Of a stretch of DNA of 64,000 bases, positions 1 to 64,000 are shown one piece after another. Numbering within the stretch: position 1 is the first letter of the stretch; the number at the start of each line of letters is the position of its first letter. The translations under genes and the position numbers were made by a program. The DNA is from Pseudomonas frederiksbergensis (GTDB lineage Bacteria; Pseudomonadota; Gammaproteobacteria; Pseudomonadales; Pseudomonadaceae): the NCBI RefSeq assembly GCF_001952935.1, contig NZ_CP018319.1:5228001-5292000 (forward strand), given 5' to 3'. The notes under the pieces are model-generated. The model saw nothing but the letters and a program-made list of their open reading frames with translations. It did not search any database and was not told the origin of the DNA.

Positions 1-57
1 AGCGTAGGGCCCGGTGTGCGCGAAGTCGTCAGCGAAGGGTCGCCGTTCGGTCGCCAT
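1..57 (-). CDS. Start of an unidentified gene, cut by the window edge
   Basis: Reading leftwards on the minus strand from an ATG at 57-55 gives an open frame of 19 codons (MATERRPFADDFAHTGPYA) that runs off the window. It begins 27 bases after the stop of the 71-residue gene at 85-300, in the same direction, so it would be the third gene of that group. I do not recognise the family. The ATG and spacing are seen; that it is a real gene is inference from position only. Confidence 0.35.
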   Translation of the reverse strand, partial: MATERRPFADDFAHTGPYA

Positions 58-84
58 ATCGAGCACTCGTTCGTGGTGGAGGCG

Positions 85-300
85 TCACTCGCCGCCGGTA
101 TCTGCCGTGTGCTCGCCGGCTGTCACCGCGAGGTCCGAGGCAATCGACTCCAACAGCTCTTCGGCGGAGGAAAATTCGCGCTGTCGTCCGGTGACCAGGT
201 TTTCGAGGCGGCCCACCAGGGCCCCCGGCGCGGCGTCGCTACGCAGCTTCACTACGTACGAGCGGCGGCTCGGGTATTTGGATTCAGGGTTCAGGATCAT
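85..300 (-). CDS. Small conserved hypothetical protein, 71 aa
   Basis: A 71-residue soluble protein with no membrane segment or signal. Its first half is basic (SRRSYVVKLR near residues 11-20) and its second half holds a likely amphipathic helix (SSAEELLESIASDL). It resembles short proteins seen in Pseudomonas whose conserved core reads LVGRLENLVTGRQREF; I know no function for them. It follows the large ATPase regulator by 120 bases on the same strand, so the two may be cotranscribed and functionally linked. The long plus-strand frames across this stretch look like shadows. Confidence 0.65.
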   Translation of the reverse strand: MILNPESKYPSRRSYVVKLRSDAAPGALVGRLENLVTGRQREFSSAEELLESIASDLAVTAGEHTADTGGE

Positions 301-420
301 CGCGGACCAGGGGGCAAGAAAGTTCGACGACAGCGTAAGCGTCCCCCTGGGGCGAGTCGTAAGCGAAAGGTCAGACTTCGGTCGGGACAGTAATCCTTAC
401 CGCAGAGAAATCGCGCCGCT

Positions 421-3318
421 TCACGCCGGCTTGGCAGCGTGAATCAGCGAGCGCGCACGTTTCGCCAGCTCGGTTCCGTCAGTTTCCGGCGACTGGTCAA
501 CCAGCGTGGCCAATACCTGTTGGTCCTCGGCCGTAGCGTCAGGGTGCTCGCACAGTTCGACCAGCGCTTGCAGCTCCAGCCACGGTGCTTCCTGGGCGCG
601 AGCCTCTTCAACTGCGCGCCGCACCGCAGCGATGCCGGCGTCGGGCTGACCCTGCGCTCGCGAGATCGCTGCCTCCAGCAGCAATAGTTGCGGCAGGTAG
701 ACGCGCTCGCCCAGTTCTTCGCCCACCCGAAATGCTTCCTGCAGCTCGACTTGCGCTGCGTTGCAATCACCTGCGAGCAGCAGCGCCTCGGTGGCGTAGC
801 CGAGCACCTCGCTGGCACCGGAGCGCATTCCAAGCCCGGTGTGTTCTTCATAGGCCTCGCGGATGCGACGGTAGCCGTCGCGCGGTGCACCGTTGCGCGC
901 GTCGGCCCAGCCGCGCCACCAGCGGCAAGCCGTACGCCCGAGTGCGAGTGAATATTCATCGACCAGCGCCTGCATGTCGTCGGCCAGCGCAGCCACACGC
1001 ACGTGGTTTCCCATCCGCACCTCGATCAACACCTCCTGCCAGGCGGCGACCAGCCAGGTCATGGGCTGGCGCAACGCCTGCGCGCGTGCCCGCGCTTGCT
1101 GCATGTGGATTCGGGCTTGCTCGATCAGACCAGAACGCACGAGTTCTATAGCCAGCATGCCATGCAGCATGACCTGAGGATCAGCCGCAAAAATCTCGTT
1201 CGTCCCGATGTCCAGCGGTTCGGCGATCGCGAGGGCGCGTTCCAGCCAACGGCGAGTCGTTTTTGTGCGTCCCTGGAGGTGATGCACCTCGCCCCGAACG
1301 ATGCACGCCGCCAGCAGGAGCTCTTGATCATTTGCGTCGCAGGAGAGGGTTTCAGCACGCTCCGCCACCTCGAGCGCCAACGCATAGTCGCCGCGCAGAC
1401 CAAGCAGATAGCCGAACCCGTGCAGCAGACGACCGCGCATGGGGTGTTCGGGGACATCCGCCAACAGCCTGTATGCACGTTCGAAGGCGCTTTTGGCTTC
1501 ACTGCCGACACCGAACATGTGGAAAGCCGAAACCCCTTGCAGCGTGGCCAGGGTAATTTCGAGCACATTGCGCTCCGTCCCTTCGGGAGCCTGCATCAAC
1601 AGGACCAAGGCGCGCTCAGTGAGGCCAATGCACAAGTCCGGGCTGAAGTGCAGCAGCGCGGCTTCTGCGGCCTCGGCGTAGTAACGCAGCGCAATCATCG
1701 GCTGCCGAGCCCGGTCGAAGTGCATTGCCAGCTCCGAGGCAGCAACCGGCACGCCGGTCGTGCGCTCGCGTTCGAGGGCAGCGCCGACCTGGCGATGGAG
1801 TTGGGTGCGCAATGAGCGCGGCGTGCGGTCGTACAGCACCTGGCGGAAGAGCGCGTGTCGGAAAGAGTGGGGTGGCTCTAGCGTCTCCTCAACTTCTGTG
1901 GCCCGCGATCGTATGAGCCATACCTGTTCGCGTATCAGCTCTTCACAGGCGTGGACCACCGACGCGAGGTCTCGCTCGAGGGCCAGTGAAACCGTCTCGA
2001 TGCGGAATTCGACCCCACACACCGCTGCGGCGGAGAGGAGGGTGCGTTGCTCGGGACCCAGCCTGGCGATGTAGTGATCAATGATGGTTGCGAGGTTTTC
2101 GGGAACCGCCAGATCCGCAAGCCGAGCCTCGATGGTGGCTTTGTCGTCCTTTGGGTCCATCACTTCACTGGTGATTGACGAAACGAACAACGGCACACCG
2201 TCGGTCCGCTCGTGCAGGGCGCGCACGAAGGTTTCATCGCGTGCCAGCGAGGTCGAACGCAACGCAATATAGGCAGCGACCTCGGTTTCCGAGAACGGGT
2301 CGAGCACCACTTCCTCGCACAGACGTTGCAGGCGCAGTTCGTGGCGCAAGGAGCTGAGGGGATGATCGAGCGCAACCACCTCGGCGAGGCGGAAGCTCGA
2401 CAGCCACATCAGCCGCGTACGGCCACGTCGCCGTGCCACATAGTTGATGAGCTGGACCGTCGCCCGATCGCTCCAGTGCAGGTCTTCGGTCACCAGCATC
2501 AGCGGGCGCTGCTCCGTGTAGCGGTCCAGCAATTCACCCATTTCCCGGAGCATGCGGTCCGGGCCGACACCGGCAAGCTCGCGCCTCAATGCGTCTTTCT
2601 CCTGCGTGGTACTCAGCCACGGGAGTTGCAGCAGCCAGGTCGGTGCCACGGCGCGCATCAGCGCCGGCAGGGTGGGGTCGGTGCGGCACAGATCGGCTAA
2701 CGCCTCTAGCACCGGCAGATACGGCTCGCCGACGCCGTAGTGCTCCACGCAATGGCCGCGTGCGCAGGCGATGTCGCCAAGGCCAGTGAGGAAATGTTCG
2801 ATCAACGTGGTCTTGCCGATCCCCGGCTCTCCGGCGAGCCAAACCACGGCGCGCTGGCCGCCATTCGCCCGCTCCCAGGCCCTTTGCAGCCTCGCGACCT
2901 CGTCAGTGCGACCGATGAATGACGGTGACGAAGGTGTGCCGGTGGCTGTAACTGTCGCGGATGCAGGCGGTATCGAAAGTGCGGAGGAGGGCGGGGCGAT
3001 GAAGCGATAGCCGCGCCGTGACACCGTCTCGATGAAACGAGGATGCCTGGGATCGTCGCCCAGTACCTTGCGCAGATCGCTAATGGCCGTCTTCAGGACC
3101 GAATCGCTGACGAACCGATGCCCCCACACGGCATCAAGCAAGGCATCCTTGGTCACCAGCGATCCTGGCTGGCGTGCCAGCGCGCATAACAACGTGAAGG
3201 GCGTCGGCGCCAATGCCACCGCTTGCCCATTGCGCGACAAACAGGCGTTGGACTCATCGAGCTCGAACTCGACGAAGCAGAGCAAGACTGGGTTGGGATG
3301 GGGCTGCGGACGTGCCAC
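421..3318 (-). CDS. Winged-helix AAA-ATPase transcriptional regulator (965 aa)
   Basis: A large one-protein signalling regulator. Residues about 12-108 form an OmpR/PhoB-type winged helix: the motif DAVWGHRFVSDSVLKTAISDL lies at 62-82 and the wing at RRGYRF. Residues about 132-400 form an AAA/STAND ATPase with Walker A GEPGIGKT at 163-170 and Walker B LMLVTEDLHW at 273-282. The last 450 residues are helical, TPR-like repeats. This order (CadC-like DNA-binding head, ATPase switch, TPR sensor) is known for regulators that oligomerise with ATP when an inducer meets the repeats. There is no receiver domain and no membrane segment. Targets are unknown; the 71-residue gene downstream and the divergent catabolic island to the right are the obvious candidates. 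Confidence 0.88.
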   Translation of the reverse strand: MARPQPHPNPVLLCFVEFELDESNACLSRNGQAVALAPTPFTLLCALARQPGSLVTKDALLDAVWGHRFVSDSVLKTAISDLRKVLGDDPRHPRFIETVSRRGYRFIAPPSSALSIPPASATVTATGTPSSPSFIGRTDEVARLQRAWERANGGQRAVVWLAGEPGIGKTTLIEHFLTGLGDIACARGHCVEHYGVGEPYLPVLEALADLCRTDPTLPALMRAVAPTWLLQLPWLSTTQEKDALRRELAGVGPDRMLREMGELLDRYTEQRPLMLVTEDLHWSDRATVQLINYVARRRGRTRLMWLSSFRLAEVVALDHPLSSLRHELRLQRLCEEVVLDPFSETEVAAYIALRSTSLARDETFVRALHERTDGVPLFVSSITSEVMDPKDDKATIEARLADLAVPENLATIIDHYIARLGPEQRTLLSAAAVCGVEFRIETVSLALERDLASVVHACEELIREQVWLIRSRATEVEETLEPPHSFRHALFRQVLYDRTPRSLRTQLHRQVGAALERERTTGVPVAASELAMHFDRARQPMIALRYYAEAAEAALLHFSPDLCIGLTERALVLLMQAPEGTERNVLEITLATLQGVSAFHMFGVGSEAKSAFERAYRLLADVPEHPMRGRLLHGFGYLLGLRGDYALALEVAERAETLSCDANDQELLLAACIVRGEVHHLQGRTKTTRRWLERALAIAEPLDIGTNEIFAADPQVMLHGMLAIELVRSGLIEQARIHMQQARARAQALRQPMTWLVAAWQEVLIEVRMGNHVRVAALADDMQALVDEYSLALGRTACRWWRGWADARNGAPRDGYRRIREAYEEHTGLGMRSGASEVLGYATEALLLAGDCNAAQVELQEAFRVGEELGERVYLPQLLLLEAAISRAQGQPDAGIAAVRRAVEEARAQEAPWLELQALVELCEHPDATAEDQQVLATLVDQSPETDGTELAKRARSLIHAAKPA

Positions 3319-3626
3319 GGTTGATTCCTAAAGACTAGACAGAGTGTGCGCCGCGATCTTCACGAGGCCGTCTTCAGCTATGCCTCCAATGACAACGCTG
3401 ATCAGCGCTGAAGCCAAGCGTCGCCGGTCGGAAACTGGCACACGCGCAAACCCGGTTCACGCCGCGCACTTCGGCTCGCCCCTTGGCTCCATCGCGGGTT
3501 GAGCATGATTCCAGAAAATAATGGCAAAAACATCAATATTGAAATATCTCTCAATATTGAATACCTTCACCTTGCCTGACGATGAGACCTCGCGTCTCAC
3601 GACTTCAATCACAACAAGGGCTCGAG
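3319..3626. other. Divergent intergenic region before the monooxygenase
   Basis: This 308-base gap separates the ATPase regulator (leftward) from the flavin monooxygenase (rightward). Its left part is GC-rich and shows no gene. The stretch 3515-3565 is AT-rich and carries two TCAATATTGA palindromes, listed separately. An AAGGG ribosome-binding site at 3616-3620 sets the monooxygenase start. Confidence 0.6.
3533..3560. promoter_or_regulatory. Tandem palindromic operator TCAATATTGA x2
   Basis: The perfect 10-bp palindrome TCAATATTGA occurs at 3533-3542 and again at 3551-3560, 18 bp apart from start to start, 67 bases before the monooxygenase start. Such spacing puts both sites on nearly the same DNA face. 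The likely ligand is the TetR protein encoded two genes on (5288-5932), which has no promoter region of its own; this link is inference. Confidence 0.6.
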
Positions 3627-5285
3627 ATGAACAACAACAAGAAAGTTTGCGAATTGCCTCCTGCCGCCGTCGACGTGCTGGTGATCGGTTATGGTCCGGT
3701 AGGTGCGACGATCGCGGCGCTGCTGGGCCGCTATGGGGTCACGACCCTGGTGCTGGACAAGGTCCATGACGTCGTACTGATGCCGCGTGCCATTGCCCTG
3801 GACAACGAGGCGCTCCGCATCCTGCAACAAGCCGGTTTGTCGGAAGATGCTTTCGAGAAGATCGTTATCCCTGAAGTGAGGATGCACTCCCCGGTACTCG
3901 GGCAGTTCGGTCGAGCCAATACCGAGGGGTGCGTCGACGGCCATCCGAAACTCGTGACGTTCTATCAACCCGACCTTGAATACGCGGTGCGCAGCCAGGT
4001 CTCCCGCCTGAAGTCAGTGACCAGTCTAGGTGGCTTCGAGCTTGAAAGCCTGGTCGAAGAGTCGGATGGCGTCGTCGCCTCCGTACGGGATGAGAATGGG
4101 CAGTCGCATTCCGTTCGCGCCCAGTATCTGATCGGAGCGGATGGTGCTAGCTCCAGGGTCAGAGCGCTGATTGGCCAGGAGTTCGAAGGGCGGAGCTATG
4201 CGGAGGATTGGCTGATTGTCGATGTCAAGAACCGGCATAAGTCAGCGATTGATCACATCGAGTTTCTCTGTAATCCGCGCCGTCCGACGCCGCACATGCC
4301 GGCACCCGGCGGCAGGGAGCGTTGGGAGTTCATGCTGCAACCCGGCGAGTCCCGGGAAGAGCTGGAAAGCCCGGAAAGCATAGCCCGGCTGATCGCGCCT
4401 TGGATCAACCCGCAGGAGCTGGAAATCGAGCGCAAGGCGGTGTATCGATTCCACGCGCGGTGCTGCAACAGATTCAGTAAGGGACGCGTCTTTCTCGCCG
4501 GCGACGCGGCGCACATCACCCCCCCTTTTGTCGGGCAGGGCCTCGTAGCGGGACTTCGAGATGGCGCCAACCTTGCCTGGAAACTGGTTTGGGTCCTTCG
4601 CGGCCATGCCGCGCCTGCAATACTCGATACCTATGACGTAGAGCGCCGCCCCCATGCCCAGGCGATGATCAATCTAGCGAAACTCATGGGCCGCCTGGTG
4701 ATGCCCAAAAACAAGATTGCAGCTTTCTTTATCCACGGCTTGATGCGCACGCTGGCGTTGACTCCCGCTACCAGGAGGTACTTCGAACAGTTGGACATCA
4801 AGCCTAAGAACACCTTCAAGCACGGCCTGTTCGTGCAGCATCGTCGGGGCGACAAGCTGGTACGTGGCAGCCTGTTCCCCCAAGCCTGGGTGCGCACTAT
4901 GCAAAAGCAGATCAAACTGAGCGACGATGCTCTTGGAGACAACCTGACCCTGGTTGGGTTGGGTGTTGACCCGTTGTCACTGCTAACCACTGAGCAGATC
5001 GTTTCCTGGGAAAAAATGGGAGGCCATTTCTTAGAGGTCAGAACGCGCGGCCAACGCTCCGGCGGCAGCTGTGACTTCATCGAAGACATGAACCATGACA
5101 TCCTGCCGTTGGCCCCTAAAGGAGTGCTGGTCGCGGTTCGTCCTGACCGTATCATCATGCACCACGCCCCTGGTGCAGAGGCAGACAGTCTCCTTCGTGA
5201 CTGCCGGAGCCTGCTGGTTGGCAAACACGCCACTCCTGATAGCGTTTCCGTTACCATCAACGAGCCCACTAGATTACGAGCTTGA
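3627..5285 (+). CDS. FAD-dependent aromatic monooxygenase, MhpA-like
   Basis: A 552-residue flavoprotein of the class A aromatic hydroxylase family (PheA/MhpA type), which uses NAD(P)H and O2 to put a hydroxyl on a phenolic ring. The FAD fold is clear: GYGPVG at residues 21-26 with the ribose-binding Asp near 44, the DG motif in LIGADGASSR, and the GD motif LAGDAAHITPPFVGQGL near residue 290. A thioredoxin-like C-terminal part follows, as in MhpA. I chose the ATG at 3627 because AAGGG sits 6 bases upstream; an upstream ATG at 3582 has no such site. The TetR gene follows 2 bases after its stop. Family is sure; substrate is not known. Confidence 0.88.
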   Translation: MNNNKKVCELPPAAVDVLVIGYGPVGATIAALLGRYGVTTLVLDKVHDVVLMPRAIALDNEALRILQQAGLSEDAFEKIVIPEVRMHSPVLGQFGRANTEGCVDGHPKLVTFYQPDLEYAVRSQVSRLKSVTSLGGFELESLVEESDGVVASVRDENGQSHSVRAQYLIGADGASSRVRALIGQEFEGRSYAEDWLIVDVKNRHKSAIDHIEFLCNPRRPTPHMPAPGGRERWEFMLQPGESREELESPESIARLIAPWINPQELEIERKAVYRFHARCCNRFSKGRVFLAGDAAHITPPFVGQGLVAGLRDGANLAWKLVWVLRGHAAPAILDTYDVERRPHAQAMINLAKLMGRLVMPKNKIAAFFIHGLMRTLALTPATRRYFEQLDIKPKNTFKHGLFVQHRRGDKLVRGSLFPQAWVRTMQKQIKLSDDALGDNLTLVGLGVDPLSLLTTEQIVSWEKMGGHFLEVRTRGQRSGGSCDFIEDMNHDILPLAPKGVLVAVRPDRIIMHHAPGAEADSLLRDCRSLLVGKHATPDSVSVTINEPTRLRA

Positions 5286-5287
5286 TA

Positions 5288-5932
5288 ATGCATTCCCCCA
5301 TTCTTCCTTTAGAAGCTGCGCCAGAACCTCTCACGAGAGGCCACAAGAAGCGTGAGCGCACCCGTCGCGGCCTGGTGGACGCGGCATTGCGTCTTGTCGC
5401 ACGTAAGGAGGTGGGGGAGATCGCGCTGTTCGAGGTCGCCGCGGAAGCAGAGGTATCCAACGGTACCATCTACAACTATTTTCGAACTCGCGACGAAGTA
5501 CTGGAGGCGGTGGGCATCGCCATGGCCACCGAGTTCTCCGATGCCATTTCCGCCCTGAGCACGGACGTGCACTGCGGCGCACAGCGACTTTCGATTGGCG
5601 TGCGCATGTTTGTATGCCGGGCCGCCGACGATCACGAATGGGCCAATGCACTGCTGCGCATCATCCATTTCGATCAGGCCATGCGCTCGCGTTTGGCTGC
5701 CCATGTACTTGGTGACCTGCGTGAAGGTCTGCGCGAGGGCACTTTCGCTTACGAGGACGAAGGCATTGCCCTGGACATGGTTGTATCGTGCACAACCGGA
5801 GCAATGCGCTCGGTTGTCGAGGGGCGTGCAGTGGCAGAGCACGATCGGCGGGTCGCCGAAATGATTCTCCGGGCTCTGGGCGTAACACCTGCCAGAGCCA
5901 AGAGAATTGCCGGCAAGCCGCTACCTGCCTGA
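5288..5932 (+). CDS. TetR-family repressor of the monooxygenase operon
   Basis: A 214-residue TetR-type repressor. The helix-turn-helix lies near residues 45-70 (IALFEVAAEAEVSNGTIYNYF), followed by a ligand-binding helical domain. It starts 2 bases after the monooxygenase stop, so it is cotranscribed with that enzyme and probably autoregulates through the TCAATATTGA pair at 3533-3560. Its last 12 bases overlap the end of the convergent reductase gene. A TTG 6 bases further upstream could also initiate. The inducer is probably a substrate or intermediate of the island, which is inference. Confidence 0.85.
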   Translation: MHSPILPLEAAPEPLTRGHKKRERTRRGLVDAALRLVARKEVGEIALFEVAAEAEVSNGTIYNYFRTRDEVLEAVGIAMATEFSDAISALSTDVHCGAQRLSIGVRMFVCRAADDHEWANALLRIIHFDQAMRSRLAAHVLGDLREGLREGTFAYEDEGIALDMVVSCTTGAMRSVVEGRAVAEHDRRVAEMILRALGVTPARAKRIAGKPLPA

Positions 5933-7189
5933 TCTGATGTCAGCATTGATCGGCCAGGCTTGATCAATCCATCGCCGATAGCTCTTTGCCTGGCGACGAG
6001 ACTTCAGCTGATTGCCGATCAATGCCATGAGGGGCGATGTCCCAGGTTGTGTCCGTTTGCCTTGGCTCAGCAAGCCAAGCTGCTTCTTGATCACCGACGC
6101 CACTGCGAGCGATGCCAGCGCCTTGTTCTTCCAGTGAACGACGATGGGCTCCACTTTGATGTCCCGACCTGCCATCCACTGTCTCGGCAGGGCTGGCTCG
6201 ATTGCCAGCGCAGTGGCAAGTCCGACCATCGACACTGAGCCGCTCACCACTCGCTCCGCGACCTCCTTTCTACGCACGCCGCCAGTGACCATCAGCGGCA
6301 TGCGCGCTATTTCTCCTATTCTCTCCGCGAACTCGAGAAAGTAGGCTTCTCGAGCCAAGCGGCTGCCATCGCGGGTCTGCCCCTGCATCGCCGGGCTTTC
6401 GTAGCTACCACCCGATAACTCGACCAAGTCGACCGCCTTGGCGTTGAGCATTTCCACCACGCGAGCCGCATCCTCGGCATTGAAACCGCCTCGCTGAAAA
6501 TCCGCGGAATTGAGCTTCACCGCGACGCAAAAGATCGGTGCTACTCGCTGACGTATCGCGTCGATGGTTTGCAGCAGAATTTGCGCACGATTTTCCAGGC
6601 TACCGCCCCAGCGGTCATTACGCTGGTTGGTCAAGGGAGACAGGAATTGGCTAAACAGATAGCCATGCGCTGCATGAATTTCCACGCCAGTAAATCCGGC
6701 GCGTTCTGCCAGCACCGCCGCTTGGGTATAGCGCTCAATCAGCTCTTCGATCTCCTGCTCATTCAAGGCCCTGGGCGGCACAAAAGCTTTTGACAGTCCG
6801 GGGATATCGACCGCAACTGCGGAGGGACCCCTTGCCGGTTGCCCCATGGAAGCCAATAGCTGTCGTCCGGGATGATTGATTTGCATCCAGGCCTGGGCCC
6901 CACGACTGCGGCAGGCATCTGCCCATAGCCGGAAATTCACCAGGTTCCGATCGTCCTCAAGCACGACGCCAGCCGGTCCGGTCAAGGCGTGGCGATCAAC
7001 CATGACGTTGCCAGTGATGATCAGACCGGCCCCACCTTCCGCCCAACGCTGATAGAGCTTGACCAGCGCTTCCCCAGGAGCGTGATCATCATTGGCAAGG
7101 TTCTCCTCCATGGCAGCCTTGGCAATTCGGTTTGGAATCACCGTGCCGTTAGGCAATCGAAGCGGTTTGAAGAGCTTTGAGCCGGTCAT
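5921..7189 (-). CDS. Old-yellow-enzyme NADH:flavin oxidoreductase
   Basis: A 422-residue FMN enzyme of the old yellow enzyme / 2,4-dienoyl-CoA reductase N-terminal family, which reduces activated C=C bonds. The TIM barrel is complete. The signature GVEIHAAHGYLFSQFLSPL is followed by NQRNDRWGGSLENR, and the phosphate-binding part MVTGGVR lies later. There is no C-terminal FeS/FAD part, so it is the short form. The start at 7189 is backed by AAGGA at the right distance; a longer frame to 7291 would cross the palindrome at 7229-7244. It diverges from a TetR gene and overlaps the other TetR gene tail-to-tail by 12 bases. It may saturate an enone in the ring pathway; substrate unknown. Confidence 0.88.
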   Translation of the reverse strand: MTGSKLFKPLRLPNGTVIPNRIAKAAMEENLANDDHAPGEALVKLYQRWAEGGAGLIITGNVMVDRHALTGPAGVVLEDDRNLVNFRLWADACRSRGAQAWMQINHPGRQLLASMGQPARGPSAVAVDIPGLSKAFVPPRALNEQEIEELIERYTQAAVLAERAGFTGVEIHAAHGYLFSQFLSPLTNQRNDRWGGSLENRAQILLQTIDAIRQRVAPIFCVAVKLNSADFQRGGFNAEDAARVVEMLNAKAVDLVELSGGSYESPAMQGQTRDGSRLAREAYFLEFAERIGEIARMPLMVTGGVRRKEVAERVVSGSVSMVGLATALAIEPALPRQWMAGRDIKVEPIVVHWKNKALASLAVASVIKKQLGLLSQGKRTQPGTSPLMALIGNQLKSRRQAKSYRRWIDQAWPINADIRSGR

Positions 7190-7228
7190 GTTCTGTCCTT
7201 CAGCTAATAAAAATTCGGCCAATACAAA

Positions 7229-7244
7229 TGAACATGCGTGTTCA
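7229..7244. promoter_or_regulatory. Operator TGAACA-N4-TGTTCA before the reductase
   Basis: TGAACATGCGTGTTCA is an inverted repeat with 6-bp arms, 40 bases upstream of the reductase start. A near-identical copy lies at 7369-7384 before the divergent TetR gene. The pair most likely binds that TetR protein (7418-8032), which would then repress both directions. Confidence 0.75.
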
Positions 7245-7368
7245 AATATGTCAATGCGAAGGACTTTTATTGGCCAGACGACATCGATCATAGCGTCTAG
7301 ATTATTAGGTTTTAGGTCTTTTTTCGGACGAAAAAACCTACATTCTTAAAAATAGGGTTGACGTAAAA

Positions 7369-7384
7369 TGAACACGAGTGTTCA
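7369..7384. promoter_or_regulatory. Operator TGAACAC-N2-GTGTTCA before the TetR gene
   Basis: TGAACACGAGTGTTCA is a perfect inverted repeat with 7-bp arms, 34 bases upstream of the GTG start at 7418. It overlaps the likely promoter (TTGACG at 7358-7363), as expected for an autorepressor. It matches the site at 7229-7244 at 14 of 16 positions. Confidence 0.75.
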
Positions 7385-7417
7385 ATTGATCCATGAGGTA
7401 ATCCTGGAGAGAGAACC

Positions 7418-8032
7418 GTGGAATCCCTGAATCCAACACAGCGCCGTATCCATCAAGCTGCCTTTCGCCTGTTCGCCGAGAGAGGCACCTCGCAAGTGAA
7501 CATCCTTGACCTCGCGCAAGAGGCAGGCGTGGCGCGCGGAACGGTTTATAGCAACATCGACAGCATGGAAAACCTGTTTGAGGCGGTCGCCAGCCATCTC
7601 GCGAGGGAGATGCATGAGCGCGTCAACAAGAGCTTCAATTCCCTCTCGGATCCAGCTCATCGCCTTGCCAATGGCATTCGATTCTTCATTCGCCGAGCAC
7701 ACGAAGACTCCCAGTGGGGGGCGTTCATCCATAAATTCGCCATGAGCAATTCGGCGTTGCGCGAAATGTTCAGCAGCCAGGCGACCAAGGATCTTCTGAG
7801 CGGGCTTGCCACCGGGCGCTACAGGTTTCAGCAGGAACAATTGCTCTCGATACTGACGCTGATATCGAGCTGTGTGCTTGGCGCGATTTTCCTGGTGCTG
7901 GAAGGTCACAAAACGTGGCGAGAGTCGGGCTCTGATACCGCCGAGCTGGTATTGCGCGCATTGGGCGTGCCGCCAGAAGAGGCGCGTGCGTTGGCGACCC
8001 AAGAGTTGCCGGCACTTCCATCTCTCGACTGA
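7418..8032 (+). CDS. TetR-family repressor, divergent from the reductase
   Basis: A 204-residue TetR-type repressor with helix-turn-helix at about residues 27-50 (NILDLAQEAGVARGTVYSNI). The GTG start at 7418 is preceded by GGAGAG. Two matching TGAACA/TGTTCA palindromes flank the divergent promoter region, one on each side, which is the usual arrangement for a repressor controlling itself and its neighbour. It is a distant relative of the other TetR in this island: both end in a similar LRALGVxPxxARA stretch, which suggests an old duplication. A hairpin follows the gene. Confidence 0.87.
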   Translation: MESLNPTQRRIHQAAFRLFAERGTSQVNILDLAQEAGVARGTVYSNIDSMENLFEAVASHLAREMHERVNKSFNSLSDPAHRLANGIRFFIRRAHEDSQWGAFIHKFAMSNSALREMFSSQATKDLLSGLATGRYRFQQEQLLSILTLISSCVLGAIFLVLEGHKTWRESGSDTAELVLRALGVPPEEARALATQELPALPSLD

Positions 8033-8056
8033 GCTCGTAATTGATCTGACTGAATA

Positions 8057-8078
8057 AACCCCTGAGTTTTCAGGGGTT
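8057..8078 (+). terminator. Hairpin after the TetR gene, no U tract
   Basis: AACCCCTGA at 8057-8065 pairs perfectly with TCAGGGGTT at 8070-8078 around a GTTT loop. No run of T follows, so it may be a weak terminator or an RNA-stabilising stem before the dioxygenase gene. Confidence 0.5.
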
Positions 8079-8117
8079 CGGGACAGCTTTGCTCTAAAAA
8101 CCCGGAAAACAAGAACA

Positions 8118-9209
8118 ATGAACAACAAAAACGAATTGCACCGGTTGGCGACATCACACCCTGCGCGGCATCCGCAGCCGACGGTAAAGGCCCAGGATCT
8201 GACTCACCTGATCTTCCAGCGACCGGACTTGAATGAGGCTGCGCGTTTCCTGACTGACTTCGGCCTGACGGTAAGTCGGCAGGAGGCCGATACGCTCTAT
8301 CTGCGGGCCACCAAAGCCACTGCCTATTGTTACCGTGTCCAACGTGCCGAACATGCACGTTTTATCGGGTTCGGACTTGCAGTGCAGTCCCTGGAAGATC
8401 TGAAAAAGCTCACTCGAATCCCGGGTGCGTCATCGGTCGAGAAATCGGAACATCCGGGTAAAGGGTATTACGTCAGGCTGACGGATCCGTCCGGCTTCAT
8501 TGTGGAAGCCGTTTGCGACCAGACGCCAGGCAAGACGCTGGCACATAGAGCTCCTCTGCACTGGAACCTGGTGCACGAGCAACCGCGGATCAACGCTACG
8601 CAACGCCCGCCGATTGCTCCCCCCGAAGTACTCAAACTGGGTCACATCGTCCTTGAAGTGGCCGACTACCAAGCGACCTGTGCCTGGTATACGCAGCATT
8701 TCGGGTTTATTCCCAGCGATGTGCAGGTACTCCCCGACGGCACGCCTATCGTCACTTTCATGCGCCTCGATCTCGGTGACATTCCTGCGGATCACCATAC
8801 GCTCGCGATTGCGCAAGGGTTCATGGCCACCTACAGCCATAGCGCCTATGAAGTCGTCGATGCAGACGCCGTGGGTATGGGGCAGCGCGTCCTGCGCGAG
8901 CGCGGTTGGGCGCACTCATGGGGGATCGGCCGGCACATTCTGGGCAGTCAGATCTTCGATTACTGGCAAGACCCTTGGGGCGATAAGCACGAGCATTACT
9001 GCGACGGGGATATTTTCACGGCCACTCGGCCTACGGGCATTCATCCGGTGAGTCCCGAGGCAATGGCGCAGTGGGGGCAACGCATGCCCAAGAGTTTCAC
9101 CAAACCCAAGTTGACCCTGGCCAATGTGCTGCTGCTGATCCGCAACCTGCGACGCAGCCCGGACCTGACCATTCGCAAGCTGATAACACTCATGCGGATG
9201 TTTGGGTAG
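8118..9209 (+). CDS. Two-domain VOC extradiol-type ring-cleavage dioxygenase
   Basis: A 363-residue protein with two vicinal-oxygen-chelate domains (about 25-135 and 170-300), the layout of type I extradiol dioxygenases that open catechol rings next to the hydroxyls. The C-terminal domain keeps a plausible metal triad: His176 in LGHIVLEV, His241 in YSHSAYEV and Glu292 in DKHEHY. The N-terminal domain has lost such residues, as is usual. An extra tail of about 60 residues is unlike the classic BphC/HsaC length of about 300. It begins a run of three tightly spaced genes with the hydrolase and CoA ligase. Ring cleavage is inferred; other VOC activities are possible. Confidence 0.75.
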   Translation: MNNKNELHRLATSHPARHPQPTVKAQDLTHLIFQRPDLNEAARFLTDFGLTVSRQEADTLYLRATKATAYCYRVQRAEHARFIGFGLAVQSLEDLKKLTRIPGASSVEKSEHPGKGYYVRLTDPSGFIVEAVCDQTPGKTLAHRAPLHWNLVHEQPRINATQRPPIAPPEVLKLGHIVLEVADYQATCAWYTQHFGFIPSDVQVLPDGTPIVTFMRLDLGDIPADHHTLAIAQGFMATYSHSAYEVVDADAVGMGQRVLRERGWAHSWGIGRHILGSQIFDYWQDPWGDKHEHYCDGDIFTATRPTGIHPVSPEAMAQWGQRMPKSFTKPKLTLANVLLLIRNLRRSPDLTIRKLITLMRMFG

Positions 9210-9219
9210 AGCTGCCGCC

Positions 9220-10341
9220 ATGTTTGACAACTCAACCCGGTTTGGCCGGCGGGATGTGCTTAAAGCCGGCGCTTTGATTGCCGGCGGTGCGTGGGTCTAC
9301 ACCGTTGTCAGCCCGCCTTCAGAACGACACCACAGTTCTCGCGCCACCGAACGCGAGACAAACGCCGCTCCAGGAGTACCTTCAATGTCTGCTGTACACG
9401 TAGTCCGCTTTGAATATCAGAACGGTATCCACTGGGGCGTGCTTCGCCAGGGCCGAATCACGATTGTCCCTGGCGCTTTTGAAACCACCGGTGACTTCAT
9501 TGGCCACAACAGTATCGATGACCTCGCTCAACTGAAAGGCCCGGAGCTGGAGGAGGGCGAAGTAAAACTGCTGTCGCCGGTGACCCGTAACCAGCAATTC
9601 GTCTGCCAGGGCGCCAATTACCGTCAGCACATGATCGAGTCGGGCATGGACCCGGATGCGAAAAAATTCAACATGATCTTCACCAAGGCGACGAGTTGCC
9701 TGGTAGGGGCTGACAGTGACCTGATCAAGCCGCGCCACGTGCGCTTCCTTGACTACGAAATTGAACTGGGGCTGGTGATGAAACGCGCGATCACTGGTTC
9801 CGTTTCTGTTACCGACGCCAATATGCATGAGTTCATTGCAGGCGTCGTCATCGTCAATGACTACTCGGCGCGTGACATTCAGATTCCCCAGATGCAGTTT
9901 TACAAAGGCAAGAGTTACCGCACTTTCGGTCCGGTCGGCCCGTACCTCTGCCTTCTGGATGCCTCGAGCATTCGTTACCTGAAAGACCTGCAGTTGCGCC
10001 TGACGGTCAACGACCAGGTGCGACAGAACGACAGCACGGCCAACCTGGTTTACGGCCCCGCTGAAACCCTGACCGAACTCTCCGCCTTGCAAGATCTCGC
10101 CGTTGGAGACCTGATCGCCACCGGTACTCCTGCGGGCTGTGCGCTAACGATTCCTTCACCTGCGAAACAGCGCATTGCGGCCCTGATGCCGGAAGCCACC
10201 AAGTGGAAGCTTTTCCTCAAGGCACAGGAAGGCCGGACGCAGTATCTCAAGGCAGGTGACGTGGTCGAGGCGCGCATTCGCAGCGCCGATGGCGTGATCG
10301 ACCTCGGTGTGCAACGCAACCGAGTCGTGGAGGAAGCCTGA
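9220..10341 (+). CDS. Fumarylacetoacetase-family hydrolase with Tat-like N-terminus
   Basis: The C-terminal 300 residues are a fumarylacetoacetate hydrolase / HpcE/MhpD-type fold that cleaves or hydrates ring-fission products. The metal-binding pattern is present: DYEIELGLVM and later NDYSARDIQ. From the ATG at 9220 the protein has an unusual leader with RFGRRDVLKAGALIAGGAWV, which resembles a twin-arginine signal or anchor. A second ATG at 9385 gives the normal cytoplasmic size (318 aa) and has its own GGAG 8 bases upstream, so it may be the main start. It lies 10 bases after the dioxygenase, and its stop overlaps the ligase start (TGATG), implying translational coupling. Chemistry on the meta-cleavage product is inference. 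Confidence 0.78.
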   Translation: MFDNSTRFGRRDVLKAGALIAGGAWVYTVVSPPSERHHSSRATERETNAAPGVPSMSAVHVVRFEYQNGIHWGVLRQGRITIVPGAFETTGDFIGHNSIDDLAQLKGPELEEGEVKLLSPVTRNQQFVCQGANYRQHMIESGMDPDAKKFNMIFTKATSCLVGADSDLIKPRHVRFLDYEIELGLVMKRAITGSVSVTDANMHEFIAGVVIVNDYSARDIQIPQMQFYKGKSYRTFGPVGPYLCLLDASSIRYLKDLQLRLTVNDQVRQNDSTANLVYGPAETLTELSALQDLAVGDLIATGTPAGCALTIPSPAKQRIAALMPEATKWKLFLKAQEGRTQYLKAGDVVEARIRSADGVIDLGVQRNRVVEEA

Positions 10342-12242
10342 TGGTGGTGCAGAACCTGAACGATATCGAAAGTCTCGAACGAGTCCCCTTGGCGGAGCGT
10401 GGCCTGGCTTGCAGCACTTATGAAGCGCTACGTCAGGCGGCGGAGCGCACCCCCCAGGCACCGGCGCTGAGCTTCTTCGCCGATGCCGCCAATTTCAAAC
10501 ATACCTGCGAGTGGAACTACTCCCAGCTCTTCGCGGATATCACCCGCGCGGCCAATGCTTTCCATGACCTGGGTATAAAACCGGGTGAGGTGCTGGCCTT
10601 CATCTTGCCCAATCTGCCGGAAACCCATTTCACGATATGGGGCGGGGAGGCGGCGGGGATCGTCATGGCGATCAATCCTCTGCTCGAGGCCAAGCAAATG
10701 GCTGGCTTGCTGAATGCCGCGAAGGCATCGGTAGTGGTGACACTCGCGCCGACACCAGGCAGCGATCTGTGGCCCAAACTGGTTTCGCAGCTGGATCAGT
10801 TACCCACGGTCAGGTCTGTCGTTTGGGTCAGCATGGAACCCTATGTCGCCGAACCTGTGCGTGAGGCTCTGAAAGTCTCGGCACTGAAGGAGCGAGACTT
10901 ACACAGCGGTATCGCGATTCATGATCTGCAATCGCTGATGAACACTCAGCCGCACACACACCTGAAGAGCGGTCGGCAAATCCGCCAGGAGGAGTGCTCC
11001 TCCTACATCTGTACGGGCGGCACCACCGGGCTGCCCAAGATCGCGGTGCGTACTCATGGCTCGGAAGTCTTCAACGCATGGGCCGTGGCTGCTCACTTAC
11101 AGCCACGCAGTGGTGGCGAGGTTATCTTTTGTGGCCTGCCGCTGTTTCATGTCAATGGCCAGCTGGTGACTGGACTGATGCCTTGGACTCAAGGCGACCA
11201 TGTGATCCTCGGGACGCCTCAAGGGTATCGTGGCGAGGGGGTGATCCCACGATTCTGGGAGATGGTCGAGCACTTCGGTATCAACCTCTTTTCCGGCGTG
11301 CCTACTGTTTATGCTGCACTTCTGCAAAATGAATGGCAGGGCCGCGATCTATCCAGTCTTCGCTTTGCCATGTGTGGCGCCGCTCCCATGCCGGCTGAAC
11401 TTTTCCGAGAGTTCGAGCGCCGGACCGGGGTGAAAATCCTTGAAGGTTACGGCCTCACTGAGGGGGCCTGCGTCTCATCAATCAATCCGCCCCATGGCGA
11501 GCGCCACATCGGCTCCATCGGGATACGGATCGCCTACCAGAATATGCGCGCGGTCTTGCTCAACGATTCGGGAGAGTACCTGCGCGACGCCAACGTGGAT
11601 GAGATCGGCCTCATCACGATCAGTGGACCGAACCTTTTCGAGGGCTATCTGGATGAGCGTCATAACCAGGGCCTCTGGATCGATATCGATGGTCAGCACT
11701 GGCTGAATACAGGTGACTTGGGGCGCCAGGATGCGCAGGGGTATTTCTGGCTGACCGGACGCAAGAAGGAGTTGATCATCCGTGGCGGTCACAACATCGA
11801 TCCCAAGCAAATCGAGGAGGCGCTTCAGGCGCATCCTGCTGTCGCCTTGGCCGCTGCAATCGGCAGCCCCGATGCTTACTCGGGCGAGGTACCGGTCGCC
11901 TACGTTCAACTGCGCCCCGGGCAAGCCTGCAACGCCGAAGAACTTGAGGCATTCGCTCATCTCAACATCAGCGAGCGGGCGGCCGTTCCCAAGCGCATTG
12001 AAATCCTCGAAGCGTTGCCACTGACTGCCGTGGGCAAGATATTCAAGCCTGCCTTGCAGCAGCGGGAAATTGCCAGAGTAGTCCGGCAGGAAGTGGAGCG
12101 CATGTGTCTGCAGGAAGTTGAGGTAGAGGTGGTACAGGATGGACGACGCGGGCTAGTCGCATGCATCCGGGCGGGAAGCAATCAGGAGTCCCTGGCCCTT
12201 CTTCTAGGGCGCTATAGCTTTCAAGTGGAGTGGCTTGAATGA
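10341..12242 (+). CDS. Acyl-CoA synthetase (AMP-forming ligase)
   Basis: A 633-residue member of the ANL adenylating family, which activates a carboxylate as acyl-AMP and then acyl-CoA. The phosphate loop reads CTGGTTGLPK near residue 227. YGLTEG is the A5 motif, TGDLGRQDAQGYFWLTGRKKE the A7/A8 hinge, and the catalytic lysine lies in LTAVGKIFKP. Its start overlaps the hydrolase stop by one base, so the two are coupled. The extra 60 residues after the usual C-terminus are unexplained. With FadL downstream it may activate the incoming acid or a ring-fission acid. The substrate cannot be read from the sequence. Confidence 0.88.
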   Translation: MVVQNLNDIESLERVPLAERGLACSTYEALRQAAERTPQAPALSFFADAANFKHTCEWNYSQLFADITRAANAFHDLGIKPGEVLAFILPNLPETHFTIWGGEAAGIVMAINPLLEAKQMAGLLNAAKASVVVTLAPTPGSDLWPKLVSQLDQLPTVRSVVWVSMEPYVAEPVREALKVSALKERDLHSGIAIHDLQSLMNTQPHTHLKSGRQIRQEECSSYICTGGTTGLPKIAVRTHGSEVFNAWAVAAHLQPRSGGEVIFCGLPLFHVNGQLVTGLMPWTQGDHVILGTPQGYRGEGVIPRFWEMVEHFGINLFSGVPTVYAALLQNEWQGRDLSSLRFAMCGAAPMPAELFREFERRTGVKILEGYGLTEGACVSSINPPHGERHIGSIGIRIAYQNMRAVLLNDSGEYLRDANVDEIGLITISGPNLFEGYLDERHNQGLWIDIDGQHWLNTGDLGRQDAQGYFWLTGRKKELIIRGGHNIDPKQIEEALQAHPAVALAAAIGSPDAYSGEVPVAYVQLRPGQACNAEELEAFAHLNISERAAVPKRIEILEALPLTAVGKIFKPALQQREIARVVRQEVERMCLQEVEVEVVQDGRRGLVACIRAGSNQESLALLLGRYSFQVEWLE

Positions 12243-12275
12243 GTGTGAGTTCGCCTTCGTAAGTTAAACAAACAT

Positions 12276-12305
12276 GTCCTGGTACTCATCTGTCAGGACC
12301 TTTTT
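12276..12305 (+). terminator. Weak intrinsic terminator after the ligase
   Basis: GTCCTG at 12276-12281 pairs with CAGGAC at 12294-12299 and is followed by TTTTT at 12301-12305. The stem is only 6 bp with a 12-base loop, so readthrough into fadL-like transcription is likely. Confidence 0.4.
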
Positions 12306-12399
12306 CACAACTTCGATCAACTCCAACCGGCACTGACATGTGCACGGGAAGGCCAAGCCTTGCCTGCGTGCAACCAACAAAAAGAATAAGAGGTGAACA

Positions 12400-13719
12400 A
12401 TGAAAGTGAATAACCGTGCGATCCCGTGTTTCTCTGTTCAGCAAGCATTTGCTTCCTGGATCAAGTTAACCGGCGCCGTAGCCATACTCAGCGCTTCAAC
12501 AACTGCGGGCGCCAATGGCATTGCCCTGAACGAACAAAGTGCAAGCAGTGCGGGAACTGCTTATGCGGGAAGGTCGTCATCCGCGCTGGACGCCAGCACC
12601 ATCTTTGGCAACCCTGCGGGCTTAACCAAATTGAAGCGTAGTGAGATTTCCGGCGGAGCCGCGGTCGTCTCGGTGAGCGACGACATTAGTGATGCGCAGA
12701 GCAGTGCCCCAGGAACAAATGAGGGGGACTCGGTGCCTTTGGGCGTCGTCCCTTTCGCCTATATGTCGACGCCGCTTGATGATCGCTTTTCGATTGGTCT
12801 GGGCCTCTATGCTCCGAGTGGTTTGATCAATGATTACGAGAGCAGTTTTCAGGGCCGTTTTCATGGTTCCTATAGCACGACCAAGGAAATAACCCTGCAG
12901 CCCACCATTGCCTTTCGGATCAATGATTACGTGTCCATTGGTGGTGGACCGACCATAAACCGTTTCAATGCAAAGCTTAAGAATTACCTGGCCACCGGTG
13001 CCCTGAACAATGGAGAGGACACGCTGGTCACCATCAAAGGCGATGACACTGCACTTGGCTACAACGTAGGCATCCTGGTCGACTTTACCGAGGCAACCCG
13101 TTGGGGGATTAACTATCACTCGAAGGTGGACTATGAGCTCGAAGGGCATACTGAGGTTTCTGGCTCCCCGAGCGTTATCCCGCTGGACGGAACGTATGAC
13201 AACAAGATAGACCTCACGATGCCTGAGTCCGTGGACACGTCTATCACCCATCATTTCAATAGTCGCTGGACGGGCTACTTGGGGACCACCTGGAAACGTT
13301 GGAGCCGAATCCAGAAGGTCGAGGCCGTCAACAGCGGTCTTTCGCCCATGGGCCAGGCGGCTGGCTTGGGACATGTGATAGAAGAAATGAACTGGCGCGA
13401 CACTTGGAGCACCGCCGTTGGCGCCTCCTATCAATTGAACCAACAATGGCTGCTGCGCGCTGGCTACGCTTATGATCCTTCGCCTATCAGAAATGCTGAT
13501 CGTAGCGTGCGTATTCCTGTTGGCAATCGCCAAGCCGTGACCTTGGGCGGTGCTTACTCGCCGAATTCCGATCTGACGATAGACTTTGCTTATGGTTATC
13601 TCTGGGATTCCAACGTCTCCGTAAAGCAATCGAACAATTCCGGTGTGCAACCGCAATACAGCGCTAATTACGACAACAGTGCGAATGGAGTTTCAGTGCA
13701 GGCAACCTATCGGTACTAA
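12400..13719 (+). CDS. FadL/TodX-family outer-membrane hydrophobe channel
   Basis: A 439-residue outer-membrane beta-barrel of the OmpP1/FadL/TodX family, which moves fatty acids and aromatic hydrocarbons across the outer membrane. A signal sequence of roughly 38 residues ends at AGA-NGIALNEQ, and the family hallmark follows: SSALDASTIFGNPAGLTKL, with the NPAG turn of the N-terminal hatch. The C-terminus ends in an aromatic-rich strand (VQATYRY), as needed for barrel assembly. AGAGGTG precedes the ATG. The stretch looks lower in G+C than genes to the right (32 of 60 bases from 12601). As the last gene of the island it suggests a hydrophobic substrate. Confidence 0.9.
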   Translation: MKVNNRAIPCFSVQQAFASWIKLTGAVAILSASTTAGANGIALNEQSASSAGTAYAGRSSSALDASTIFGNPAGLTKLKRSEISGGAAVVSVSDDISDAQSSAPGTNEGDSVPLGVVPFAYMSTPLDDRFSIGLGLYAPSGLINDYESSFQGRFHGSYSTTKEITLQPTIAFRINDYVSIGGGPTINRFNAKLKNYLATGALNNGEDTLVTIKGDDTALGYNVGILVDFTEATRWGINYHSKVDYELEGHTEVSGSPSVIPLDGTYDNKIDLTMPESVDTSITHHFNSRWTGYLGTTWKRWSRIQKVEAVNSGLSPMGQAAGLGHVIEEMNWRDTWSTAVGASYQLNQQWLLRAGYAYDPSPIRNADRSVRIPVGNRQAVTLGGAYSPNSDLTIDFAYGYLWDSNVSVKQSNNSGVQPQYSANYDNSANGVSVQATYRY

Positions 13720-13834
13720 TCAACGCGACTCCATTTTTAATAAAGTCAATTTTTGCAAGCCTTCCTGAAAGTTTATCTTTAATCGTTCATCAACTATCCC
13801 AACGGGGAGTGATGCAGTTCTGCCTGTCAATCAG

Positions 13835-13880
13835 CACCCACTGCCGCGAATACTTTCGCGGTAGTGGGTGGGTTTTCATT
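13835..13880 (+). terminator. Strong intrinsic terminator after the FadL gene
   Basis: CACCCACT and CCGCGAA at 13835-13850 pair with TTCGCGG and AGTGGGTG at 13855-13870 (one mismatch, a TACT loop), followed by a T-rich stretch. It closes the catabolic island. The rest of the gap 13720-14039 shows no gene; a 17-bp motif in it is listed separately. Confidence 0.85.
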
Positions 13881-13955
13881 TTACTACCTCTAATCCATCG
13901 TGTTTGCCGCGTGAACCTTCTGAATCAGATTCTCGTGGGGCTGTGGCAGGTCGTC

Positions 13956-13972
13956 ATGTATCCATGACAATT
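13956..13972. promoter_or_regulatory. 17-bp dyad-like motif shared with the MocR/EamA region
   Basis: ATGTATCCATGACAATT here is the exact reverse complement of 38614-38630, which lies between the EamA transporter and the MocR regulator. The core TGT-ATCCATG-ACA is nearly palindromic. It lies 67 bases upstream of the DJ-1/PfpI gene, a fitting place for an operator. Confidence 0.45.
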
Positions 13973-14039
13973 ATTTGAGCGAATTGATTATCGAATTTAC
14001 GATGATGCCAACAATGTCTCCAAGAGTACGAGGCTTCTG

Positions 14040-14636
14040 ATGCACATCGCCATCCTGACTTTCGACGGTTTCAACGAACTCGACTCGCTGATTGCGCTCG
14101 GCATCCTCAACCGGGTCCAGCGGCCCGGCTGGCGGGTATCTATCGCCAGCCCCTCGGACAACGTGCTGTCGATGAACGGCCTGCAGATTAAGGCGCAGAC
14201 ATCGCTTGAGGACGCCTGCAGCGCGGACGCTGTTCTGGTGGGGAGTGGGAGAAAGACCCGGGACGTCGTCGCTGACGCCACGCTGATGTCTCGCCTGAAA
14301 CTCGACCCGACGCGTCAGCTGCTGGGTGCTCAGTGCTCGGGCACGCTGATCCTTGCCAAGCTGGGTCTGCTGAACGACGTTCCGGCCTGCACGGACTTGA
14401 CCACCAAGCCGTGGGTCGAGGAGGCCGGCGTGGCAGTGCTCAATCAGCCGTTCGTGGCCAAGGGCAATGTCGCGACGGCCGGCGGGTGCCTGTCATCGCA
14501 GTATCTGGCCGCCTGGTTCATCGCCCGCCTGGAAGGCGTCGAAGCTGCACGCAGTGCGATTGATTATGTGGCACCGGTGGGAGAGAAGGAGGCCTATGTG
14601 ACGCGCGCAATGGCGAACATTTCGCCGTTTCTTTAA
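14040..14636 (+). CDS. DJ-1/PfpI-family protein
   Basis: A 198-residue single-domain protein of the DJ-1/PfpI glutamine-amidotransferase-like superfamily. The nucleophile elbow is GAQCSGTLILA, with the cysteine near residue 100, and the N-terminal ILTFDGFNELD strand is typical. Members act as glyoxalase III/deglycases, isonitrile hydratases or chaperones; no finer assignment is possible by eye. GAGG precedes the ATG. It stands alone between two terminators. A 17-bp motif shared with a MocR-controlled region lies upstream, hinting at control by that regulator. Confidence 0.82.
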   Translation: MHIAILTFDGFNELDSLIALGILNRVQRPGWRVSIASPSDNVLSMNGLQIKAQTSLEDACSADAVLVGSGRKTRDVVADATLMSRLKLDPTRQLLGAQCSGTLILAKLGLLNDVPACTDLTTKPWVEEAGVAVLNQPFVAKGNVATAGGCLSSQYLAAWFIARLEGVEAARSAIDYVAPVGEKEAYVTRAMANISPFL

Positions 14637-14710
14637 GGTTCACTATGACCGCTATTGGCCGATTGTCGGGCGCTAGGATCGAGTCTCGTTTCCCGCTCCA
14701 GGATTCACAA

Positions 14711-14740
14711 AAACCGCCACTCAATGAGTGGCGTTTTTTG
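14711..14740. terminator. Bidirectional terminator between DJ-1 gene and methyltransferase
   Basis: CGCCACT at 14715-14721 pairs with AGTGGCG at 14727-14733. AAAAA precedes and TTTTTT follows, so it can stop transcripts from the DJ-1 gene (plus) and the methyltransferase (minus). Confidence 0.8.
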
Positions 14741-14807
14741 TGCGTGACATTTACGTTCAGCCTTGAACAGAGGGGCTTCGGCCTACCGAAAGTCTGCAGT
14801 TAGAAAC

Positions 14808-15536
14808 TCAACGGCTGGCCGACACGATCAGCATCATGGGTCGCTCGACTTCATCGGAAAGTGCAGGGCGATCCGCAAGATCGGCTTCGGTCGGACCCCA
14901 TTCGTTTACGTGATCGAGGGTGAATCCGGTGTGGATCAGCAGGTTCAGTAACGTGCCCAGTGTTCGATGCTGTTTGACGACGCCATCGCTGAGCCAATTC
15001 GTCAACCGGGGACCTTCCACCTGATAACTGTCTACCGGCCATGACTTGCGTCCTTGTGCATCGATGATCCAGTCCGGTCGGCGTGACGCCATATAGATGG
15101 GATGCTCGATGGAAAACACCAGCCTTCCACCGGGTATCAATGCGTCATGTACGGTGCGCAATAGCCCTGCCAAGTCACTGATGTAATGAAACGCGAGTGA
15201 GCTGTAGGCCAGGGTGAAACCGGATCTGGCAAATTCAAGCCGCTCCAGGTCGGCCCGCTGATAACTTACCCGTGAGTCGTGTGTGCTGGCGACAGCGCGC
15301 TCCAGCATCTTCTCCGAGACATCCAGCCCCAGCACGCGCTCGGCACCCTGTTCAGTGGCCCATCGACAAAACCAGCCATAACCGCAACCCAGGTCCACGA
15401 CCTTCTGGCCGGACATTGGCGGCAGTAACGCTCTCAACGCCGGCCACTCGGGGGCACCGGCCAGCCCTTGGCGCGAGCGGGGCAGTTGGCTGTAGCCGTC
15501 GAAGAACTCGGGGTTGTCGTAGATATTCTGGGTCAC
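14808..15536 (-). CDS. Class I SAM-dependent methyltransferase
   Basis: A 242-residue methyltransferase of the UbiE/small-molecule type. Motif I is VVDLGCGYGWFCRWA near residues 47-60, the acidic loop is GLDVSEKML, and motif IV resembles LAYSSLAFHYI. It moves a methyl group from S-adenosylmethionine to an unknown small substrate. I chose the GTG at 15536 (VTQNIYDNPEFFDGYSQL) because related Pseudomonas proteins begin with that sequence. An ATG at 15569 would add 11 residues. Neither has a strong ribosome-binding site. It stands alone. Confidence 0.82.
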   Translation of the reverse strand: MTQNIYDNPEFFDGYSQLPRSRQGLAGAPEWPALRALLPPMSGQKVVDLGCGYGWFCRWATEQGAERVLGLDVSEKMLERAVASTHDSRVSYQRADLERLEFARSGFTLAYSSLAFHYISDLAGLLRTVHDALIPGGRLVFSIEHPIYMASRRPDWIIDAQGRKSWPVDSYQVEGPRLTNWLSDGVVKQHRTLGTLLNLLIHTGFTLDHVNEWGPTEADLADRPALSDEVERPMMLIVSASR

Positions 15537-15709
15537 TGATGGTCTCGCTGGGTATGTGCACTTCGGCATGCTACTGAGGCGTTGATGTTCCGCTTCGGAT
15601 TGGCAGGACGACCCATAGCTGACAGGGGCGACAAGTATAAATCGGCCAAAACCAGCCCGGTCCGGATTACGGTTGCCGCCATTCCAGTGCTGGTTGCCAG
15701 CTCTAAATA

Positions 15710-15973
15710 TCAGGTTTTTTCCTCTTCCACATAGAGAACCATACCGGCGTGATAGAGAACCCCATCACGGAACTCACCGTCGGCGGTGAACCCTGTGTCG
15801 TCTACATACTCGATGTGGTTGCCTTCGAGCCAGTAACGACCTTGGTAGGCACTTTTGTTATCGCCACGGGCCTCGTCATAGCGGCCACCGGCAAGCAGTT
15901 CATGACGTATGCGGCCATCCACAGTAACCCACATACCGACATACTTGTTTTGATCGCTTGAGGAATTAGTCAT
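15710..15973 (-). CDS. Atu4866-domain small protein
   Basis: An 87-residue protein that matches the Atu4866 family, a small beta-barrel fold solved by structural genomics. The conserved run is YVGMWVTVDGRIRHELL, then GRYDEARG and SAYQGRYW, then DDTGFTADGEFRDGVLYHAGMVLY. The biochemical role of the family is unknown; members are often found next to short-chain dehydrogenases, as here. The start at 15973 (MTNSSSDQ) has AAGGAG-like bases upstream (gagccgcg is weaker); 16033 would add 20 unrelated residues. Confidence 0.85.
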   Translation of the reverse strand: MTNSSSDQNKYVGMWVTVDGRIRHELLAGGRYDEARGDNKSAYQGRYWLEGNHIEYVDDTGFTADGEFRDGVLYHAGMVLYVEEEKT

Positions 15974-16095
15974 ATCGCGGCTCCTTGATTGGCTTAATAC
16001 GCTGATCGCCTCGCATGGCGTTCGGTATGGCATCTAGTCGAATTGGAAAGCCGGGGCGCCAGGCAGGACGGCCAGCGTCGCAATTGCGCACTCCG

Positions 16096-16833
16096 TCAGA
16101 ATGGGCTCGCCGTGGGCCGAACGATCAGCTCGCTTACATCCACATCTGCAGGTTGTGCAATGGCATAGGTAATTGCTCTTGCTATGGCGTCGGCCGAAAT
16201 CGCGATCTTGCGAAACTCTTTCATCTCGGCGCGACCGCCCTCATCAGAGATGCTCTCGGCCAGCTCGGACTCAGTAACACCAGGAGCGATGACGGTAACC
16301 CGAATATCGCCTCCAACCTCTTGACGAAGGCCTTCGGAAATGGCCCGGACAGCGTACTTGGTGGCGCAGTAAACGGCCGCAGTCGGACTCACTGCATAGG
16401 CACCAATAGAGGCAATATTGATGATCTGTCCAGCCCGTTGGCGCTGCATCAGCGGCAACGTGGCAGCGATACCGTGCAGAACTCCGCGAATGTTCACGTC
16501 AATCATACGGTCCCACTCATCCACCTTGAGTGCCTCAAGTTTGGAAAGAGGCATCACGCCAGCGTTATTCACCAGCACATCAACACGACCGAACCGGGTA
16601 ACGGCGAAGTCGATAAAGTCTTGGACATCCTTTCGGTCCGTGACGTCCAGAGCACGGAATTCAGCGCTGCCGGAGGAGGCGTTGATATCGCCAGCAATCC
16701 TTTCAAGTCGGTCAGTACGACGGGCGCCGAGCACTACTTTCGCGCCTTGGCTAGCCAGCAGTCGCGCGGTAGCCTCACCGATACCGCTGCTTGCGCCGGT
16801 GATTGCGATGACTTTGTCTTTGATGTTCAACAT
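16096..16833 (-). CDS. Short-chain dehydrogenase/reductase
   Basis: A 245-residue classical SDR that oxidises or reduces an alcohol/ketone with NADP(H). The cofactor motif TGASSGIG is at residues 12-19, NNAG at 89-92, and the catalytic Ser142, Tyr155 and Lys159 (YCATK) are all present. Arginine after the second strand (GARRTDRL) favours NADP. It precedes the Atu4866-like gene on the same strand with 122 bases between. The substrate is unknown. Confidence 0.87.
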   Translation of the reverse strand: MLNIKDKVIAITGASSGIGEATARLLASQGAKVVLGARRTDRLERIAGDINASSGSAEFRALDVTDRKDVQDFIDFAVTRFGRVDVLVNNAGVMPLSKLEALKVDEWDRMIDVNIRGVLHGIAATLPLMQRQRAGQIINIASIGAYAVSPTAAVYCATKYAVRAISEGLRQEVGGDIRVTVIAPGVTESELAESISDEGGRAEMKEFRKIAISADAIARAITYAIAQPADVDVSELIVRPTASPF

Positions 16834-16962
16834 GATTGGTTTCCTCTTCTGTTTGCCCAGGAAGCGGGTCTGGAAACAAGGTTAAGGACGGGCAACAACT
16901 TTCCGTTAGTCGAATACTCCGTAACCTTTGCCTATTTCTGCGGCACGCCTTTGCACTGAGCC

Positions 16963-17532
16963 TTAGCTCACCCGTTCATAGGGCATCTGTTGTCGCGCAG
17001 CTTTCAGGGCTCTCGCCCACCAGTTCAGCTGTACCAGCATTCGAGCCATTGGAAGCCTGGCTTGATCAGGCTGACGTATAACCCCGGCCTCATCGATTAG
17101 CGCCCAAGGATTAGGGAAGGACACGAAATTGCAGATGGGTACCGCGTGTTGCTCGGCCAGTGCCTGGCGAAGCTGATCAATCGCGTAACGTCCACCCGAC
17201 GCCCCGCCGTAGCCGACGAATGCCACCGGTTTTGCGTGCCAGCGAATCGAAACCTGGTCAATGAATGCCTTCAGCTCGGAGTGATAAACATTGGTCAGTT
17301 CCGATGTAATGATCAGGAATGCCTCAGCCTCGGCCAAATGGCGAAGACTTTCCTGTCGCTGCATCAATGCCTTATTGCCTGACTGGACTATGAGGTTGGC
17401 AGGTTCCATATACCAAGGCGCGAACTCAGCACGTTGCGCTAAAACATCAGAAACCCATTTCAGCAGTGCAGTGTTCAGTCCTTCTTCATCCTGAGCACCG
17501 TGAATCAGGACCAGTTTTATCTCGCTATTCAT
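16963..17532 (-). CDS. NAD(P)H-dependent FMN/quinone reductase
   Basis: A 189-residue flavodoxin-fold protein of the NADPH-dependent FMN reductase family. Features are the opening LVLIHGAQDEEGLNTALL, the FMN-contacting EAFLIITSELTNVYHSELKAFID and VGYGGASGGRYAIDQLR. Members reduce quinones, azo dyes or free flavin and often answer to redox stress. GGAGGGTGAG precedes the start at 17532. A divergent LysR gene lies 144 bases away, and the ACTTGG/CCAAGT repeat just upstream could be its site. Confidence 0.83.
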   Translation of the reverse strand: MNSEIKLVLIHGAQDEEGLNTALLKWVSDVLAQRAEFAPWYMEPANLIVQSGNKALMQRQESLRHLAEAEAFLIITSELTNVYHSELKAFIDQVSIRWHAKPVAFVGYGGASGGRYAIDQLRQALAEQHAVPICNFVSFPNPWALIDEAGVIRQPDQARLPMARMLVQLNWWARALKAARQQMPYERVS

Positions 17533-17544
17533 CTCACCCTCCAA

Positions 17545-17559
17545 ACTTGGTATCCAAGT
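17545..17559. promoter_or_regulatory. Inverted repeat ACTTGG-TAT-CCAAGT
   Basis: A perfect 6-bp inverted repeat with a 3-base spacer, just upstream of the reductase ribosome-binding site. Its place near the transcription start suits an operator, or a stem in the leader mRNA. The divergent LysR protein is the likely partner, although LysR boxes usually read T-N11-A. Confidence 0.4.
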
Positions 17560-17676
17560 GGTGGCATGTCATTTGCTGAATTTCACGTCCGCCTTTCAGG
17601 CTCTGGATTAGAGTATGAGTGGCAACGCGGCAGATATAGCCGGTCCTGGGGCATACAACTTGTGACTTGAATTCAT

Positions 17677-18585
17677 ATGAGACGGTTGGACATAAACTGC
17701 TTCGCCGAAATGAACGTGTTCGTCAGGGTCGTTGAAGATGGCGGCTACACGGCTGCCGCCAAGAACTGTGCGATGACTCCATCAGCGGTCAGCAAGCTCG
17801 TCTCAAGGCTGGAAAACCGCTTGGGAACGCGTTTGCTCAATCGCTCAACAAGGCGGCAGTTGCTAACGCCCGAAGGGGCCGCGTTCTATGAGCGCAGCCT
17901 GACTATCCTGGCGGCGGTCGATGAGGCTGAGCAGGAGGCAGCAGCCAGCTCCGCACCTCAGGGAACAGTGCGGGTCAATTGCAATGTCGATATCGGGCGT
18001 CTGTTTCTGCTGCCTCTATTGAAGACGTTCTTGCAGCACCACCCTGGAGTATCGGTGGAGGTTTTCCTCAGCGACGAAGTCGTCGACCTGATCAGCACAC
18101 GGGCTGACGTGGCCATCCGCAGCGGACCGCTCAAAAGCTCCAATCTCGTGGCCAGGCGTTTGGGCGAGACGAGAGGTCTTATCGTGGCATCGCCGGCCTA
18201 CCTTGCAGCACGCGGCATACCCAAAACTCCAGCCGAGCTTGTAGACCACAACTGTCTTGGGTTCACCTTCAGCCCACCGATGATGGAGTGGAGCTTCGCA
18301 AGCGCAGACGGCCAGTTAACACCGGTGTCCGTTACCGGCAATGCACGGACCAGTGACGGCAATGGAGTACGAGAACTTGCAATCCTCGGGCTCGGCCTCG
18401 CGCGTGTAGGGTTTTGCCAGGTCGAGCACGATCTGGCGGACGGGCGCCTTGTCCCGGTTTTAGAGGACTTCATGCCCATCGCGAAGACTGAAGTGCATGC
18501 GGTTTACGTAGGGCAGGGAGGAAAGTTGCCCACACGTGTCAGAGCCTTCATGGACTTTCTGGCGGCAAACCTCAAGATCCACTAA
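17677..18585 (+). CDS. LysR-family transcriptional regulator
   Basis: A 302-residue LysR-type regulator. The winged helix-turn-helix covers residues about 7-65 (VRVVEDGGYTAAAKNCAMTPSAVSKLVSRLE), followed by the periplasmic-binding-like effector domain with MEWSFASADGQ. The start at 17677 is ATG after a weak upstream site. It diverges from the FMN reductase at 16963-17532 and probably controls it; the effector is unknown. Confidence 0.9.
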   Translation: MRRLDINCFAEMNVFVRVVEDGGYTAAAKNCAMTPSAVSKLVSRLENRLGTRLLNRSTRRQLLTPEGAAFYERSLTILAAVDEAEQEAAASSAPQGTVRVNCNVDIGRLFLLPLLKTFLQHHPGVSVEVFLSDEVVDLISTRADVAIRSGPLKSSNLVARRLGETRGLIVASPAYLAARGIPKTPAELVDHNCLGFTFSPPMMEWSFASADGQLTPVSVTGNARTSDGNGVRELAILGLGLARVGFCQVEHDLADGRLVPVLEDFMPIAKTEVHAVYVGQGGKLPTRVRAFMDFLAANLKIH

Positions 18586-18678
18586 TCGCACAGGGCTGAG
18601 CAGTCGGGGCGGCTTACGTGCGCAGGCGGGATACTCGATTCGAGCGAGCGCCTCAAGGCGCAGAAATTGTAGGGCATG

Positions 18679-19623
18679 TCACGCTTGACGGTAGGCGCTG
18701 GGCGTGACCCCCACCTCGCGACGAAAAACCTGGGAGAAATGGCCGGGGCTGGAATAACCGACTTCCAATCCGACATCAATAATGCTGCGATTGGTCTCAA
18801 GCAGTAGATGCCGGGCGCGACTCATGCGCAGGCGGATGAAGTACTGCGATGGTGACAGCCCCGTGGCACGTTTAAACATCCTGCTGAAGTGATACTCGCT
18901 CAAATCGGCGATATGAGCCAAATGGGCAAGGCGGAAGTCATCGGCCAGGCGCTCGTTCATGGCATCGATGACGCGGCGCAGTTTGTAGGCTTGTAGTGCG
19001 TTGCTGCGTCGGGTAGTGCTGTGCGGATCGAGATAACGGCGTAACAGATGAACGGTCAGCGCCTGAGCCAGGCTGTGTACGAACAACAGGCTGGGCTTAC
19101 GCTCCTCGATCAACTCGAAGCGCAACTGATCAAGCATGAAATTTACCCGCTCATCCTGGGCACCGGAGATCTCGAGGAAGGTCACCGGATTGGTGTGCTC
19201 GCCCAGAAGATCACGGACAGCCCGATCGATCAGTGGAAGGCCGAGATACAGATGCATCACTTCGAAGGTGTCGCACCCCATAGTCTGCCAACGCATCTCG
19301 TAAGGCTCGCTTGTGTTGGTGAGAAAGAAGTCGCCAGCCTGCACATTGACCGCTTTCCATTCCCCACCGAGGGAGCGTTCCTCGATCAGGGCCGTTCCTG
19401 CCAGGACCAATACCAGCAGCGGCTCGACCACCGCGGGCACCAGTATCGGCTCGACGGTGCTGTGATGGCTGAACAACTGCACCATCACATCCTGCATCTG
19501 CGGGAGCCGCGGATATACCTGCGGTGTTCCCGGCAGATGATGCGGCATCGATTCGGCCGTGATGCGCTGAGCATCCTTCGGTTTCAGGACTTCATTTTCG
19601 GGCTGGTGCACAGGAGGCTCCAT
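18679..19623 (-). CDS. AraC-family regulator with cupin-like sensor
   Basis: A 314-residue AraC/XylS-type activator. An N-terminal cupin-like sensor spans about residues 50-190. The two helix-turn-helix units lie at about 215-314 (FRLAHLAHIADLSEYHFSRMFKRATGLSPSQYFIRLRM and IIDVGLEVGYSSPGHFSQVFRREVGVTPSAYR). It diverges from the SDR gene at 19840-20604 and is its likely regulator. No effector can be named. Confidence 0.9.
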   Translation of the reverse strand: MEPPVHQPENEVLKPKDAQRITAESMPHHLPGTPQVYPRLPQMQDVMVQLFSHHSTVEPILVPAVVEPLLVLVLAGTALIEERSLGGEWKAVNVQAGDFFLTNTSEPYEMRWQTMGCDTFEVMHLYLGLPLIDRAVRDLLGEHTNPVTFLEISGAQDERVNFMLDQLRFELIEERKPSLLFVHSLAQALTVHLLRRYLDPHSTTRRSNALQAYKLRRVIDAMNERLADDFRLAHLAHIADLSEYHFSRMFKRATGLSPSQYFIRLRMSRARHLLLETNRSIIDVGLEVGYSSPGHFSQVFRREVGVTPSAYRQA

Positions 19624-19839
19624 CGAAACACCCTCAGATGGGGGGCTGGCGTCGATAGAATACCGTAGCCTCCGCTTCCATCAGAGGCTTTAACGTTGGC
19701 GCAAAACTCCGACAGCTTCGGCAAGCCTGCGAAAGCCCAACCCTGCCCATTGCGAGACAGTGAAGCCGTCGATAACGACAGCGCCTCACGGGCGCTGAGC
19801 CGCCGAATATCTCGTCGGCTTGCAAGGCAGGAGAGCACC

Positions 19840-20604
19840 ATGACTGAGATCAATCACAGCATTCCCAACGAAGTCGAAGGCAAGGTTGCGCTGGTCACCG
19901 GCGCCGCCAGTGGCATCGGCAAGGCTATCGCACTGTTGCTGCACGCGCGTGGCGCCAAGGTCATTGCTGAAGACCGCAATCCCTGCGTCGAAGAACTCGC
20001 CCGCCCCGGGTTAGTGCCGCTGGTAGCCGACATCACCGAAGACGGCGTCGCCGAGCGCGCAGTCGGTATGGCCGTCGAGAAGTTCGGCCGGCTGGACATT
20101 CTGGTCAACAACGCCGGGATCATCATCAATAAGTTAGTCATCGACATGACCCGCGCAGACTGGGAGCGCATCCAGGCGGTCAACGCAACCGCGGCCTTCC
20201 TGCATTGCCGCGAAGCGGTCAAGGCGATGATGCCCAACAAATCGGGAGCTATCGTCAACATCGCCTCTTACGCATCCTATTTCGCATTCCCAACCATTGC
20301 CGCTTACACCGCTTCCAAAGGCGCATTGGCCCAGTTGACCCGAACGCTGGCGCTCGAGGTGATTGAGCATGGCATTCGAGTCAATGCCATCGGTGTCGGC
20401 GACGTTGTGACCAATATCCTCAACGACGTGGTTGACGACGGCCCTGGCTTCTTGGCCCGGCACGGTGAAGCCGCCCCCATCGGTCGTGCTGCACAGCCAG
20501 AGGAAATCGCCGAAGTTGTGGCATTTCTCGCCTCGGACCGCGCAAGCTTCATCGTCGGCTCCGTGGTCATGGCCGACGGCGGCATGACCGTCACCGCCGG
20601 TTGA
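19840..20604 (+). CDS. Short-chain dehydrogenase/reductase, FabG-like
   Basis: A 254-residue classical SDR. TGAASGIG is at residues 20-27, NNAG at 90-93, and Ser143, Tyr156 and Lys160 form the catalytic set. A C-terminal VGSVVMADGGMTV matches the FabG/BdhA end. The start at 19840 follows AGGAGAG; a frame opening at 19696 has no such site and would add 48 low-quality residues. It is divergent from the AraC regulator and closed by a terminator, so it is probably a one-gene unit. Substrate unknown. Confidence 0.87.
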   Translation: MTEINHSIPNEVEGKVALVTGAASGIGKAIALLLHARGAKVIAEDRNPCVEELARPGLVPLVADITEDGVAERAVGMAVEKFGRLDILVNNAGIIINKLVIDMTRADWERIQAVNATAAFLHCREAVKAMMPNKSGAIVNIASYASYFAFPTIAAYTASKGALAQLTRTLALEVIEHGIRVNAIGVGDVVTNILNDVVDDGPGFLARHGEAAPIGRAAQPEEIAEVVAFLASDRASFIVGSVVMADGGMTVTAG

Positions 20605-20657
20605 TCAACTGACCCGGCATTTAGCCTTTTGAGCGCCATCCCAGGCGCCTGGAATGT

Positions 20658-20684
20658 AAAGCCCGCAGGAGCGGGCTTTTTTTT
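20658..20684 (+). terminator. Intrinsic terminator after the SDR gene
   Basis: AAAGCCCGC-AGGA-GCGGGCTTT followed by a run of eight T. It serves the SDR gene on the plus strand and lies 16 bases from the end of the convergent chemoreceptor gene. Confidence 0.88.
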
Positions 20685-20699
20685 ACGAAAGTTGATGGG

Positions 20700-22265
20700 T
20701 TATCGGTTAAACCGCTCGACCAAGGAATACTGGGTTTTAGCGGTCTGGGTTAACTCCTTGCTCAGCTCTGCCGAATGCCTGGCTTGTTCAGATGTTTGGT
20801 CCGCCAGATTGGCAATGGTCGTGATATTGCGGCTGATTTCCTCGGCGACGGCGGTCTGCTCTTCAGTCGCAGCGGCAATCTGAGTAGTCATGTCCGTGAT
20901 GTTCGCGACGGCCTCACTGATGCCGACTAATGCCTTGTCTGCCTCGAGCACCCACGTCACGCCTTCTTCGGCCTGTCGATGTCCGCTTTCCATGGTTTTA
21001 ACCGCGTTGCTGGATGAGACCTGCAACTTGGAAATCAGGTTATGGATTTGGATCGTGGACTGAGTCGTGCGCTGGGCCAGCTGACGCACTTCATCCGCGA
21101 CTACCGCGAAGCCTCGACCCATGTCGCCCGCGCGGGCAGCTTCGATGGCTGCGTTGAGCGCGAGCAGGTTAGTCTGATCGGCAATGCCTTTGATGACATC
21201 CACCACCGCCCCGATTTCATGGCTGTCCTTGGCTAACTGCGCCACCGTCAGCCCTGTCTCGCCCACCACGACGGAGAGGCGCTGAATGGCTTCTCGAGTG
21301 TCTCGGGCCACTTCGCGTCCACGTCCGGTCAGCACATTGGCTTCTTGAGTGGCGTCAGCAGTACGCTGGACGTGGCTGGCGACCTCCTGCGTGGTGGCCG
21401 CCATTTGATTGACTGCGGCCGACACCTGCTCGGTCTCGACCCGTTGACGGTCCAGTCCACGAGAGCTATCGGCGGCGAGGCCATCGGATCTCCCCGCCAG
21501 ACTGGTCAGTTGTTCTGCCGTGTCTTGTAGCCGCGTGAGGCAGGTCTTGAGCCGAGACGCCTGACTGACAAATGCCGTTTCAAGGCGTGCCTGAGCACCG
21601 CGTTCATCGCTGTACATTTTGGCCAGTAATGAGTCGGAGGTAGAGGCCTCAGCCATTTCCAGCAGATGCAGCGCCCCTCGGTTTTGCCTGCGGGACACAA
21701 GCAACCCGATCGGAATCGATACCCCGACGGCCAAAATGAAAGCCTCAGGTGCGCCGAGGAACATGCCACCCAGCGTCCCCACCAACCCGATCGTGACAAC
21801 AGGCAACCAGGCGAGCAGGGCGGGTTGCCATTGATCGCTAGCAGGGATGGCTGATTTTCCAAGGCTGATGCGTTTATAGAGGGCTTCGGCGCGACGGATC
21901 TGCTCGGCCGTCGGCTTGACCCTGACCGATTCATAGCCAACGACCTCACGACCTTCGAAAATCGGCGTGACGTAGGCGTTGACCCAGTAGTGGTCGCCGT
22001 TCCTGGAGCGATTCTTGACGATGCCCATCCACGGCTTGCCTTGCTTCAGCGCGCCCCACATATGGGCAAAGATGGCGGAGGGTACATCGGGGTGACGAAC
22101 GATGTTTTGAGGCGCGCCGATCAGGTCGGACTTGTTGAAACCACTGATATCAACGAAGGCGTCGTTGCAGTATGTGATGACGCCCCGTGCATCCGTTGTC
22201 GAGATGAGTTTTTGTTGAGGTCCAAGGGCAACCTCGCGCTGCGTAACCGGTTGGTTGTTTCTCAT
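20700..22265 (-). CDS. Aer-like PAS methyl-accepting chemotaxis protein
   Basis: A 521-residue chemoreceptor of the aerotaxis type. A PAS domain (about 20-125: DARGVITYCNDAFVDISGF, then RHPDVPSAIFAHMW and NRSRNGDHYWVNAYVTPI) would bind FAD, as in Aer. Two adjacent membrane segments (about 152-192) form a hairpin with no periplasmic domain. A signalling coiled coil follows with the highly conserved tip IADQTNLLALNAAIEAARAGDMGRGFAVVADEVR. This layout senses internal redox rather than an external ligand. It is alone and convergent with the SDR terminator. Confidence 0.9.
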   Translation of the reverse strand: MRNNQPVTQREVALGPQQKLISTTDARGVITYCNDAFVDISGFNKSDLIGAPQNIVRHPDVPSAIFAHMWGALKQGKPWMGIVKNRSRNGDHYWVNAYVTPIFEGREVVGYESVRVKPTAEQIRRAEALYKRISLGKSAIPASDQWQPALLAWLPVVTIGLVGTLGGMFLGAPEAFILAVGVSIPIGLLVSRRQNRGALHLLEMAEASTSDSLLAKMYSDERGAQARLETAFVSQASRLKTCLTRLQDTAEQLTSLAGRSDGLAADSSRGLDRQRVETEQVSAAVNQMAATTQEVASHVQRTADATQEANVLTGRGREVARDTREAIQRLSVVVGETGLTVAQLAKDSHEIGAVVDVIKGIADQTNLLALNAAIEAARAGDMGRGFAVVADEVRQLAQRTTQSTIQIHNLISKLQVSSSNAVKTMESGHRQAEEGVTWVLEADKALVGISEAVANITDMTTQIAAATEEQTAVAEEISRNITTIANLADQTSEQARHSAELSKELTQTAKTQYSLVERFNR

Positions 22266-22545
22266 TTGTATTGCTCCTATGCCCTATGCTAGAGGCATCG
22301 GCAGCAAGGAGTGAAAGATTAAGAAGTAATTCCACAAGGACAGGTCAGGCGTCGGAAAAGAAGGTGTTGAGTCAATTTGGCGGTTAAGTCTGGAATGCCG
22401 GAAGACAAGTTCCCCGCTGCTATCAGGCTACGTTCATCGCGAGTGCGCTGCCGTGCTCGCGACCACGAGCGTAATTGGGTTGTTCGCGTTGGTGGCAGGG
22501 TGCCACAATAGTTTCTTTTGGCTGAGTCATGATCAGGTGGATCAC

Positions 22546-23682
22546 ATGGATGGCCCAGGCTCTGGGATTGACCAAGAGTTTTTCATCGCCGAGCAGGTGC
22601 GAACTGACCGATTGCATCAACTGTTTCGCCAATCATTTTCTGCGGTTTTTGGTAGTTACCTCGCTGCCATCATGTTGTGCTGGCTGTGTTGGGACCGTTT
22701 TGAACACAGCGTTATTTTTTGGTGGCTGGCCTTACTGAGCGGGTCGACGCTATTACGCATCTCGATGTTTGTTGCCTATTTTCGCAGCGACGAAAGTGAA
22801 CGTACGCCTCAACGCTGGGAAGGCAAATACTGGAGCACGCTCGTGCTGTCCGCCAGTATCTGGGGAGGCGGCGCATTCGTTGTCATGCCAGCAGACGATC
22901 TTTTGTCGCAGGCGCTGGTCATGCTCTTTACTGTCGGGATGTCTGTCAGCGCGGTCTCCTGCTACTCGGCCTACCTTTCTATGACACTAGTGTCCATGGG
23001 ACTGGTTCTGTTGCCGTGCACCGCCTGGCTGCTGTTTCAATCGTCCACGATTCAAGTCGGCATGGCACTTTCGGTGCTGGTGTTCGCGTCATTTGTTGCC
23101 CGTGCGACACGAAAAATGTCCGAAGCACTGGAAACCGCCTTTCGACTAACCCGAGAAATGGAACAGGCGAACAGCATTTCCACCCGAGCAGCACAAACCG
23201 ATGAGTTGACTGGCCTGAAGAGTCGACGAGCTTTTTTCGAGCATGCCCAGCAGCTGTACAACGAATGTGAAACCAACCGGTCAGGGTTGTGCGCCGTGAT
23301 GTTGGACATGGATCACTTCAAACATATCAACGACACCTACGGCCATCAGGTCGGGGATCAGGTTTTGCGCCAAATGGGTGTGGTCATCAGTTCATCCTTT
23401 CGTGCCACGGATATCCACGGCCGGCTAGGTGGGGAAGAATTCGCCATTCTGCTCCCGGACACCTCCATTGAGGTCGCCGTCAAGATTGCAGAAGAGCTCA
23501 TCCAGACTGTTGCTGGATTGATGATCGAGCCTGTTCACTGCATAACGGCCAGCCTCGGCGTAGCGTCGACGGATGCCGGTATTCACGATCTGCACAGCTT
23601 GATGAACAATGCCGATAAAGCACTGTATCGAGCCAAGGCTCTGGGACGTAATCAGGTCGCTGTTGCCCAACCATCGCGATGA
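22546..23682 (+). CDS. Membrane diguanylate cyclase (GGDEF)
   Basis: A 378-residue protein with about five to six hydrophobic segments (roughly residues 30-190) and a C-terminal GGDEF domain making cyclic-di-GMP. The active loop reads GGEEF, and RATD five residues before it is an intact inhibitory I-site (RxxD). DMDHFKHINDTYGHQVGDQVL carries the metal and guanine contacts. All point to an active, feedback-inhibited cyclase. I chose the ATG at 22546, which has AGGTGG 5 bases upstream; the frame is open to 22453. The membrane part is not a named sensor domain that I recognise. Confidence 0.88.
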   Translation: MDGPGSGIDQEFFIAEQVRTDRLHQLFRQSFSAVFGSYLAAIMLCWLCWDRFEHSVIFWWLALLSGSTLLRISMFVAYFRSDESERTPQRWEGKYWSTLVLSASIWGGGAFVVMPADDLLSQALVMLFTVGMSVSAVSCYSAYLSMTLVSMGLVLLPCTAWLLFQSSTIQVGMALSVLVFASFVARATRKMSEALETAFRLTREMEQANSISTRAAQTDELTGLKSRRAFFEHAQQLYNECETNRSGLCAVMLDMDHFKHINDTYGHQVGDQVLRQMGVVISSSFRATDIHGRLGGEEFAILLPDTSIEVAVKIAEELIQTVAGLMIEPVHCITASLGVASTDAGIHDLHSLMNNADKALYRAKALGRNQVAVAQPSR

Positions 23683-23964
23683 CCTTCGCGCAGGATGATC
23701 TGCCCGCTTGCATCACCGCGGATGCGCGCTTGGGCATGTCGAAATCAGACTCGCAAGTGGCGCACTCAGGCTATTTTCGCTGGAGGCAAGACGCGTAAGG
23801 TGGCGCGTCACTTCATGGCCGTGTGCAGCCGTGATGCCTGATCTAGAAACTCAGGAGCGTTTGAGGTGCGCCGCGTTCGTGAAGCGGCAACAGGAAGCAA
23901 TGATGATCGCCTGACCCTCAGTCAGTACGCCCTAACGTCGATCACCAGAGAACAAAAAATAACG

Positions 23965-25371
23965 ATGAATAACCCGAACTCCACAGTTTCGAACGGTCAG
24001 TTGGCGCAGGGTTTCAAACCGCGTCACGTCACAATGCTTTCTATCGCGGGGATTATCGGCGCAGGTTTGTTTGTTGGTTCCGGACATGCCATTGCGGCCT
24101 CTGGTCCGGCGGTATTGCTGGCTTATCTGTTTTCCGGCCTTTTGGTCGTTCTGGTCATGCGCATGCTGGGCGAAATGGCGGTTGCCAACCCGGACACCGG
24201 GTCGTTTTCCACCTACGCCGACCAGGCTATCGGGCGTTGGGCAGGCTTCACCATCGGCTGGCTCTATTGGTGGTTCTGGGTGCTGGTGATACCCATCGAG
24301 GCGCTCGCGGCCGGGCATGTATTGAACCAATGGTTCCCGCAGATCGATACCTGGTTGTTTGCCTTGCTGTCGATCATCCTGTTGGTCGTGACGAATCTGT
24401 TCAGCGTGTCCAAATACGGCGAGTTCGAATTCTGGTTTGCGATGGCCAAGGTCGTGGCGATCATCGGCTTTATCGGCCTTGGTTTTGCGGTGTTGATGGG
24501 TTGGATTCCCGAGCGCGAAGCCAGCGGGTTGAGCCGAATCATGGAGGAGCATGGTGGATTTGCGCCCAATGGCTTGTCAGCGGTCGTAGGCGCGTTCATC
24601 ACCATCATGTTCAGCTTCATCGGTACAGAAGCGGTGACCATCGCCGCCGCCGAATCCAGCAATCCTGCGCAGAACATCGCCAAAGCCACACGTTCGGTGA
24701 TCTGGCGCATTGGGGTGTTCTACCTGCTGTCCATTTTCGTGGTCATTTCCGTGGTGCCCTGGAACGATCCGTTGCTGGCGTCGGTGGGCTCGTACCAGCG
24801 AGCGCTGGAACTGATGAACATTCCCCACGCCAAGTTACTGGTGGATGTGGTGGTCTTGATTGCCGTGGCCAGCTGCATGAACTCCTCGATCTATATTTCC
24901 TCGCGCATGCTGTTCTCGCTGGGCAAACGCGGTGATGCACCGAAGCCGCTGAAGGTGACGTCATCGGCGGGCGTGCCGAGAGCTGCGGTGATCGCCAGCA
25001 CCATACTGGGTGCCGGCGTGACCTTGTTCAGCTATTTCATGCCTGCCGGACTGTTCCAGTTCCTGCTCGCCAGCTCCGGCGCCATCGCCTTGCTGGTGTA
25101 CCTGGTTATCGCCGTGTCGCAATTGCGCATGCGCAAGATTCTGCGTCGGCAGAACGTCACGCTGACCTTCAAGATGTGGCTGTTTCCCTGGCTCACCTGG
25201 TTGGTCATCGTGTTCATCTGCGCCGCGTTGGCGGTGATGATGGTGACGCCTGAGCACCGTATGGAGGTTTCTTCGACCATCGGTCTTGCGTTGGCCATTT
25301 CCTTTATCGGCCTCGTGACCACGCGTCACCATGGGCAGCCGCAGAGGGCGGTGTCGGCGGAAAGTGCATAG
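23965..25371 (+). CDS. gabP: Amino-acid permease, GABA permease-like
   Basis: A 468-residue APC-superfamily permease with about 12 membrane segments. The first reads LSIAGIIGAGLFVGSGHAI, and the loop GEMAVANPDTGSFSTYADQAIGRW is typical of the AAT family. Overall it is closest to GabP, which imports gamma-aminobutyrate with protons; other amino acids are possible. The start at 23965 gives the usual length. The next gene is a frameshifted GlxA-type regulator, also plus strand, which may have controlled it. The 282 bases upstream contain no gene I can support. Confidence 0.78.
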   Translation: MNNPNSTVSNGQLAQGFKPRHVTMLSIAGIIGAGLFVGSGHAIAASGPAVLLAYLFSGLLVVLVMRMLGEMAVANPDTGSFSTYADQAIGRWAGFTIGWLYWWFWVLVIPIEALAAGHVLNQWFPQIDTWLFALLSIILLVVTNLFSVSKYGEFEFWFAMAKVVAIIGFIGLGFAVLMGWIPEREASGLSRIMEEHGGFAPNGLSAVVGAFITIMFSFIGTEAVTIAAAESSNPAQNIAKATRSVIWRIGVFYLLSIFVVISVVPWNDPLLASVGSYQRALELMNIPHAKLLVDVVVLIAVASCMNSSIYISSRMLFSLGKRGDAPKPLKVTSSAGVPRAAVIASTILGAGVTLFSYFMPAGLFQFLLASSGAIALLVYLVIAVSQLRMRKILRRQNVTLTFKMWLFPWLTWLVIVFICAALAVMMVTPEHRMEVSSTIGLALAISFIGLVTTRHHGQPQRAVSAESA

Positions 25372-25467
25372 CAGCGTTCTCCAGCGTAATCAGTGCTCGA
25401 GCAGTGGCGAGGCGGCCAAAGCCGCCTGCGCCATGGGCCATTACCGTCACTGCGGGAATAATCTTCG

Positions 25468-26558
25468 ATGGCATACGACACCTTCAAGGCCGCTCCTCCC
25501 CAAACTGTCGGTTTCTTGCTGCTGGACCAATTCACGTTGATCTCCCTGGCGTCAGCAGTAGAGCCTCTACGCATGGCTAATCAGTTGACCGGTCAAGAGC
25601 TCTATCGTTGGCATACCTTGAGTTCGGGGGAGAGCAGGTCTGGGCAAGCGACGGCATGCCGATCACTCCGGACACCTCGATCATTAACGCACCGATGCTT
25701 GATACCGTGATCGTCTGCGGCGGCATTGGCATTCAAGGCGCTGTGACCCGGGAGCACGTAACCTGGTTGCGAGCCCTGGCGCGACGTTCGAAGCGGATCG
25801 GAGGCGTGTGCACTGGCAGTTGGGCCTTGGCCAAGGCGGGCCTGCTCGATGGCTTCGATTGCAGTGTGCACTGGGAATTTCTGGCCGCCATGCAGGAAGC
25901 TTTTCCGCTAGTGAACCTCAGCTCCAGTTTATTCACCCTCGACCGAGATCGCTTCACCAGCTCTGGTGGAACCGCGCCAATGGACATGATGCTGCACCTG
26001 ATCAGTCGTGATCATGGTCATGAGCTATCGGCGGCCATCTCCGAAATGTTCGTCTACGAGCGAATCCGCAACGAGCAGGATCACCAACGTGTGCCCCTCA
26101 AGCACATGCTCGGTACCCATCAACCAAAGTTGCAGGAAGTCGTCGCCTTGATGGAGGCCAATCTGGAAGAGCCGATTGATCTGGACGAACTGGCGAATTA
26201 CGTCGGCTTGTCCCGTCGACAGCTTGAGCGGTTGTTTCAGAAATACCTGCATTCCTCACCTTCGCGGTATTACCTCAAACTGCGCCTGATTCGCGCACGT
26301 CAGTTGCTCAAGCAAACGCCGATCTCCATCGTAGAGTTGTCGGTGGTCTGTGGCTTCGTGTCCACACCCCATTTTTCCAAGTGCTATCGCGAGTGTTTCG
26401 GCATTCCACCCAGCGACGAGCGCTTGGTGGCGGAATCGCAACCACTCGTGACAGCAAGATCGATTGCGCAGGCATTGCCCTTGGCAAGGCCGATGAGCTT
26501 GCTGGATCAGGCACGTGATGAATCAACCTTCGCAAGTATCAAGATTTTGAAATCCTGA
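25468..26558 (+). pseudogene. GlxA-type AraC regulator, broken by a one-base frameshift
   Basis: The protein reads as a normal GlxA-family regulator: a DJ-1/PfpI-like domain (VGFLLLDQFTLISLASAVEPLRMA; later GGVCTGSWALAKAGLLDG) and a C-terminal AraC helix-turn-helix pair (LDELANYVGLSRRQLERLFQKYL; ELSVVCGFVSTPHFSKCY). The first about 53 codons are in one frame, and from the GGGGG run at 25626-25630 onward the match continues in another. Restoring one G (six instead of five) rejoins them as ...SSGGEQVWASDG.... So it is a recent disruption, a phase-variable tract or a sequencing error. Its AraC domain is intact and could still be made from an internal start. Confidence 0.85.
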
Positions 26559-26687
26559 ACAATACGGGTGATCTTTTCGGGATGGCTCGGCGTGGCGACA
26601 TCAACGAAATGGAATGAACTATCAGGGGGATTGCTCGCCACTTCGATCAAGAAGACGAACAATCCTCCTGTTCTTTCAATCGAATCC

Positions 26688-26936
26688 TCAATCGCTCACC
26701 TCATTTGTCATCATGCGTTTCAGGCGCACCCAGTCTTGGAATGCAGCGGCTCGCTTCGCGTCAGCCTTGGCCTTTGCCTCAGTGAATCGCGCCCATGCTT
26801 CGGGGCTTCGATCGTCTTGAATCAGTTTGTACGCTTCCATATCGAGCCGATCGGCTTCGTGGAATTGTTCGGCATTGGTGGCGATTTTATCGTCCCAATA
26901 ACGCTCATCGGTGAAGCTCGAAATTCGCTCACTCAT
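26688..26936 (-). CDS. Small hypothetical protein, 82 aa
   Basis: An 82-residue charged, helical protein with no signal or membrane segment. The middle is rich in Ala, Lys and Glu (WARFTEAKAKADAKRAAAFQDWVRL). A GGAGAGGA-like site lies just upstream of the ATG at 26936. I do not recognise a family. It stands between the regulator remnant and katG. Confidence 0.6.
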   Translation of the reverse strand: MSERISSFTDERYWDDKIATNAEQFHEADRLDMEAYKLIQDDRSPEAWARFTEAKAKADAKRAAAFQDWVRLKRMMTNEVSD

Positions 26937-27054
26937 TTTCGCGATCCTCTCCTGTCACTCATGAACGAATGATTATGTGCGGTTTAAAAAATTCCCTCGG
27001 CAAGACGGTAGGAATGTACGCCTGTACGGGTTGAGACAGACCGCAAGGGCATCG

Positions 27055-27091
27055 ACACAAAAAGCACAACGCCTCCACAGTGGGAGGCGTT
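27055..27091 (-). terminator. Intrinsic terminator after katG
   Basis: On the minus strand AACGCCTCC (27091-27083) pairs with GGAGGCGTT (27076-27068), followed by GTGCTTTTTGTG. It lies 25 bases past the katG stop. Confidence 0.82.
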
Positions 27092-27115
27092 GCAGTTTCA
27101 GCGATATCGCTTGTG

Positions 27116-29716
<2,601 letters not shown>

Positions 29717-29745
29717 CCCGCGTCTATTTGCAGCATAGACGCGGG
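29717..29745 (-). terminator. Perfect 11-bp hairpin after the envelope operon
   Basis: CCCGCGTCTAT at 29717-29727 pairs exactly with ATAGACGCGGG at 29735-29745 around a 7-base loop. It starts 7 bases past the stop codon of the LtaS-like gene. No strong T run follows, so it may act as a processing or stability stem as well as a terminator. Confidence 0.65.
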
Positions 29746-29752
29746 AAAGCCG

Positions 29753-31789
29753 TTACTTGCGCACGTTCTGGTACAGCATCAACCTTGAGGTTTCGTGCAT
29801 GGCGCGGGTCAGTTGTGACAGGCGCTTGAACTCTTCCGGGTTTTGTTCGGCGACGTTGTCCAGCGGCGTCGGTGAGGCCAGGTCATGGAGGCTTGGCGAG
29901 CTACCGTCATGCTCCATCTGCACCATGTAGTGTTGAGTCACGCCGGCAATCAGCGGGAATGTTCCCTCACGCAGTACCAGCGGTACCACGCGCTCACCCT
30001 CGGGGGCAGGCTGCTGAATGTCACGGCCCATGCCGCTGTTGCGAAACTCAAGACCGGCCATGCCCGCCACGGTGGGCAGCAAGTCCACCAGGCCGACCGC
30101 TTCCTCGACCTTGCGCGTGCCGAGCAAACCCGGTGCGTGGATGATCATCGGCACCGCGTTGCTTTCCAGGCCCAATTGTTCATAAGCCGGTGCCAGGAAC
30201 GGAATCTGCGCGATGCGGGTGTTGTGGTCGCCAAACAGCACGAAAATGGTGTTGTCGTACCAGCCGCCGGCCTTGGCGATTTCCATCAAGCGACCGATAT
30301 TGAAGTCCAGCAAGCGCACGGCGTTGTATTGCTCGACACTGCGCGACCCGGCGGCCTGAACTTCAGCCAGGGTAGGGTACTTGACCTCGAATCCATCGTT
30401 GGTCTTGGGAATCGTGAAGGGACGATGGTTGCCAGCCGTCTGCACATAGGCGAAGAACGGTTTGTCCTTGGGCAGTGCTTGCAGGATCTGGTCGGTTTCC
30501 TTGAACAGGTCCAGGTCGGAAATCCCCCAGACATCCACCACCGGGGACTTCCAGTCCCGCTCTTCGAACAAGCGAACGCCGTCGATGCTTTGGCGGATCA
30601 AGGCATTCATGTTGGCCCAGCCGGAGTTGCCGCCGATGGTGTAGATCTTCTCGTAACCGGTGAAGGCGTTGATCAGTGTGTTTTGCTTGGTGATCAACGG
30701 ATTACGCGTCGCGGTTTCCTGGCGGGTGACGTCAGGCACACCGCTGATGCTGGCCCAGACGGTTTTTGCGGTCCCCGTCACCGGCACATAGAAGTGCTCG
30801 AAGAACCAGCTCTGCGTGGCCAGGCGATCGATATTGGGCGTCGGATTGATCGGGTTACCGTAGGCCCCGACGGCGCTGGTGCCCAGCGATTCGAGCATGA
30901 CGAACATCACGTTCGGCGGCCGGGAGCCCGGTATTTTGTAAGGTTGTGGCGCCTGGTGACGGACGAAATCAAGGGTTTGCGGGTCGGGTTTGTCCACGCC
31001 CAGGTAGTTGGCCATCACCGCGTAGTGTTCGCGCACTTGCGCTTCGTCATAGCGCGACTGGCCGACTTTGACCGTGTCGTAGAGGAACAACACCGGGTTC
31101 AGGCCCAACGCAGCGATCTGGTTATTGCCCGAGAAGAACGCATCGCTCCAGCGCAACGGGACCGGGTTTTCAAGGTTCATGTTTTCGACACGACCTAAGA
31201 TGCCCAGCAGCACCACCACGACCATCACCGCGCCACCCAACGCCGCAGAGAGTCGGCGTATGACTTTGCGGGGGCGGTCCAGCGTTACGCGTTCCAGACG
31301 CACCAAGGCCAGTGTCACCAACGCGACCGTTGCCAGCCAACCCAGTGAAATCCAGATCACCGGGTAGGTCTGCCAGACCATGTCGCGGGATATTTGCGCA
31401 TCCTCGATGAAGCGCAGCACGGTGGCGTTGATCCTCACACCCAGGTAGGCGTAATGGCCAAAGTCGATGATGTAAATCAGCAGCAGGACGCTCAGTGCTG
31501 CGACCAGATACACGCGGGCGATGCGGCGAAGCAGGCGGCTGTTGATCAGGTTCCAGCGCGGAATCCAGGCCAGCAACGCCAACGGTAACATCGACAGGAT
31601 GGCCAGGCGCAAATCGAAACGAAAGCCGATCCCCAAGGTTTCCAGGACGTCATTTTTGTCGATCAGGGCGTTGGCGTCGAAACCGGAATAGCCGAAAAAG
31701 AACATGACACGAAGCACAGCGAACAGCGCGAAGGTAATCGCTGTCGCGCCCAGCCAGTAATGTAAACGTCTCGAGTGCAGCCAACCCAT
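29753..31789 (-). CDS. LtaS/OpgB-type membrane sulfatase-fold enzyme
   Basis: A 678-residue membrane enzyme with about five N-terminal membrane segments (to about residue 200) and a large periplasmic alkaline-phosphatase/sulfatase domain. The nucleophile region reads VTGTAKTVWASISG, with a Thr as in lipoteichoic-acid synthases and phosphoglycerol transferases. Metal-site residues include NVMFVMLES and FVLFGDHNTR. In Gram-negatives such enzymes transfer phosphoglycerol or phosphoethanolamine to periplasmic glucans or surface glycans. AGGGGA precedes the start at 31789. It is the last gene of an operon with a membrane protein and a sialidase-fold protein. The substrate is unknown. Confidence 0.85.
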   Translation of the reverse strand: MGWLHSRRLHYWLGATAITFALFAVLRVMFFFGYSGFDANALIDKNDVLETLGIGFRFDLRLAILSMLPLALLAWIPRWNLINSRLLRRIARVYLVAALSVLLLIYIIDFGHYAYLGVRINATVLRFIEDAQISRDMVWQTYPVIWISLGWLATVALVTLALVRLERVTLDRPRKVIRRLSAALGGAVMVVVVLLGILGRVENMNLENPVPLRWSDAFFSGNNQIAALGLNPVLFLYDTVKVGQSRYDEAQVREHYAVMANYLGVDKPDPQTLDFVRHQAPQPYKIPGSRPPNVMFVMLESLGTSAVGAYGNPINPTPNIDRLATQSWFFEHFYVPVTGTAKTVWASISGVPDVTRQETATRNPLITKQNTLINAFTGYEKIYTIGGNSGWANMNALIRQSIDGVRLFEERDWKSPVVDVWGISDLDLFKETDQILQALPKDKPFFAYVQTAGNHRPFTIPKTNDGFEVKYPTLAEVQAAGSRSVEQYNAVRLLDFNIGRLMEIAKAGGWYDNTIFVLFGDHNTRIAQIPFLAPAYEQLGLESNAVPMIIHAPGLLGTRKVEEAVGLVDLLPTVAGMAGLEFRNSGMGRDIQQPAPEGERVVPLVLREGTFPLIAGVTQHYMVQMEHDGSSPSLHDLASPTPLDNVAEQNPEEFKRLSQLTRAMHETSRLMLYQNVRK

Positions 31790-31821
31790 CCCTGTTCCCC
31801 TGTTAATAAAGTCGTTAAATC

Positions 31822-32427
31822 TCAAACGGAACCGGACGCTGCACCGCGGCGCTTGGTAGCCCGGCCATACGTCCAGCGTACGGCAAGCATCAGCAGTGCC
31901 ACGCAGCAATACAGGCCCAGCAGCGGATCAACCAGGTAATCCCAATAGTTTTGCGAAGGTTTGATCCCGGCAATGAAGGCCAGGGTCGCGCTGGCCAGCA
32001 TCACGACGGCCAGGCCGTTGCGCAGGTAAAACAGGCCCAGGGTCAGCACGCCGAGGAAGATCAACATGACGCGCGGGCTGTAGCCAAACCGATAGGGGTC
32101 CAGATCACTCATGCCCAGGGTTGCCGGGTACAGCACCACGGCCATCGCGGCAAAGAGGATCAATACCCCGGTTTTACCCCGCGCAGGGGGCAGGACATCC
32201 AGCCGACGCAAGCAGCCCCACGCCATGAACACCATGGAGGTGATCGCCAGGTCATCAATGTAGCTGCGCAAATAGGCGGCCAACGATAACCCGTCCAACG
32301 CTATGAAGCTGACGGCCAGCAATGCGGCCAACAGGGCGATCCGCCAGCTCCTGTGCAAGCCGAAAGAAGGCAGCATCAGGAAGATGATCATTGCGAAGCT
32401 GACATGGGCTTGCCACAGACTGATCAT
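31822..32427 (-). CDS. Polytopic inner-membrane protein of unknown function
   Basis: A 201-residue protein with about six hydrophobic helices (for example FAMIIFLMLPSFGL, IALLAALLAVSFIALDGLSLA, VLILFAAMAVVLYPA, VMLIFLGVLTLGLFYL) and a basic C-terminus (RATKRRGAAS) that should lie inside. Its start overlaps the stop of the sialidase-like gene (ATGA), so it is translationally coupled. The LtaS-like gene follows after 32 bases. I do not recognise a family; the context suggests a partner for transport or anchoring in surface-glycan modification. Confidence 0.75.
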   Translation of the reverse strand: MISLWQAHVSFAMIIFLMLPSFGLHRSWRIALLAALLAVSFIALDGLSLAAYLRSYIDDLAITSMVFMAWGCLRRLDVLPPARGKTGVLILFAAMAVVLYPATLGMSDLDPYRFGYSPRVMLIFLGVLTLGLFYLRNGLAVVMLASATLAFIAGIKPSQNYWDYLVDPLLGLYCCVALLMLAVRWTYGRATKRRGAASGSV

Positions 32428-33725
32428 TTGCGACGCTCGTTGAGCCAGGCATCGTTGAAGGTGACGTGCTTGATGAAGGTGTTGTTCCAGGAATAAACCA
32501 AGTGATACATCCCGTCGGGGCTGCGGATGAAGTACGGGTATTCATATTCAAATTCACACCCCTGGCTTTTACAGACACGGTTGTCGAGGTTGTCCAGGAA
32601 CTGTGCCTCCAGCGGTTGGCGAAGCGCGCCACTGGAACCTCGGAATTCTTTACCGATGATTTCCTTGTAGGCCTCGGGTGAAAACGGAGCACCTTCGGGG
32701 TCAGGGGACTTGTCCAGGTCCCGCAATGAACGCCAATCGTCCATTTTTGCGTCGGTGCCATACAGGCTCAGCTTGAAGCGCCCCTCCTGCAGGTCGTTGA
32801 GCGCCACCAGCAACCCGTGTTCGGGCGTCGCGACGGCGGCCAACGAAGAGTTCGGGTTCGAGGGGTCGAGCGGATAAGGCTCGCTCCAGGTTTGACCGGC
32901 GTCCTCGGTGCGGGACGCCAGCACACGGTGGTGGGTGTCGCCGGCATAGCGCAGCAAGGCGATGCCGCGCTGGCCGTCCAGTGGAACCACCACGGGTTGC
33001 AATGAGTTTTTGCCGTAGCTGATGCGGAATTTGTCGATCACATCGCCGTTTGCGCTCAAGTAGAGGTACTCGGCAAACTTGCCCAGGAACTCGTGATAGA
33101 CCGGCAAGCCGATGGAACCGTCGGCATGAAATACCGGCGCCGACCGGACCAGGGTGCTGATGTTCAGAAAGGGTGAAGTGATCAGCTGACGCGGGGCGGA
33201 CCAGCTTTCACCGAAGTCATCTGACACCATCACATTGACCGCGCTGCCGGCCCAGCCACCCATGGACACCGACACGTAGAACAGCCACAGGCGATTATCC
33301 GGCGCGAGGGCAACCACCGGATTGCCCAGCTTGCGAATGTATTTTCGCGTGCCCTGTTGGGTCGAATCCCGCGTTGCCAATACCTTTTCTGCCCCCCACT
33401 CACCGGCTTTCGAGTCGAACCGGGCAGAGCGCACCTGCACATCGGCTGCGCCTTCGCGGGAGCCGGCGAACCAGACCGTCATCAGGCTGCCGTCGGGCAA
33501 GGCGGTCACCGCCGAGGAATGCACGAAATCCACCAGCCCGGACGAGGCGAAGCGGCTGGTATAAATGGGCTTGGCGACTTGGCCAGCCACTGCCATCACT
33601 GGACTTATCAGGGCAAAGGAGGAATGCGTATTGGCAGGATTGACGAACCATGCAGCCGCAAACAGGCAAGAGAGTGAAAGGTATGCACCGAGGGCACGAA
33701 CGCTAGGAAGTTTGATGCGCATCAT
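32424..33725 (-). CDS. Exported sialidase-fold (BNR repeat) protein
   Basis: A 433-residue protein with an N-terminal hydrophobic stretch (about residues 11-30 and 38-48) acting as signal or anchor, then a six-bladed sialidase/neuraminidase-like propeller. Asp-boxes are visible (SDDFGESWSAP and TEDAGQTWSEP), and DGSLMTVWFAGSREGAADVQV and SAPVFHADGSIGLPVYHEF match the family pattern. Two cysteines in NRVCKSQGCEFEYEYPYF may pair in the periplasm. It could be a glycosidase or lyase acting on a surface sugar; true sialidase activity is not implied. It leads an operon of three envelope genes. Confidence 0.8.
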   Translation of the reverse strand: MMRIKLPSVRALGAYLSLSCLFAAAWFVNPANTHSSFALISPVMAVAGQVAKPIYTSRFASSGLVDFVHSSAVTALPDGSLMTVWFAGSREGAADVQVRSARFDSKAGEWGAEKVLATRDSTQQGTRKYIRKLGNPVVALAPDNRLWLFYVSVSMGGWAGSAVNVMVSDDFGESWSAPRQLITSPFLNISTLVRSAPVFHADGSIGLPVYHEFLGKFAEYLYLSANGDVIDKFRISYGKNSLQPVVVPLDGQRGIALLRYAGDTHHRVLASRTEDAGQTWSEPYPLDPSNPNSSLAAVATPEHGLLVALNDLQEGRFKLSLYGTDAKMDDWRSLRDLDKSPDPEGAPFSPEAYKEIIGKEFRGSSGALRQPLEAQFLDNLDNRVCKSQGCEFEYEYPYFIRSPDGMYHLVYSWNNTFIKHVTFNDAWLNERRK

Positions 33726-34035
33726 TAAGGCTTTGGCATCTCATGGCCCGATAAAGCGCACAAACTAACACTCGGTAGTACAAGATCGGATTTAATGAAT
33801 TTCTTATTTGTAAGCAATTGTTTGTAGCGTGCTGCGTTGTCGAGGATCCACATCTGGTCGAGTGGCGAAGACTGGCGGAATAGACGGTTTTCACTCTGGA
33901 AAACGGGACTTGCCGAGCCTTTGCACCATTGGTCGCAAAAGCCGGACCTAAGCTGTGGTGAAGCTGAAAAGGAAACTTTTATCCATCCTCTGCAAAAAGT
34001 AATCTGTCATCCCGACATTTGGACGGATCCAGACC
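33726..34035. other. Divergent intergenic region
   Basis: This 310-base gap lies between the envelope operon (leftward) and the GNAT gene (rightward). The stretch 33755-33830 is AT-rich and probably holds the envelope-operon promoter. I see no gene and no convincing repeat. Confidence 0.5.
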
Positions 34036-34527
34036 ATGCACCTCACCTACCGCCCCGTAAGCGCTGAAGATGTCCTGACGATTTGCGACTTTCCGCAGAA
34101 TCCCCAAGAGCTGTTTTTCATGTTCCCGAAGGCGCAGTACCCACTGACGGAAGATCAACTGCAGGCATCGATTGCTCAACGTTCCGACTCAACAGTGATT
34201 GAGGCGGACGGTTCTGTGTTGGGCTTTGCTAACTTTTACAGGTTTGAGCGCGATGGCGTTTGCGCGATCGGCAATGTGATTGTGTCACCCACGGGTCGAG
34301 GGAAAGGGGTCGCGAAGTTTTTGGTGCAGACGATGGTAGAGTTGGCGTTCGAACGTCATCGGGCATGTGAGGTGCAGCTTTCGTGCTTCAACGAGAATAC
34401 GGCGGGGTTGCTGCTGTATCCGCAGCTCGGGTTTGTGCCGTACGGGGTCGAGGAGCGATTGGCGCCGGACGGGCGTCGTGTGGCCCTTATACATTTGAGA
34501 AAGACCGGGAGCCACGCGGGGCTCTGA
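34036..34527 (+). CDS. GNAT-family N-acetyltransferase
   Basis: A 163-residue acetyltransferase. The acetyl-CoA loop is VIVSPTGRGKGVAKFLVQTM (R/Q-x-x-G-x-G/A), followed by CFNENTAGLLLYPQLGFVPYG, the usual C-terminal strand. The acceptor is unknown. The predicted size and motifs are complete. It is a single gene with no obvious partner. Confidence 0.85.
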   Translation: MHLTYRPVSAEDVLTICDFPQNPQELFFMFPKAQYPLTEDQLQASIAQRSDSTVIEADGSVLGFANFYRFERDGVCAIGNVIVSPTGRGKGVAKFLVQTMVELAFERHRACEVQLSCFNENTAGLLLYPQLGFVPYGVEERLAPDGRRVALIHLRKTGSHAGL

Positions 34528-34700
34528 GTATTTTCAGGTCTGGTTTGGTCAGGCTGAGCAACCGTTTTAAATCACCGATAAGAACAACCGATCCCCGCTT
34601 GAGGATTTGCCGGAGGCGGCTTCCTTCGTACTTGTGCGTCGTGAGATAGACTCAACAGCGAACATCCGACGGTGGGAGTGACAACGGTGGCGGGATTGCG

Positions 34701-35921
34701 ATGGACTCGCTGATCACGGCCGCAGCGCAGGCGCTGGCGGCGGGTGATCCGCTCGGTGCGCTGAACCGGGTCGCGTTGCGCGACGATGCGCCGGCGCTGG
34801 CGTTGCGCGGGATTGCGATGGCGCAACTTGGCGATCTGGTGCGAGCCAAGGCGCTGGTGCAGAGGGCGGCGCGGGCCTTTGGACCGAAGGAGGCCTTGGC
34901 GCGGGCTCGGTGTGTGGTCGCCGAGGCCGAGATCGCGCTGGCCTCCCGGGAACTGGGCTGGCCGGTGAAGGCACTCGAGGCGGCGCGGGTGACGCTTGAG
35001 GCACATGGCGATCGGGTGAACGCCGCTCACGCGCGGTATCTGCAGATTCGGCGTTTGCTGCTGATCGGGCATCTTGAAGAGGCCGACATGCTGCTCGCCG
35101 AGCTTGATCCCGCGCCTTTGCCGCCGGCCTTGCGCACTGCTCACGAACTGGTCGTGGCAGGGATCGCGATGCGACGACTCGAGACGAACAAGGCGCGCTC
35201 TGCACTCACGAGGGCCGAGCATGCCGCGCGCGACGCCGATATTCCTGCGCTGACGGCCGAGGTGGAAAACGCAGTCCTTGTCCTGAACACGCCCGTCGCG
35301 CGTTTGCTTGCCCATGGTGAAGAGCGGCCACTGTTGCTGGAGGAGGTTGAAGCGTTGCTGGCGTCCACATCGCTGGTCGTCGATGCCTGTCGCTACGTCG
35401 TGCGTGGTGCCGGCATGTCGGTTTCCCTCGCCTCACGCCCGGTCTTGTTCACCCTTGCGCGGGCACTGGCCGAAGCATGGCCGGCCGACGTGTCGAGGGA
35501 AGCGCTGGTTGCCCGGGCCTTTCGTTTGAAGCACACCGACGAGTCCCTTCGCGCACGGTTGCGAGTCGAAATCGGGCGACTGCGTGCGGCGTTGAAACCC
35601 TTGGCCGGCGTGATTGCGACCAAACGCGGGTTTGCCCTGGTGGCGCTGGTTGCCTCTGACGTTGTGGTGCTGGCGCAACACGTCGAAGAGAAACACGCGC
35701 AGGTGTTCGCGTTCCTCGTTGACGGTGAGTCATGGTCCAGCTCGGCCCTGGCACTGGCCCTCGGTGCCAGCCAGCGCACGGTGCAACGGGCACTCGACGA
35801 ACTGGCCCGGGAGGGCAAGGTGCAGTCGTTCGGTCGCGGTCGGGCACGGCGCTGGATGACTCCGCCGCTGCCGGGTTTCGCGACGACCTTGTTACTCCCG
35901 GGGCCACTGCCGGGTGACTAG
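34701..35921 (+). CDS. TPR-like helical protein with two winged helices
   Basis: A 406-residue cytoplasmic regulator. Residues 1-210 are Ala/Leu-rich helical repeats resembling TPRs. Residues about 225-305 look like an OmpR-type DNA-binding unit (TDESLRARLRVEIGRLRAALKPLAGVIATKRGFAL). The end (about 325-385) is another winged helix (SSSALALALGASQRTVQRALDELAREGKVQSFGRGRARRW). Two DNA-binding heads in one chain are unusual. The next gene (36 bases on) encodes a beta-propeller protein and is probably cotranscribed. Function unknown; not a standard named family to my eye. Confidence 0.75.
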   Translation: MDSLITAAAQALAAGDPLGALNRVALRDDAPALALRGIAMAQLGDLVRAKALVQRAARAFGPKEALARARCVVAEAEIALASRELGWPVKALEAARVTLEAHGDRVNAAHARYLQIRRLLLIGHLEEADMLLAELDPAPLPPALRTAHELVVAGIAMRRLETNKARSALTRAEHAARDADIPALTAEVENAVLVLNTPVARLLAHGEERPLLLEEVEALLASTSLVVDACRYVVRGAGMSVSLASRPVLFTLARALAEAWPADVSREALVARAFRLKHTDESLRARLRVEIGRLRAALKPLAGVIATKRGFALVALVASDVVVLAQHVEEKHAQVFAFLVDGESWSSSALALALGASQRTVQRALDELAREGKVQSFGRGRARRWMTPPLPGFATTLLLPGPLPGD

Positions 35922-35957
35922 GATGAACGCCACACACCCGTAACGAGGAATGCCAAC

Positions 35958-36587
35958 ATGAAACAGTCAGCAGCTCAAATCCTCCGTGAATATGGACCCT
36001 TTGCCGGTGTCGACAAGGTGCATGGCGTCACCTGGGACGGTCAGCATGTGTGGTTCGCCAGCGGCGATAAACTCAATGCCCTGGACCCGGCGAGTGGCAA
36101 GACACTGCGTTCAATCGATGTCGCCGCCCATGCCGGCACCGCCTTCGACGGCCAGCACCTGTTCCAGATCGCCGAGAACCGCATCCAGAAAATTGACCCG
36201 CAGACCGGCCGTGTACTCGCGACCATTCCAGCACCTGGCGGCAGTGACTCAGGGCTGACGTGGGCGGAGGGAACGCTGTGGGTCGGCGAATATCGGGATC
36301 GCAAGATCCATCAGATCGATCCCGAGACCGGCGCGATTTTGCGCACCCTTGAATCCAACCGCTTTGTCACCGGGGTGACCTGGGTGGAGGGCCAGCTGTG
36401 GCATGGCACCTGGGAAGAAGACGAGAGTGAGTTACGCCATATCGATTCGACCACTGGCGAGGTGCTGGAGAGTGTGAAGTTGCCGGCCGGCGTCGGGGTG
36501 TCGGGACTTGAATCGGATGGCGGCGATCAGTTTTTCTGCGGCGGTGGTGGCAGTGCAAAGGTGAGGGCGGTGCGGCGCCCGAAATGA
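35958..36587 (+). CDS. Vgb/glutamine-cyclotransferase-like beta-propeller protein
   Basis: A 209-residue protein made of about five repeats of the type W-x-x-x-x-LW-x-G/A...I-x-x-IDP-x-TG (for example GLTWAEGTLWVGEYRDRKIHQIDPETGAIL). This is the virginiamycin-B-lyase/glutaminyl-cyclotransferase propeller pattern. No signal peptide is present, so it is cytoplasmic. GAGG lies before the ATG. Directly after the TPR/winged-helix regulator, it may be the metabolite sensor or target of it. The enzyme role is open. Confidence 0.75.
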   Translation: MKQSAAQILREYGPFAGVDKVHGVTWDGQHVWFASGDKLNALDPASGKTLRSIDVAAHAGTAFDGQHLFQIAENRIQKIDPQTGRVLATIPAPGGSDSGLTWAEGTLWVGEYRDRKIHQIDPETGAILRTLESNRFVTGVTWVEGQLWHGTWEEDESELRHIDSTTGEVLESVKLPAGVGVSGLESDGGDQFFCGGGGSAKVRAVRRPK

Positions 36588-36603
36588 GGCGCCGCGCAAT
36601 CAC

Positions 36604-37464
36604 TCAAGGCGCGCCAAACAACATTGTCCAATAAACGCCTCGATCACTGCGTGCGTCAGAGGCATAGGCTGCACCCATCTGAGTAAACATCGGGTTCATC
36701 AGGTTGGCGCAATGCCCCGGGCTGGCCAGCCAGCTCGACATGGCCTTGCTCGGTGAGCCCTGGCCGGCAGCGATGTTCTCGCCGATCTGCCGGCCACGGA
36801 AACCTGCGGCTCTGGCCCGGTCCGCGGGCATGTCACCGTCAGGGTCCTTGTGGGCGAAGTAGTTGCCGTAGGCCATCGCTTTGCTGTGCCCTTGCGCCGC
36901 CGCGCCCAGGGCTGCGTTCCAGGCCAATGGCCGTGCGGCGGCGAAGCGCTGACGACCGCAGACGCGCGGTTTTGAACGTGCCGCATTGACCTGGGCCAGC
37001 AACGCTTTGCTGACGGCTCGCGTATCACCCGCGCGACTGTCCAGCACGGGCTGCGCCAGCACCACCTGCCACTCACTCCGGGCGCGGCTGACGCCAATGT
37101 CGGCATATTGAGTATCGAGCAATGCCCCGCAGTAATCGCTCTGGAGCATGTCGAAGGCCTCATCGGCATCCTGCGCACCGACCACGCGAATCGTGCGCAC
37201 GGTCACCGCCTGATACCCGGACGCCTTCAATCGATCGCGCAAACCGCCGCCATAGCCGATCGGCAAGGCCAGATTCGACTTCAATGCCAGCGGCGATAAC
37301 GCTCGCCCCGCGCGCCCCAAGCAGCGATCGGGATGAGCGCGGTAGTCGTTGATGGCTTCCACCAACTGCCTTTCGGCACCGGCGTGGGCGGGGTTGGCGA
37401 ACAGGGAAAGCAAAGGAATGAAACAGAGCGAGGCAACGCGAAAAGACAGGCGGGGTTGGCGCAT
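36604..37464 (-). CDS. Secreted CAP/SCP-domain protein
   Basis: A 286-residue exported protein. The first 28 residues are a signal peptide ending at PAHA-GAERQ. The C-terminal half is a CAP (SCP/PR1) domain: HSKAMAYGNYFAHKDPDG, then AAGFRGRQIGENIAAGQGSPSKAMSSWLASPGHCANLMNPMF, with the His and Glu of the family site. The N-terminal half looks like a second, diverged CAP-like or linker region. Bacterial CAP proteins are periplasmic or secreted; their role is poorly known. The start at 37464 is chosen for its signal peptide. Confidence 0.85.
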   Translation of the reverse strand: MRQPRLSFRVASLCFIPLLSLFANPAHAGAERQLVEAINDYRAHPDRCLGRAGRALSPLALKSNLALPIGYGGGLRDRLKASGYQAVTVRTIRVVGAQDADEAFDMLQSDYCGALLDTQYADIGVSRARSEWQVVLAQPVLDSRAGDTRAVSKALLAQVNAARSKPRVCGRQRFAAARPLAWNAALGAAAQGHSKAMAYGNYFAHKDPDGDMPADRARAAGFRGRQIGENIAAGQGSPSKAMSSWLASPGHCANLMNPMFTQMGAAYASDARSDRGVYWTMLFGAP

Positions 37465-37662
37465 GGATGAATAGCTCTGAGCGGGCAAGTGGAATTCACG
37501 GCTCGGCTATGACTGGCACTTCAATACAAGGTTCACGGACGAAAGAGACATATTTGCGCTGGGATCAGCGCGTCCGCCAATGAGCAGCCGCTGGCCAGCG
37601 GGCTAAAGAAGAATGCCAGCGCGCCAGTGGCGGAAACTGGCAGCAACGCTTGTCGCGCCCAC

Positions 37663-38553
37663 TCACTTCGAAAACTTTCGTGCCCCGGCCACGCAAAGGA
37701 TCACCGCGACGGTAACCCCCAGCATGCCGATGCTGACGTGCTCGTGAAGCAGCGTGGCCGCCAGCGCCAAACCAAAAAACGGCTGCAGCAGTTGCAGCTG
37801 GCCGACGGCGGCAATCCCCCCTTGGGCCAGCCCGCGGTACCAGAACACAAAACCGATCAGCATGCTGAAGATCGATACGTACGCCAGGCTGAACCACGCC
37901 GACGTAGAAATTCCCGAGAACGAAGCCGGGGCCATGAACCAGGTCAACGGGACCATGACGGGCAGCGACAGCAGCAACGCCCAGGAAATCACCTGCCAGC
38001 CGCCCAGGGTTCTTGAAAGCTTCGCCCCTTCGGCATAACCCAGCCCGCAGGCGAGGATGGCCAGCAGCATGAGGATGTCGCCGGTCGGCGAAGCGGTCAG
38101 GCCCTGCGAGAGCGCAAACCCGACCACCAACGCGCTGCCCAGCACCGAGAAGAACCAAAACACCGGGCGTGGACGTTCCCCGCCGCGTAACACACCAAAC
38201 ACCGCAGTGGCGAGCGGCAATAAGCCAACGAAGACGATGGAATGCGCCGACGTCACGTACTGCAACGCCAACGCCGTCAGCAGCGGAAACCCCACCACAA
38301 CGCCCATTGCCACGATCGCCAAAGGCATAAGCTGATGCTTGGCGGGGCGTTTTTCTTTAAACAGCACCAGCATGCAAAGCGCCAGGAGCCCGGCAATCGC
38401 CGCTCGGGCAACGGTCAGGAACACCGGGTCGAATTCCAGCACGGCCAACCGGGTGGCCGGCAGCGAGCCGCTGAAAATCAGCACGCCGATGAACCCGTTG
38501 AGCCATCCGCTCGCGGTCTTTTCCGTCATTGGGTTTTGCAGGGTCCGTTCCAT
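37663..38553 (-). CDS. EamA/DMT-family membrane exporter
   Basis: A 296-residue protein with ten membrane helices and the twofold EamA repeat (ATRLAVLEFDPVFLTVARAAIAGLLAL in the first half; SLAYVSIFSMLIGFVFWYRGLAQGGIAAVGQLQLLQPFFGL in the second). It probably exports an amino acid or other metabolite. It diverges from a MocR-type regulator (start 38637), a common pairing in which the PLP-bound regulator controls the transporter. The region between holds a motif repeated upstream of the DJ-1 gene. Confidence 0.88.
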   Translation of the reverse strand: MERTLQNPMTEKTASGWLNGFIGVLIFSGSLPATRLAVLEFDPVFLTVARAAIAGLLALCMLVLFKEKRPAKHQLMPLAIVAMGVVVGFPLLTALALQYVTSAHSIVFVGLLPLATAVFGVLRGGERPRPVFWFFSVLGSALVVGFALSQGLTASPTGDILMLLAILACGLGYAEGAKLSRTLGGWQVISWALLLSLPVMVPLTWFMAPASFSGISTSAWFSLAYVSIFSMLIGFVFWYRGLAQGGIAAVGQLQLLQPFFGLALAATLLHEHVSIGMLGVTVAVILCVAGARKFSK

Positions 38554-38613
38554 TTCAAGGCACTCTGAATTTGCAGAGATCCATCGTATGAGCGACGATC
38601 ACTACAATCAAAA

Positions 38614-38630
38614 AATTGTCATGGATACAT
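38614..38630. promoter_or_regulatory. 17-bp motif AATTGTCATGGATACAT, possible MocR site
   Basis: This is the exact reverse complement of 13956-13972. The core TGTCATGGATACA is a near-palindrome. ATCCAT at 38579-38584 forms an inverted partner to ATGGAT at 38621-38626. Lying 7 bases from the MocR start and 60 from the EamA start, it suits MocR autorepression and control of the exporter. Confidence 0.55.
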
Positions 38631-38636
38631 CTCGAC

Positions 38637-39968
38637 ATGCCTCGCTCACGATACAAGTCATTAGTGGATGCTTTGGCGGCTGACATCCGCTCAGGCCGAT
38701 TGTTGCCGGGCACGCGTTTGCCGACGCATCGGCAATTGGCGGCGAAAGAAGGGCTGGCGCTGGTAACCGCCAGTCGCGTCTATGCAGAGCTCGAAGCCAT
38801 GGGGCTGGTCAGCGGCGAGACAGGGCGAGGCACGTTCGTGCGGGAGACGTCGTTGCCGCCGGGCTTGGGCATCGATCAGAAAAGCGTGGCCGTGGGCATG
38901 ACCGACCTCAACTTCAACTATCCCTCCCTGCCAGGGCAGGCAGAACTCTTGCGAAATGCGCTGCGCCAACTCGCCTCGGGCGGTGATCTGGAATCCCTGT
39001 TGCGCTACCAGCCACACGCCGGGCGCCTGCATGAGCGCGCCTCGGTGGCGCGCCATTTGCTCGCCCGAGGCCTGACGGTGGAGGCCGAGCAAGTGTTGAT
39101 GGTCAGTGGCGCCCAGCATGGGCTGGCCGTGACGATGATGGCGCTGCTGCAACCCGGTGATGTGATTGCAGCGGATGCACTGACCTATTCAGGCTTCATC
39201 GTGCTGGCCGAAGCCTTGCACCTTGAAATCGTGCCTATTCCCGTGACCGAACAAGGACCTGATCTGGAGGCGCTGGACAGCCTGTGCCGGAATCGCCGCG
39301 TGCGGGCGGTGTACTCGATGCCGACGCTGCACAATCCACTGGGGTGGGTCATGAGTGCCGATCAGCGCGATTTGCTGGTGACCATCGCGCGCAAGCATGA
39401 CTTGCTCATCATCGAGGACGCCGCCTATGCCTTCCTTGCCGAGAACCCGCCGGCACCGATAGCGCAACTCGCCCCCGAGCGGACCGTTTACGTTTCAGGG
39501 CTCTCCAAGAGTGTGGCCACTGGGCTGCGTGTAGGTTTCGTCGCCGCCCCGATCGAAAAAGTGCCCGCGCTAGAGCGCACGATCAGGGCGACCACCTGGA
39601 ATACCCCAGGCGTGCTGACGGCCATCGCGAGCACGTGGCTCGACGATGGCACCGTCATGCAACTGGAAGCGGAAAAACGCCAGGATGCGCAGGCCAGGCA
39701 AATCATGGCCGCAGAAGTGCTGGCGGGCCTTCCATGTATTCGCCACCCGTCGTCGTATTTTCTTTGGCTGCCTTTGTCTGAAGATGCGAGGGCCGACCAG
39801 ATCGCCGCGGCCTTGCTGCGGGAAAAAGTCGCGATTTCAACCGCTGAGCCGTTTGCCACTTCTGCCCATGTACCGCATGCGATTCGCCTGGCGCTGGGGT
39901 CGGCTGAGATGGGCGCACTGCGGGAGGCGCTGGAAAAAGTGAAGTGGGTGATTGGGGCTTATTCTTAG
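38637..39968 (+). CDS. MocR/PdxR-type regulator (GntR helix + aminotransferase fold)
   Basis: A 443-residue fusion of a GntR-type winged helix (residues about 1-75: ALAADIRSGRLLPGTRLPTHRQLAAKEGLALVTASRVYAELEAMG) with a fold-type I aminotransferase domain. The PLP lysine lies in VYVSGLSKSVATGLRVGFVAAP, and IIEDAAYAFL holds the Asp contact. Such proteins sense PLP together with an amino compound. It diverges from the EamA exporter and probably controls it. I chose the ATG at 38637; the frame opens at 38616 inside the shared motif. Confidence 0.9.
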   Translation: MPRSRYKSLVDALAADIRSGRLLPGTRLPTHRQLAAKEGLALVTASRVYAELEAMGLVSGETGRGTFVRETSLPPGLGIDQKSVAVGMTDLNFNYPSLPGQAELLRNALRQLASGGDLESLLRYQPHAGRLHERASVARHLLARGLTVEAEQVLMVSGAQHGLAVTMMALLQPGDVIAADALTYSGFIVLAEALHLEIVPIPVTEQGPDLEALDSLCRNRRVRAVYSMPTLHNPLGWVMSADQRDLLVTIARKHDLLIIEDAAYAFLAENPPAPIAQLAPERTVYVSGLSKSVATGLRVGFVAAPIEKVPALERTIRATTWNTPGVLTAIASTWLDDGTVMQLEAEKRQDAQARQIMAAEVLAGLPCIRHPSSYFLWLPLSEDARADQIAAALLREKVAISTAEPFATSAHVPHAIRLALGSAEMGALREALEKVKWVIGAYS

Positions 39969-40022
39969 CCCGAAGTCGCCCGTCGCCACCTGTTTTGAAA
40001 AGTACAGTCCGCTACTGGCCAC

Positions 40023-40787
40023 TCACAACCCGTCGCCCAGCACCTTGAGGTACTCGGGGCTGTCGGATATCGAGTTGTGCCCGGTACCCGGTATGACTTT
40101 CAGCGTTGCCACCCCTTTGGCGAAATGTGTGAAGAGCCGCTCGGTGCTGGAACGCGGTATCACTTCGTCGTGCTCCGCCGCGATCAACAGCGTCGGCACC
40201 GTGATGTGGGTGGCGTACTTCCAGGATGCAAAGGTGTCCTTGAGCAACCACTTCACCGGGAAAATGGGGAATTGTCGCGCAGCGAGTTCTTCAACACTGT
40301 TGTAGGGCGTGATCAGCAACAGACGCGCCGCCGGGCGTTGGCTGGCGAGGCGTACAGCGACCCCCGAGCCCAGGCTGCGACCGACCACCGTAATGTGCGG
40401 ATGGGTGGCGTAGACCAAGTCAAACAAGGTCAGGGCGTCGCGCGAAATCATCTCCTCGGAAGGCGATCCGGAACTGCCGCCGTAGCCTCTGTAGTGCAGC
40501 AAGTAGACGGCGTGATCGGCAAAGGCTTGGGAAAACGAAGGCAGGCTTCGGGAGACGTCCTCGGCATTTCCACCAAAATAGATCAACGCTTTGGGCCCCT
40601 CGTGCGGCCTGACGGACACCAGCACCTGCGCGTCGTCGACGGACAACGTGAGCAGCGTTGCCGAGGTGCCGATGGCGCGGGGTTGCGGGAAGTAGATGAG
40701 GGCGCGCTGGAACACGAACAGCGCAGCGCAGAGCGCCAGATACACGACGGCGATGATGACGACGATTGACACCAGGATTCGTGGCAT
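40023..40787 (-). CDS. Membrane-anchored alpha/beta hydrolase
   Basis: A 254-residue serine hydrolase of the BEM46/ABHD family. An N-terminal membrane helix (ILVSIVVIIAVVYLALCAALFVF) anchors it. The oxyanion motif is YFGGNAED, the nucleophile elbow is VVGRSLGSGVA, the acid is Asp in AAEHDEVIP and the base His is in GTGHNSIS. All catalytic residues are present. The substrate is unknown. The start at 40787 has homologue support; 40811 is an alternative. It diverges from the transporter at 40897. Confidence 0.85.
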   Translation of the reverse strand: MPRILVSIVVIIAVVYLALCAALFVFQRALIYFPQPRAIGTSATLLTLSVDDAQVLVSVRPHEGPKALIYFGGNAEDVSRSLPSFSQAFADHAVYLLHYRGYGGSSGSPSEEMISRDALTLFDLVYATHPHITVVGRSLGSGVAVRLASQRPAARLLLITPYNSVEELAARQFPIFPVKWLLKDTFASWKYATHITVPTLLIAAEHDEVIPRSSTERLFTHFAKGVATLKVIPGTGHNSISDSPEYLKVLGDGL

Positions 40788-40896
40788 TCGGCTAACTTTA
40801 GTGGGCGGCATTGACGGCTCTGGCCGAAAGACGGCGATCGCTTGATTGCTGTCAGAGTGTAGTAGACCGCTTGCGCGACGCACCGGGAGGGCTCCA

Positions 40897-42183
40897 ATGC
40901 CCATCGCTGTGAAATGGCTCAACGTCCTGCCGTCGGAAAGAGCGGCGCTGAGGCTGGGTTTCGCCTTCCATTTCTGCGTGCTGGCCAGCTATTACCTGGT
41001 GCGACCTCTGCGCGATGCCTTGGGCCTGGAAGGCGGCGCCGACAAGTTGCAGTGGCTGTTCACGGCGACCTTCGTGGTGATGCTATTGATGGTGCCGTTG
41101 TTTGGCGCATTGGTTTCGCGGTTGCCGGCCACTCGTTTCGTGCCGTTGATCTATCGGTTGATCGCTTTGTCTATGCTGGTGTTTGGCGTGTTGATTGCCA
41201 ACCACGTTGCGCCGGTGGCGGTCGGTCGGGTGTTTTTCGTCTGGATCAGCATCTACAACCTGTTCATCGTCTCCATCTTCTGGAGCGTGTTGGTGGATCG
41301 GTTTTCCAGCGAACAAGGGCGGCGGCTGTTCGGCTTCGTCGCGGCCGGAGGAACGCTGGGCACTTTCATCGGGCCTTTGTTGGCGGCGACCATGGCCACC
41401 CGGTTCGGCCCGGTGGCATTGACCCTCGCCGCCGCAGTGCTGCTGGAAGTTGCGGTGCGCTGCTACCGGGCGCTGCTGTCCCGTACCGAAGCGCAATCCG
41501 GCCGTCGGTCGCTGGCGGACCGGCGCATGGGCGGCGGCATGCTCGCCGGCATCACCCTGATTCTGCGCTCGCCGTATCTGCTGGGGCTGGTGCTGTTCAT
41601 GCTGTTGCATACCAGCGCAGCGACCTTGTTGTATTTCGAACAGGGACGAATTGTCGCTGGTAGCTATGCTGATGTGGCCAGCCGGACGCAATTCTTCGCC
41701 GTTGTGGATTTGATCGTGTCAGCGCTGACCCTGGTCTTTCAGTTGGTGTTGACGGCGCCGTTGATCCGTTTGATTGGTATCGGCGGTGCGCTGGCAGCCT
41801 TGCCATTGGCGACGATCGTGGCGTTCGCTGCCATGGCCCTGGCGCCCGTGCCGGCAACCGTGGCGCTGGCGCAGGGGCTGCGCCGTGCGGTCGAGTTCGC
41901 CATCGTGCGGCCAGCGCGGGAAGTGCTGTGGACCGTGGTCAGCCGGGAAGAAAAGTACAAGGCCAAGAATGTGATCGAGACCTTGGTGTATCGCGGTGGA
42001 GATGCCGCCAGTGGCTGGTTGTCCGCCGGGTTGACGGCGCTGGGAGCGGGTTTCGGTCTGGTGGCGCTGGTGATCGTGCCGTTTGCCGGGTTGTGGGGCG
42101 GGTTATGCGTGTGGCTGGCCAGGCAGCAGGCGCAAAGGGCTGACAGCAAAAATGTGGAAGGACAATTCCATGAGCCACACTGA
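40897..42183 (+). CDS. MFS-type transporter resembling NTP/NTP exchangers
   Basis: A 428-residue protein with about 12 membrane segments. The start (LGFAFHFCVLASYYLVRPLRDALGLEGG) and the loop EEKYKAKNVIETLVYRGGDAASGW match the NTP/NTP exchange-type or Tlc-like MFS branch found in free-living bacteria, whose substrate is not known. GGGAGG precedes the ATG at 40897. The last 14 bases overlap the next gene, a Tat-exported aldo/keto reductase, so the two are probably coupled in function. Confidence 0.75.
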   Translation: MPIAVKWLNVLPSERAALRLGFAFHFCVLASYYLVRPLRDALGLEGGADKLQWLFTATFVVMLLMVPLFGALVSRLPATRFVPLIYRLIALSMLVFGVLIANHVAPVAVGRVFFVWISIYNLFIVSIFWSVLVDRFSSEQGRRLFGFVAAGGTLGTFIGPLLAATMATRFGPVALTLAAAVLLEVAVRCYRALLSRTEAQSGRRSLADRRMGGGMLAGITLILRSPYLLGLVLFMLLHTSAATLLYFEQGRIVAGSYADVASRTQFFAVVDLIVSALTLVFQLVLTAPLIRLIGIGGALAALPLATIVAFAAMALAPVPATVALAQGLRRAVEFAIVRPAREVLWTVVSREEKYKAKNVIETLVYRGGDAASGWLSAGLTALGAGFGLVALVIVPFAGLWGGLCVWLARQQAQRADSKNVEGQFHEPH

Positions 42184-43114
42184 TGGGTACTCGCGTCGGA
42201 AAATACTCACACTGGCTGCCGGTGCTTCGGCGGTTTTCACCTTCGATCCAGCGTTTGCAGCATCCACGCCGTCGACCGAAACAGGAGGCAAGAACATGCT
42301 GACCCGGGCCATTCCATCCAGCGCCGAACTCCTACCGATTGTCGGGTTGGGCACGTATCGCGGTTTTGATGTCGAGCCTTCAAGTCCGGACTACAAGCAA
42401 CTGCCTGCGGTGCTGCGTGCGTTGTTCGAGAAGGGCGGGAAGGTGATCGACAGTTCGCCCATGTACGGGCGCGCCGAGCAGACGACCGGTGAACTGTTGT
42501 CGGTTCATGAGCCGCGCTCGCCGGCCTTCCTGGCCACCAAGGTATGGACCCGTGGCCGCGAAGAAGGCATCGCGCAGATGGAACAGTCCTTCAAACTGTT
42601 GCAGACCGACCGGATCGACCTGATGCAGATTCACAACCTGCTGGACTGGAAAGCCCATTTGCCCACGCTGCGAAAATGGAAGGAAGAAGGGCGCATTCGT
42701 TACATCGGCATCACTCATTACACGGCGTCGGCGTATGACGAGGTGGAAGCGGTGCTCAAGGCCGAGCCGTTGGACTTTTTGCAGATCAACTATGCCCTGG
42801 ACGATCGCGGCGTCGAGAAACGTATCCTGCCGCTGTGTCGCGAGCGGGGCGTGGCGGTGATCTGCAATCGGCCCTTCGGCGGCGGTGATTTGCTCGCCCG
42901 TTTGAAGGGTAAGCCACTACCGGGTTGGGCCGCGCAAGTGGGGGTCAACAGCTGGGCACAACTGGCGCTCAAGTTCCTGCTGACGCATTCGGCGGTGACC
43001 TGCGTGATCCCCGGCACCGGCAACCCGCGTTACATGGCGGAAAATGCCGGTGCCGGTTTCGGTCCGATGCTGACGGGGGCGCAGCGCGAGCAGTTGATTG
43101 ATGTGGTGGGGTAG
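42170..43114 (+). CDS. Tat-exported aldo/keto reductase
   Basis: A 314-residue enzyme of the aldo/keto reductase superfamily with a twin-arginine leader (SRRKILTLAAGASAVFTFDPAFA). The barrel retains the catalytic Asp-Tyr-Lys-His pattern in part: VIDSSPMYGRAEQTTGEL (Asp, Tyr), FLATKVW (Lys) and LMQIHNLLD (His). Export of an NAD(P)H enzyme is odd, because the cofactor would need to be loaded before transport. GGAAGGAC lies before the ATG at 42170, inside the transporter gene's end. Substrate unknown. Confidence 0.85.
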   Translation: MSHTDGYSRRKILTLAAGASAVFTFDPAFAASTPSTETGGKNMLTRAIPSSAELLPIVGLGTYRGFDVEPSSPDYKQLPAVLRALFEKGGKVIDSSPMYGRAEQTTGELLSVHEPRSPAFLATKVWTRGREEGIAQMEQSFKLLQTDRIDLMQIHNLLDWKAHLPTLRKWKEEGRIRYIGITHYTASAYDEVEAVLKAEPLDFLQINYALDDRGVEKRILPLCRERGVAVICNRPFGGGDLLARLKGKPLPGWAAQVGVNSWAQLALKFLLTHSAVTCVIPGTGNPRYMAENAGAGFGPMLTGAQREQLIDVVG

Positions 43115-43285
43115 GCAAATTGTCGAAGCTTGTCAGGTATTGTCCGAAGGCTATCTGCCATGGCCCCCCAACATCATAGTCGCCGTCCGGGAGGGTTAAG
43201 CGCGCGGTGCTAGACTTTCAGGGTGGAATAGACGATCGAACAACCTGATCCGGCGGTGCGAGGACGAGAACGCTGGAGGTATGAC

Positions 43286-43657
43286 ATGACGACTCAATCG
43301 CTGGCTAAAGAACACATCAACGTGGTGGTCCGCAATTATGTGGAAGGCATGGTGTTCGCCGATGAAGCCTTGCTGCGACAAGCCTTTCATCCTTCTTGCC
43401 GCATCATCGGCCATTACGAAGACAAGCTTGAATGGTTAACCCTGGAGGAATTTATCGGCGCGATCAAGGCCGAAGGGCCGGCACCCAAAGAGGTCAAACC
43501 GTTTTGGGAAGTGCAAAGCATCGATATCACGGGCGATGCCGCCGCGGTAAAAGTCATTGATGAATATCTCGGCATGCGATTTACCGATTACCTGTCGCTA
43601 CTGAACATCAACTATCGCTGGATGATTGTGAACAAGCTGTATTACCTGAACGAATAG
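43286..43657 (+). CDS. NTF2-like (SnoaL/lumazine-binding type) protein
   Basis: A 123-residue protein of the NTF2-like fold, often annotated as putative lumazine-binding. The pattern VVRNYVEGMVFADEALLRQAFHPSCRIIGHY, then WEVQSIDITGDAAAVKVIDEYLGMRFTDYLSLL and YRWMIVNKLYYL is typical. No catalytic residues can be named. GGAGGT lies 6 bases before the ATG at 43286. Role unknown. Confidence 0.82.
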   Translation: MTTQSLAKEHINVVVRNYVEGMVFADEALLRQAFHPSCRIIGHYEDKLEWLTLEEFIGAIKAEGPAPKEVKPFWEVQSIDITGDAAAVKVIDEYLGMRFTDYLSLLNINYRWMIVNKLYYLNE

Positions 43658-43665
43658 CGCGCGAG

Positions 43666-43689
43666 CCCGGGAGCCCAAAGGCTCCCGGG
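43666..43689. terminator. Hairpin between convergent NTF2-like and sad genes
   Basis: CCCGGGAGCC at 43666-43675 pairs perfectly with GGCTCCCGGG at 43680-43689 around a CAAA loop. It lies between two convergent stops and could serve both strands; the flanking T runs are short. Confidence 0.7.
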
Positions 43690-43702
43690 TATCGTTATGC
43701 AA

Positions 43703-45094
43703 TCAGCGCCGATCCAGCCACACCGTCTGGGCATTGCAGAATTCGCGGACGCCGAAATGCGAGAGCTCACGGCCAAACCCGCTTTTCTTCACGCCGCCAA
43801 AGGTAACGCGCGGATCGGAGGCGCAATAGCCATTGATGAACACACCACCGGTTTCCAGTTCATCGGCCATCTGCTCGGCAAGCTCGACGTTGCGTGTGTA
43901 AATGGTTGAAGCGAGGCCGAACTCACTGTCATTCGCCAGTGCCAGAGCATGGGCCGCATCGCGGGCCGTGATGATCGAGGCCACCGGGCCAAACAGCTCC
44001 TGTTTGAACGAGGTCATCTGGTCGGTGACATCACCGAAGACCGTGGGCTCGTAAAAGTTGCCAGGGCCTTTAGCCTTCTTGCCGCCCATCAACAGCGTCG
44101 CGCCTTCTTCCAGGGTGTCGCGCACCTGTTGATCCAGTTCATCACGCAGATCAAAGCGAGCCATCGGGCCGATGTAAGTGTCGGCGGCCAGTGGATCGCC
44201 GACCACCAGTTTTTGCGTGGCTTCGACGAACTTGCGCGTGAATTCCTCGACGATGCCTTGCTCGACGATCAAGCGTTTGGCCGCCGCGCAAACTTGCCCG
44301 GTGTTCTGGTAGCGGCCAATCACGGCGGCTTTGACCGCTTCGTCGAGGTCGGCATCATTAAGGACGATGAACGGATCGGAACCGCCCAGTTCCAGTACGC
44401 ACTTCTTCAATGCAGCGCCGGCCTGCGCGCCGATGGCCATGCCGGCTCGCACACTGCCGGTGAGGGTGACTGCCGCGATGCGTGGATCGGCGATCGCGGT
44501 GGAGACGCCGTCCGGCGTGACATTGATGACCTCGAAGACACCTTCAGGGAAGTCGGCCTGCTTGAAGGCCTCGTGCAACAGATAGGCGCTGCCCATCACG
44601 TTGGGCGCATGTTTGAGCACGTAGGTGTTGCCGGCGATCAACGCTGGAACGGCGCCGCGCAGGACCTGCCAGATCGGGAAGTTCCACGGCATCACGGCGA
44701 GAATCGGGCCGAGCGGGCGGTATTCAATGCGCGCCTTGCCGCCTTCCACCAACGTCGGTTCCGCGCTCAGCATCGCCGGGCCGTGTTCGGCGTACCACTC
44801 GCAGAGTTGCGCGCATTTTTCGATTTCGCCGCGCGCCTGAGTGATCGGCTTGCCCATTTCCAGGGTGATCATGTTGGCCATCGCGGCGGCGTTGCCGCGC
44901 AATGCTCCAGCCAGGGCGATCAACAACTGCGAGCGTTGATCAACCGGTTTGCTGCGCCAGGCGCGGAACCCGGCAGCGGCGCGGGACAGGGCGGCATCCA
45001 GTGCCGATGCGGATTCGAAAGGGTAGTGGCCGATCTGCTCGCCGTTGGCGGGGTTGATCGAAATGGCATGGGTGAGGCTGGAAACTTGGGTCAT
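43703..45094 (-). CDS. sad: Succinate-semialdehyde dehydrogenase, Sad/YneI-like
   Basis: A 463-residue NAD(P)-dependent aldehyde dehydrogenase, the same length as E. coli Sad (YneI). VMPWNFPIWQVLR lines the cofactor pocket, LELGGSDPFIV holds the general-base Glu, and the catalytic Cys is in GRYQNTGQVCAAAKRLIV. In E. coli this enzyme oxidises succinate semialdehyde from putrescine and GABA breakdown. The divergent LysR gene at 45195 resembles PtrR/YneJ, which sits next to sad there too, and this strengthens the call. A GabP-like permease lies about 20 kb away. Confidence 0.87.
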   Translation of the reverse strand: MTQVSSLTHAISINPANGEQIGHYPFESASALDAALSRAAAGFRAWRSKPVDQRSQLLIALAGALRGNAAAMANMITLEMGKPITQARGEIEKCAQLCEWYAEHGPAMLSAEPTLVEGGKARIEYRPLGPILAVMPWNFPIWQVLRGAVPALIAGNTYVLKHAPNVMGSAYLLHEAFKQADFPEGVFEVINVTPDGVSTAIADPRIAAVTLTGSVRAGMAIGAQAGAALKKCVLELGGSDPFIVLNDADLDEAVKAAVIGRYQNTGQVCAAAKRLIVEQGIVEEFTRKFVEATQKLVVGDPLAADTYIGPMARFDLRDELDQQVRDTLEEGATLLMGGKKAKGPGNFYEPTVFGDVTDQMTSFKQELFGPVASIITARDAAHALALANDSEFGLASTIYTRNVELAEQMADELETGGVFINGYCASDPRVTFGGVKKSGFGRELSHFGVREFCNAQTVWLDRR

Positions 45095-45194
45095 GGCACC
45101 GTCCTGCGAGGTGGGGATGCGCTCAGGTTACGGTGGCGATTGTTTTCTGGAAACTGAATAATACTGAGCATAACGTTCACGTTTGGAGAATGAT

Positions 45195-46079
45195 TTGGAT
45201 CTGGTACAGCTGGAAATTTTCAAAGCCGTCGCCGAGCACGGCAGCATCAGCGCGGCGGCTCAGCACATCCACCGGGTGCCGTCGAACCTGACGACGCGGA
45301 TCAAGCAACTGGAGCTGGATCTGGGCGTGGACCTGTTTATCCGCGAGAAGAGCCGTCTGCGCCTGTCGCCGGCCGGCTGGAGTTTCCTCGACTATGCCCG
45401 GCGCATTCTCGATTTGGTCCAGGAGGCTCGCGCGACCGTGGCGGGCGAAGAACCGCAGGGATCGTTTCCGCTGGGGTCACTGGAGAGCACCGCTGCGGTG
45501 CGTATCCCTGAGCTGTTGGCTGCGTATAACCAGAAGCACGCCAAGGTCGAGCTGGACCTGTCCACCGGACCTTCGGGGACCATGATCGACGGCGTGTTGT
45601 CGGGACGACTGGCGGCCGCGTTTGTCGACGGGCCGGTGCTGCACCCGGCATTGGAGGGCGTGCCGGCGTTCGAGGAAGAAATGGTGGTGATCGCACCGCT
45701 CAACCATTCCCCGATCCATCGTGCGCGGGACGTCAATGGCGAAAACATCTATGCCTTTCGCTCCAATTGCTCCTATCGACACCACTTCGAAAGCTGGTTC
45801 GCCAAGGACGCGGCGGTGCCCGGCAAGATTTTCGAAATGGAGTCCTATCACGGCATGCTCGCGTGCGTCAGCGCTGGAGCTGGCCTGGCGCTGATGCCCC
45901 GCAGCATGCTCAACAGCATGCCCGGATGCACCACGGTGAGCGTCTGGCCGCTATCGGAAGCGTTTCGCTATTTGCGCACCTGGCTGGTGTGGCGCCGGGG
46001 GACGGTGTCGCAAAGCCTGACCATGTTTGTGCGCTTGCTGGAGGAGCGCGGGGTGGTGCGGGATGAGGCGGTGCGCTAG
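45195..46079 (+). CDS. ptrR: LysR-family regulator, PtrR/YneJ-like
   Basis: A 294-residue LysR-type regulator with helix-turn-helix at residues about 1-60 ([38 protein letters not shown]) and an effector domain. It starts at TTG 45195 with GGAG 6 bases upstream; an in-frame TTG at 45183 is possible. The 100-base divergent gap to sad should hold its operator. In E. coli the homologous pair yneJ(ptrR)-yneI(sad) responds to putrescine or GABA metabolism; that role here is inferred from gene pairing. Confidence 0.85.
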
Positions 46080-46092
46080 TGCGCACGTCGGC

Positions 46093-46554
46093 TCATTCCC
46101 CGGCTTTCGTCGACTTGATCAGATTGCCGCGCAACTTCACGATCGCCTTCTGCAGGAGCGCGAACTCGTCGAGCGTCAGGCCCGTCGCGTCGGCGAGGCC
46201 CATTTCCGGTTGGCTTTCGCGCAGCTGTCGACCGTTCTTCGTCAGGCTGATGCGCACCTGGCGCTCGTCCTCGGGATCGCGCTGCCTTTGCAAAAAGCCC
46301 ATCGCTTCCAGCTTCTTCAGGATCGGGGTCAGCGTGTTCGATTCCAGAAACAGCTTCTCGCCCAGGCTGCCGACGGTCTGATGGTCTTCCTCCCATAGCG
46401 CGACGATGGTGATGTATTGCGTATAGGTCAGCCCAAGCTGCTCGAGTATTGGCTTGTACGCCTTGCCGAAGGCCAGGTTGGTGGAATAGACCGCAAAACA
46501 CAGGAATTCGGAAAGCTTCAGGTTGTCGGGGACGACGTTGTCGGTGGGTTTCAT
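46093..46554 (-). CDS. ohrR: OhrR, organic-peroxide-sensing MarR repressor
   Basis: A 153-residue MarR-family repressor. The reactive cysteine is Cys19 in LSEFLCFAVYSTNLAF, the hallmark of OhrR, with the paired Tyr residues in GLTYTQYITIVALWE. The winged helix (LFLESNTLTPILKKLEAMGFLQRQRDPEDERQV) is intact. Oxidation by organic hydroperoxides releases it from DNA and derepresses ohr. I see only that one Cys, so it is of the one-Cys type. The start at 46554 has GAGG 6 bases upstream. Two ohr genes lie directly upstream on the same strand. Confidence 0.92.
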   Translation of the reverse strand: MKPTDNVVPDNLKLSEFLCFAVYSTNLAFGKAYKPILEQLGLTYTQYITIVALWEEDHQTVGSLGEKLFLESNTLTPILKKLEAMGFLQRQRDPEDERQVRISLTKNGRQLRESQPEMGLADATGLTLDEFALLQKAIVKLRGNLIKSTKAGE

Positions 46555-46607
46555 GTACATCCTCGTTGGCCAAAGACGAATGGCTCGCAAAAAAGTGAAA
46601 TATACCT

Positions 46608-46630
46608 CGTGTGCGATTGTATCGGCATGA
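46608..46630 (-). promoter_or_regulatory. Degenerate OhrR-box candidate before ohrR
   Basis: CGTGTGCG at 46608-46615 is followed, 15 bp from its start, by a diverged copy (CGGCATGA). The central TTGTATCG is identical to the element at 47720-47742. It lies 53 bases upstream of the ohrR start. Confidence 0.45.
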
Positions 46631-46687
46631 CTCTAACTGAGGTAGCAACCGGTTCGACGGCGAAAGTCGAACCGGTCGTACGTTGCA

Positions 46688-47128
46688 TCACGCGGTCAGG
46701 GCGTTAATGACCACGTTGATATTGCCGCGCGTTGCCTTCGAGTACGGGCAGATTTGGTCGGCGGCGTGCGCCAGCTCCGTCGCGACGTCTTGCGTCAAAC
46801 CTGGCACGCGAAGGGTCAGCCGGGCCTGGAGGAAGTAGGCCGGACCGGTCTGGCCCAGATCGACCTCAATATCGATGGCCAGATTGGGCGGCAGCGTCAC
46901 CGGCATATTTTTCGCCGCCAGCTCGACGGCAGCGGTGTAGCAGGCCGACCATGCGCCGGCGAAAAACTGCTCTGCTGTCGGGTGCGGCACAATGGCGGCG
47001 AACTCGTGTGCCAGCCGAGGGTTTCCAGGCGACGAGAGCTGCATGGCGAGGCCGCGGGAAGAGTTGTTACCGTCGCTGAAGGTGGTGTGGGTTTTGCCTG
47101 TAGCCAGGACTTTTTCAATCTTGTTCAT
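46688..47128 (-). CDS. ohr: Ohr organic hydroperoxide reductase, copy 1
   Basis: A 146-residue thiol peroxidase of the Ohr/OsmC family, which reduces organic and fatty-acid hydroperoxides with lipoyl proteins as donors. The peroxidatic Cys63 (GAWSACYTAA) and resolving Cys127 (ICPYSKAT) are in place. The catalytic Arg should be the one in the SSRG region. The length equals that of typical Ohr. A candidate OhrR site lies 35 bases upstream. A second, very similar ohr gene lies upstream. Confidence 0.93.
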   Translation of the reverse strand: MNKIEKVLATGKTHTTFSDGNNSSRGLAMQLSSPGNPRLAHEFAAIVPHPTAEQFFAGAWSACYTAAVELAAKNMPVTLPPNLAIDIEVDLGQTGPAYFLQARLTLRVPGLTQDVATELAHAADQICPYSKATRGNINVVINALTA

Positions 47129-47163
47129 GGTTGTGTCCTCAATATTTGGTAGGGGTTGTGATT

Positions 47164-47186
47164 CGTATGCGCTTAAAGCGTATGCG
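47164..47186 (-). promoter_or_regulatory. Candidate OhrR element before ohr copy 1
   Basis: CGTATGCG at 47164-47171 is repeated at 47179-47186, 15 bp from start to start, with a 7-base spacer CTTAAAG. The same layout occurs before ohr copy 2. Confidence 0.55.
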
Positions 47187-47225
47187 ATATATATGGCGCA
47201 CTTGAATGCCGATCGAAGCGGTGCG

Positions 47226-47678
47226 TCAAGCCGTGAGGACGTTCAGGGCCACGTCAATGTTACCCCGCGTCGCTTTTGAGTACGGGCAGATTTGATCGGC
47301 GGTGTGCGCCAGCGTTGTCGCGATGTCCTGGGACAAACCCGGCACCCGCAGGGTCAATCGAGCCTGTAGGAAATAGGCTGGACCGGTCTGACCCAGATCG
47401 ACTTCGATGTCGACGGACAGATCAGACGGCAGCACCACGTTCATCTCACCGGCCACCAGCCCGACGGCGGCGGTGTAGCAGGCCGACCAGGCGCCGGCGA
47501 ACAGTTGCTCGGCAGTCGGGTGCGGCTGGGTGGCTGCAAACACGTGGGCGGGCTTGGCGATGCCGGGTGTCGACAAGGTGATGTCGAGGCTGCCGTCATG
47601 GCCGCGCGAGGTAGTGCCAGCGTGGCTGACGGTGGTGTGGGTTTTGCCGGTGGCCAGTACTTTTTCGATCTTGCTCAT
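47226..47678 (-). CDS. ohr: Ohr organic hydroperoxide reductase, copy 2
   Basis: A 150-residue Ohr paralogue with the same catalytic cysteines (GAWSACYTAA and ICPYSKAT). It differs mainly in the N-terminal third (SHAGTTSRGHDGSLDITLS against SDGNNSSRGLAMQLS) and has a 4-residue insert there. The remainder is nearly the same, including a stretch of more than 20 identical residues after DIEVD. The two genes are thus a tandem duplication or one transferred copy. The start at 47678 matches copy 1; a longer frame has no similarity. Its promoter faces the pyrroline-carboxylate reductase gene. Confidence 0.92.
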   Translation of the reverse strand: MSKIEKVLATGKTHTTVSHAGTTSRGHDGSLDITLSTPGIAKPAHVFAATQPHPTAEQLFAGAWSACYTAAVGLVAGEMNVVLPSDLSVDIEVDLGQTGPAYFLQARLTLRVPGLSQDIATTLAHTADQICPYSKATRGNIDVALNVLTA

Positions 47679-47719
47679 GGAATGAATCCTCAATGTTTCA
47701 ATAGGTGCGGCTTGTGTGT

Positions 47720-47742
47720 CGTATACGTTTGTATCGTATGCG
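47720..47742. promoter_or_regulatory. Candidate OhrR element before ohr copy 2
   Basis: CGTATACG at 47720-47727 and CGTATGCG at 47735-47742 are 15 bp apart from start to start, as before copy 1, and lie 41 bases upstream of the start. The first half is also the core of the lhp palindrome at 53487 and 59587, so control of the divergent reductase gene by the lhp regulator is an alternative. Confidence 0.5.
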
Positions 47743-47914
47743 ATTGAAATAATACTCGCGCAGAGCTCAATCAGTGTCAAGGGGCGGTGGCAGGTCCAGC
47801 CGACGAATGGCTTGTTGGCGGGATATGCCGAATTCGTCGTCGACCGGGCCTAAAGCGATCAAGCCGTGGCGTCTGGAATGGGTCAGTCTGAACGGTCTGT
47901 CCAAGGAGTTGACG

Positions 47915-48922
47915 ATGAAACGACTGTCCCTGGCCGAAGCTCACGAGCTGGCCGAATCGATCTTGCTGCACAACGGTTTCAACCTTGCCCACGCTCAGGC
48001 GGTGGCCGCCACGGTGATGGCCGGCGAGCGCGATGGCTGCGCCTCCCATGGTTTGTATCGGGTATTGGGGTGCGTGAATTCGCTCAGGGCCGGCAAGGTG
48101 GCGGCCGATGCCGAGCCACGGGTGATCGATCAGGCCCCGTCGATCGTGCGGGTCGATGCGGCGGGCGGTTTCTCCCAGTTGGCGTTTCAGGCGGGTCTGC
48201 CATTGCTGCAGGAGAAAACCCGGGCAAACGGGATTGCAGCGCTGGCGATCAATCGCTGTGTGCATTTTTCTGCCTTGTGGGTCGAGATCGAACAGCTCAC
48301 TGCTGCCGGCCTGGTGGCGCTGGCGTGTAATCCCAGCCATGCCTGGGTCGCGCCGGCAGGGGGCAGTCAGCCGGTGTTCGGCACTAATCCCATTGCGTTT
48401 GGCTGGCCGCGTTCGGGCAAGGATCCGTTTGTGTTCGACTTCGCCACCAGTGCGATTGCCCGTGGCGAAATCGAGTTGCATCGGCGTGCCGGAAAAGCGA
48501 TTCCTGAAGGCTGGGGTGTCGATGCAGACGGACAGCCGAGTACTGATGCGAACGTAGTACTCGATGCCGGGGCGATGCTGACGTTCGGCGGGCACAAGGG
48601 CTCGGCGTTGGCTGCCATGGTGGAGTTGATCGCCGGGCCGTTGATTGGTGACCTGACCAGTGCCGAATCGTTGGCGTACGACGCGGGCAGCAAGTCGTCG
48701 CCGTACCACGGCGAGCTGATCATCGCCCTCGATCCGCGACGCTTTCTCGGCGAGGCCACCGAGCAGCATCTGGCCCGCGCCGAAGTGATGTTCCAGAGCA
48801 TACAAGGGCAGGGCGCGCGCTTGCCGTCGCAACGGCGTTACGAGGCGAGAGCGCGCAGCCTGGTGGAGGGCGTGCAGATTCCCCAAGCCTTGTACAACGA
48901 CCTGACGGCACTGCTGGATTGA
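47915..48922 (+). CDS. lhpD: Pyrroline-2-carboxylate reductase (Ldh2 family), LhpD-like
   Basis: A 335-residue NAD(P)H enzyme of the malate/L-lactate dehydrogenase (Ldh2/YlbC) family. In hydroxyproline clusters this family reduces delta-1-pyrroline-2-carboxylate, the product of 3-hydroxyproline dehydration, to L-proline (LhpD); DpkA does the same for piperideine-2-carboxylate. Family marks are ERDGCASHGLYRV, RCVHFSALW (catalytic His), FGTNPIAFGWP and FDFATSAIARGEIELH. AAGGAG sits 6 bases before the ATG at 47915. It is the only plus-strand gene of the cluster. Assignment rests on the neighbourhood and could also be DpkA. Confidence 0.82.
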   Translation: MKRLSLAEAHELAESILLHNGFNLAHAQAVAATVMAGERDGCASHGLYRVLGCVNSLRAGKVAADAEPRVIDQAPSIVRVDAAGGFSQLAFQAGLPLLQEKTRANGIAALAINRCVHFSALWVEIEQLTAAGLVALACNPSHAWVAPAGGSQPVFGTNPIAFGWPRSGKDPFVFDFATSAIARGEIELHRRAGKAIPEGWGVDADGQPSTDANVVLDAGAMLTFGGHKGSALAAMVELIAGPLIGDLTSAESLAYDAGSKSSPYHGELIIALDPRRFLGEATEQHLARAEVMFQSIQGQGARLPSQRRYEARARSLVEGVQIPQALYNDLTALLD

Positions 48923-49246
48923 AGAAACGGAGGGCAACTAATCCCCCTGTGGGAGTTGTAGTGCCACAACAATCAAGGACCGCCGCAGGTCAAACTGTGG
49001 GTGCGAGCCTGCTCGCGATGACGGCGGCACATTCAGCGCAGCGGCCAGCGGACCCACCGCTATCGCGAGCAGGCTCACTCCCACAGGGGATTGGCAGTGC
49101 CACAAAAATCCAAGACACCGCAGATCAAAATGTGGGAGCGGGCTTGCTCGCGAAGGCGTCGGCACATTCAGCACAGCGGCCAGCGGACCCACCGCTATCG
49201 CGAGCAGGCCCGCTCCCACAGGAGGTCGCTGTTCGATTGAGTGGTT
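48923..49246. repeat. Two tandem REPIN hairpins between lhpD and the dehydrogenase
   Basis: This 324-base convergent gap contains two 90-bp REP doublets: 48996-49085 (left arm GTGGGTGCGAGCCTGCTCGC) and 49131-49220 (left arm GTGGGAGCGGGCTTGCTCGC), each ending in the inverse arm. Their inner parts are almost the same, so the unit was copied in tandem. A lone half-arm lies near 48950. The gap holds no gene. Confidence 0.88.
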
Positions 49247-50827
49247 TTACAGCGGTTCGCGGTGGCTGTTGCCATCGACCAGACGGGCAATGCCCAGCGG
49301 ATTGGCGTTTTTCAGCGCGTCGGGCAAGAGCGCATCCGGGCAATTCTGGTAGCACACCGGACGCAGGAAACGCTCGATGGCCAGGCTGCCGACCGAGGTG
49401 CCACGAGTATCAGAGGTGGCCGGGTAGGGCCCGCCGTGCACCATCGCATCGCAGACTTCGACGCCGGTCGGGTAGCCGTTGAACAGTACCCGGCCGACTT
49501 TCTGTTCAAGCAAGGGCAGCAGGTCGCCATGGGTTTGCAAGTCACCGGCTTCGGCAATCAGAGTGGCCGTGAGTTGGCCGTGAAAACTTTGCAATGCCCG
49601 TTGCAGTTCGGTCTTGTCGGCCACTTCCACCAACACGGTAGTCGGCCCGAAAACTTCTTCCTGCAACAGCGGGTCGCCATTGAGCAACAGGCTGACGTCG
49701 GCCTTGAACAGCTGCGGCTGGGCCTGCTTGCCCTGTTGTTCGCGGCCGGCGAGGTGGCTGATGTGCGGATGCGCGTGCAGCGCCTGCACACCCTTGGCAT
49801 AGCTGGATAACGTGCCGGCATTGAGCATGGTTTGCCCCGGCTGGTCGGCCATTACCGCACTGAGTGATTGAATAAATGCGCTGAATTCAGGGGAGCGAAT
49901 GCCGATTACCAATCCGGGGTTGGTGCAGAACTGCCCGCAACCGAGCACCACTGACGCGGCGAGTTCACTGGCGATTTTTTCGCCCCTCAGTCGCACGGCT
50001 TCGGGCAGCACCAGCACCGGATTGATGCTGCTCATTTCGGCGAACACCGGAATCGGCTGAGGCCGTGCGGCGGCCATGTCGCAGAGGGCGCGTCCACCCT
50101 TGAGTGAACCGGTAAAACCCACTGCCTGGATCGCCGGATGCTTGACCAACGCTTCGCCGACACCCGCGCCGTAGATCATGTTGAACACCCCCTTGGGCAT
50201 GCCGGTTTGCTCGGCGGCGCGCAGGATCGCATTGGCCACCAGTTCGGCAGTCGCCATATGCCCACTGTGAGCCTTGAACACCACCGGGCAACCGGCAGCC
50301 AGGGCGGCAGCGGTGTCGCCACCGGCGGTGGAGAACGCCAACGGGAAATTGCTCGCACCGAACACCGCGACCGGGCCAACGCCGATCCGGTACTGCCGCA
50401 AATCCACACGTGGCAGCGGCTGACGATCGGGCAAGGCGCGGTCGATGCGCGCGCCATAGAAATCGCCACGGCGCAGGACCTGAGCGAACAAGCGCATCTG
50501 ACCGCTGGTGCGGCCGCGCTCACCCTGAATGCGCCCGGTCGGCAGCGCCGTCTCGCGGGTGACGAGGGCAACGAACTCATCGTCCAGCGCATCCAGTTGC
50601 GCGGCGATAGCCTCGAGGAATTCTGCGCGGCGGCTCGCCGGCAAATTGCGAAAGGCCGGGTAGGCTGCCGCCGCGGCCTGGGCAGCGGCGTCCACTTCCT
50701 CAACGGTGGCTTGCGTGAACGAGTAGGGCAGCGCTTCACCGGTGCAGGCGTCATGGCTTTGCACGGTGATGTTGCCGACGGCACTGCGTGCGCCGCCGAT
50801 GTAGTTGTGGCCGATGATATGGGGCAT
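49247..50827 (-). CDS. Alpha-ketoglutarate semialdehyde dehydrogenase
   Basis: A 526-residue aldehyde dehydrogenase of the 2,5-dioxovalerate (KGSADH type III) family. It oxidises the semialdehyde made by the deaminase to 2-oxoglutarate, the final step of hydroxyproline breakdown. FGASNFPLAFSTAGGDTAAALAAGCPVVFKAHSGH marks the NADP-binding part. EMSSINPVLVLPEA holds the base Glu, and GCGQFCTNPG the catalytic Cys. AGGAG precedes the ATG. It ends the minus-strand lhp series. The same enzyme class also serves sugar-acid pathways; context favours hydroxyproline. Confidence 0.87.
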   Translation of the reverse strand: MPHIIGHNYIGGARSAVGNITVQSHDACTGEALPYSFTQATVEEVDAAAQAAAAAYPAFRNLPASRRAEFLEAIAAQLDALDDEFVALVTRETALPTGRIQGERGRTSGQMRLFAQVLRRGDFYGARIDRALPDRQPLPRVDLRQYRIGVGPVAVFGASNFPLAFSTAGGDTAAALAAGCPVVFKAHSGHMATAELVANAILRAAEQTGMPKGVFNMIYGAGVGEALVKHPAIQAVGFTGSLKGGRALCDMAAARPQPIPVFAEMSSINPVLVLPEAVRLRGEKIASELAASVVLGCGQFCTNPGLVIGIRSPEFSAFIQSLSAVMADQPGQTMLNAGTLSSYAKGVQALHAHPHISHLAGREQQGKQAQPQLFKADVSLLLNGDPLLQEEVFGPTTVLVEVADKTELQRALQSFHGQLTATLIAEAGDLQTHGDLLPLLEQKVGRVLFNGYPTGVEVCDAMVHGGPYPATSDTRGTSVGSLAIERFLRPVCYQNCPDALLPDALKNANPLGIARLVDGNSHREPL

Positions 50828-50900
50828 GGAAAACTCCTGTCGAAAAGGGGCAGGCTTAATGATTGCCAGTTAACAGAGATCGATAGTCGGACGGTTATTT

Positions 50901-51028
50901 GTGGCGAGGGAGCTTGCTCCCGCTCGAGTGCGCAGCAGTCGTAAACCTACACATAGGTGTGCCTGGAAAACCGGGTCGCAGGTTTTAGGGACGCTTCGCG
51001 CCCCAGCGGGAGCAAGCTCCCTCGCCAC
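50901..51028. repeat. REPIN, GTGGCGAGGGAGC type
   Basis: GTGGCGAGGGAGCTTGCTCC begins at 50901 and its inverse ends at 51028, making a large stem-loop between the dehydrogenase and the MFS gene. It is a different REP family from that at 48996-49220. Confidence 0.85.
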
Positions 51029-51073
51029 AGGTACGGTGCCCGCCTCATCGTTCTTAACTGACAGGTATGAAAC

Positions 51074-52471
51074 TCAAGCCAGAGAATCACCCCGACGAGC
51101 GGTGGCCGGTTCGGCGGTGCCCAAGGCCGCGATCCGCGCCGCGGATTCGCTATCCACCAGGTGCAGCGACTTGCCCCGGGTTTCCCGGGTCAGGCCGACG
51201 GCGACAATAGAGATCAGCGCGGCGCCGACCAGGTACCAGGCGATCGGTGTCGAGCTGTGGTACTTGTTGAGCAGGGTGAGGGCAATCAGCGGCGCCAACG
51301 AGCCGGCGAAGATCGGTGCCACCTGGTAGCACAGGGACAACGCGGTGTAGCGCACGTGGGTCGGGAACATTTCAGCCATCAGCGCCGAGTAGGGCGCGTA
51401 GGTCATCGACTCGATCGCCAGGCCCAGGGTGATTGCCCCGATGATCATCCAGTTGTTGCCGGTGTCCATCATCGGGAAGCCGATGAAGCCCCAGAACGCG
51501 GTGAGGATTGCACCCGTCAGGTACACCGGTTTGCGTCCGACCAGGTCGGACAGATAACCCATCAGCGGGATCATGAAGAAATGCAGCAGGTGCGCGCCGA
51601 ACATCAGAAACAGAATCTCTGAAGTGTCCTTATGCACCACCAGTTTCAGGTAGGTAATCGAGAAGGTCACGACGGTGTAGTAAAGGATGTTCTCGGCAAA
51701 CCGCGCGCCGATGCCGACCAGCACCGCCCGCCAGTGATGACGCAGGACTTCGACCACGCCCAATTGCTGTTGCTTGTTTTGCGCCTGACGGGCCTGGGCC
51801 TCCTTGAAGATCGGCGCGTCATCGACGCTGGTGCGAATCCAGTAGCCGATCAGCACCACCACCGCCGAAAACCAGAACGCTATACGCCAGCCCCATGAGA
51901 GGAATTGCTCCTCCGACAGGTTCGACGACAACAGCAGCAACGCAACGGTCGCCACCAGGTTACCGGCCGGAACTCCGGCTTGCGGCCAACTGGCCCAGAA
52001 GCCACGGCGATTGTCCGGGCAGTGTTCGGACACCAGCAGAATCGCACCGCCCCATTCGCCACCGAAGGCGAAACCCTGGATCAGTCGCAGCAGCACCAGT
52101 AACACGGGCGCGGCGTAGCCGATCTGGTCGAAACCGGGCAGGCAACCCATCAGGAACGTGGTGATGCCGACCACTACAAGGCTCAGTTGCAACAGGCGCT
52201 TTCGGCCGAATTTGTCACCGTAATGACCGAACACCAAACCACCCAATGGCCGGGCGAGGAAGCCGACCGCGTACAGGGCGAAGGCAGCGAGGATGCCATC
52301 GATCGGGCTGTCGGTCTGACGGAAGAACAACTGGCCGAAGACCAGTGCCGAGGCGGTGCCGTAGAGAAAAAATTCATACCATTCGGCGACGGTACCGGCC
52401 ATGGCGGCGGCCACGACACGCTTGAGTCCCGAAGGTGTGGTTGCGCGGGCGGTGCTGTGAGGAGTGGGCAT
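51074..52471 (-). CDS. MHS-type MFS carrier in the hydroxyproline cluster
   Basis: A 465-residue 12-helix proton symporter of the metabolite:H+ (MHS) branch (ProP/ShiA/PcaT-like). The pattern [25 protein letters not shown], then [28 protein letters not shown] and [13 protein letters not shown] is characteristic. Its place between the deaminase and the semialdehyde dehydrogenase suggests import of hydroxyproline or a relative, next to the ABC importer. The start at 52471 has AGGAAACG upstream. Substrate is inferred from the neighbours only. Confidence 0.85.
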
Positions 52472-52544
52472 TCGGACGTTTCCTGTAGAGGCGCAAAAAA
52501 CAGGCAGCCGGGTCGGCTCCGAAAGGGACCCGCCCGGCAATCAC

Positions 52545-53462
52545 TCAGAGACCGACGTCCGGCAGTTCCGGACGGTTGGCCAGGGCCTTGGCCATGATCT
52601 GCTCGACGAAAACCCGATCGGCTTCCGGCAGGGCCAGGCGTGGTGGGCGAGTCAGGGCGCTGCCGCGACCGGCGATGGCTTCGCACAGCTTGATGCACTG
52701 CACCAGGTCGGCACGGGCGTCGAGGTGCAGGATCGGCATCAGCCATTCGTAGATCGGCATGGCTTCGGCGAAGCGACCGGCTTTGGCCAGGCGGAAAATG
52801 GTTTCGCCTTCTTTCGGGAACACGTTGGACATGCCCGAGACCCAGCCTTCGGCCCCCACGGCGATGCTTTCCAGCACCACGTCATCAAGGCCGGCGAACA
52901 GCACAAAACGGTCGCCCACTTCATTGCGCACGTCGATGAAACGACGGGTGTCGCCGGAGGAATCCTTGAAGCACACCACGTTGTCGCAGTCGGCCAGGGA
53001 AATCAGGATGTCCGGGGTGACGTCGTTTTTGTAGATCGGCGGGTTGTTGTAAACCATCAGCGGTACGTCGGCATTTTTTGCCACGTAGCGGTAGTGCTCG
53101 GCAGTCTCGAACGGCTTGGAACCGTAGACCAGTGCCGGCATCAGCATGACCCCGTCGACGCCGACCCGGCGCACCGCATTGGCCACCTTGGCCGCTTGAA
53201 TGCTGGTGAATTCGGCCACACCGCAAATCACCGGCACGCGACCACGGGAAGCGTCGACCGCGACTTCGGTCACGGCGATTTTCTCTTCGGCGGTCAGCGA
53301 GGTGTTTTCCCCCACCGAACCGCACACCACCAGGCCCGACACACCGTCACGGATCACGTTGGAAATCACCTGATGGGTTTTTTCCAGGTTGATGGAGAAG
53401 TCGTCGTTGAATTGAGTGGTCACCGCGGGGAAGACGCCACTCCAGTTAATGCGCTTGCTCAT
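52545..53462 (-). CDS. lhpC: Pyrroline-4-hydroxy-2-carboxylate deaminase (DHDPS family)
   Basis: A 305-residue class I aldolase-like enzyme of the dihydrodipicolinate synthase/NAL family. In hydroxyproline pathways it deaminates and dehydrates delta-1-pyrroline-4-hydroxy-2-carboxylate to 2-oxoglutarate semialdehyde and ammonia. The Schiff-base Lys166 lies in VVCFKDSSGD and the Tyr138 in MVYNNPP, with GSVGENTSLTAEEK for substrate binding. I chose the start at 53462 (MSKRINW); GGAGGCAAC lies before it. The lhp palindrome lies 24 bases further upstream. A true dapA is unlikely given the neighbours. Confidence 0.87.
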   Translation of the reverse strand: MSKRINWSGVFPAVTTQFNDDFSINLEKTHQVISNVIRDGVSGLVVCGSVGENTSLTAEEKIAVTEVAVDASRGRVPVICGVAEFTSIQAAKVANAVRRVGVDGVMLMPALVYGSKPFETAEHYRYVAKNADVPLMVYNNPPIYKNDVTPDILISLADCDNVVCFKDSSGDTRRFIDVRNEVGDRFVLFAGLDDVVLESIAVGAEGWVSGMSNVFPKEGETIFRLAKAGRFAEAMPIYEWLMPILHLDARADLVQCIKLCEAIAGRGSALTRPPRLALPEADRVFVEQIMAKALANRPELPDVGL

Positions 53463-53486
53463 TGTTGCCTCCGGTTTGTTAATTGT

Positions 53487-53502
53487 ATTTCGTATACGAT
53501 AT
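53487..53502. promoter_or_regulatory. lhp palindrome ATTTCGTATACGATAT, upstream of lhpC
   Basis: The core TCGTATACGA is a perfect 10-bp palindrome and fits the FadR-type GntR consensus (GT-A-TAC-core). The same 16 bases occur at 59587-59602 before the binding-protein gene. It is 24 bases upstream of the lhpC start, so binding would block transcription. Confidence 0.7.
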
Positions 53503-53582
53503 TTCAAGTGAAAATATTCGGCTACTGCTTTTTTCAATCAATCAGGTTTTTTTGCTGGTGGGTAAATTCCACTGTGGAGCGA

Positions 53583-53727
53583 GAGCTTCTGTGGCGAGGG
53601 AGCTTGCTCCCGCTGGGTTGCGCAGCAGCCCCAATGCTGTAATCGCGGTTTGTCTGAAACAATCGGTACTCTGGTTTCACGACTGCTCCGCAGCCGAACG
53701 GGAGCAAGCTCCCTCGCCACAGAAGCT
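53583..53727. repeat. REPIN with extended flanking arms
   Basis: GTGGCGAGGGAGCTTGCTCC at 53591 and its inverse ending at 53720 form a hairpin; here the pairing extends on both sides (AGCTTCTGTGG against CCACAGAAGCT). It lies between the deaminase promoter and the upstream gene's stop. Confidence 0.85.
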
Positions 53728-53755
53728 GCCTCACCACAGAAGCTCCGTTTCTGCC

Positions 53756-54784
53756 TCAGGCCCCAGGCCAAGTGTCAGAGAGTCGATAGCCTTGTGGCCA
53801 CGGATCACTCGGATCGAGCAGCAATTGGTGAGTGCCAGTGATCCAGGCCCGGCCGGAAATGCACGGGTAGATCGCCGGGCGCCCGGCCACTTCGGTCAGC
53901 GAATCGATGCGGCAGTGAAACTCGGAACCGATGATCGAACGGCCGATAAAACGCTCGCCGACCTGCATCAAGCCCTTCGCCTGCAGCACCGCCATGCGCG
54001 CCGAGCAGCCGGTGCCGGTCGGCGAACGGTCGATCTTGCCGGGTTGAATCACCACCGCGTTGGCGCCGGTGGCGATGCCATTTTCATAGACGAGGGGCGC
54101 CGCGATCTGGCAGAAGGAAATGTGCGACCACTCGGGGTTCAGCGGATGGACGAAGCCCAATTGTTCGTTGGCCGCGCGGGTGATTTTCAGCCCGACCTCG
54201 ACCAGTTCGGCCGCCTCATCAGGACGAATGGAAAAGCCCAGGCGCTTGGCATCGGCGATCACAAAACTGTCGCCGCCGTACGCGGTGTCGACCTGCAATG
54301 AGCCGACGCCTTCAACTTCGATCCAGGCGTCGAGACGGTCAGCGAAGGAGGGCACGTTCTTGATTTCCACCCGTTCGACCTTGCCGTCACGGCAGTCGGC
54401 CACCGCTTCGATCAGCCCGCCCGGCGCTTCGAGCACCAGCCGGGTTTGCGGTTCGGTCATCGGCAGGATGCCGCTGTCGAGCAACACGGTGGCCACGCAC
54501 AGTGAGTTGGAACCGGACATCGGCGGCGTGTCGGCCGGTTCCATGATGATCCAGGCCATCTGTGCCCGAGGATCCTTGGCCGGCACCAGCAAGTTGACGT
54601 GGCGGAACACGCCACCGCGCGGCTCGTTGAGGACGAAGTTGCGCAGGGTCTGATCCTTGGCAATCCAGCGCGACTGTTCCCACACGGTGGCCCCGGGTGG
54701 CGGCGCGACGCCGCCGACGATCACATCGCCGACTTCGCCTTCGGCGTGGCAGCTAACTACATGGATGACTTTCGATGAGCGCAT
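53756..54784 (-). CDS. Proline-racemase-family trans-3-hydroxyproline dehydratase candidate
   Basis: A 342-residue protein of the proline racemase superfamily. Epimerases of the family use two cysteines. Here the first is Ser90 ([10 protein letters not shown], where MCGH is usual) and the second is Thr256 ([12 protein letters not shown], where SPCGTG is usual). A Thr at the second site is the mark of trans-3-hydroxy-L-proline dehydratase, which makes delta-1-pyrroline-2-carboxylate. The true epimerase with both Cys is present at 63211. So this gene most likely feeds the reductase at 47915. GGAGC precedes the ATG. Ser at the first site leaves some doubt. Confidence 0.8.
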
Positions 54785-54817
54785 GGTTTGCTCCTTGTTT
54801 TGTCTGTTAGGGCCTCA

Positions 54818-54888
54818 TCGCGAGCAGGCTCACTCCCACAGGGTTTGGGGCTGTACATAGCCCAATGTGGGAGCGGGCTTGCTCGCGA
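54818..54888. repeat. Short REP doublet in opposite arrangement
   Basis: TCGCGAGCAGGCTCACTCCC at 54818 pairs with its inverse ending at 54888. The arms face opposite to those at 48996-49220, giving a tight 71-bp doublet between two lhp genes. Confidence 0.82.
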
Positions 54889-54900
54889 AGGGGCCATCGG

Positions 54901-55623
54901 TTATTTCACTGATTTCAAGAACGCCGCAGTTTCCGCATGCACCGGATTCCCAATCACCTGATCCGGCGAACCGATCTCATGCACCAGCCCATTGCGAAAG
55001 AACGCCACACGATCAGACACATCCCGGGCAAAGCGAATCTCATGCGTCACCAACACCATGGTCATACCGTCTTCGGCGAGCATGCGCATGGTGTCCAGCA
55101 CCTCGCCCACCAGTTGCGGGTCGAGGGCCGAAGTGGCTTCGTCGAACAGCATGTAGTCCGGCGACATCGCCAGGGCGCGGGCAATCGCCATGCGCTGTTG
55201 CTGACCACCGGAGAGCTTGCCGGGAAAGGCCTTGAGCTTGTCGCCCAGACCGACGTGTGTCAGTTGCTTGACCGCCAGTTCCTCGGCTTCGGCCTTGCTC
55301 TTGCCCAGCACTTTGCGCGGCGCCAGCATCACGTTTTCCAGCACGGTCAGGTGCGGGAAGGCGTTCCATTGCTGAAAGACAATGCCGATCTTCTGCCGCA
55401 GTCGGTTGAGGTCGGTGGCGCTGTGATGAACCTCGACACCGTCGACGCGGATGTTGCCTTTCTGGATCGGCTCCAGGCCGTTGATGCACATCAGCAAGGT
55501 CGACTTGCCCGACCCGGAGCCGCCGATGATCGACACCACCTCGCCCTTGTTCACCGTCAGGTTGACGCCCTTGACCACTTCGAGGTTGCCGAAGGATTTG
55601 TGTACGTTGTCGATCTCAATCAT
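54901..55623 (-). CDS. Polar amino-acid ABC transporter, ATPase
   Basis: A 240-residue ATPase of the GlnQ/HisP type. Walker A GGSGSGKST is at residues 34-42, the Q-loop is IVFQQWNAF, the signature LSGGQQQR and Walker B YMLFDEATSALDP are complete, and the switch His is in VLVTHEIRFA. It drives import by the two permeases upstream. Its start overlaps the permease stop by 8 bases. By neighbourhood, its cargo is hydroxyproline. Confidence 0.93.
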   Translation of the reverse strand: MIEIDNVHKSFGNLEVVKGVNLTVNKGEVVSIIGGSGSGKSTLLMCINGLEPIQKGNIRVDGVEVHHSATDLNRLRQKIGIVFQQWNAFPHLTVLENVMLAPRKVLGKSKAEAEELAVKQLTHVGLGDKLKAFPGKLSGGQQQRMAIARALAMSPDYMLFDEATSALDPQLVGEVLDTMRMLAEDGMTMVLVTHEIRFARDVSDRVAFFRNGLVHEIGSPDQVIGNPVHAETAAFLKSVK

Positions 55624-56266
55624 TTTCTTGCCACCTTCTTTCCAGACGAGCGCCGAGGCGAGCGACCACCAGGCTCATGACGTAGTAGATGAGGCCCGCG
55701 ATGCACAGCACCAGCAGCGGCTCCTGAATGCGGGTCACGATGGTTTGCGAGGCGCGCAGCAGTTCGACGATGCCGATCCACATCACCAACGCGGTGTCTT
55801 TCATCACGCTGAGCACCAGGTTCAGCCAGCCGGGAAACGCCACCCGCGTGGCCATCGGCAGGACGATCCAGCGCAGGTCCTGGAGGAAACTCAGGCCCAG
55901 GGAGCGACTGGCCCGGCGCACGGTGAACGGCACTGAAAGCACGCCGCTGCGCACGATCTCGGTGAAGTACGCGGCGGCATAGACCCCGAGCACAATGCAG
56001 CCGACGCTGAAGGCGCTGATGTTCAAGCCGACAATACTTTTCAGCGAGTTGAACAACACAAACTGGATCAGCAACGGCACGCTGCGAAACACGTCCAGCA
56101 CCCACGCCAGCGGCAGGCTGGCGCGTGGCAACAGCGCCCGCAGCAAGCCGAACAGCAACCCGGCGAAGGAGCCGAGGATGATCGACCAGAACGTGAGTTT
56201 CAGAGTGACCCAGGCACCATCCAGCAAGAACAACAGGTCATTCCAGGAAAAACTGGTGGTCAACAT
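55616..56266 (-). CDS. Polar amino-acid ABC transporter, permease 2
   Basis: A 216-residue HisM/GlnP-type permease with about five membrane helices. The cytoplasmic EAA-like loop reads AYAAAYFTEIVRSGVLSVPFTVRRASRSLGLSFLQDLRWIVLPMA (given here only as position: about residues 95-140). GGAGG lies 5 bases before the ATG at 56266; a GTG two codons upstream is less likely. It pairs with the permease at 56277. Confidence 0.9.
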   Translation of the reverse strand: MLTTSFSWNDLLFLLDGAWVTLKLTFWSIILGSFAGLLFGLLRALLPRASLPLAWVLDVFRSVPLLIQFVLFNSLKSIVGLNISAFSVGCIVLGVYAAAYFTEIVRSGVLSVPFTVRRASRSLGLSFLQDLRWIVLPMATRVAFPGWLNLVLSVMKDTALVMWIGIVELLRASQTIVTRIQEPLLVLCIAGLIYYVMSLVVARLGARLERRWQEND

Positions 56267-56276
56267 GCTCACCTCC

Positions 56277-56942
56277 TCAGTAGCGGAACAGTCGCCAGGC
56301 CATCAGCCGGGCGACGGCGACGATCGCCTTGGCAATCAGGTAATACAGCGCCGCGGCGATGGCGAAATATTCAAAGGTGCGGAACGTCTTGACGTTGTAA
56401 TCCTGGGTCACGCCGGTGAGGTCATTGTTCAGCCCGACGATCACCCCCAGCGACGTCATCAACACCGCCCAGACCATCTGGTTACTCAACGGGTAGAACA
56501 CGATCCGCAGCAGCTGCGGGACGATGATCATCCGGTAAGCCTGGAAGGCACTCATGCCCAGCGAACGCGCGGCGCGCACCTGCGTGCCGGGCACCGCCTT
56601 GAGGCCACCGCGAAAGTTTTCCGCCAGGTAACCGGCGTTGTTGAAGGTGATCCCGGCCAGCAGCGCGAACCATGAGCTGACATGCAAACCCAGTGAGCCG
56701 AGGCCGAAGTAGAGGACATAGATCTGGAACAGCGACGGCGTGTTGCGGGCGATCGACACCCAGCCGTTGCCGATGCCGCGCAACAACGGCTGTTTGGCTT
56801 CGCGCATCACCGTCAGGGCCAGGGCGATCAGCACGCCGAAAATCATCGACAGCGCGGCGGTCTCGAAGGTGACCCAGGCGCCGGCCAGCATGTCCGGCAG
56901 GGCGCGCAGGGTCGCGCGCCATTGGAAGGTGTAATCAAACAT
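56277..56942 (-). CDS. Polar amino-acid ABC transporter, permease 1
   Basis: A 221-residue HisQ/GlnP-type permease with about five membrane helices. The EAA loop (about residues 120-150) includes GLKAVPGTQVRAARSLGMSAF, which contacts the ATPase. Its ATG at 56942 lies 8 bases inside the end of the aconitase X gene, so translation is coupled. It forms a heterodimer with the permease at 55616. Confidence 0.9.
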   Translation of the reverse strand: MFDYTFQWRATLRALPDMLAGAWVTFETAALSMIFGVLIALALTVMREAKQPLLRGIGNGWVSIARNTPSLFQIYVLYFGLGSLGLHVSSWFALLAGITFNNAGYLAENFRGGLKAVPGTQVRAARSLGMSAFQAYRMIIVPQLLRIVFYPLSNQMVWAVLMTSLGVIVGLNNDLTGVTQDYNVKTFRTFEYFAIAAALYYLIAKAIVAVARLMAWRLFRY

Positions 56943-58713
56943 GCGCGTGGCTCTCCAGTGAGGCGGCCGATTGCAGCCAGGTCGGCAAACGACCACTGGC
57001 CGTGGCGCTGCAGGCGGCGTCGACACATTCGGCGAGGTTGGCGAAGTGCACCTTGCGGCCCACCAGGCCGGGTGCGTAATGGGCGTATTTGCCCGAGTTG
57101 GTCATCAAGGTTTTGGCGGCCAACGGGATCACCGGCTCGCCGAGCATGCACCAGCAGGTGTCGGTGACCAGTGTCGCGCCGAAGGCTTCGATCACCGCGA
57201 CATGTCCCGCCTCGCGGGCCTGCTCCAGCACCGCACGACCGCAGGTGATGGCGAGCACCACCTCGGGGTGTTTGTGCCGCCCCCGACACAGCCGCGCCAG
57301 ATGCGCGAATTCGCTGAGGGAGAAATGCGGATTGCCTAGAGAGACCACATCCACCCGGTTGTCGTGGGCACTGTTGAGTTCGTGCCAGCTGAGCAGCAAA
57401 TCCTTCAGACGGATTTTTTCCACCGGCACGGGGACATTCGCTTCCAGCACCTGCGCCGGGTCGAGTGCCTCCGGGGTCACCCCGGCGATATGGAACAGCG
57501 GCGCGGCAGAGGTGGTGGCGAAAGCCGCGCCGAAGGCTTTCAAATCGTCCAGGCTCGGCTTGCTATGTTCCAGCCCCAGCACCAGCGGAATTCGACTGCC
57601 GGCCAGGGCACCGATGTGGTAACCAAGCAGCGGATAGAAGGCATCGTCCAGTTCAGCTAAAACCGGCAATTCGATTTGCAGACTCGCTTTACGTTGCGCG
57701 TCCAGATGGCAGCCGATCAGGGGCGCGCGACCGGTCAGGGCGATGCAGATATCCAGGTAATCCGGGTATTTCAGGGTGCGTGCGCCGAGCACGCTATTGG
57801 CATACACCACGGCGTTGGATTCGGCCCAGACGATTTGCTCGCCGGCCTTCGGCGCGCTGTCGAGCAGGTAAGGTGCGCAAGTGAAACTCAGCTGCGCGCC
57901 CATCGCCATGTATGCATCGCCCAAGGCGCTGGCCGGTACGCCGAGTGCCGAATCGATGCCCAACTCGCGCCAACGGCGCTGGTCGACGGAAATCGAATTG
58001 AGGGTGGTCGGCACCCGCACTTTGGCTCCCCACTGCACCAGTTGTTCGGCGAAGCGCAGGCTCGCAGGTCCGGTATAAATGCAGCCGTCGATGTGCGCCT
58101 GGGTGACGTCTACCAGACTGCGCGCACCTTGCAGTTCAGCCATGCGCAAGACGATCTGCATCGCCACTTGCGCGGCTTTGCCATGCTCGCCGTAGAGCAG
58201 CGCCTGATCGTGTTCGGTGAGTTCGATGGCGGTGGTTTTTTCTGCTGTCTGCAACGGACTGTCGAATGCCTGCCAGGCATCGCCCGGCAGGTGTTCGAAC
58301 AAGGTCACCGTTGACGCTTCGACCCGAGCAAAGGCCTTGCCGCGCAAGGTGGCGAAGGCCTCCCGGCCGATGCACAGCACCGGCAGGGAACGCTCGAAAA
58401 TGGTCTGTGCCACAAGCACGCCCAGGGTCAGGATCTCATCGGGTTCGGCCAGCACCAGTGCGGCCGGCGCATGGCCGTTGCTGATCAGTTCCATCAGCAC
58501 ACTGCTGCCGGTGCACGAACCGCGACCACTGGGAATCGCCAGCACCCGGCCGGCCAGATGTTCGCCGCTGAGTGGGTGGTGACGGTCGATGATCTCTCCA
58601 CTAAATGGATCGACCCCGCCCCAGAAGCTCAGCCCGACATCGGCAAACAGCAGGGCGCCTTGGGCGGCGCCGGCGACCAGGCTGCGACCGGTCAGAGAGG
58701 TTGGCCTAGGCAT
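56935..58713 (-). CDS. Aconitase X, cis-3-hydroxyproline dehydratase candidate
   Basis: A 592-residue single-chain aconitase X. The first about 140 residues are the small swivel domain (GRVLAIPSGRGSCTGSSVLMEL), which in other genomes is a separate subunit, and the rest is the large domain with Cys residues for the FeS/metal site (ESNAVVYANSVLGART; LGNPHFSLSEFAHLARL). Fused AcnX proteins in hydroxyproline clusters dehydrate cis-3-hydroxy-L-proline to pyrroline-2-carboxylate. The ATG at 58713 has GAGGTG upstream. It lies between the binding protein and permease genes of the importer, which shows tight functional coupling. Confidence 0.87.
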   Translation of the reverse strand: MPRPTSLTGRSLVAGAAQGALLFADVGLSFWGGVDPFSGEIIDRHHPLSGEHLAGRVLAIPSGRGSCTGSSVLMELISNGHAPAALVLAEPDEILTLGVLVAQTIFERSLPVLCIGREAFATLRGKAFARVEASTVTLFEHLPGDAWQAFDSPLQTAEKTTAIELTEHDQALLYGEHGKAAQVAMQIVLRMAELQGARSLVDVTQAHIDGCIYTGPASLRFAEQLVQWGAKVRVPTTLNSISVDQRRWRELGIDSALGVPASALGDAYMAMGAQLSFTCAPYLLDSAPKAGEQIVWAESNAVVYANSVLGARTLKYPDYLDICIALTGRAPLIGCHLDAQRKASLQIELPVLAELDDAFYPLLGYHIGALAGSRIPLVLGLEHSKPSLDDLKAFGAAFATTSAAPLFHIAGVTPEALDPAQVLEANVPVPVEKIRLKDLLLSWHELNSAHDNRVDVVSLGNPHFSLSEFAHLARLCRGRHKHPEVVLAITCGRAVLEQAREAGHVAVIEAFGATLVTDTCWCMLGEPVIPLAAKTLMTNSGKYAHYAPGLVGRKVHFANLAECVDAACSATASGRLPTWLQSAASLESHAHV

Positions 58714-58723
58714 GCCGGACACC

Positions 58724-59542
58724 TCAGTAATAGACCTTGGGCACGGTCAGGTCGGTGGGTGAAATCTCGGTGCCGACCCATTTGGTGAACAACTCGTTGT
58801 AGCGGCCGCTGCGCACCTGCTGATTGACGAACAGGTTGAGGTAGTTGAGCAGGCCATACTCGTTGCGCTTGGCGCCCAGGGACACGTAGTCGATGGTGTA
58901 TGGCGCGTTACCGGCAATTTTCAGGTTCTTGTATTTGCCCGACTTGATGGTGGCGGCGGCCACGGTGTTGGTGACCACGGTGGCGTCGATGTGGCCCTGG
59001 GCGACCGCCAGCAGCGTGTCGTTCTGCGACTGATAAGCGCGGAAGGTGCCAGTGCCCCAGTTCTTCACGTCTTTTTCCAGGGCGATGGCTTCATAGGTGC
59101 CGCTGGTGTTGCCCAAGGCTTTGCCTTTGATATCGGCGAAGCTGTTGATGCCGGTGTTGTCGCGGGTCAGCACCACCATCTGGAAGGCAAAGTACGGCAC
59201 GGTGAGGCCGACGGTTTTGGCCCGTTCGAGGGTGTCGGAGGTGGACGCGACAATCACGTCGGCGCGCCCGGAGACCAGCGCCGGAATTCGATCGGGGAAG
59301 GGCGTTTCAACCACTTCGGCGTCGACCCCGAGGATTTTCGCCAGGTCGCGGCAGTAATCCACGTCGAAACCGGCCGGGTTGTTACCTTCATCGCGAAAAC
59401 CCATCGGCGGGAAGTCCAGGGTCACGGCACAGCGCAGCTTGCCCGAACCAATAATGTCGTCGAGCTTGTCGGCCTGGGCTGTGGCGATAAAGGACGTACT
59501 GAGAACAGCGCTGAGGGCTACGGCAAATGCGGGGTTTTTCAT
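58724..59542 (-). CDS. ABC transporter periplasmic binding protein
   Basis: A 272-residue solute-binding protein of the polar amino-acid family (SBP type 3). The signal peptide ends at ATAQA-DKLDDIIGSGKLRCAV. The ligand pocket pattern DFPPMGFRDEGNNPAGFDVDYCRDLAKILG and the FPDRIPALVSGRADVIVASTS strand are typical. It captures the cargo for the permeases at 55616 and 56277, most likely hydroxyproline. A strong palindrome lies 45 bases upstream of the start, marking this as an operon head. Confidence 0.92.
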   Translation of the reverse strand: MKNPAFAVALSAVLSTSFIATAQADKLDDIIGSGKLRCAVTLDFPPMGFRDEGNNPAGFDVDYCRDLAKILGVDAEVVETPFPDRIPALVSGRADVIVASTSDTLERAKTVGLTVPYFAFQMVVLTRDNTGINSFADIKGKALGNTSGTYEAIALEKDVKNWGTGTFRAYQSQNDTLLAVAQGHIDATVVTNTVAAATIKSGKYKNLKIAGNAPYTIDYVSLGAKRNEYGLLNYLNLFVNQQVRSGRYNELFTKWVGTEISPTDLTVPKVYY

Positions 59543-59572
59543 AGAGGCCTCGTTGTCGGAAAGTGCTGTTGG

Positions 59573-59602
59573 ATATCGTATTGGGGATTTCGTATACGAT
59601 AT
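59573..59602. promoter_or_regulatory. lhp palindrome with extra half-site, before the binding protein
   Basis: ATTTCGTATACGATAT at 59587-59602 is identical to 53487-53502. A further half-match ATATCGTATT lies at 59573-59582, 14 bp away, so two dimers may bind side by side. The site heads the ABC/aconitase X/dehydratase operon. Confidence 0.72.
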
Positions 59603-59792
59603 GTGATTAGCAATGAGCGTGCCTGTTTCCGAGCTGCGGCGAGAATTATTCGCCAAGCCTTGAGCTAAAGGTCTTACAAGATTGTGGGAGCAGGATGTAG
59701 GAGAAGAACGACTCGGCGGGCCGTATCAGGCGGTGTTACAGAAGGGAGCAATGGGAACGCCGGACGCCCCTTAAAGGAACACTCGCCCGGGC

Positions 59793-60542
59793 TCAGCGAC
59801 GGCTTTCGCGATACTGACTTGGCGCCAGACTGGTCAAGGCGCGGAACTGCCGGCTGAAAGCGCTGTGGTCGGTGTAACCGCAGCGCAGGGCAATCTCGGT
59901 GATGGGCAGGTCGGTGTGCAGCAACAGTCGGGAGCCTTCTTCCAGGCGCGCCTTGTGAATCATCTGTCGTGGGGTGAGCTGGAAAACCCGTTTGCAGTGG
60001 CGCTCCAGTTGCGCCACGGAAAACCCGGCGATCGCTGTCAGTTCGGCGAGGCTGATCGGACGGGCGAAATGGCTGCGGATATGCGCGTCCACCGCTGCGA
60101 GTTTCTGGAAGGCCGGATGGCTGGACTGTGGCGCTTGCAGGTCGCGAGAGATGCCGGCCAGACCGACAATCTGACCTTGCAGGTCACGCAGCGCGAGTTT
60201 GTGGGTCAGGCACCAGACCGGTTGGTTGCCGTAATACAGGTGCAGTTCGAGTTGGTCGGCCAGTTCTCGGCCAGTGGACAGCACCCGCCGATCCTGCTCG
60301 GTGTACAGCGGGCCGAAGCGCTCGGGAAAGACCATGTCGGCGGTGCGCCCGAGCAGCTCGTCACTGTGTTTGAAGCCGCAGCGCCGGGCCAGGGTCTGGT
60401 TGACGAAGGCGTAGCGGGCCTCGCTGTCCTTGATGAAAAACACCACGTCCGACAGGGTATCGAGCAGCGCCGCGATCGGCTGCAGACTGCTCAGCAGGGT
60501 GGGCAGGTCGCAGGGTTTGAAGGTAGTGAGCGAGGCATACAT
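59793..60542 (-). CDS. lhpR: AraC-family regulator with PAS domain, LhpR candidate
   Basis: A 249-residue protein with an N-terminal PAS-like sensor (about 25-125: LDTLSDVVFFIKDSEARYAFVNQTLARRCGFKHSDELLGRT) and a C-terminal AraC double helix-turn-helix (LAELTAIAGFSVAQLERHCKRVFQLTPRQMIHKARL and ITEIALRCGYTDHSAFSRQFRALTSLAPSQYR). A PAS sensor on an AraC head is not the most common form. In P. aeruginosa an AraC-type LhpR controls the same cluster, and position here agrees. The ATG at 60542 lacks a strong ribosome-binding site. Its DNA target is not the palindrome, which looks GntR-like. Confidence 0.82.
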   Translation of the reverse strand: MYASLTTFKPCDLPTLLSSLQPIAALLDTLSDVVFFIKDSEARYAFVNQTLARRCGFKHSDELLGRTADMVFPERFGPLYTEQDRRVLSTGRELADQLELHLYYGNQPVWCLTHKLALRDLQGQIVGLAGISRDLQAPQSSHPAFQKLAAVDAHIRSHFARPISLAELTAIAGFSVAQLERHCKRVFQLTPRQMIHKARLEEGSRLLLHTDLPITEIALRCGYTDHSAFSRQFRALTSLAPSQYRESRR

Positions 60543-60616
60543 GGCGCAGGGCGTCTGAAGGCAATGCCCCGGATCATAAAGACTCGGCGACGGAGCCGAA
60601 AGCCCCGGGCCGGCAT

Positions 60617-61873
60617 TCAGGCCGGTGGGGTGTCGTCCAGGCACAGCAAGGTCTCGATCCGCGCCGGACTGAACGGTGGCCGTGGCGCCGAAGGTTGCCA
60701 GCCGAACAGGTGCTGCAACGCGCCGCCACACACCCGGCCCTGGCAAGCGCCCATGCCGCAGCGACTGGCCAGTTTGGCCTCGCGCCAGCCAGTGTGCCCG
60801 GCGAGCGCTGCGTAAGGCACGTCTTCGCAGCGGCACACCAAGGTGTCGGGTTGTGCCAGCGACTTGAGTTGCGGGTCGAGGGTGAATGCTTTGTTGAGGG
60901 CGTTGGCGAAACCCTGCCAACGTGTACGACGCGGCCACAATGCTCGGGCCGAATCAAGGTCGCCGACGGCGGCGTGGCCAGCGATGGCGCCTTCGACCAA
61001 TGCCAGTTCACTGCCACCGAAACCGGTGCATTCACCCGCCGCGTAATGATCAGCGCGGCGAGTGTTCTGCCAGGCATCGACGGCAATCGCCTGATTTTCA
61101 AGTTCGCAGCCGAGGGCTTGGCCGAGTTGGGTGTTGGGTATCAGGCCGAAGCCACAGGCCAGGCGATCACATTCCAGTTCGACGATTTTTCCTTGCTGTT
61201 GCAGGCGCACAGCTTCCAGCCGCTCATTGCCCAGGGCGGCCAGTACATGGGTCCCGGGACGGTAATGGCGGTCGAACAACGTGACCGATTGCATCAGCTT
61301 GTATGGCCAGCGTGGCAACTGCGCGGCGAAACCGGCGACGGCGACCGCGCTGGCCTGCTCGGCGATGCGCAGCACCCGGGCGCCGTTGTGTTTTGCGGTG
61401 GCGGCGCTGGCCAGCAATAACGGTCCGCTGCCGGCAATCACAATGCGTTCGTCCTGCACCGGCAGCCCGCCCTTGATCAATGCCTGGAGGCCACCCACGC
61501 CAGTCACGCCGGGCAGCGTCCAGCCGGGGAAGGGCAGCAGCAATTCGCGGGCGCCGGTACACAGAATCAGTTTGTCGTAACCGATCAGCCAGCCACGATC
61601 AGCGTCTTCGACCAGCAGTTGTTTCGGCCCGGCGCTGGAAATCACCCGCGTGCCGGAGTGGCGGTAGATGTTGCTGCACGCCTCGAGTTGCTCGCGCATC
61701 TGACGCGCTGTATTCGGCAGGTTGGCCTGAGGGCCATCACGCCAGATTTGCCCGCCCGGCAGCGGGTTGTCATCGAGCAGGACGATGCGCGCACCGCTTG
61801 GCGCTGCGGCGAGCGCAGCGGCCATGCCGGCGGGACCACCGCCGATGATCAGCAGGTCGGCGTATTCGCTCAT
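60617..61873 (-). CDS. lhpE: D-hydroxyproline dehydrogenase, NAD/FAD subunit
   Basis: A 418-residue pyridine-nucleotide-disulfide-type flavoprotein with a C-terminal BFD-like [2Fe-2S] part. GGGPAG is at residues 11-16, the second nucleotide motif lies in IAGSGPLLLASAATA, and four cysteines lie in CRCEDV and CGMGACQGRVCG. With the small ferredoxin-like subunit and the FAD oxidase-type subunit it forms the multi-subunit dehydrogenase that oxidises cis-4-hydroxy-D-proline. It overlaps the ferredoxin gene by 4 bases. Confidence 0.87.
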   Translation of the reverse strand: MSEYADLLIIGGGPAGMAAALAAAPSGARIVLLDDNPLPGGQIWRDGPQANLPNTARQMREQLEACSNIYRHSGTRVISSAGPKQLLVEDADRGWLIGYDKLILCTGARELLLPFPGWTLPGVTGVGGLQALIKGGLPVQDERIVIAGSGPLLLASAATAKHNGARVLRIAEQASAVAVAGFAAQLPRWPYKLMQSVTLFDRHYRPGTHVLAALGNERLEAVRLQQQGKIVELECDRLACGFGLIPNTQLGQALGCELENQAIAVDAWQNTRRADHYAAGECTGFGGSELALVEGAIAGHAAVGDLDSARALWPRRTRWQGFANALNKAFTLDPQLKSLAQPDTLVCRCEDVPYAALAGHTGWREAKLASRCGMGACQGRVCGGALQHLFGWQPSAPRPPFSPARIETLLCLDDTPPA

Positions 61874-62106
61874 GCTTGAGTCTCCACGTGCATGCCGTCA
61901 CGGCACAGCGTCTGACAGGCCAGGCGCCGGCGACCGTCGATGGTCACCCGGCATTCCTGGCAAATGCCCATGCCGCACAGCGGTGCGCGGCGTTGGCCAC
62001 TGACCGAGGTGCGCGCGCAGCCGTCGCCGCTCAGGGCCAGTGCAGCAGCGACGCTGGTGCCTTCGGCGACCCGCAGGGTACGTCCGTCGAGCATCAATTC
62101 AGGCAT
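61870..62106 (-). CDS. lhpF: D-hydroxyproline dehydrogenase, [2Fe-2S] subunit
   Basis: A 78-residue ferredoxin-like subunit. The cluster ligands are seen in APLCGMGICQECRV and RLACQTL, i.e. C-x4-C-x2-C-x11-C spacing as in the soxA/hcnA small subunits. It passes electrons between the two FAD subunits. Its start lies 8 bases inside the end of the upstream gene and its stop overlaps the downstream start, showing tight translational coupling of the three-subunit enzyme. Confidence 0.9.
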   Translation of the reverse strand: MPELMLDGRTLRVAEGTSVAAALALSGDGCARTSVSGQRRAPLCGMGICQECRVTIDGRRRLACQTLCRDGMHVETQA

Positions 62107-63214
62107 AAACGGGCTCCCCGAGAAAACGTTGCGGCAGATACGGTTGCGCGGCCAACGGCGGCGTTTCGTCGAACAGCTGCGCGACCAACAGGTCGGCAGT
62201 GCCGGGTGCGGTCGTCACGCCAAGGCCCTCGTGACCGACCGCCAGCCATAAGCCTTTGCGTTGCGGGTGCTGGCCCACCAGCGGCAAGCCGTCGGGGCTG
62301 GCAGCGCGAAAACCGGTCCAGGCGCGGATACCGTTGAGCTGAGCCAGACCCGGCATGTAATCGGTGGCACGCCGGAGCATTTTCGCCAGCATCCAGCCCT
62401 CGACTTGCGGGTCGGTGGTGCCGAATTGGCGTGAGGCGCCGATGAACAGTTGCCCGGTTGGCCGCGGCTGAATGTTGCAAGCCGTCGAAGGGCCGCTGGC
62501 GTTGTGGGCACTGGTGACGTAACCGAGTTCCACCAGGGTGTGAGTGACCTTGCCGGGGTAGCGGTCGGTGATCAGCAAGTGGCCTTTCTTCGGCTCGATC
62601 GGCAACTCCGGGCACAGCGCGTTGGCCTGGACGCCGTTGGCCAGAATCACCGCTTCGGCGCTTAGCCAGTGACCGTCGTCGAGGCGCACACGGTTGCCAT
62701 CGACTTCGCTGACCCGCGCCCGACGTTGGCTGATGTTCGGTGTGTCGAGCATCCAATTGGCGGTTGCCGGCGCATACAGAATGCCGTCGCCATTGATCAG
62801 CAGGCCGCCTTCCAGACCCTCGCGCAGTTCCGGTTCGCGCTGGTGCAAGGCACTGCTGGAGATCAATTCGCAGGCCACGCCTTGGGCCTGCAAATTCAGG
62901 TATTTACTGTGGGCGACGGCCATTTCTTCGGCATTGGCCGCCAGCCAGAGGGTGCCGTTGCAACGGTAAGCGCAGCCGTCGGGCAGGGCCGGCGCCAGTT
63001 CGCGCCAGCGTTGCAGGGAGTATTGACTGAGGGCCAGTTCGGCCGGGTTGTCGTCCAGGACCAGCAAGTGGCCCATGCCCGCCGCCGTAGCGCCGGGCAG
63101 GCCGGCGTCCAGTACCAGCACGCGCAAGCCGCGTCCCGCCAGCGCCTGGGCACACGCGGCGCCGATGATGCCGGCGCCGATCACGATCACATCGGCCACC
63201 CGGCCCTCGTTCAC
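62099..63214 (-). CDS. lhpB: D-hydroxyproline dehydrogenase, catalytic FAD subunit
   Basis: A 371-residue D-amino-acid-oxidase-like flavoprotein (DadA/ThiO fold). The FAD motif is [17 protein letters not shown] (GAGIIG at residues 13-18), and the C-terminal [17 protein letters not shown] and [19 protein letters not shown] contact the flavin. It oxidises cis-4-hydroxy-D-proline, with the two smaller subunits taking the electrons. It starts with GTG at 63214, overlapping the epimerase stop as GTGA. A longer frame to 63469 runs through the epimerase and is not coding. Confidence 0.88.
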
Positions 63215-64000
63215 GGACGAATGCCCCAGGCGAACGGGTCGTCCTGTTCGATGATCAGGCTGGCTTCGGCGCTGATAAAGGCGCGGCCGCGAATGGTCGG
63301 CACAATGCGTTCGCCCTGAAGTTCGTAGGAACCCTCGAATTCGCTGCCGATGACGCTGGCCTGACGCCAGATCTGTCCCGGCTGCAATTTGTCGTCGGCC
63401 GCCAGGCACGCCAGTTTGGCGCTGGTGCCGGTGCCGCAGGGCGAGCGGTCGTAGGCCTTGCCGGGGCAAAGGACGAAGTTGCGGCTGTCGGCCTGCTCGT
63501 CATCGGCGAACAGCTCGACATGGTCGATCAAGCCGCCGTCTTCGCCGCGAATACCCTGAGTTTCCAGTGCTTGCTGCACGGCGAAGGTGTAGGCGGTCAG
63601 CGCATCGAGGTTATCGCCGGCAATATGCAGACCGTGCTCGGCGATCAAGAAGAACCAGTTGCCACCCCAGGCAACATCGCCGGTCACTTGACCGATCCCC
63701 GGCACGTGCAGCGATAGCGCTTTGCGGTAACGGTAGGCCGGCACGTTGCGCACGCTGACCGAATGGTCTTCATGCAGCGTCGCTTGCACCGTGCCCACCG
63801 GGGTTTCGATGCTGTGCACCCCGGGGCCGATCTTGCCCAGATGCGCCAGCGAGGCCACCAGGCCGATGGTGCCGTGGCCGCACATGCCGAGGTAACCGCT
63901 GTTGTTGAAGAAAATCACGCCGGCACAGGCGCTAGGGTCCACCGGCTCACAGAGCAGGGCGCCGACCAGCACATCGCTGCCTCGGGGTTCCAGCACGCAA
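63211..64000 (-). CDS. lhpA: 4-hydroxyproline 2-epimerase, 5' end outside the window
   Basis: The last 262 or so residues of a proline-racemase-family epimerase that turns trans-4-hydroxy-L-proline into cis-4-hydroxy-D-proline. Both catalytic cysteines are present: [11 protein letters not shown] and [12 protein letters not shown]. Coding continues past base 64000, so about 45 N-terminal residues are missing. Gene order epimerase, FAD subunit, FeS subunit, NAD subunit is that of lhpABFE. The GTG at 63996 is not taken as a start. Confidence 0.9.

Follow-up and report, generated by a model that had tools for sequence, protein, structure and literature searches.

The window analysed here is a 64,000-nucleotide stretch of Pseudomonas frederiksbergensis DNA, in which an earlier reading of the letters alone (the original prediction) had placed an eight-gene island for the degradation of a hydrophobic ring compound. 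Profile searches of the window find all eight genes where they were predicted, each in the family assigned to it: a flavin hydroxylase, two TetR regulators, an OYE-family reductase, a VOC dioxygenase, a FAH-family hydrolase, an acyl-CoA ligase and a FadL-type channel. Neither a Rieske enzyme nor an aldolase/dehydrogenase pair is found among the eight with Pfam profiles. The island was also thought to be bounded by terminators, which holds for the right side at most, where a probable intrinsic terminator is seen (13835–13870, forward strand; 16-bp stem with 10 GC pairs, T-rich tail). Only the length of the stem supports this site, since the whole scan returned 10 terminator-like sites against 10.2 in shuffled sequence. 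The stretch from 3300 to 5000 holds none of the 10; on the left the cluster is bordered by a regulator gene transcribed divergently (424–3318, reverse strand). A promoter consensus scan gave 3 matches with 4.5 expected. The eight genes are a conserved catabolic cluster: its order recurs across genera and its promoter regions carry operator-like palindromes found in exact form nowhere else in the genome, both of which argue that it is more than a chance grouping.

The hydroxylase gene (3582–5285, forward strand; likely start 3627, giving 552 amino acids) encodes a group A FAD hydroxylase of the MhpA family (PF01494, 225.8 bits). The protein passes the broad subfamily model PRK06183.1-3 (431.8 against a cut-off of 390) and scores below all four MhpA-type NCBI equivalog cut-offs (461.7 vs 546, 322.7 vs 853, 319.6 vs 966 and 307.2 vs 1135); a classical mhp assignment was rejected on these curated cut-offs. 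Adjoining it is the first regulator, TetR1 (5282–5932, forward strand; TetR_C_40, PF21306 47.6 bits, PF00440 34.7 bits), for which a candidate operator lies 5' of the hydroxylase gene at 3533–3560 and comprises two TCAATATTGA palindromes with 8 bases between them. The two exact copies compare with 0.01 expected in the 64 kb window, and the exact double site occurs once only in the 6.2 Mb genome. At least one copy is present in 22 of 31 Pseudomonas loci, mostly 31–100 bases 5' of the called hydroxylase start.

The second regulator, TetR2 (7418–8032, forward strand; TetR_C_40, PF21306 63.2 bits, PF00440 44.2 bits), is the first gene of the VOC operon and is divergent from the gene for an accessory OYE-family FMN reductase (5921–7291, reverse strand; likely start about 7189; PF00724, 181.7 bits), whose closest PDB sequence match is 7fev (236 bits). 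The region between them holds two candidate TetR2 operators of the form TGAACA-N4-TGTTCA (7229–7244 and 7369–7384). The genome has no further exact site, a reversed-pattern control gives none, and an exact site is found in 26 of 31 Pseudomonas loci; with up to two mismatches allowed, the window holds 4 matches against 1.87 expected. On whether the genes are co-regulated, a point on which the original prediction was to stand or fall, predicted shared operators in the promoter regions give a favourable but partial answer.

The VOC gene (8118–9209, forward strand; PF00903, 48 bits) encodes a two-domain protein of 363 amino acids with H176, H241 and E292 as predicted metal ligands. These three residues, together with H227, H273 and Y282, are invariant among 20 aligned relatives. 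An AlphaFold model has a mean pLDDT of 83.8, with residues 272–277, including H273, below 50, and the top fold matches of the predicted structure are 3b59, 1mpy, AphC, LapB, the RHA1 dioxygenase and HPCD, catechol-type dioxygenases among them, at 16–23% identity. H176, H241 and E292 align with a His, His and Glu of 3b59 (Mn(II)-bound according to its title), which we take to be the residues that bind the metal. The two-domain fold, the 2-His-1-Glu triad and the second-sphere His and Tyr thus mark the protein as a predicted type I extradiol dioxygenase. It scores far below the equivalog cut-offs for BphC (48.6 vs 366.45), HsaC (26.6 vs 450) and HpaD (57.7 vs 321.4), on which biphenyl, steroid and homoprotocatechuate assignments were rejected, and below that for catechol 2,3-dioxygenase (46.6 vs 320.2).

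Next in the operon is the FAH-family gene (9202–10341, forward strand; PF01557, 160.8 bits, conserved domain from near 9385). The protein contains the sequences NYRQHMIE and FLDYEIELG, presumably the H..E dyad and E-x-E metal motif of the FAA_hydrolase domain; domain and motifs together place it, by sequence, in the FAH family of acylpyruvases and hydrolases. It too lies below equivalog cut-offs (HpaG 104.5 vs 276.4; rhamnonate-pathway hydrolase 127.2 vs 500). The family names of the original prediction are loose, the classical equivalog models being out of reach; its view that the cluster is not of the classical mhp, hpa, hsa or nah type holds for the first three, the types scored against curated cut-offs. 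The hydrolase has a Tat-like leader, which is at odds with a pathway confined to the cytoplasm and counts against our preferred reading below; conservation by codon position in the leader gave a signal too noisy to prove its translation.

The acyl-CoA synthetase (10341–12242, forward strand) belongs to the PRK07529 subfamily (908.9 bits against a cut-off of 632, residues 3–631), and the last gene (12400–13719, forward strand) encodes a FadL/TodX-type outer-membrane channel, an accessory uptake gene (PF03349, 392.1 bits; equivalog score 156.2 vs 585).

We compared the best 80 loci of a scan of genome contigs, over up to 10 kb on each side. They come from Pseudomonas, Burkholderia, Alcanivorax, Marinobacter, Myxococcus and others, and the VOC gene itself is present in 31 of 298 sampled Pseudomonas genomes (E<=1e-100). 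Alcanivorax and Marinobacter, which are alkane users, carry the hydroxylase–VOC–FAH core. The eight-gene set as first proposed recurs only in part: FAH directly follows VOC in 80/80 loci and a window-like ligase is present in 68/80, whereas FadL (18/80) and OYE (19/80, every one Pseudomonas) are not core. Of the 12 loci in which no ligase is found, two (L109 and L119) are on contigs shorter than 5 kb; a ligase gene begins at the end of the L109 contig. Other loci have DUF1302 plus DUF1329 (13 loci) or OmpW (30); with these genes or FadL beside most loci, a hydrophobic compound is favoured.

The position of the ligase gene bears on the order of events. CoA activation had been suggested as an early step, and this now looks less likely because the gene lies 3' of VOC and FAH, gene order alone being a weak guide, and because one Streptomyces has an acetoacetate-CoA ligase (816.4 against a cut-off of 520.9) after VOC–FAH–hydroxylase. 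That enzyme is seen in one of seven actinobacterial loci compared; of the others, two encode in the operon a protein 38–39% identical to the window ligase, a third has a 30% relative about 5 kb off and the remaining three show none.

The best clue to the substrate comes from the hydroxylation step in relatives. In 23 of the best 80 loci no FAD hydroxylase is found within the compared stretch of up to 10 kb on each side, and these loci encode a molybdenum enzyme of the pyrogallol-transhydroxylase/resorcinol-hydroxylase type. Overall, 48 loci have the FAD enzyme only, 23 the molybdenum enzyme only, 2 both and 7 neither (Fisher p 7e-12, kinship ignored). By tblastn, the seven comprise one locus with hydroxylase sequence in pieces (L050), one with a 35% match (L120), the two on contigs below 5 kb (L109, L119), one with distant hydroxylase relatives only (L105) and two with no hydroxylase sequence in the compared stretch (L057, L074). 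All 25 molybdenum-enzyme loci also encode a 4Fe-4S partner, and the large subunit scores 915.7 and 919.9 bits against pyrogallol hydroxytransferase 4v4c. The relatives carry a full-length member of the RhLS/pyrogallol transhydroxylase family with its FeS subunit. Listed members of the family act on resorcinol and pyrogallol, in anaerobic functions (PMC10100899), whereas in the cluster relatives the enzyme sits beside an oxygen-requiring dioxygenase.

These locus counts overstate the exchange, since whole-genome searches find both enzymes in some strains. Sixteen of the 23 molybdenum-type genomes have no FAD hydroxylase relative (E<=1e-100, whole genome), and seven hold one elsewhere. Among the 298 Pseudomonas genomes, five have the molybdenum enzyme, all within the 31 with the VOC gene; its gene lies 2.3–3.5 kb from VOC and divergent, and three of the five also carry the FAD hydroxylase. 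A strict either/or exchange was accordingly rejected, and with both enzymes in 7/23 and 3/5 genomes the two could act in parallel or in succession. No molybdenum enzyme of this type is found in the P. frederiksbergensis genome (E<=1e-60). An Ensifer plasmid carries in a row the molybdenum enzyme, its FeS subunit, a TetR, a ligase (55% identical), two VOC genes, FAH (35%) and an outer-membrane transporter; the two small VOC proteins do not match that of the window at E<=1e-8. In favour of a resorcinol-type ring, 10 of the best 80 loci also have amidohydrolases from a family that includes gamma-resorcylate and 5-carboxyvanillate decarboxylases; against this, the top PDB match is 2f6k, a 'metal-dependent hydrolase' (144.7 bits), with decarboxylases at 71.5 bits or less.

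What the relatives indicate is a ring of the resorcinol type, not named in the original prediction. Its steroid- or terpenoid-like substrates are left without support, because the HsaC, BphC and HpaD models score far under cut-off. A route for a steroid, terpenoid or alkylphenol that starts with CoA activation or enone reduction would draw on the FadL, CoA ligase and OYE genes, but with OYE in only 19 of the 80 best loci, all Pseudomonas, and a resorcinol-hydroxylase-type enzyme in relatives, we consider it very unlikely.

Taking together the enzyme families, extradiol residues, gene order, operator-like palindromes and the molybdenum hydroxylase of relatives, we infer a meta-cleavage pathway under TetR control whose substrates would be resorcinol-type (1,3-dihydroxybenzene) compounds bearing a hydrophobic side chain, probably an alkyl one, a reading that seems to us evenly poised between right and wrong. 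In plainer terms, the gene set most likely serves to degrade greasy phenols of plants or microbes that resemble resorcinol. FadL would let the compound in and the FAD hydroxylase would add a third hydroxyl to give a 2,3,5-trihydroxyalkylbenzene, whose ring the VOC enzyme would open beside the alkyl carbon to yield a 2,4,6-trioxoalkanoate. The FAH protein, most likely as an acylpyruvase, would cut the diketone to pyruvate and a 3-oxo acid, which the ligase would convert to a 3-oxoacyl-CoA that could enter thiolysis and beta-oxidation; the role of OYE is probably to reduce a quinone or a C=C bond. The original proposal of meta-type breakdown of a ring compound, probably a hydrophobic one, is supported. 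Catabolism of the strain's own type III polyketide phenols was rejected, PF00195 not being found in the genome.

Other phenols could be handled by similar chemistry. A flavonoid or isoflavone A-ring pathway of the fde/ifc kind, with FAD-dependent 8-hydroxylation, VOC cleavage, release of a phenylpropanoid acid for CoA ligation and OYE acting on the flavone C=C bond, strikes us as quite improbable, given that the core is present in alkane users (Alcanivorax and Marinobacter) and that no IfcD-like cupin is among the eight window genes; cupin genes are annotated in two relatives (L024, about 8 kb from VOC, and L126). Flavonoid A-rings are likewise resorcinol-like, and by description ifc/fde resemble this cluster: ifc combines a FAD monooxygenase and a glyoxalase-type dioxygenase and hydroxylates daidzein at C8 (PMC11069340). 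They differ in using cupin enzymes, and the text makes no mention of FadL (PMC11069340).

The orcinol pathway of Pseudomonas putida, reportedly described by Chapman and Ribbons in 1976, is said to have 2,3,5-trihydroxy- and 2,4,6-trioxo-type intermediates like those predicted here, to which the cluster adds a CoA ligase and a lipid channel; we know of no genes for it. A small-phenol pathway along hcd or mhq lines, taking dihydroxyphenylpropionate or an alkylhydroquinone through a 2,3,5-trihydroxy compound to a trioxo acid, would share the lower pathway and differ in a water-soluble or 1,4-diol substrate; we think it unlikely. In the available part of its description, hcdABC of Pseudomonas mandelii 7HK4 degrades 3-(2,4-dihydroxyphenyl)propionate via 3-(2,3,5-trihydroxyphenyl)propionate; a FAD hydroxylase, a type I extradiol dioxygenase and an FAA-family hydrolase, the three classes also present here, act on a ring of the resorcinol type (PMC6222606). 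Its three genes form a putative operon, and the proteins are reported, when expressed, at about 62, 31 and 20 kDa, whereas the window VOC has 363 amino acids and its hydroxylase gene is set apart from VOC by the regulators and OYE; that part mentions no CoA ligase, channel, OYE or TetR, and the proposed cut gives acetylpyruvate and the side-chain acid rather than the pyruvate and 3-oxo acid predicted here (PMC6222606). The Mhq pathway passes through trihydroxytoluene and 2,4,6-trioxoheptanoate but starts from a 1,4-diol (PMC8571283). The FadL, DUF1302/1329 or OmpW genes beside most loci also speak for a hydrophobic compound.

By analogy, the chemistry of the alkylresorcinol route resembles the known orcinol, mhq and hcd pathways. 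The suggestion that the pathway is undescribed is so far supported: among titles and abstract openings, with subscription journals mostly outside coverage, no paper on this gene set or on alkylresorcinol catabolism genes was found. More tentatively, and with doubts outweighing our confidence, we propose a widespread, undescribed alkylresorcinol pathway with an interchangeable first step, by an oxygen-using flavin hydroxylase or an oxygen-independent molybdenum resorcinol hydroxylase/transhydroxylase, followed by one extradiol dioxygenase, an acylpyruvase-like FAH protein and a 3-oxoacid-CoA ligase.

The analysis replaces the vague label 'unknown aromatic' with a few substrates and reactions that can be tested, and points out a pathway conserved in Pseudomonas (31/298 genomes), Burkholderiaceae and marine genera such as Alcanivorax and Marinobacter. 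If the reading is correct, it would provide a route for mineralising the phenolic lipids of cereals, fungi and bacteria, and candidate genes for the old orcinol-type route and its enzymes. It would also mean that a molybdenum hydroxylase type of anaerobes acts beside an oxygen-dependent dioxygenase in aerobic ring cleavage.

The original prediction of eight genes, namely a FAD hydroxylase of the MhpA family, TetR1, an OYE-family FMN reductase (on the minus strand), TetR2, a two-domain type I extradiol dioxygenase (VOC), an FAH-family hydrolase, an acyl-CoA ligase and a FadL outer-membrane channel, was confirmed by Pfam and NCBIfam in this 6.2 Mb genome. Ortholog lengths (552 amino acids for the hydroxylase in the related locus L029) place the hydroxylase start probably at 3627 and that of OYE at around 7189. 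The cluster was also said to be bounded by terminators: a long terminator stem is present on the right side and none such on the left, the window as a whole having 10 terminator sites against 10.2 in shuffled sequence, a total not above the shuffles. Divergent to the cluster lies a large OmpR-HTH/AAA/TPR regulator (424–3318), whose ORF family is represented in 11 of 81 clustered sources, the window included. No description of the gene set was found in the literature searched.

The cluster is real and conserved. Scanning species genomes with the VOC alignment gave at least 537 confirmed relatives, the best 80 of which were kept for locus comparison; the closest named VOC relatives among the matches listed are from Pseudomonas fluorescens H24 (95%) and P. 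jessenii and others (93%). The hydroxylase–TetR1 and TetR2–VOC–FAH–ligase blocks are both kept in nine of ten Pseudomonas stretches, the tenth (L035) having the second block only. Across the best 80 loci, FAH directly follows VOC in every case (gap at most 181 bp) and the ligase is present in 68, starting within 700 bp of the FAH end in 65 (the remaining three have called ORFs that extend back across FAH). OYE is found in 19 of the 80, FadL in 18, OmpW in 30, a DUF1302–DUF1329 pair in 13, the amidohydrolase AH1 in ten and a PhyH dioxygenase in eight. Cleavage and hydrolysis therefore form the core, hydroxylation and ligation are nearly core, and uptake genes are exchanged from lineage to lineage. 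The VOC gene occurs in 31 of 298 sampled Pseudomonas genomes, 27 of which also carry the hydroxylase. A VOC–FAH–hydroxylase set with a TetR gene is also seen on a Prescottella equi plasmid that bears vapB (L026).

The VOC protein has a complete extradiol residue set, invariant in an alignment of 20 relatives. Its structure model (mean pLDDT 83.8, weak at residues 272–277) is nearest in fold to 3b59, a Mn(II)-bound structure by its title, catechol 2,3-dioxygenase, AphC, LapB and homoprotocatechuate dioxygenases, and H176, H241 and E292 pair with the His, His and Glu of 3b59 in a profile alignment.

Two palindromes are predicted to be operators. The genome holds just two exact copies of TGAACA-N4-TGTTCA, both in the region that separates the divergent OYE and TetR2 genes (positions 7229 and 7369), and no copy of the reversed pattern; allowing two mismatches adds two window matches elsewhere, near chance level. 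Of 31 Pseudomonas loci, 26 have the exact motif (it is absent from L059, L062, L063, L064 and L101). Six loci in which no OYE was found (L051, L054, L055, L056, L058 and L061) keep both sites, thus site 7229 need not serve OYE. In L066 two such sites adjoin the divergent hydroxylase. The genome has a single copy of the double TCAATATTGA, 5' of the hydroxylase. One TCAATATTGA palindrome is found in 22 of the 31 loci, comprising 21 of 25 with the hydroxylase plus L050; the five loci that gave no hydroxylase all lack it. From these motifs the cluster genes are probably co-regulated. The L050 hydroxylase gene (5345–7042) is in fragments, from mutation or sequencing error.

Many Burkholderiales loci, and some from Pseudomonas, yielded no FAD hydroxylase and contain a molybdopterin enzyme together with a 4Fe–4S subunit. 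Its large subunit belongs to PF21423 (pyrogallol hydroxytransferase-like) and matches pyrogallol hydroxytransferase 4v4c over most of its length (915.7 bits in Burkholderia, 919.9 in Pseudomonas); a review gives two known family functions, the conversion of resorcinol into hydroxyhydroquinone and that of pyrogallol into phloroglucinol (PMC10100899). Among the best 80 of at least 537 relatives, 48 locus stretches have the FAD enzyme only, 23 the Mo enzyme only, two both and seven neither; by tblastn, two of those seven contain hydroxylase sequence after all (L050 in pieces, L120 at 35%). A genome-wide search of the 23 Mo-type genomes found a hydroxylase relative (E ≤ 1e-100) in seven and none in 16, and three species with both hydroxylases have two separate clusters with one each (L073 and L115; L077 and L091; L104 and L107). 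In the reverse test, the Mo enzyme was found in five of 298 Pseudomonas genomes, all five among the 31 with VOC; the gene lies 2.3–3.5 kb from VOC on the opposite strand, and three of the five retain the FAD enzyme. A second VOC gene, 36–43% identical to that of the window, lies near the Mo hydroxylase in L049 (7525–8418), L059 (2564–3574, where another FAH and a gene resembling alcohol dehydrogenase accompany it) and L110 (8744–9658).

On an Ensifer plasmid the Mo enzyme adjoins a TetR gene, a ligase (55% identical), an FAH (35%) and an outer-membrane transporter, with two VOC genes beside it, neither matching that of the window; a Salipiger plasmid has a looser arrangement. For the extra amidohydrolase (one protein searched), the best PDB match is 2f6k ('metal-dependent hydrolase'), followed by 5-carboxyvanillate and gamma-resorcylate decarboxylases. 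Taken together, the Mo-enzyme, plasmid and amidohydrolase evidence makes a 1,3-dihydroxybenzene ring the favoured substrate. Two additional distant MhpA-like hydroxylases (27–34%) adjoin the amidohydrolase gene in L060, L065 and L116, and in L105 such a pair is present with the amidohydrolase at the opposite operon end; together these genes may form an upstream branch that starts from an aromatic acid.

HcdABC of P. mandelii shares three enzyme classes with this cluster. There the substrate is hydroxylated to 3-(2,3,5-trihydroxyphenyl)propionate, an extradiol enzyme opens the ring to a 2,4-dihydroxy-6-oxo-dienedioate, and an FAA-family protein hydrolyses this compound; the final products were proposed rather than identified (PMC6222606). 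Intermediates of the Mhq pathway are trihydroxytoluene and 2,4,6-trioxoheptanoate (PMC8571283). By analogy with hcd and Mhq chemistry, a 5-alkylresorcinol would give R-CO-CH2-CO-CH2-CO-COOH, and an acylpyruvase-type cut of this trioxo acid would release pyruvate and a 3-oxo acid, which would need a CoA ligase. In one Streptomyces, out of seven actinobacterial loci compared (L026, L028 and L127–L131), the core genes are followed by an acetoacetate-CoA ligase (816.4 against a cut-off of 520.9), which suggests a 3-oxo acid. Elsewhere in the window's genome the best further FAH reaches 26% identity; the lack of another close copy fits a single cut.

A twin-arginine (Tat)-like leader (9220–9384) precedes the FAH domain. 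Such leaders, read by eye, occur in 24 of 79 loci (L042–L047, L050, L053–L059, L062, L063, L066, L068, L071, L089, L092, L101, L112 and L114), 26 having been flagged, L065 and L111 discarded and L120 left unscored; most Burkholderiaceae orthologs begin at the domain (318 amino acids). The putative leader sits oddly with a cytoplasmic ring-cleavage pathway. RR motifs also start one amidohydrolase in each of L034 and L037.

The chemistry of the proposed pathway is of an already known kind.
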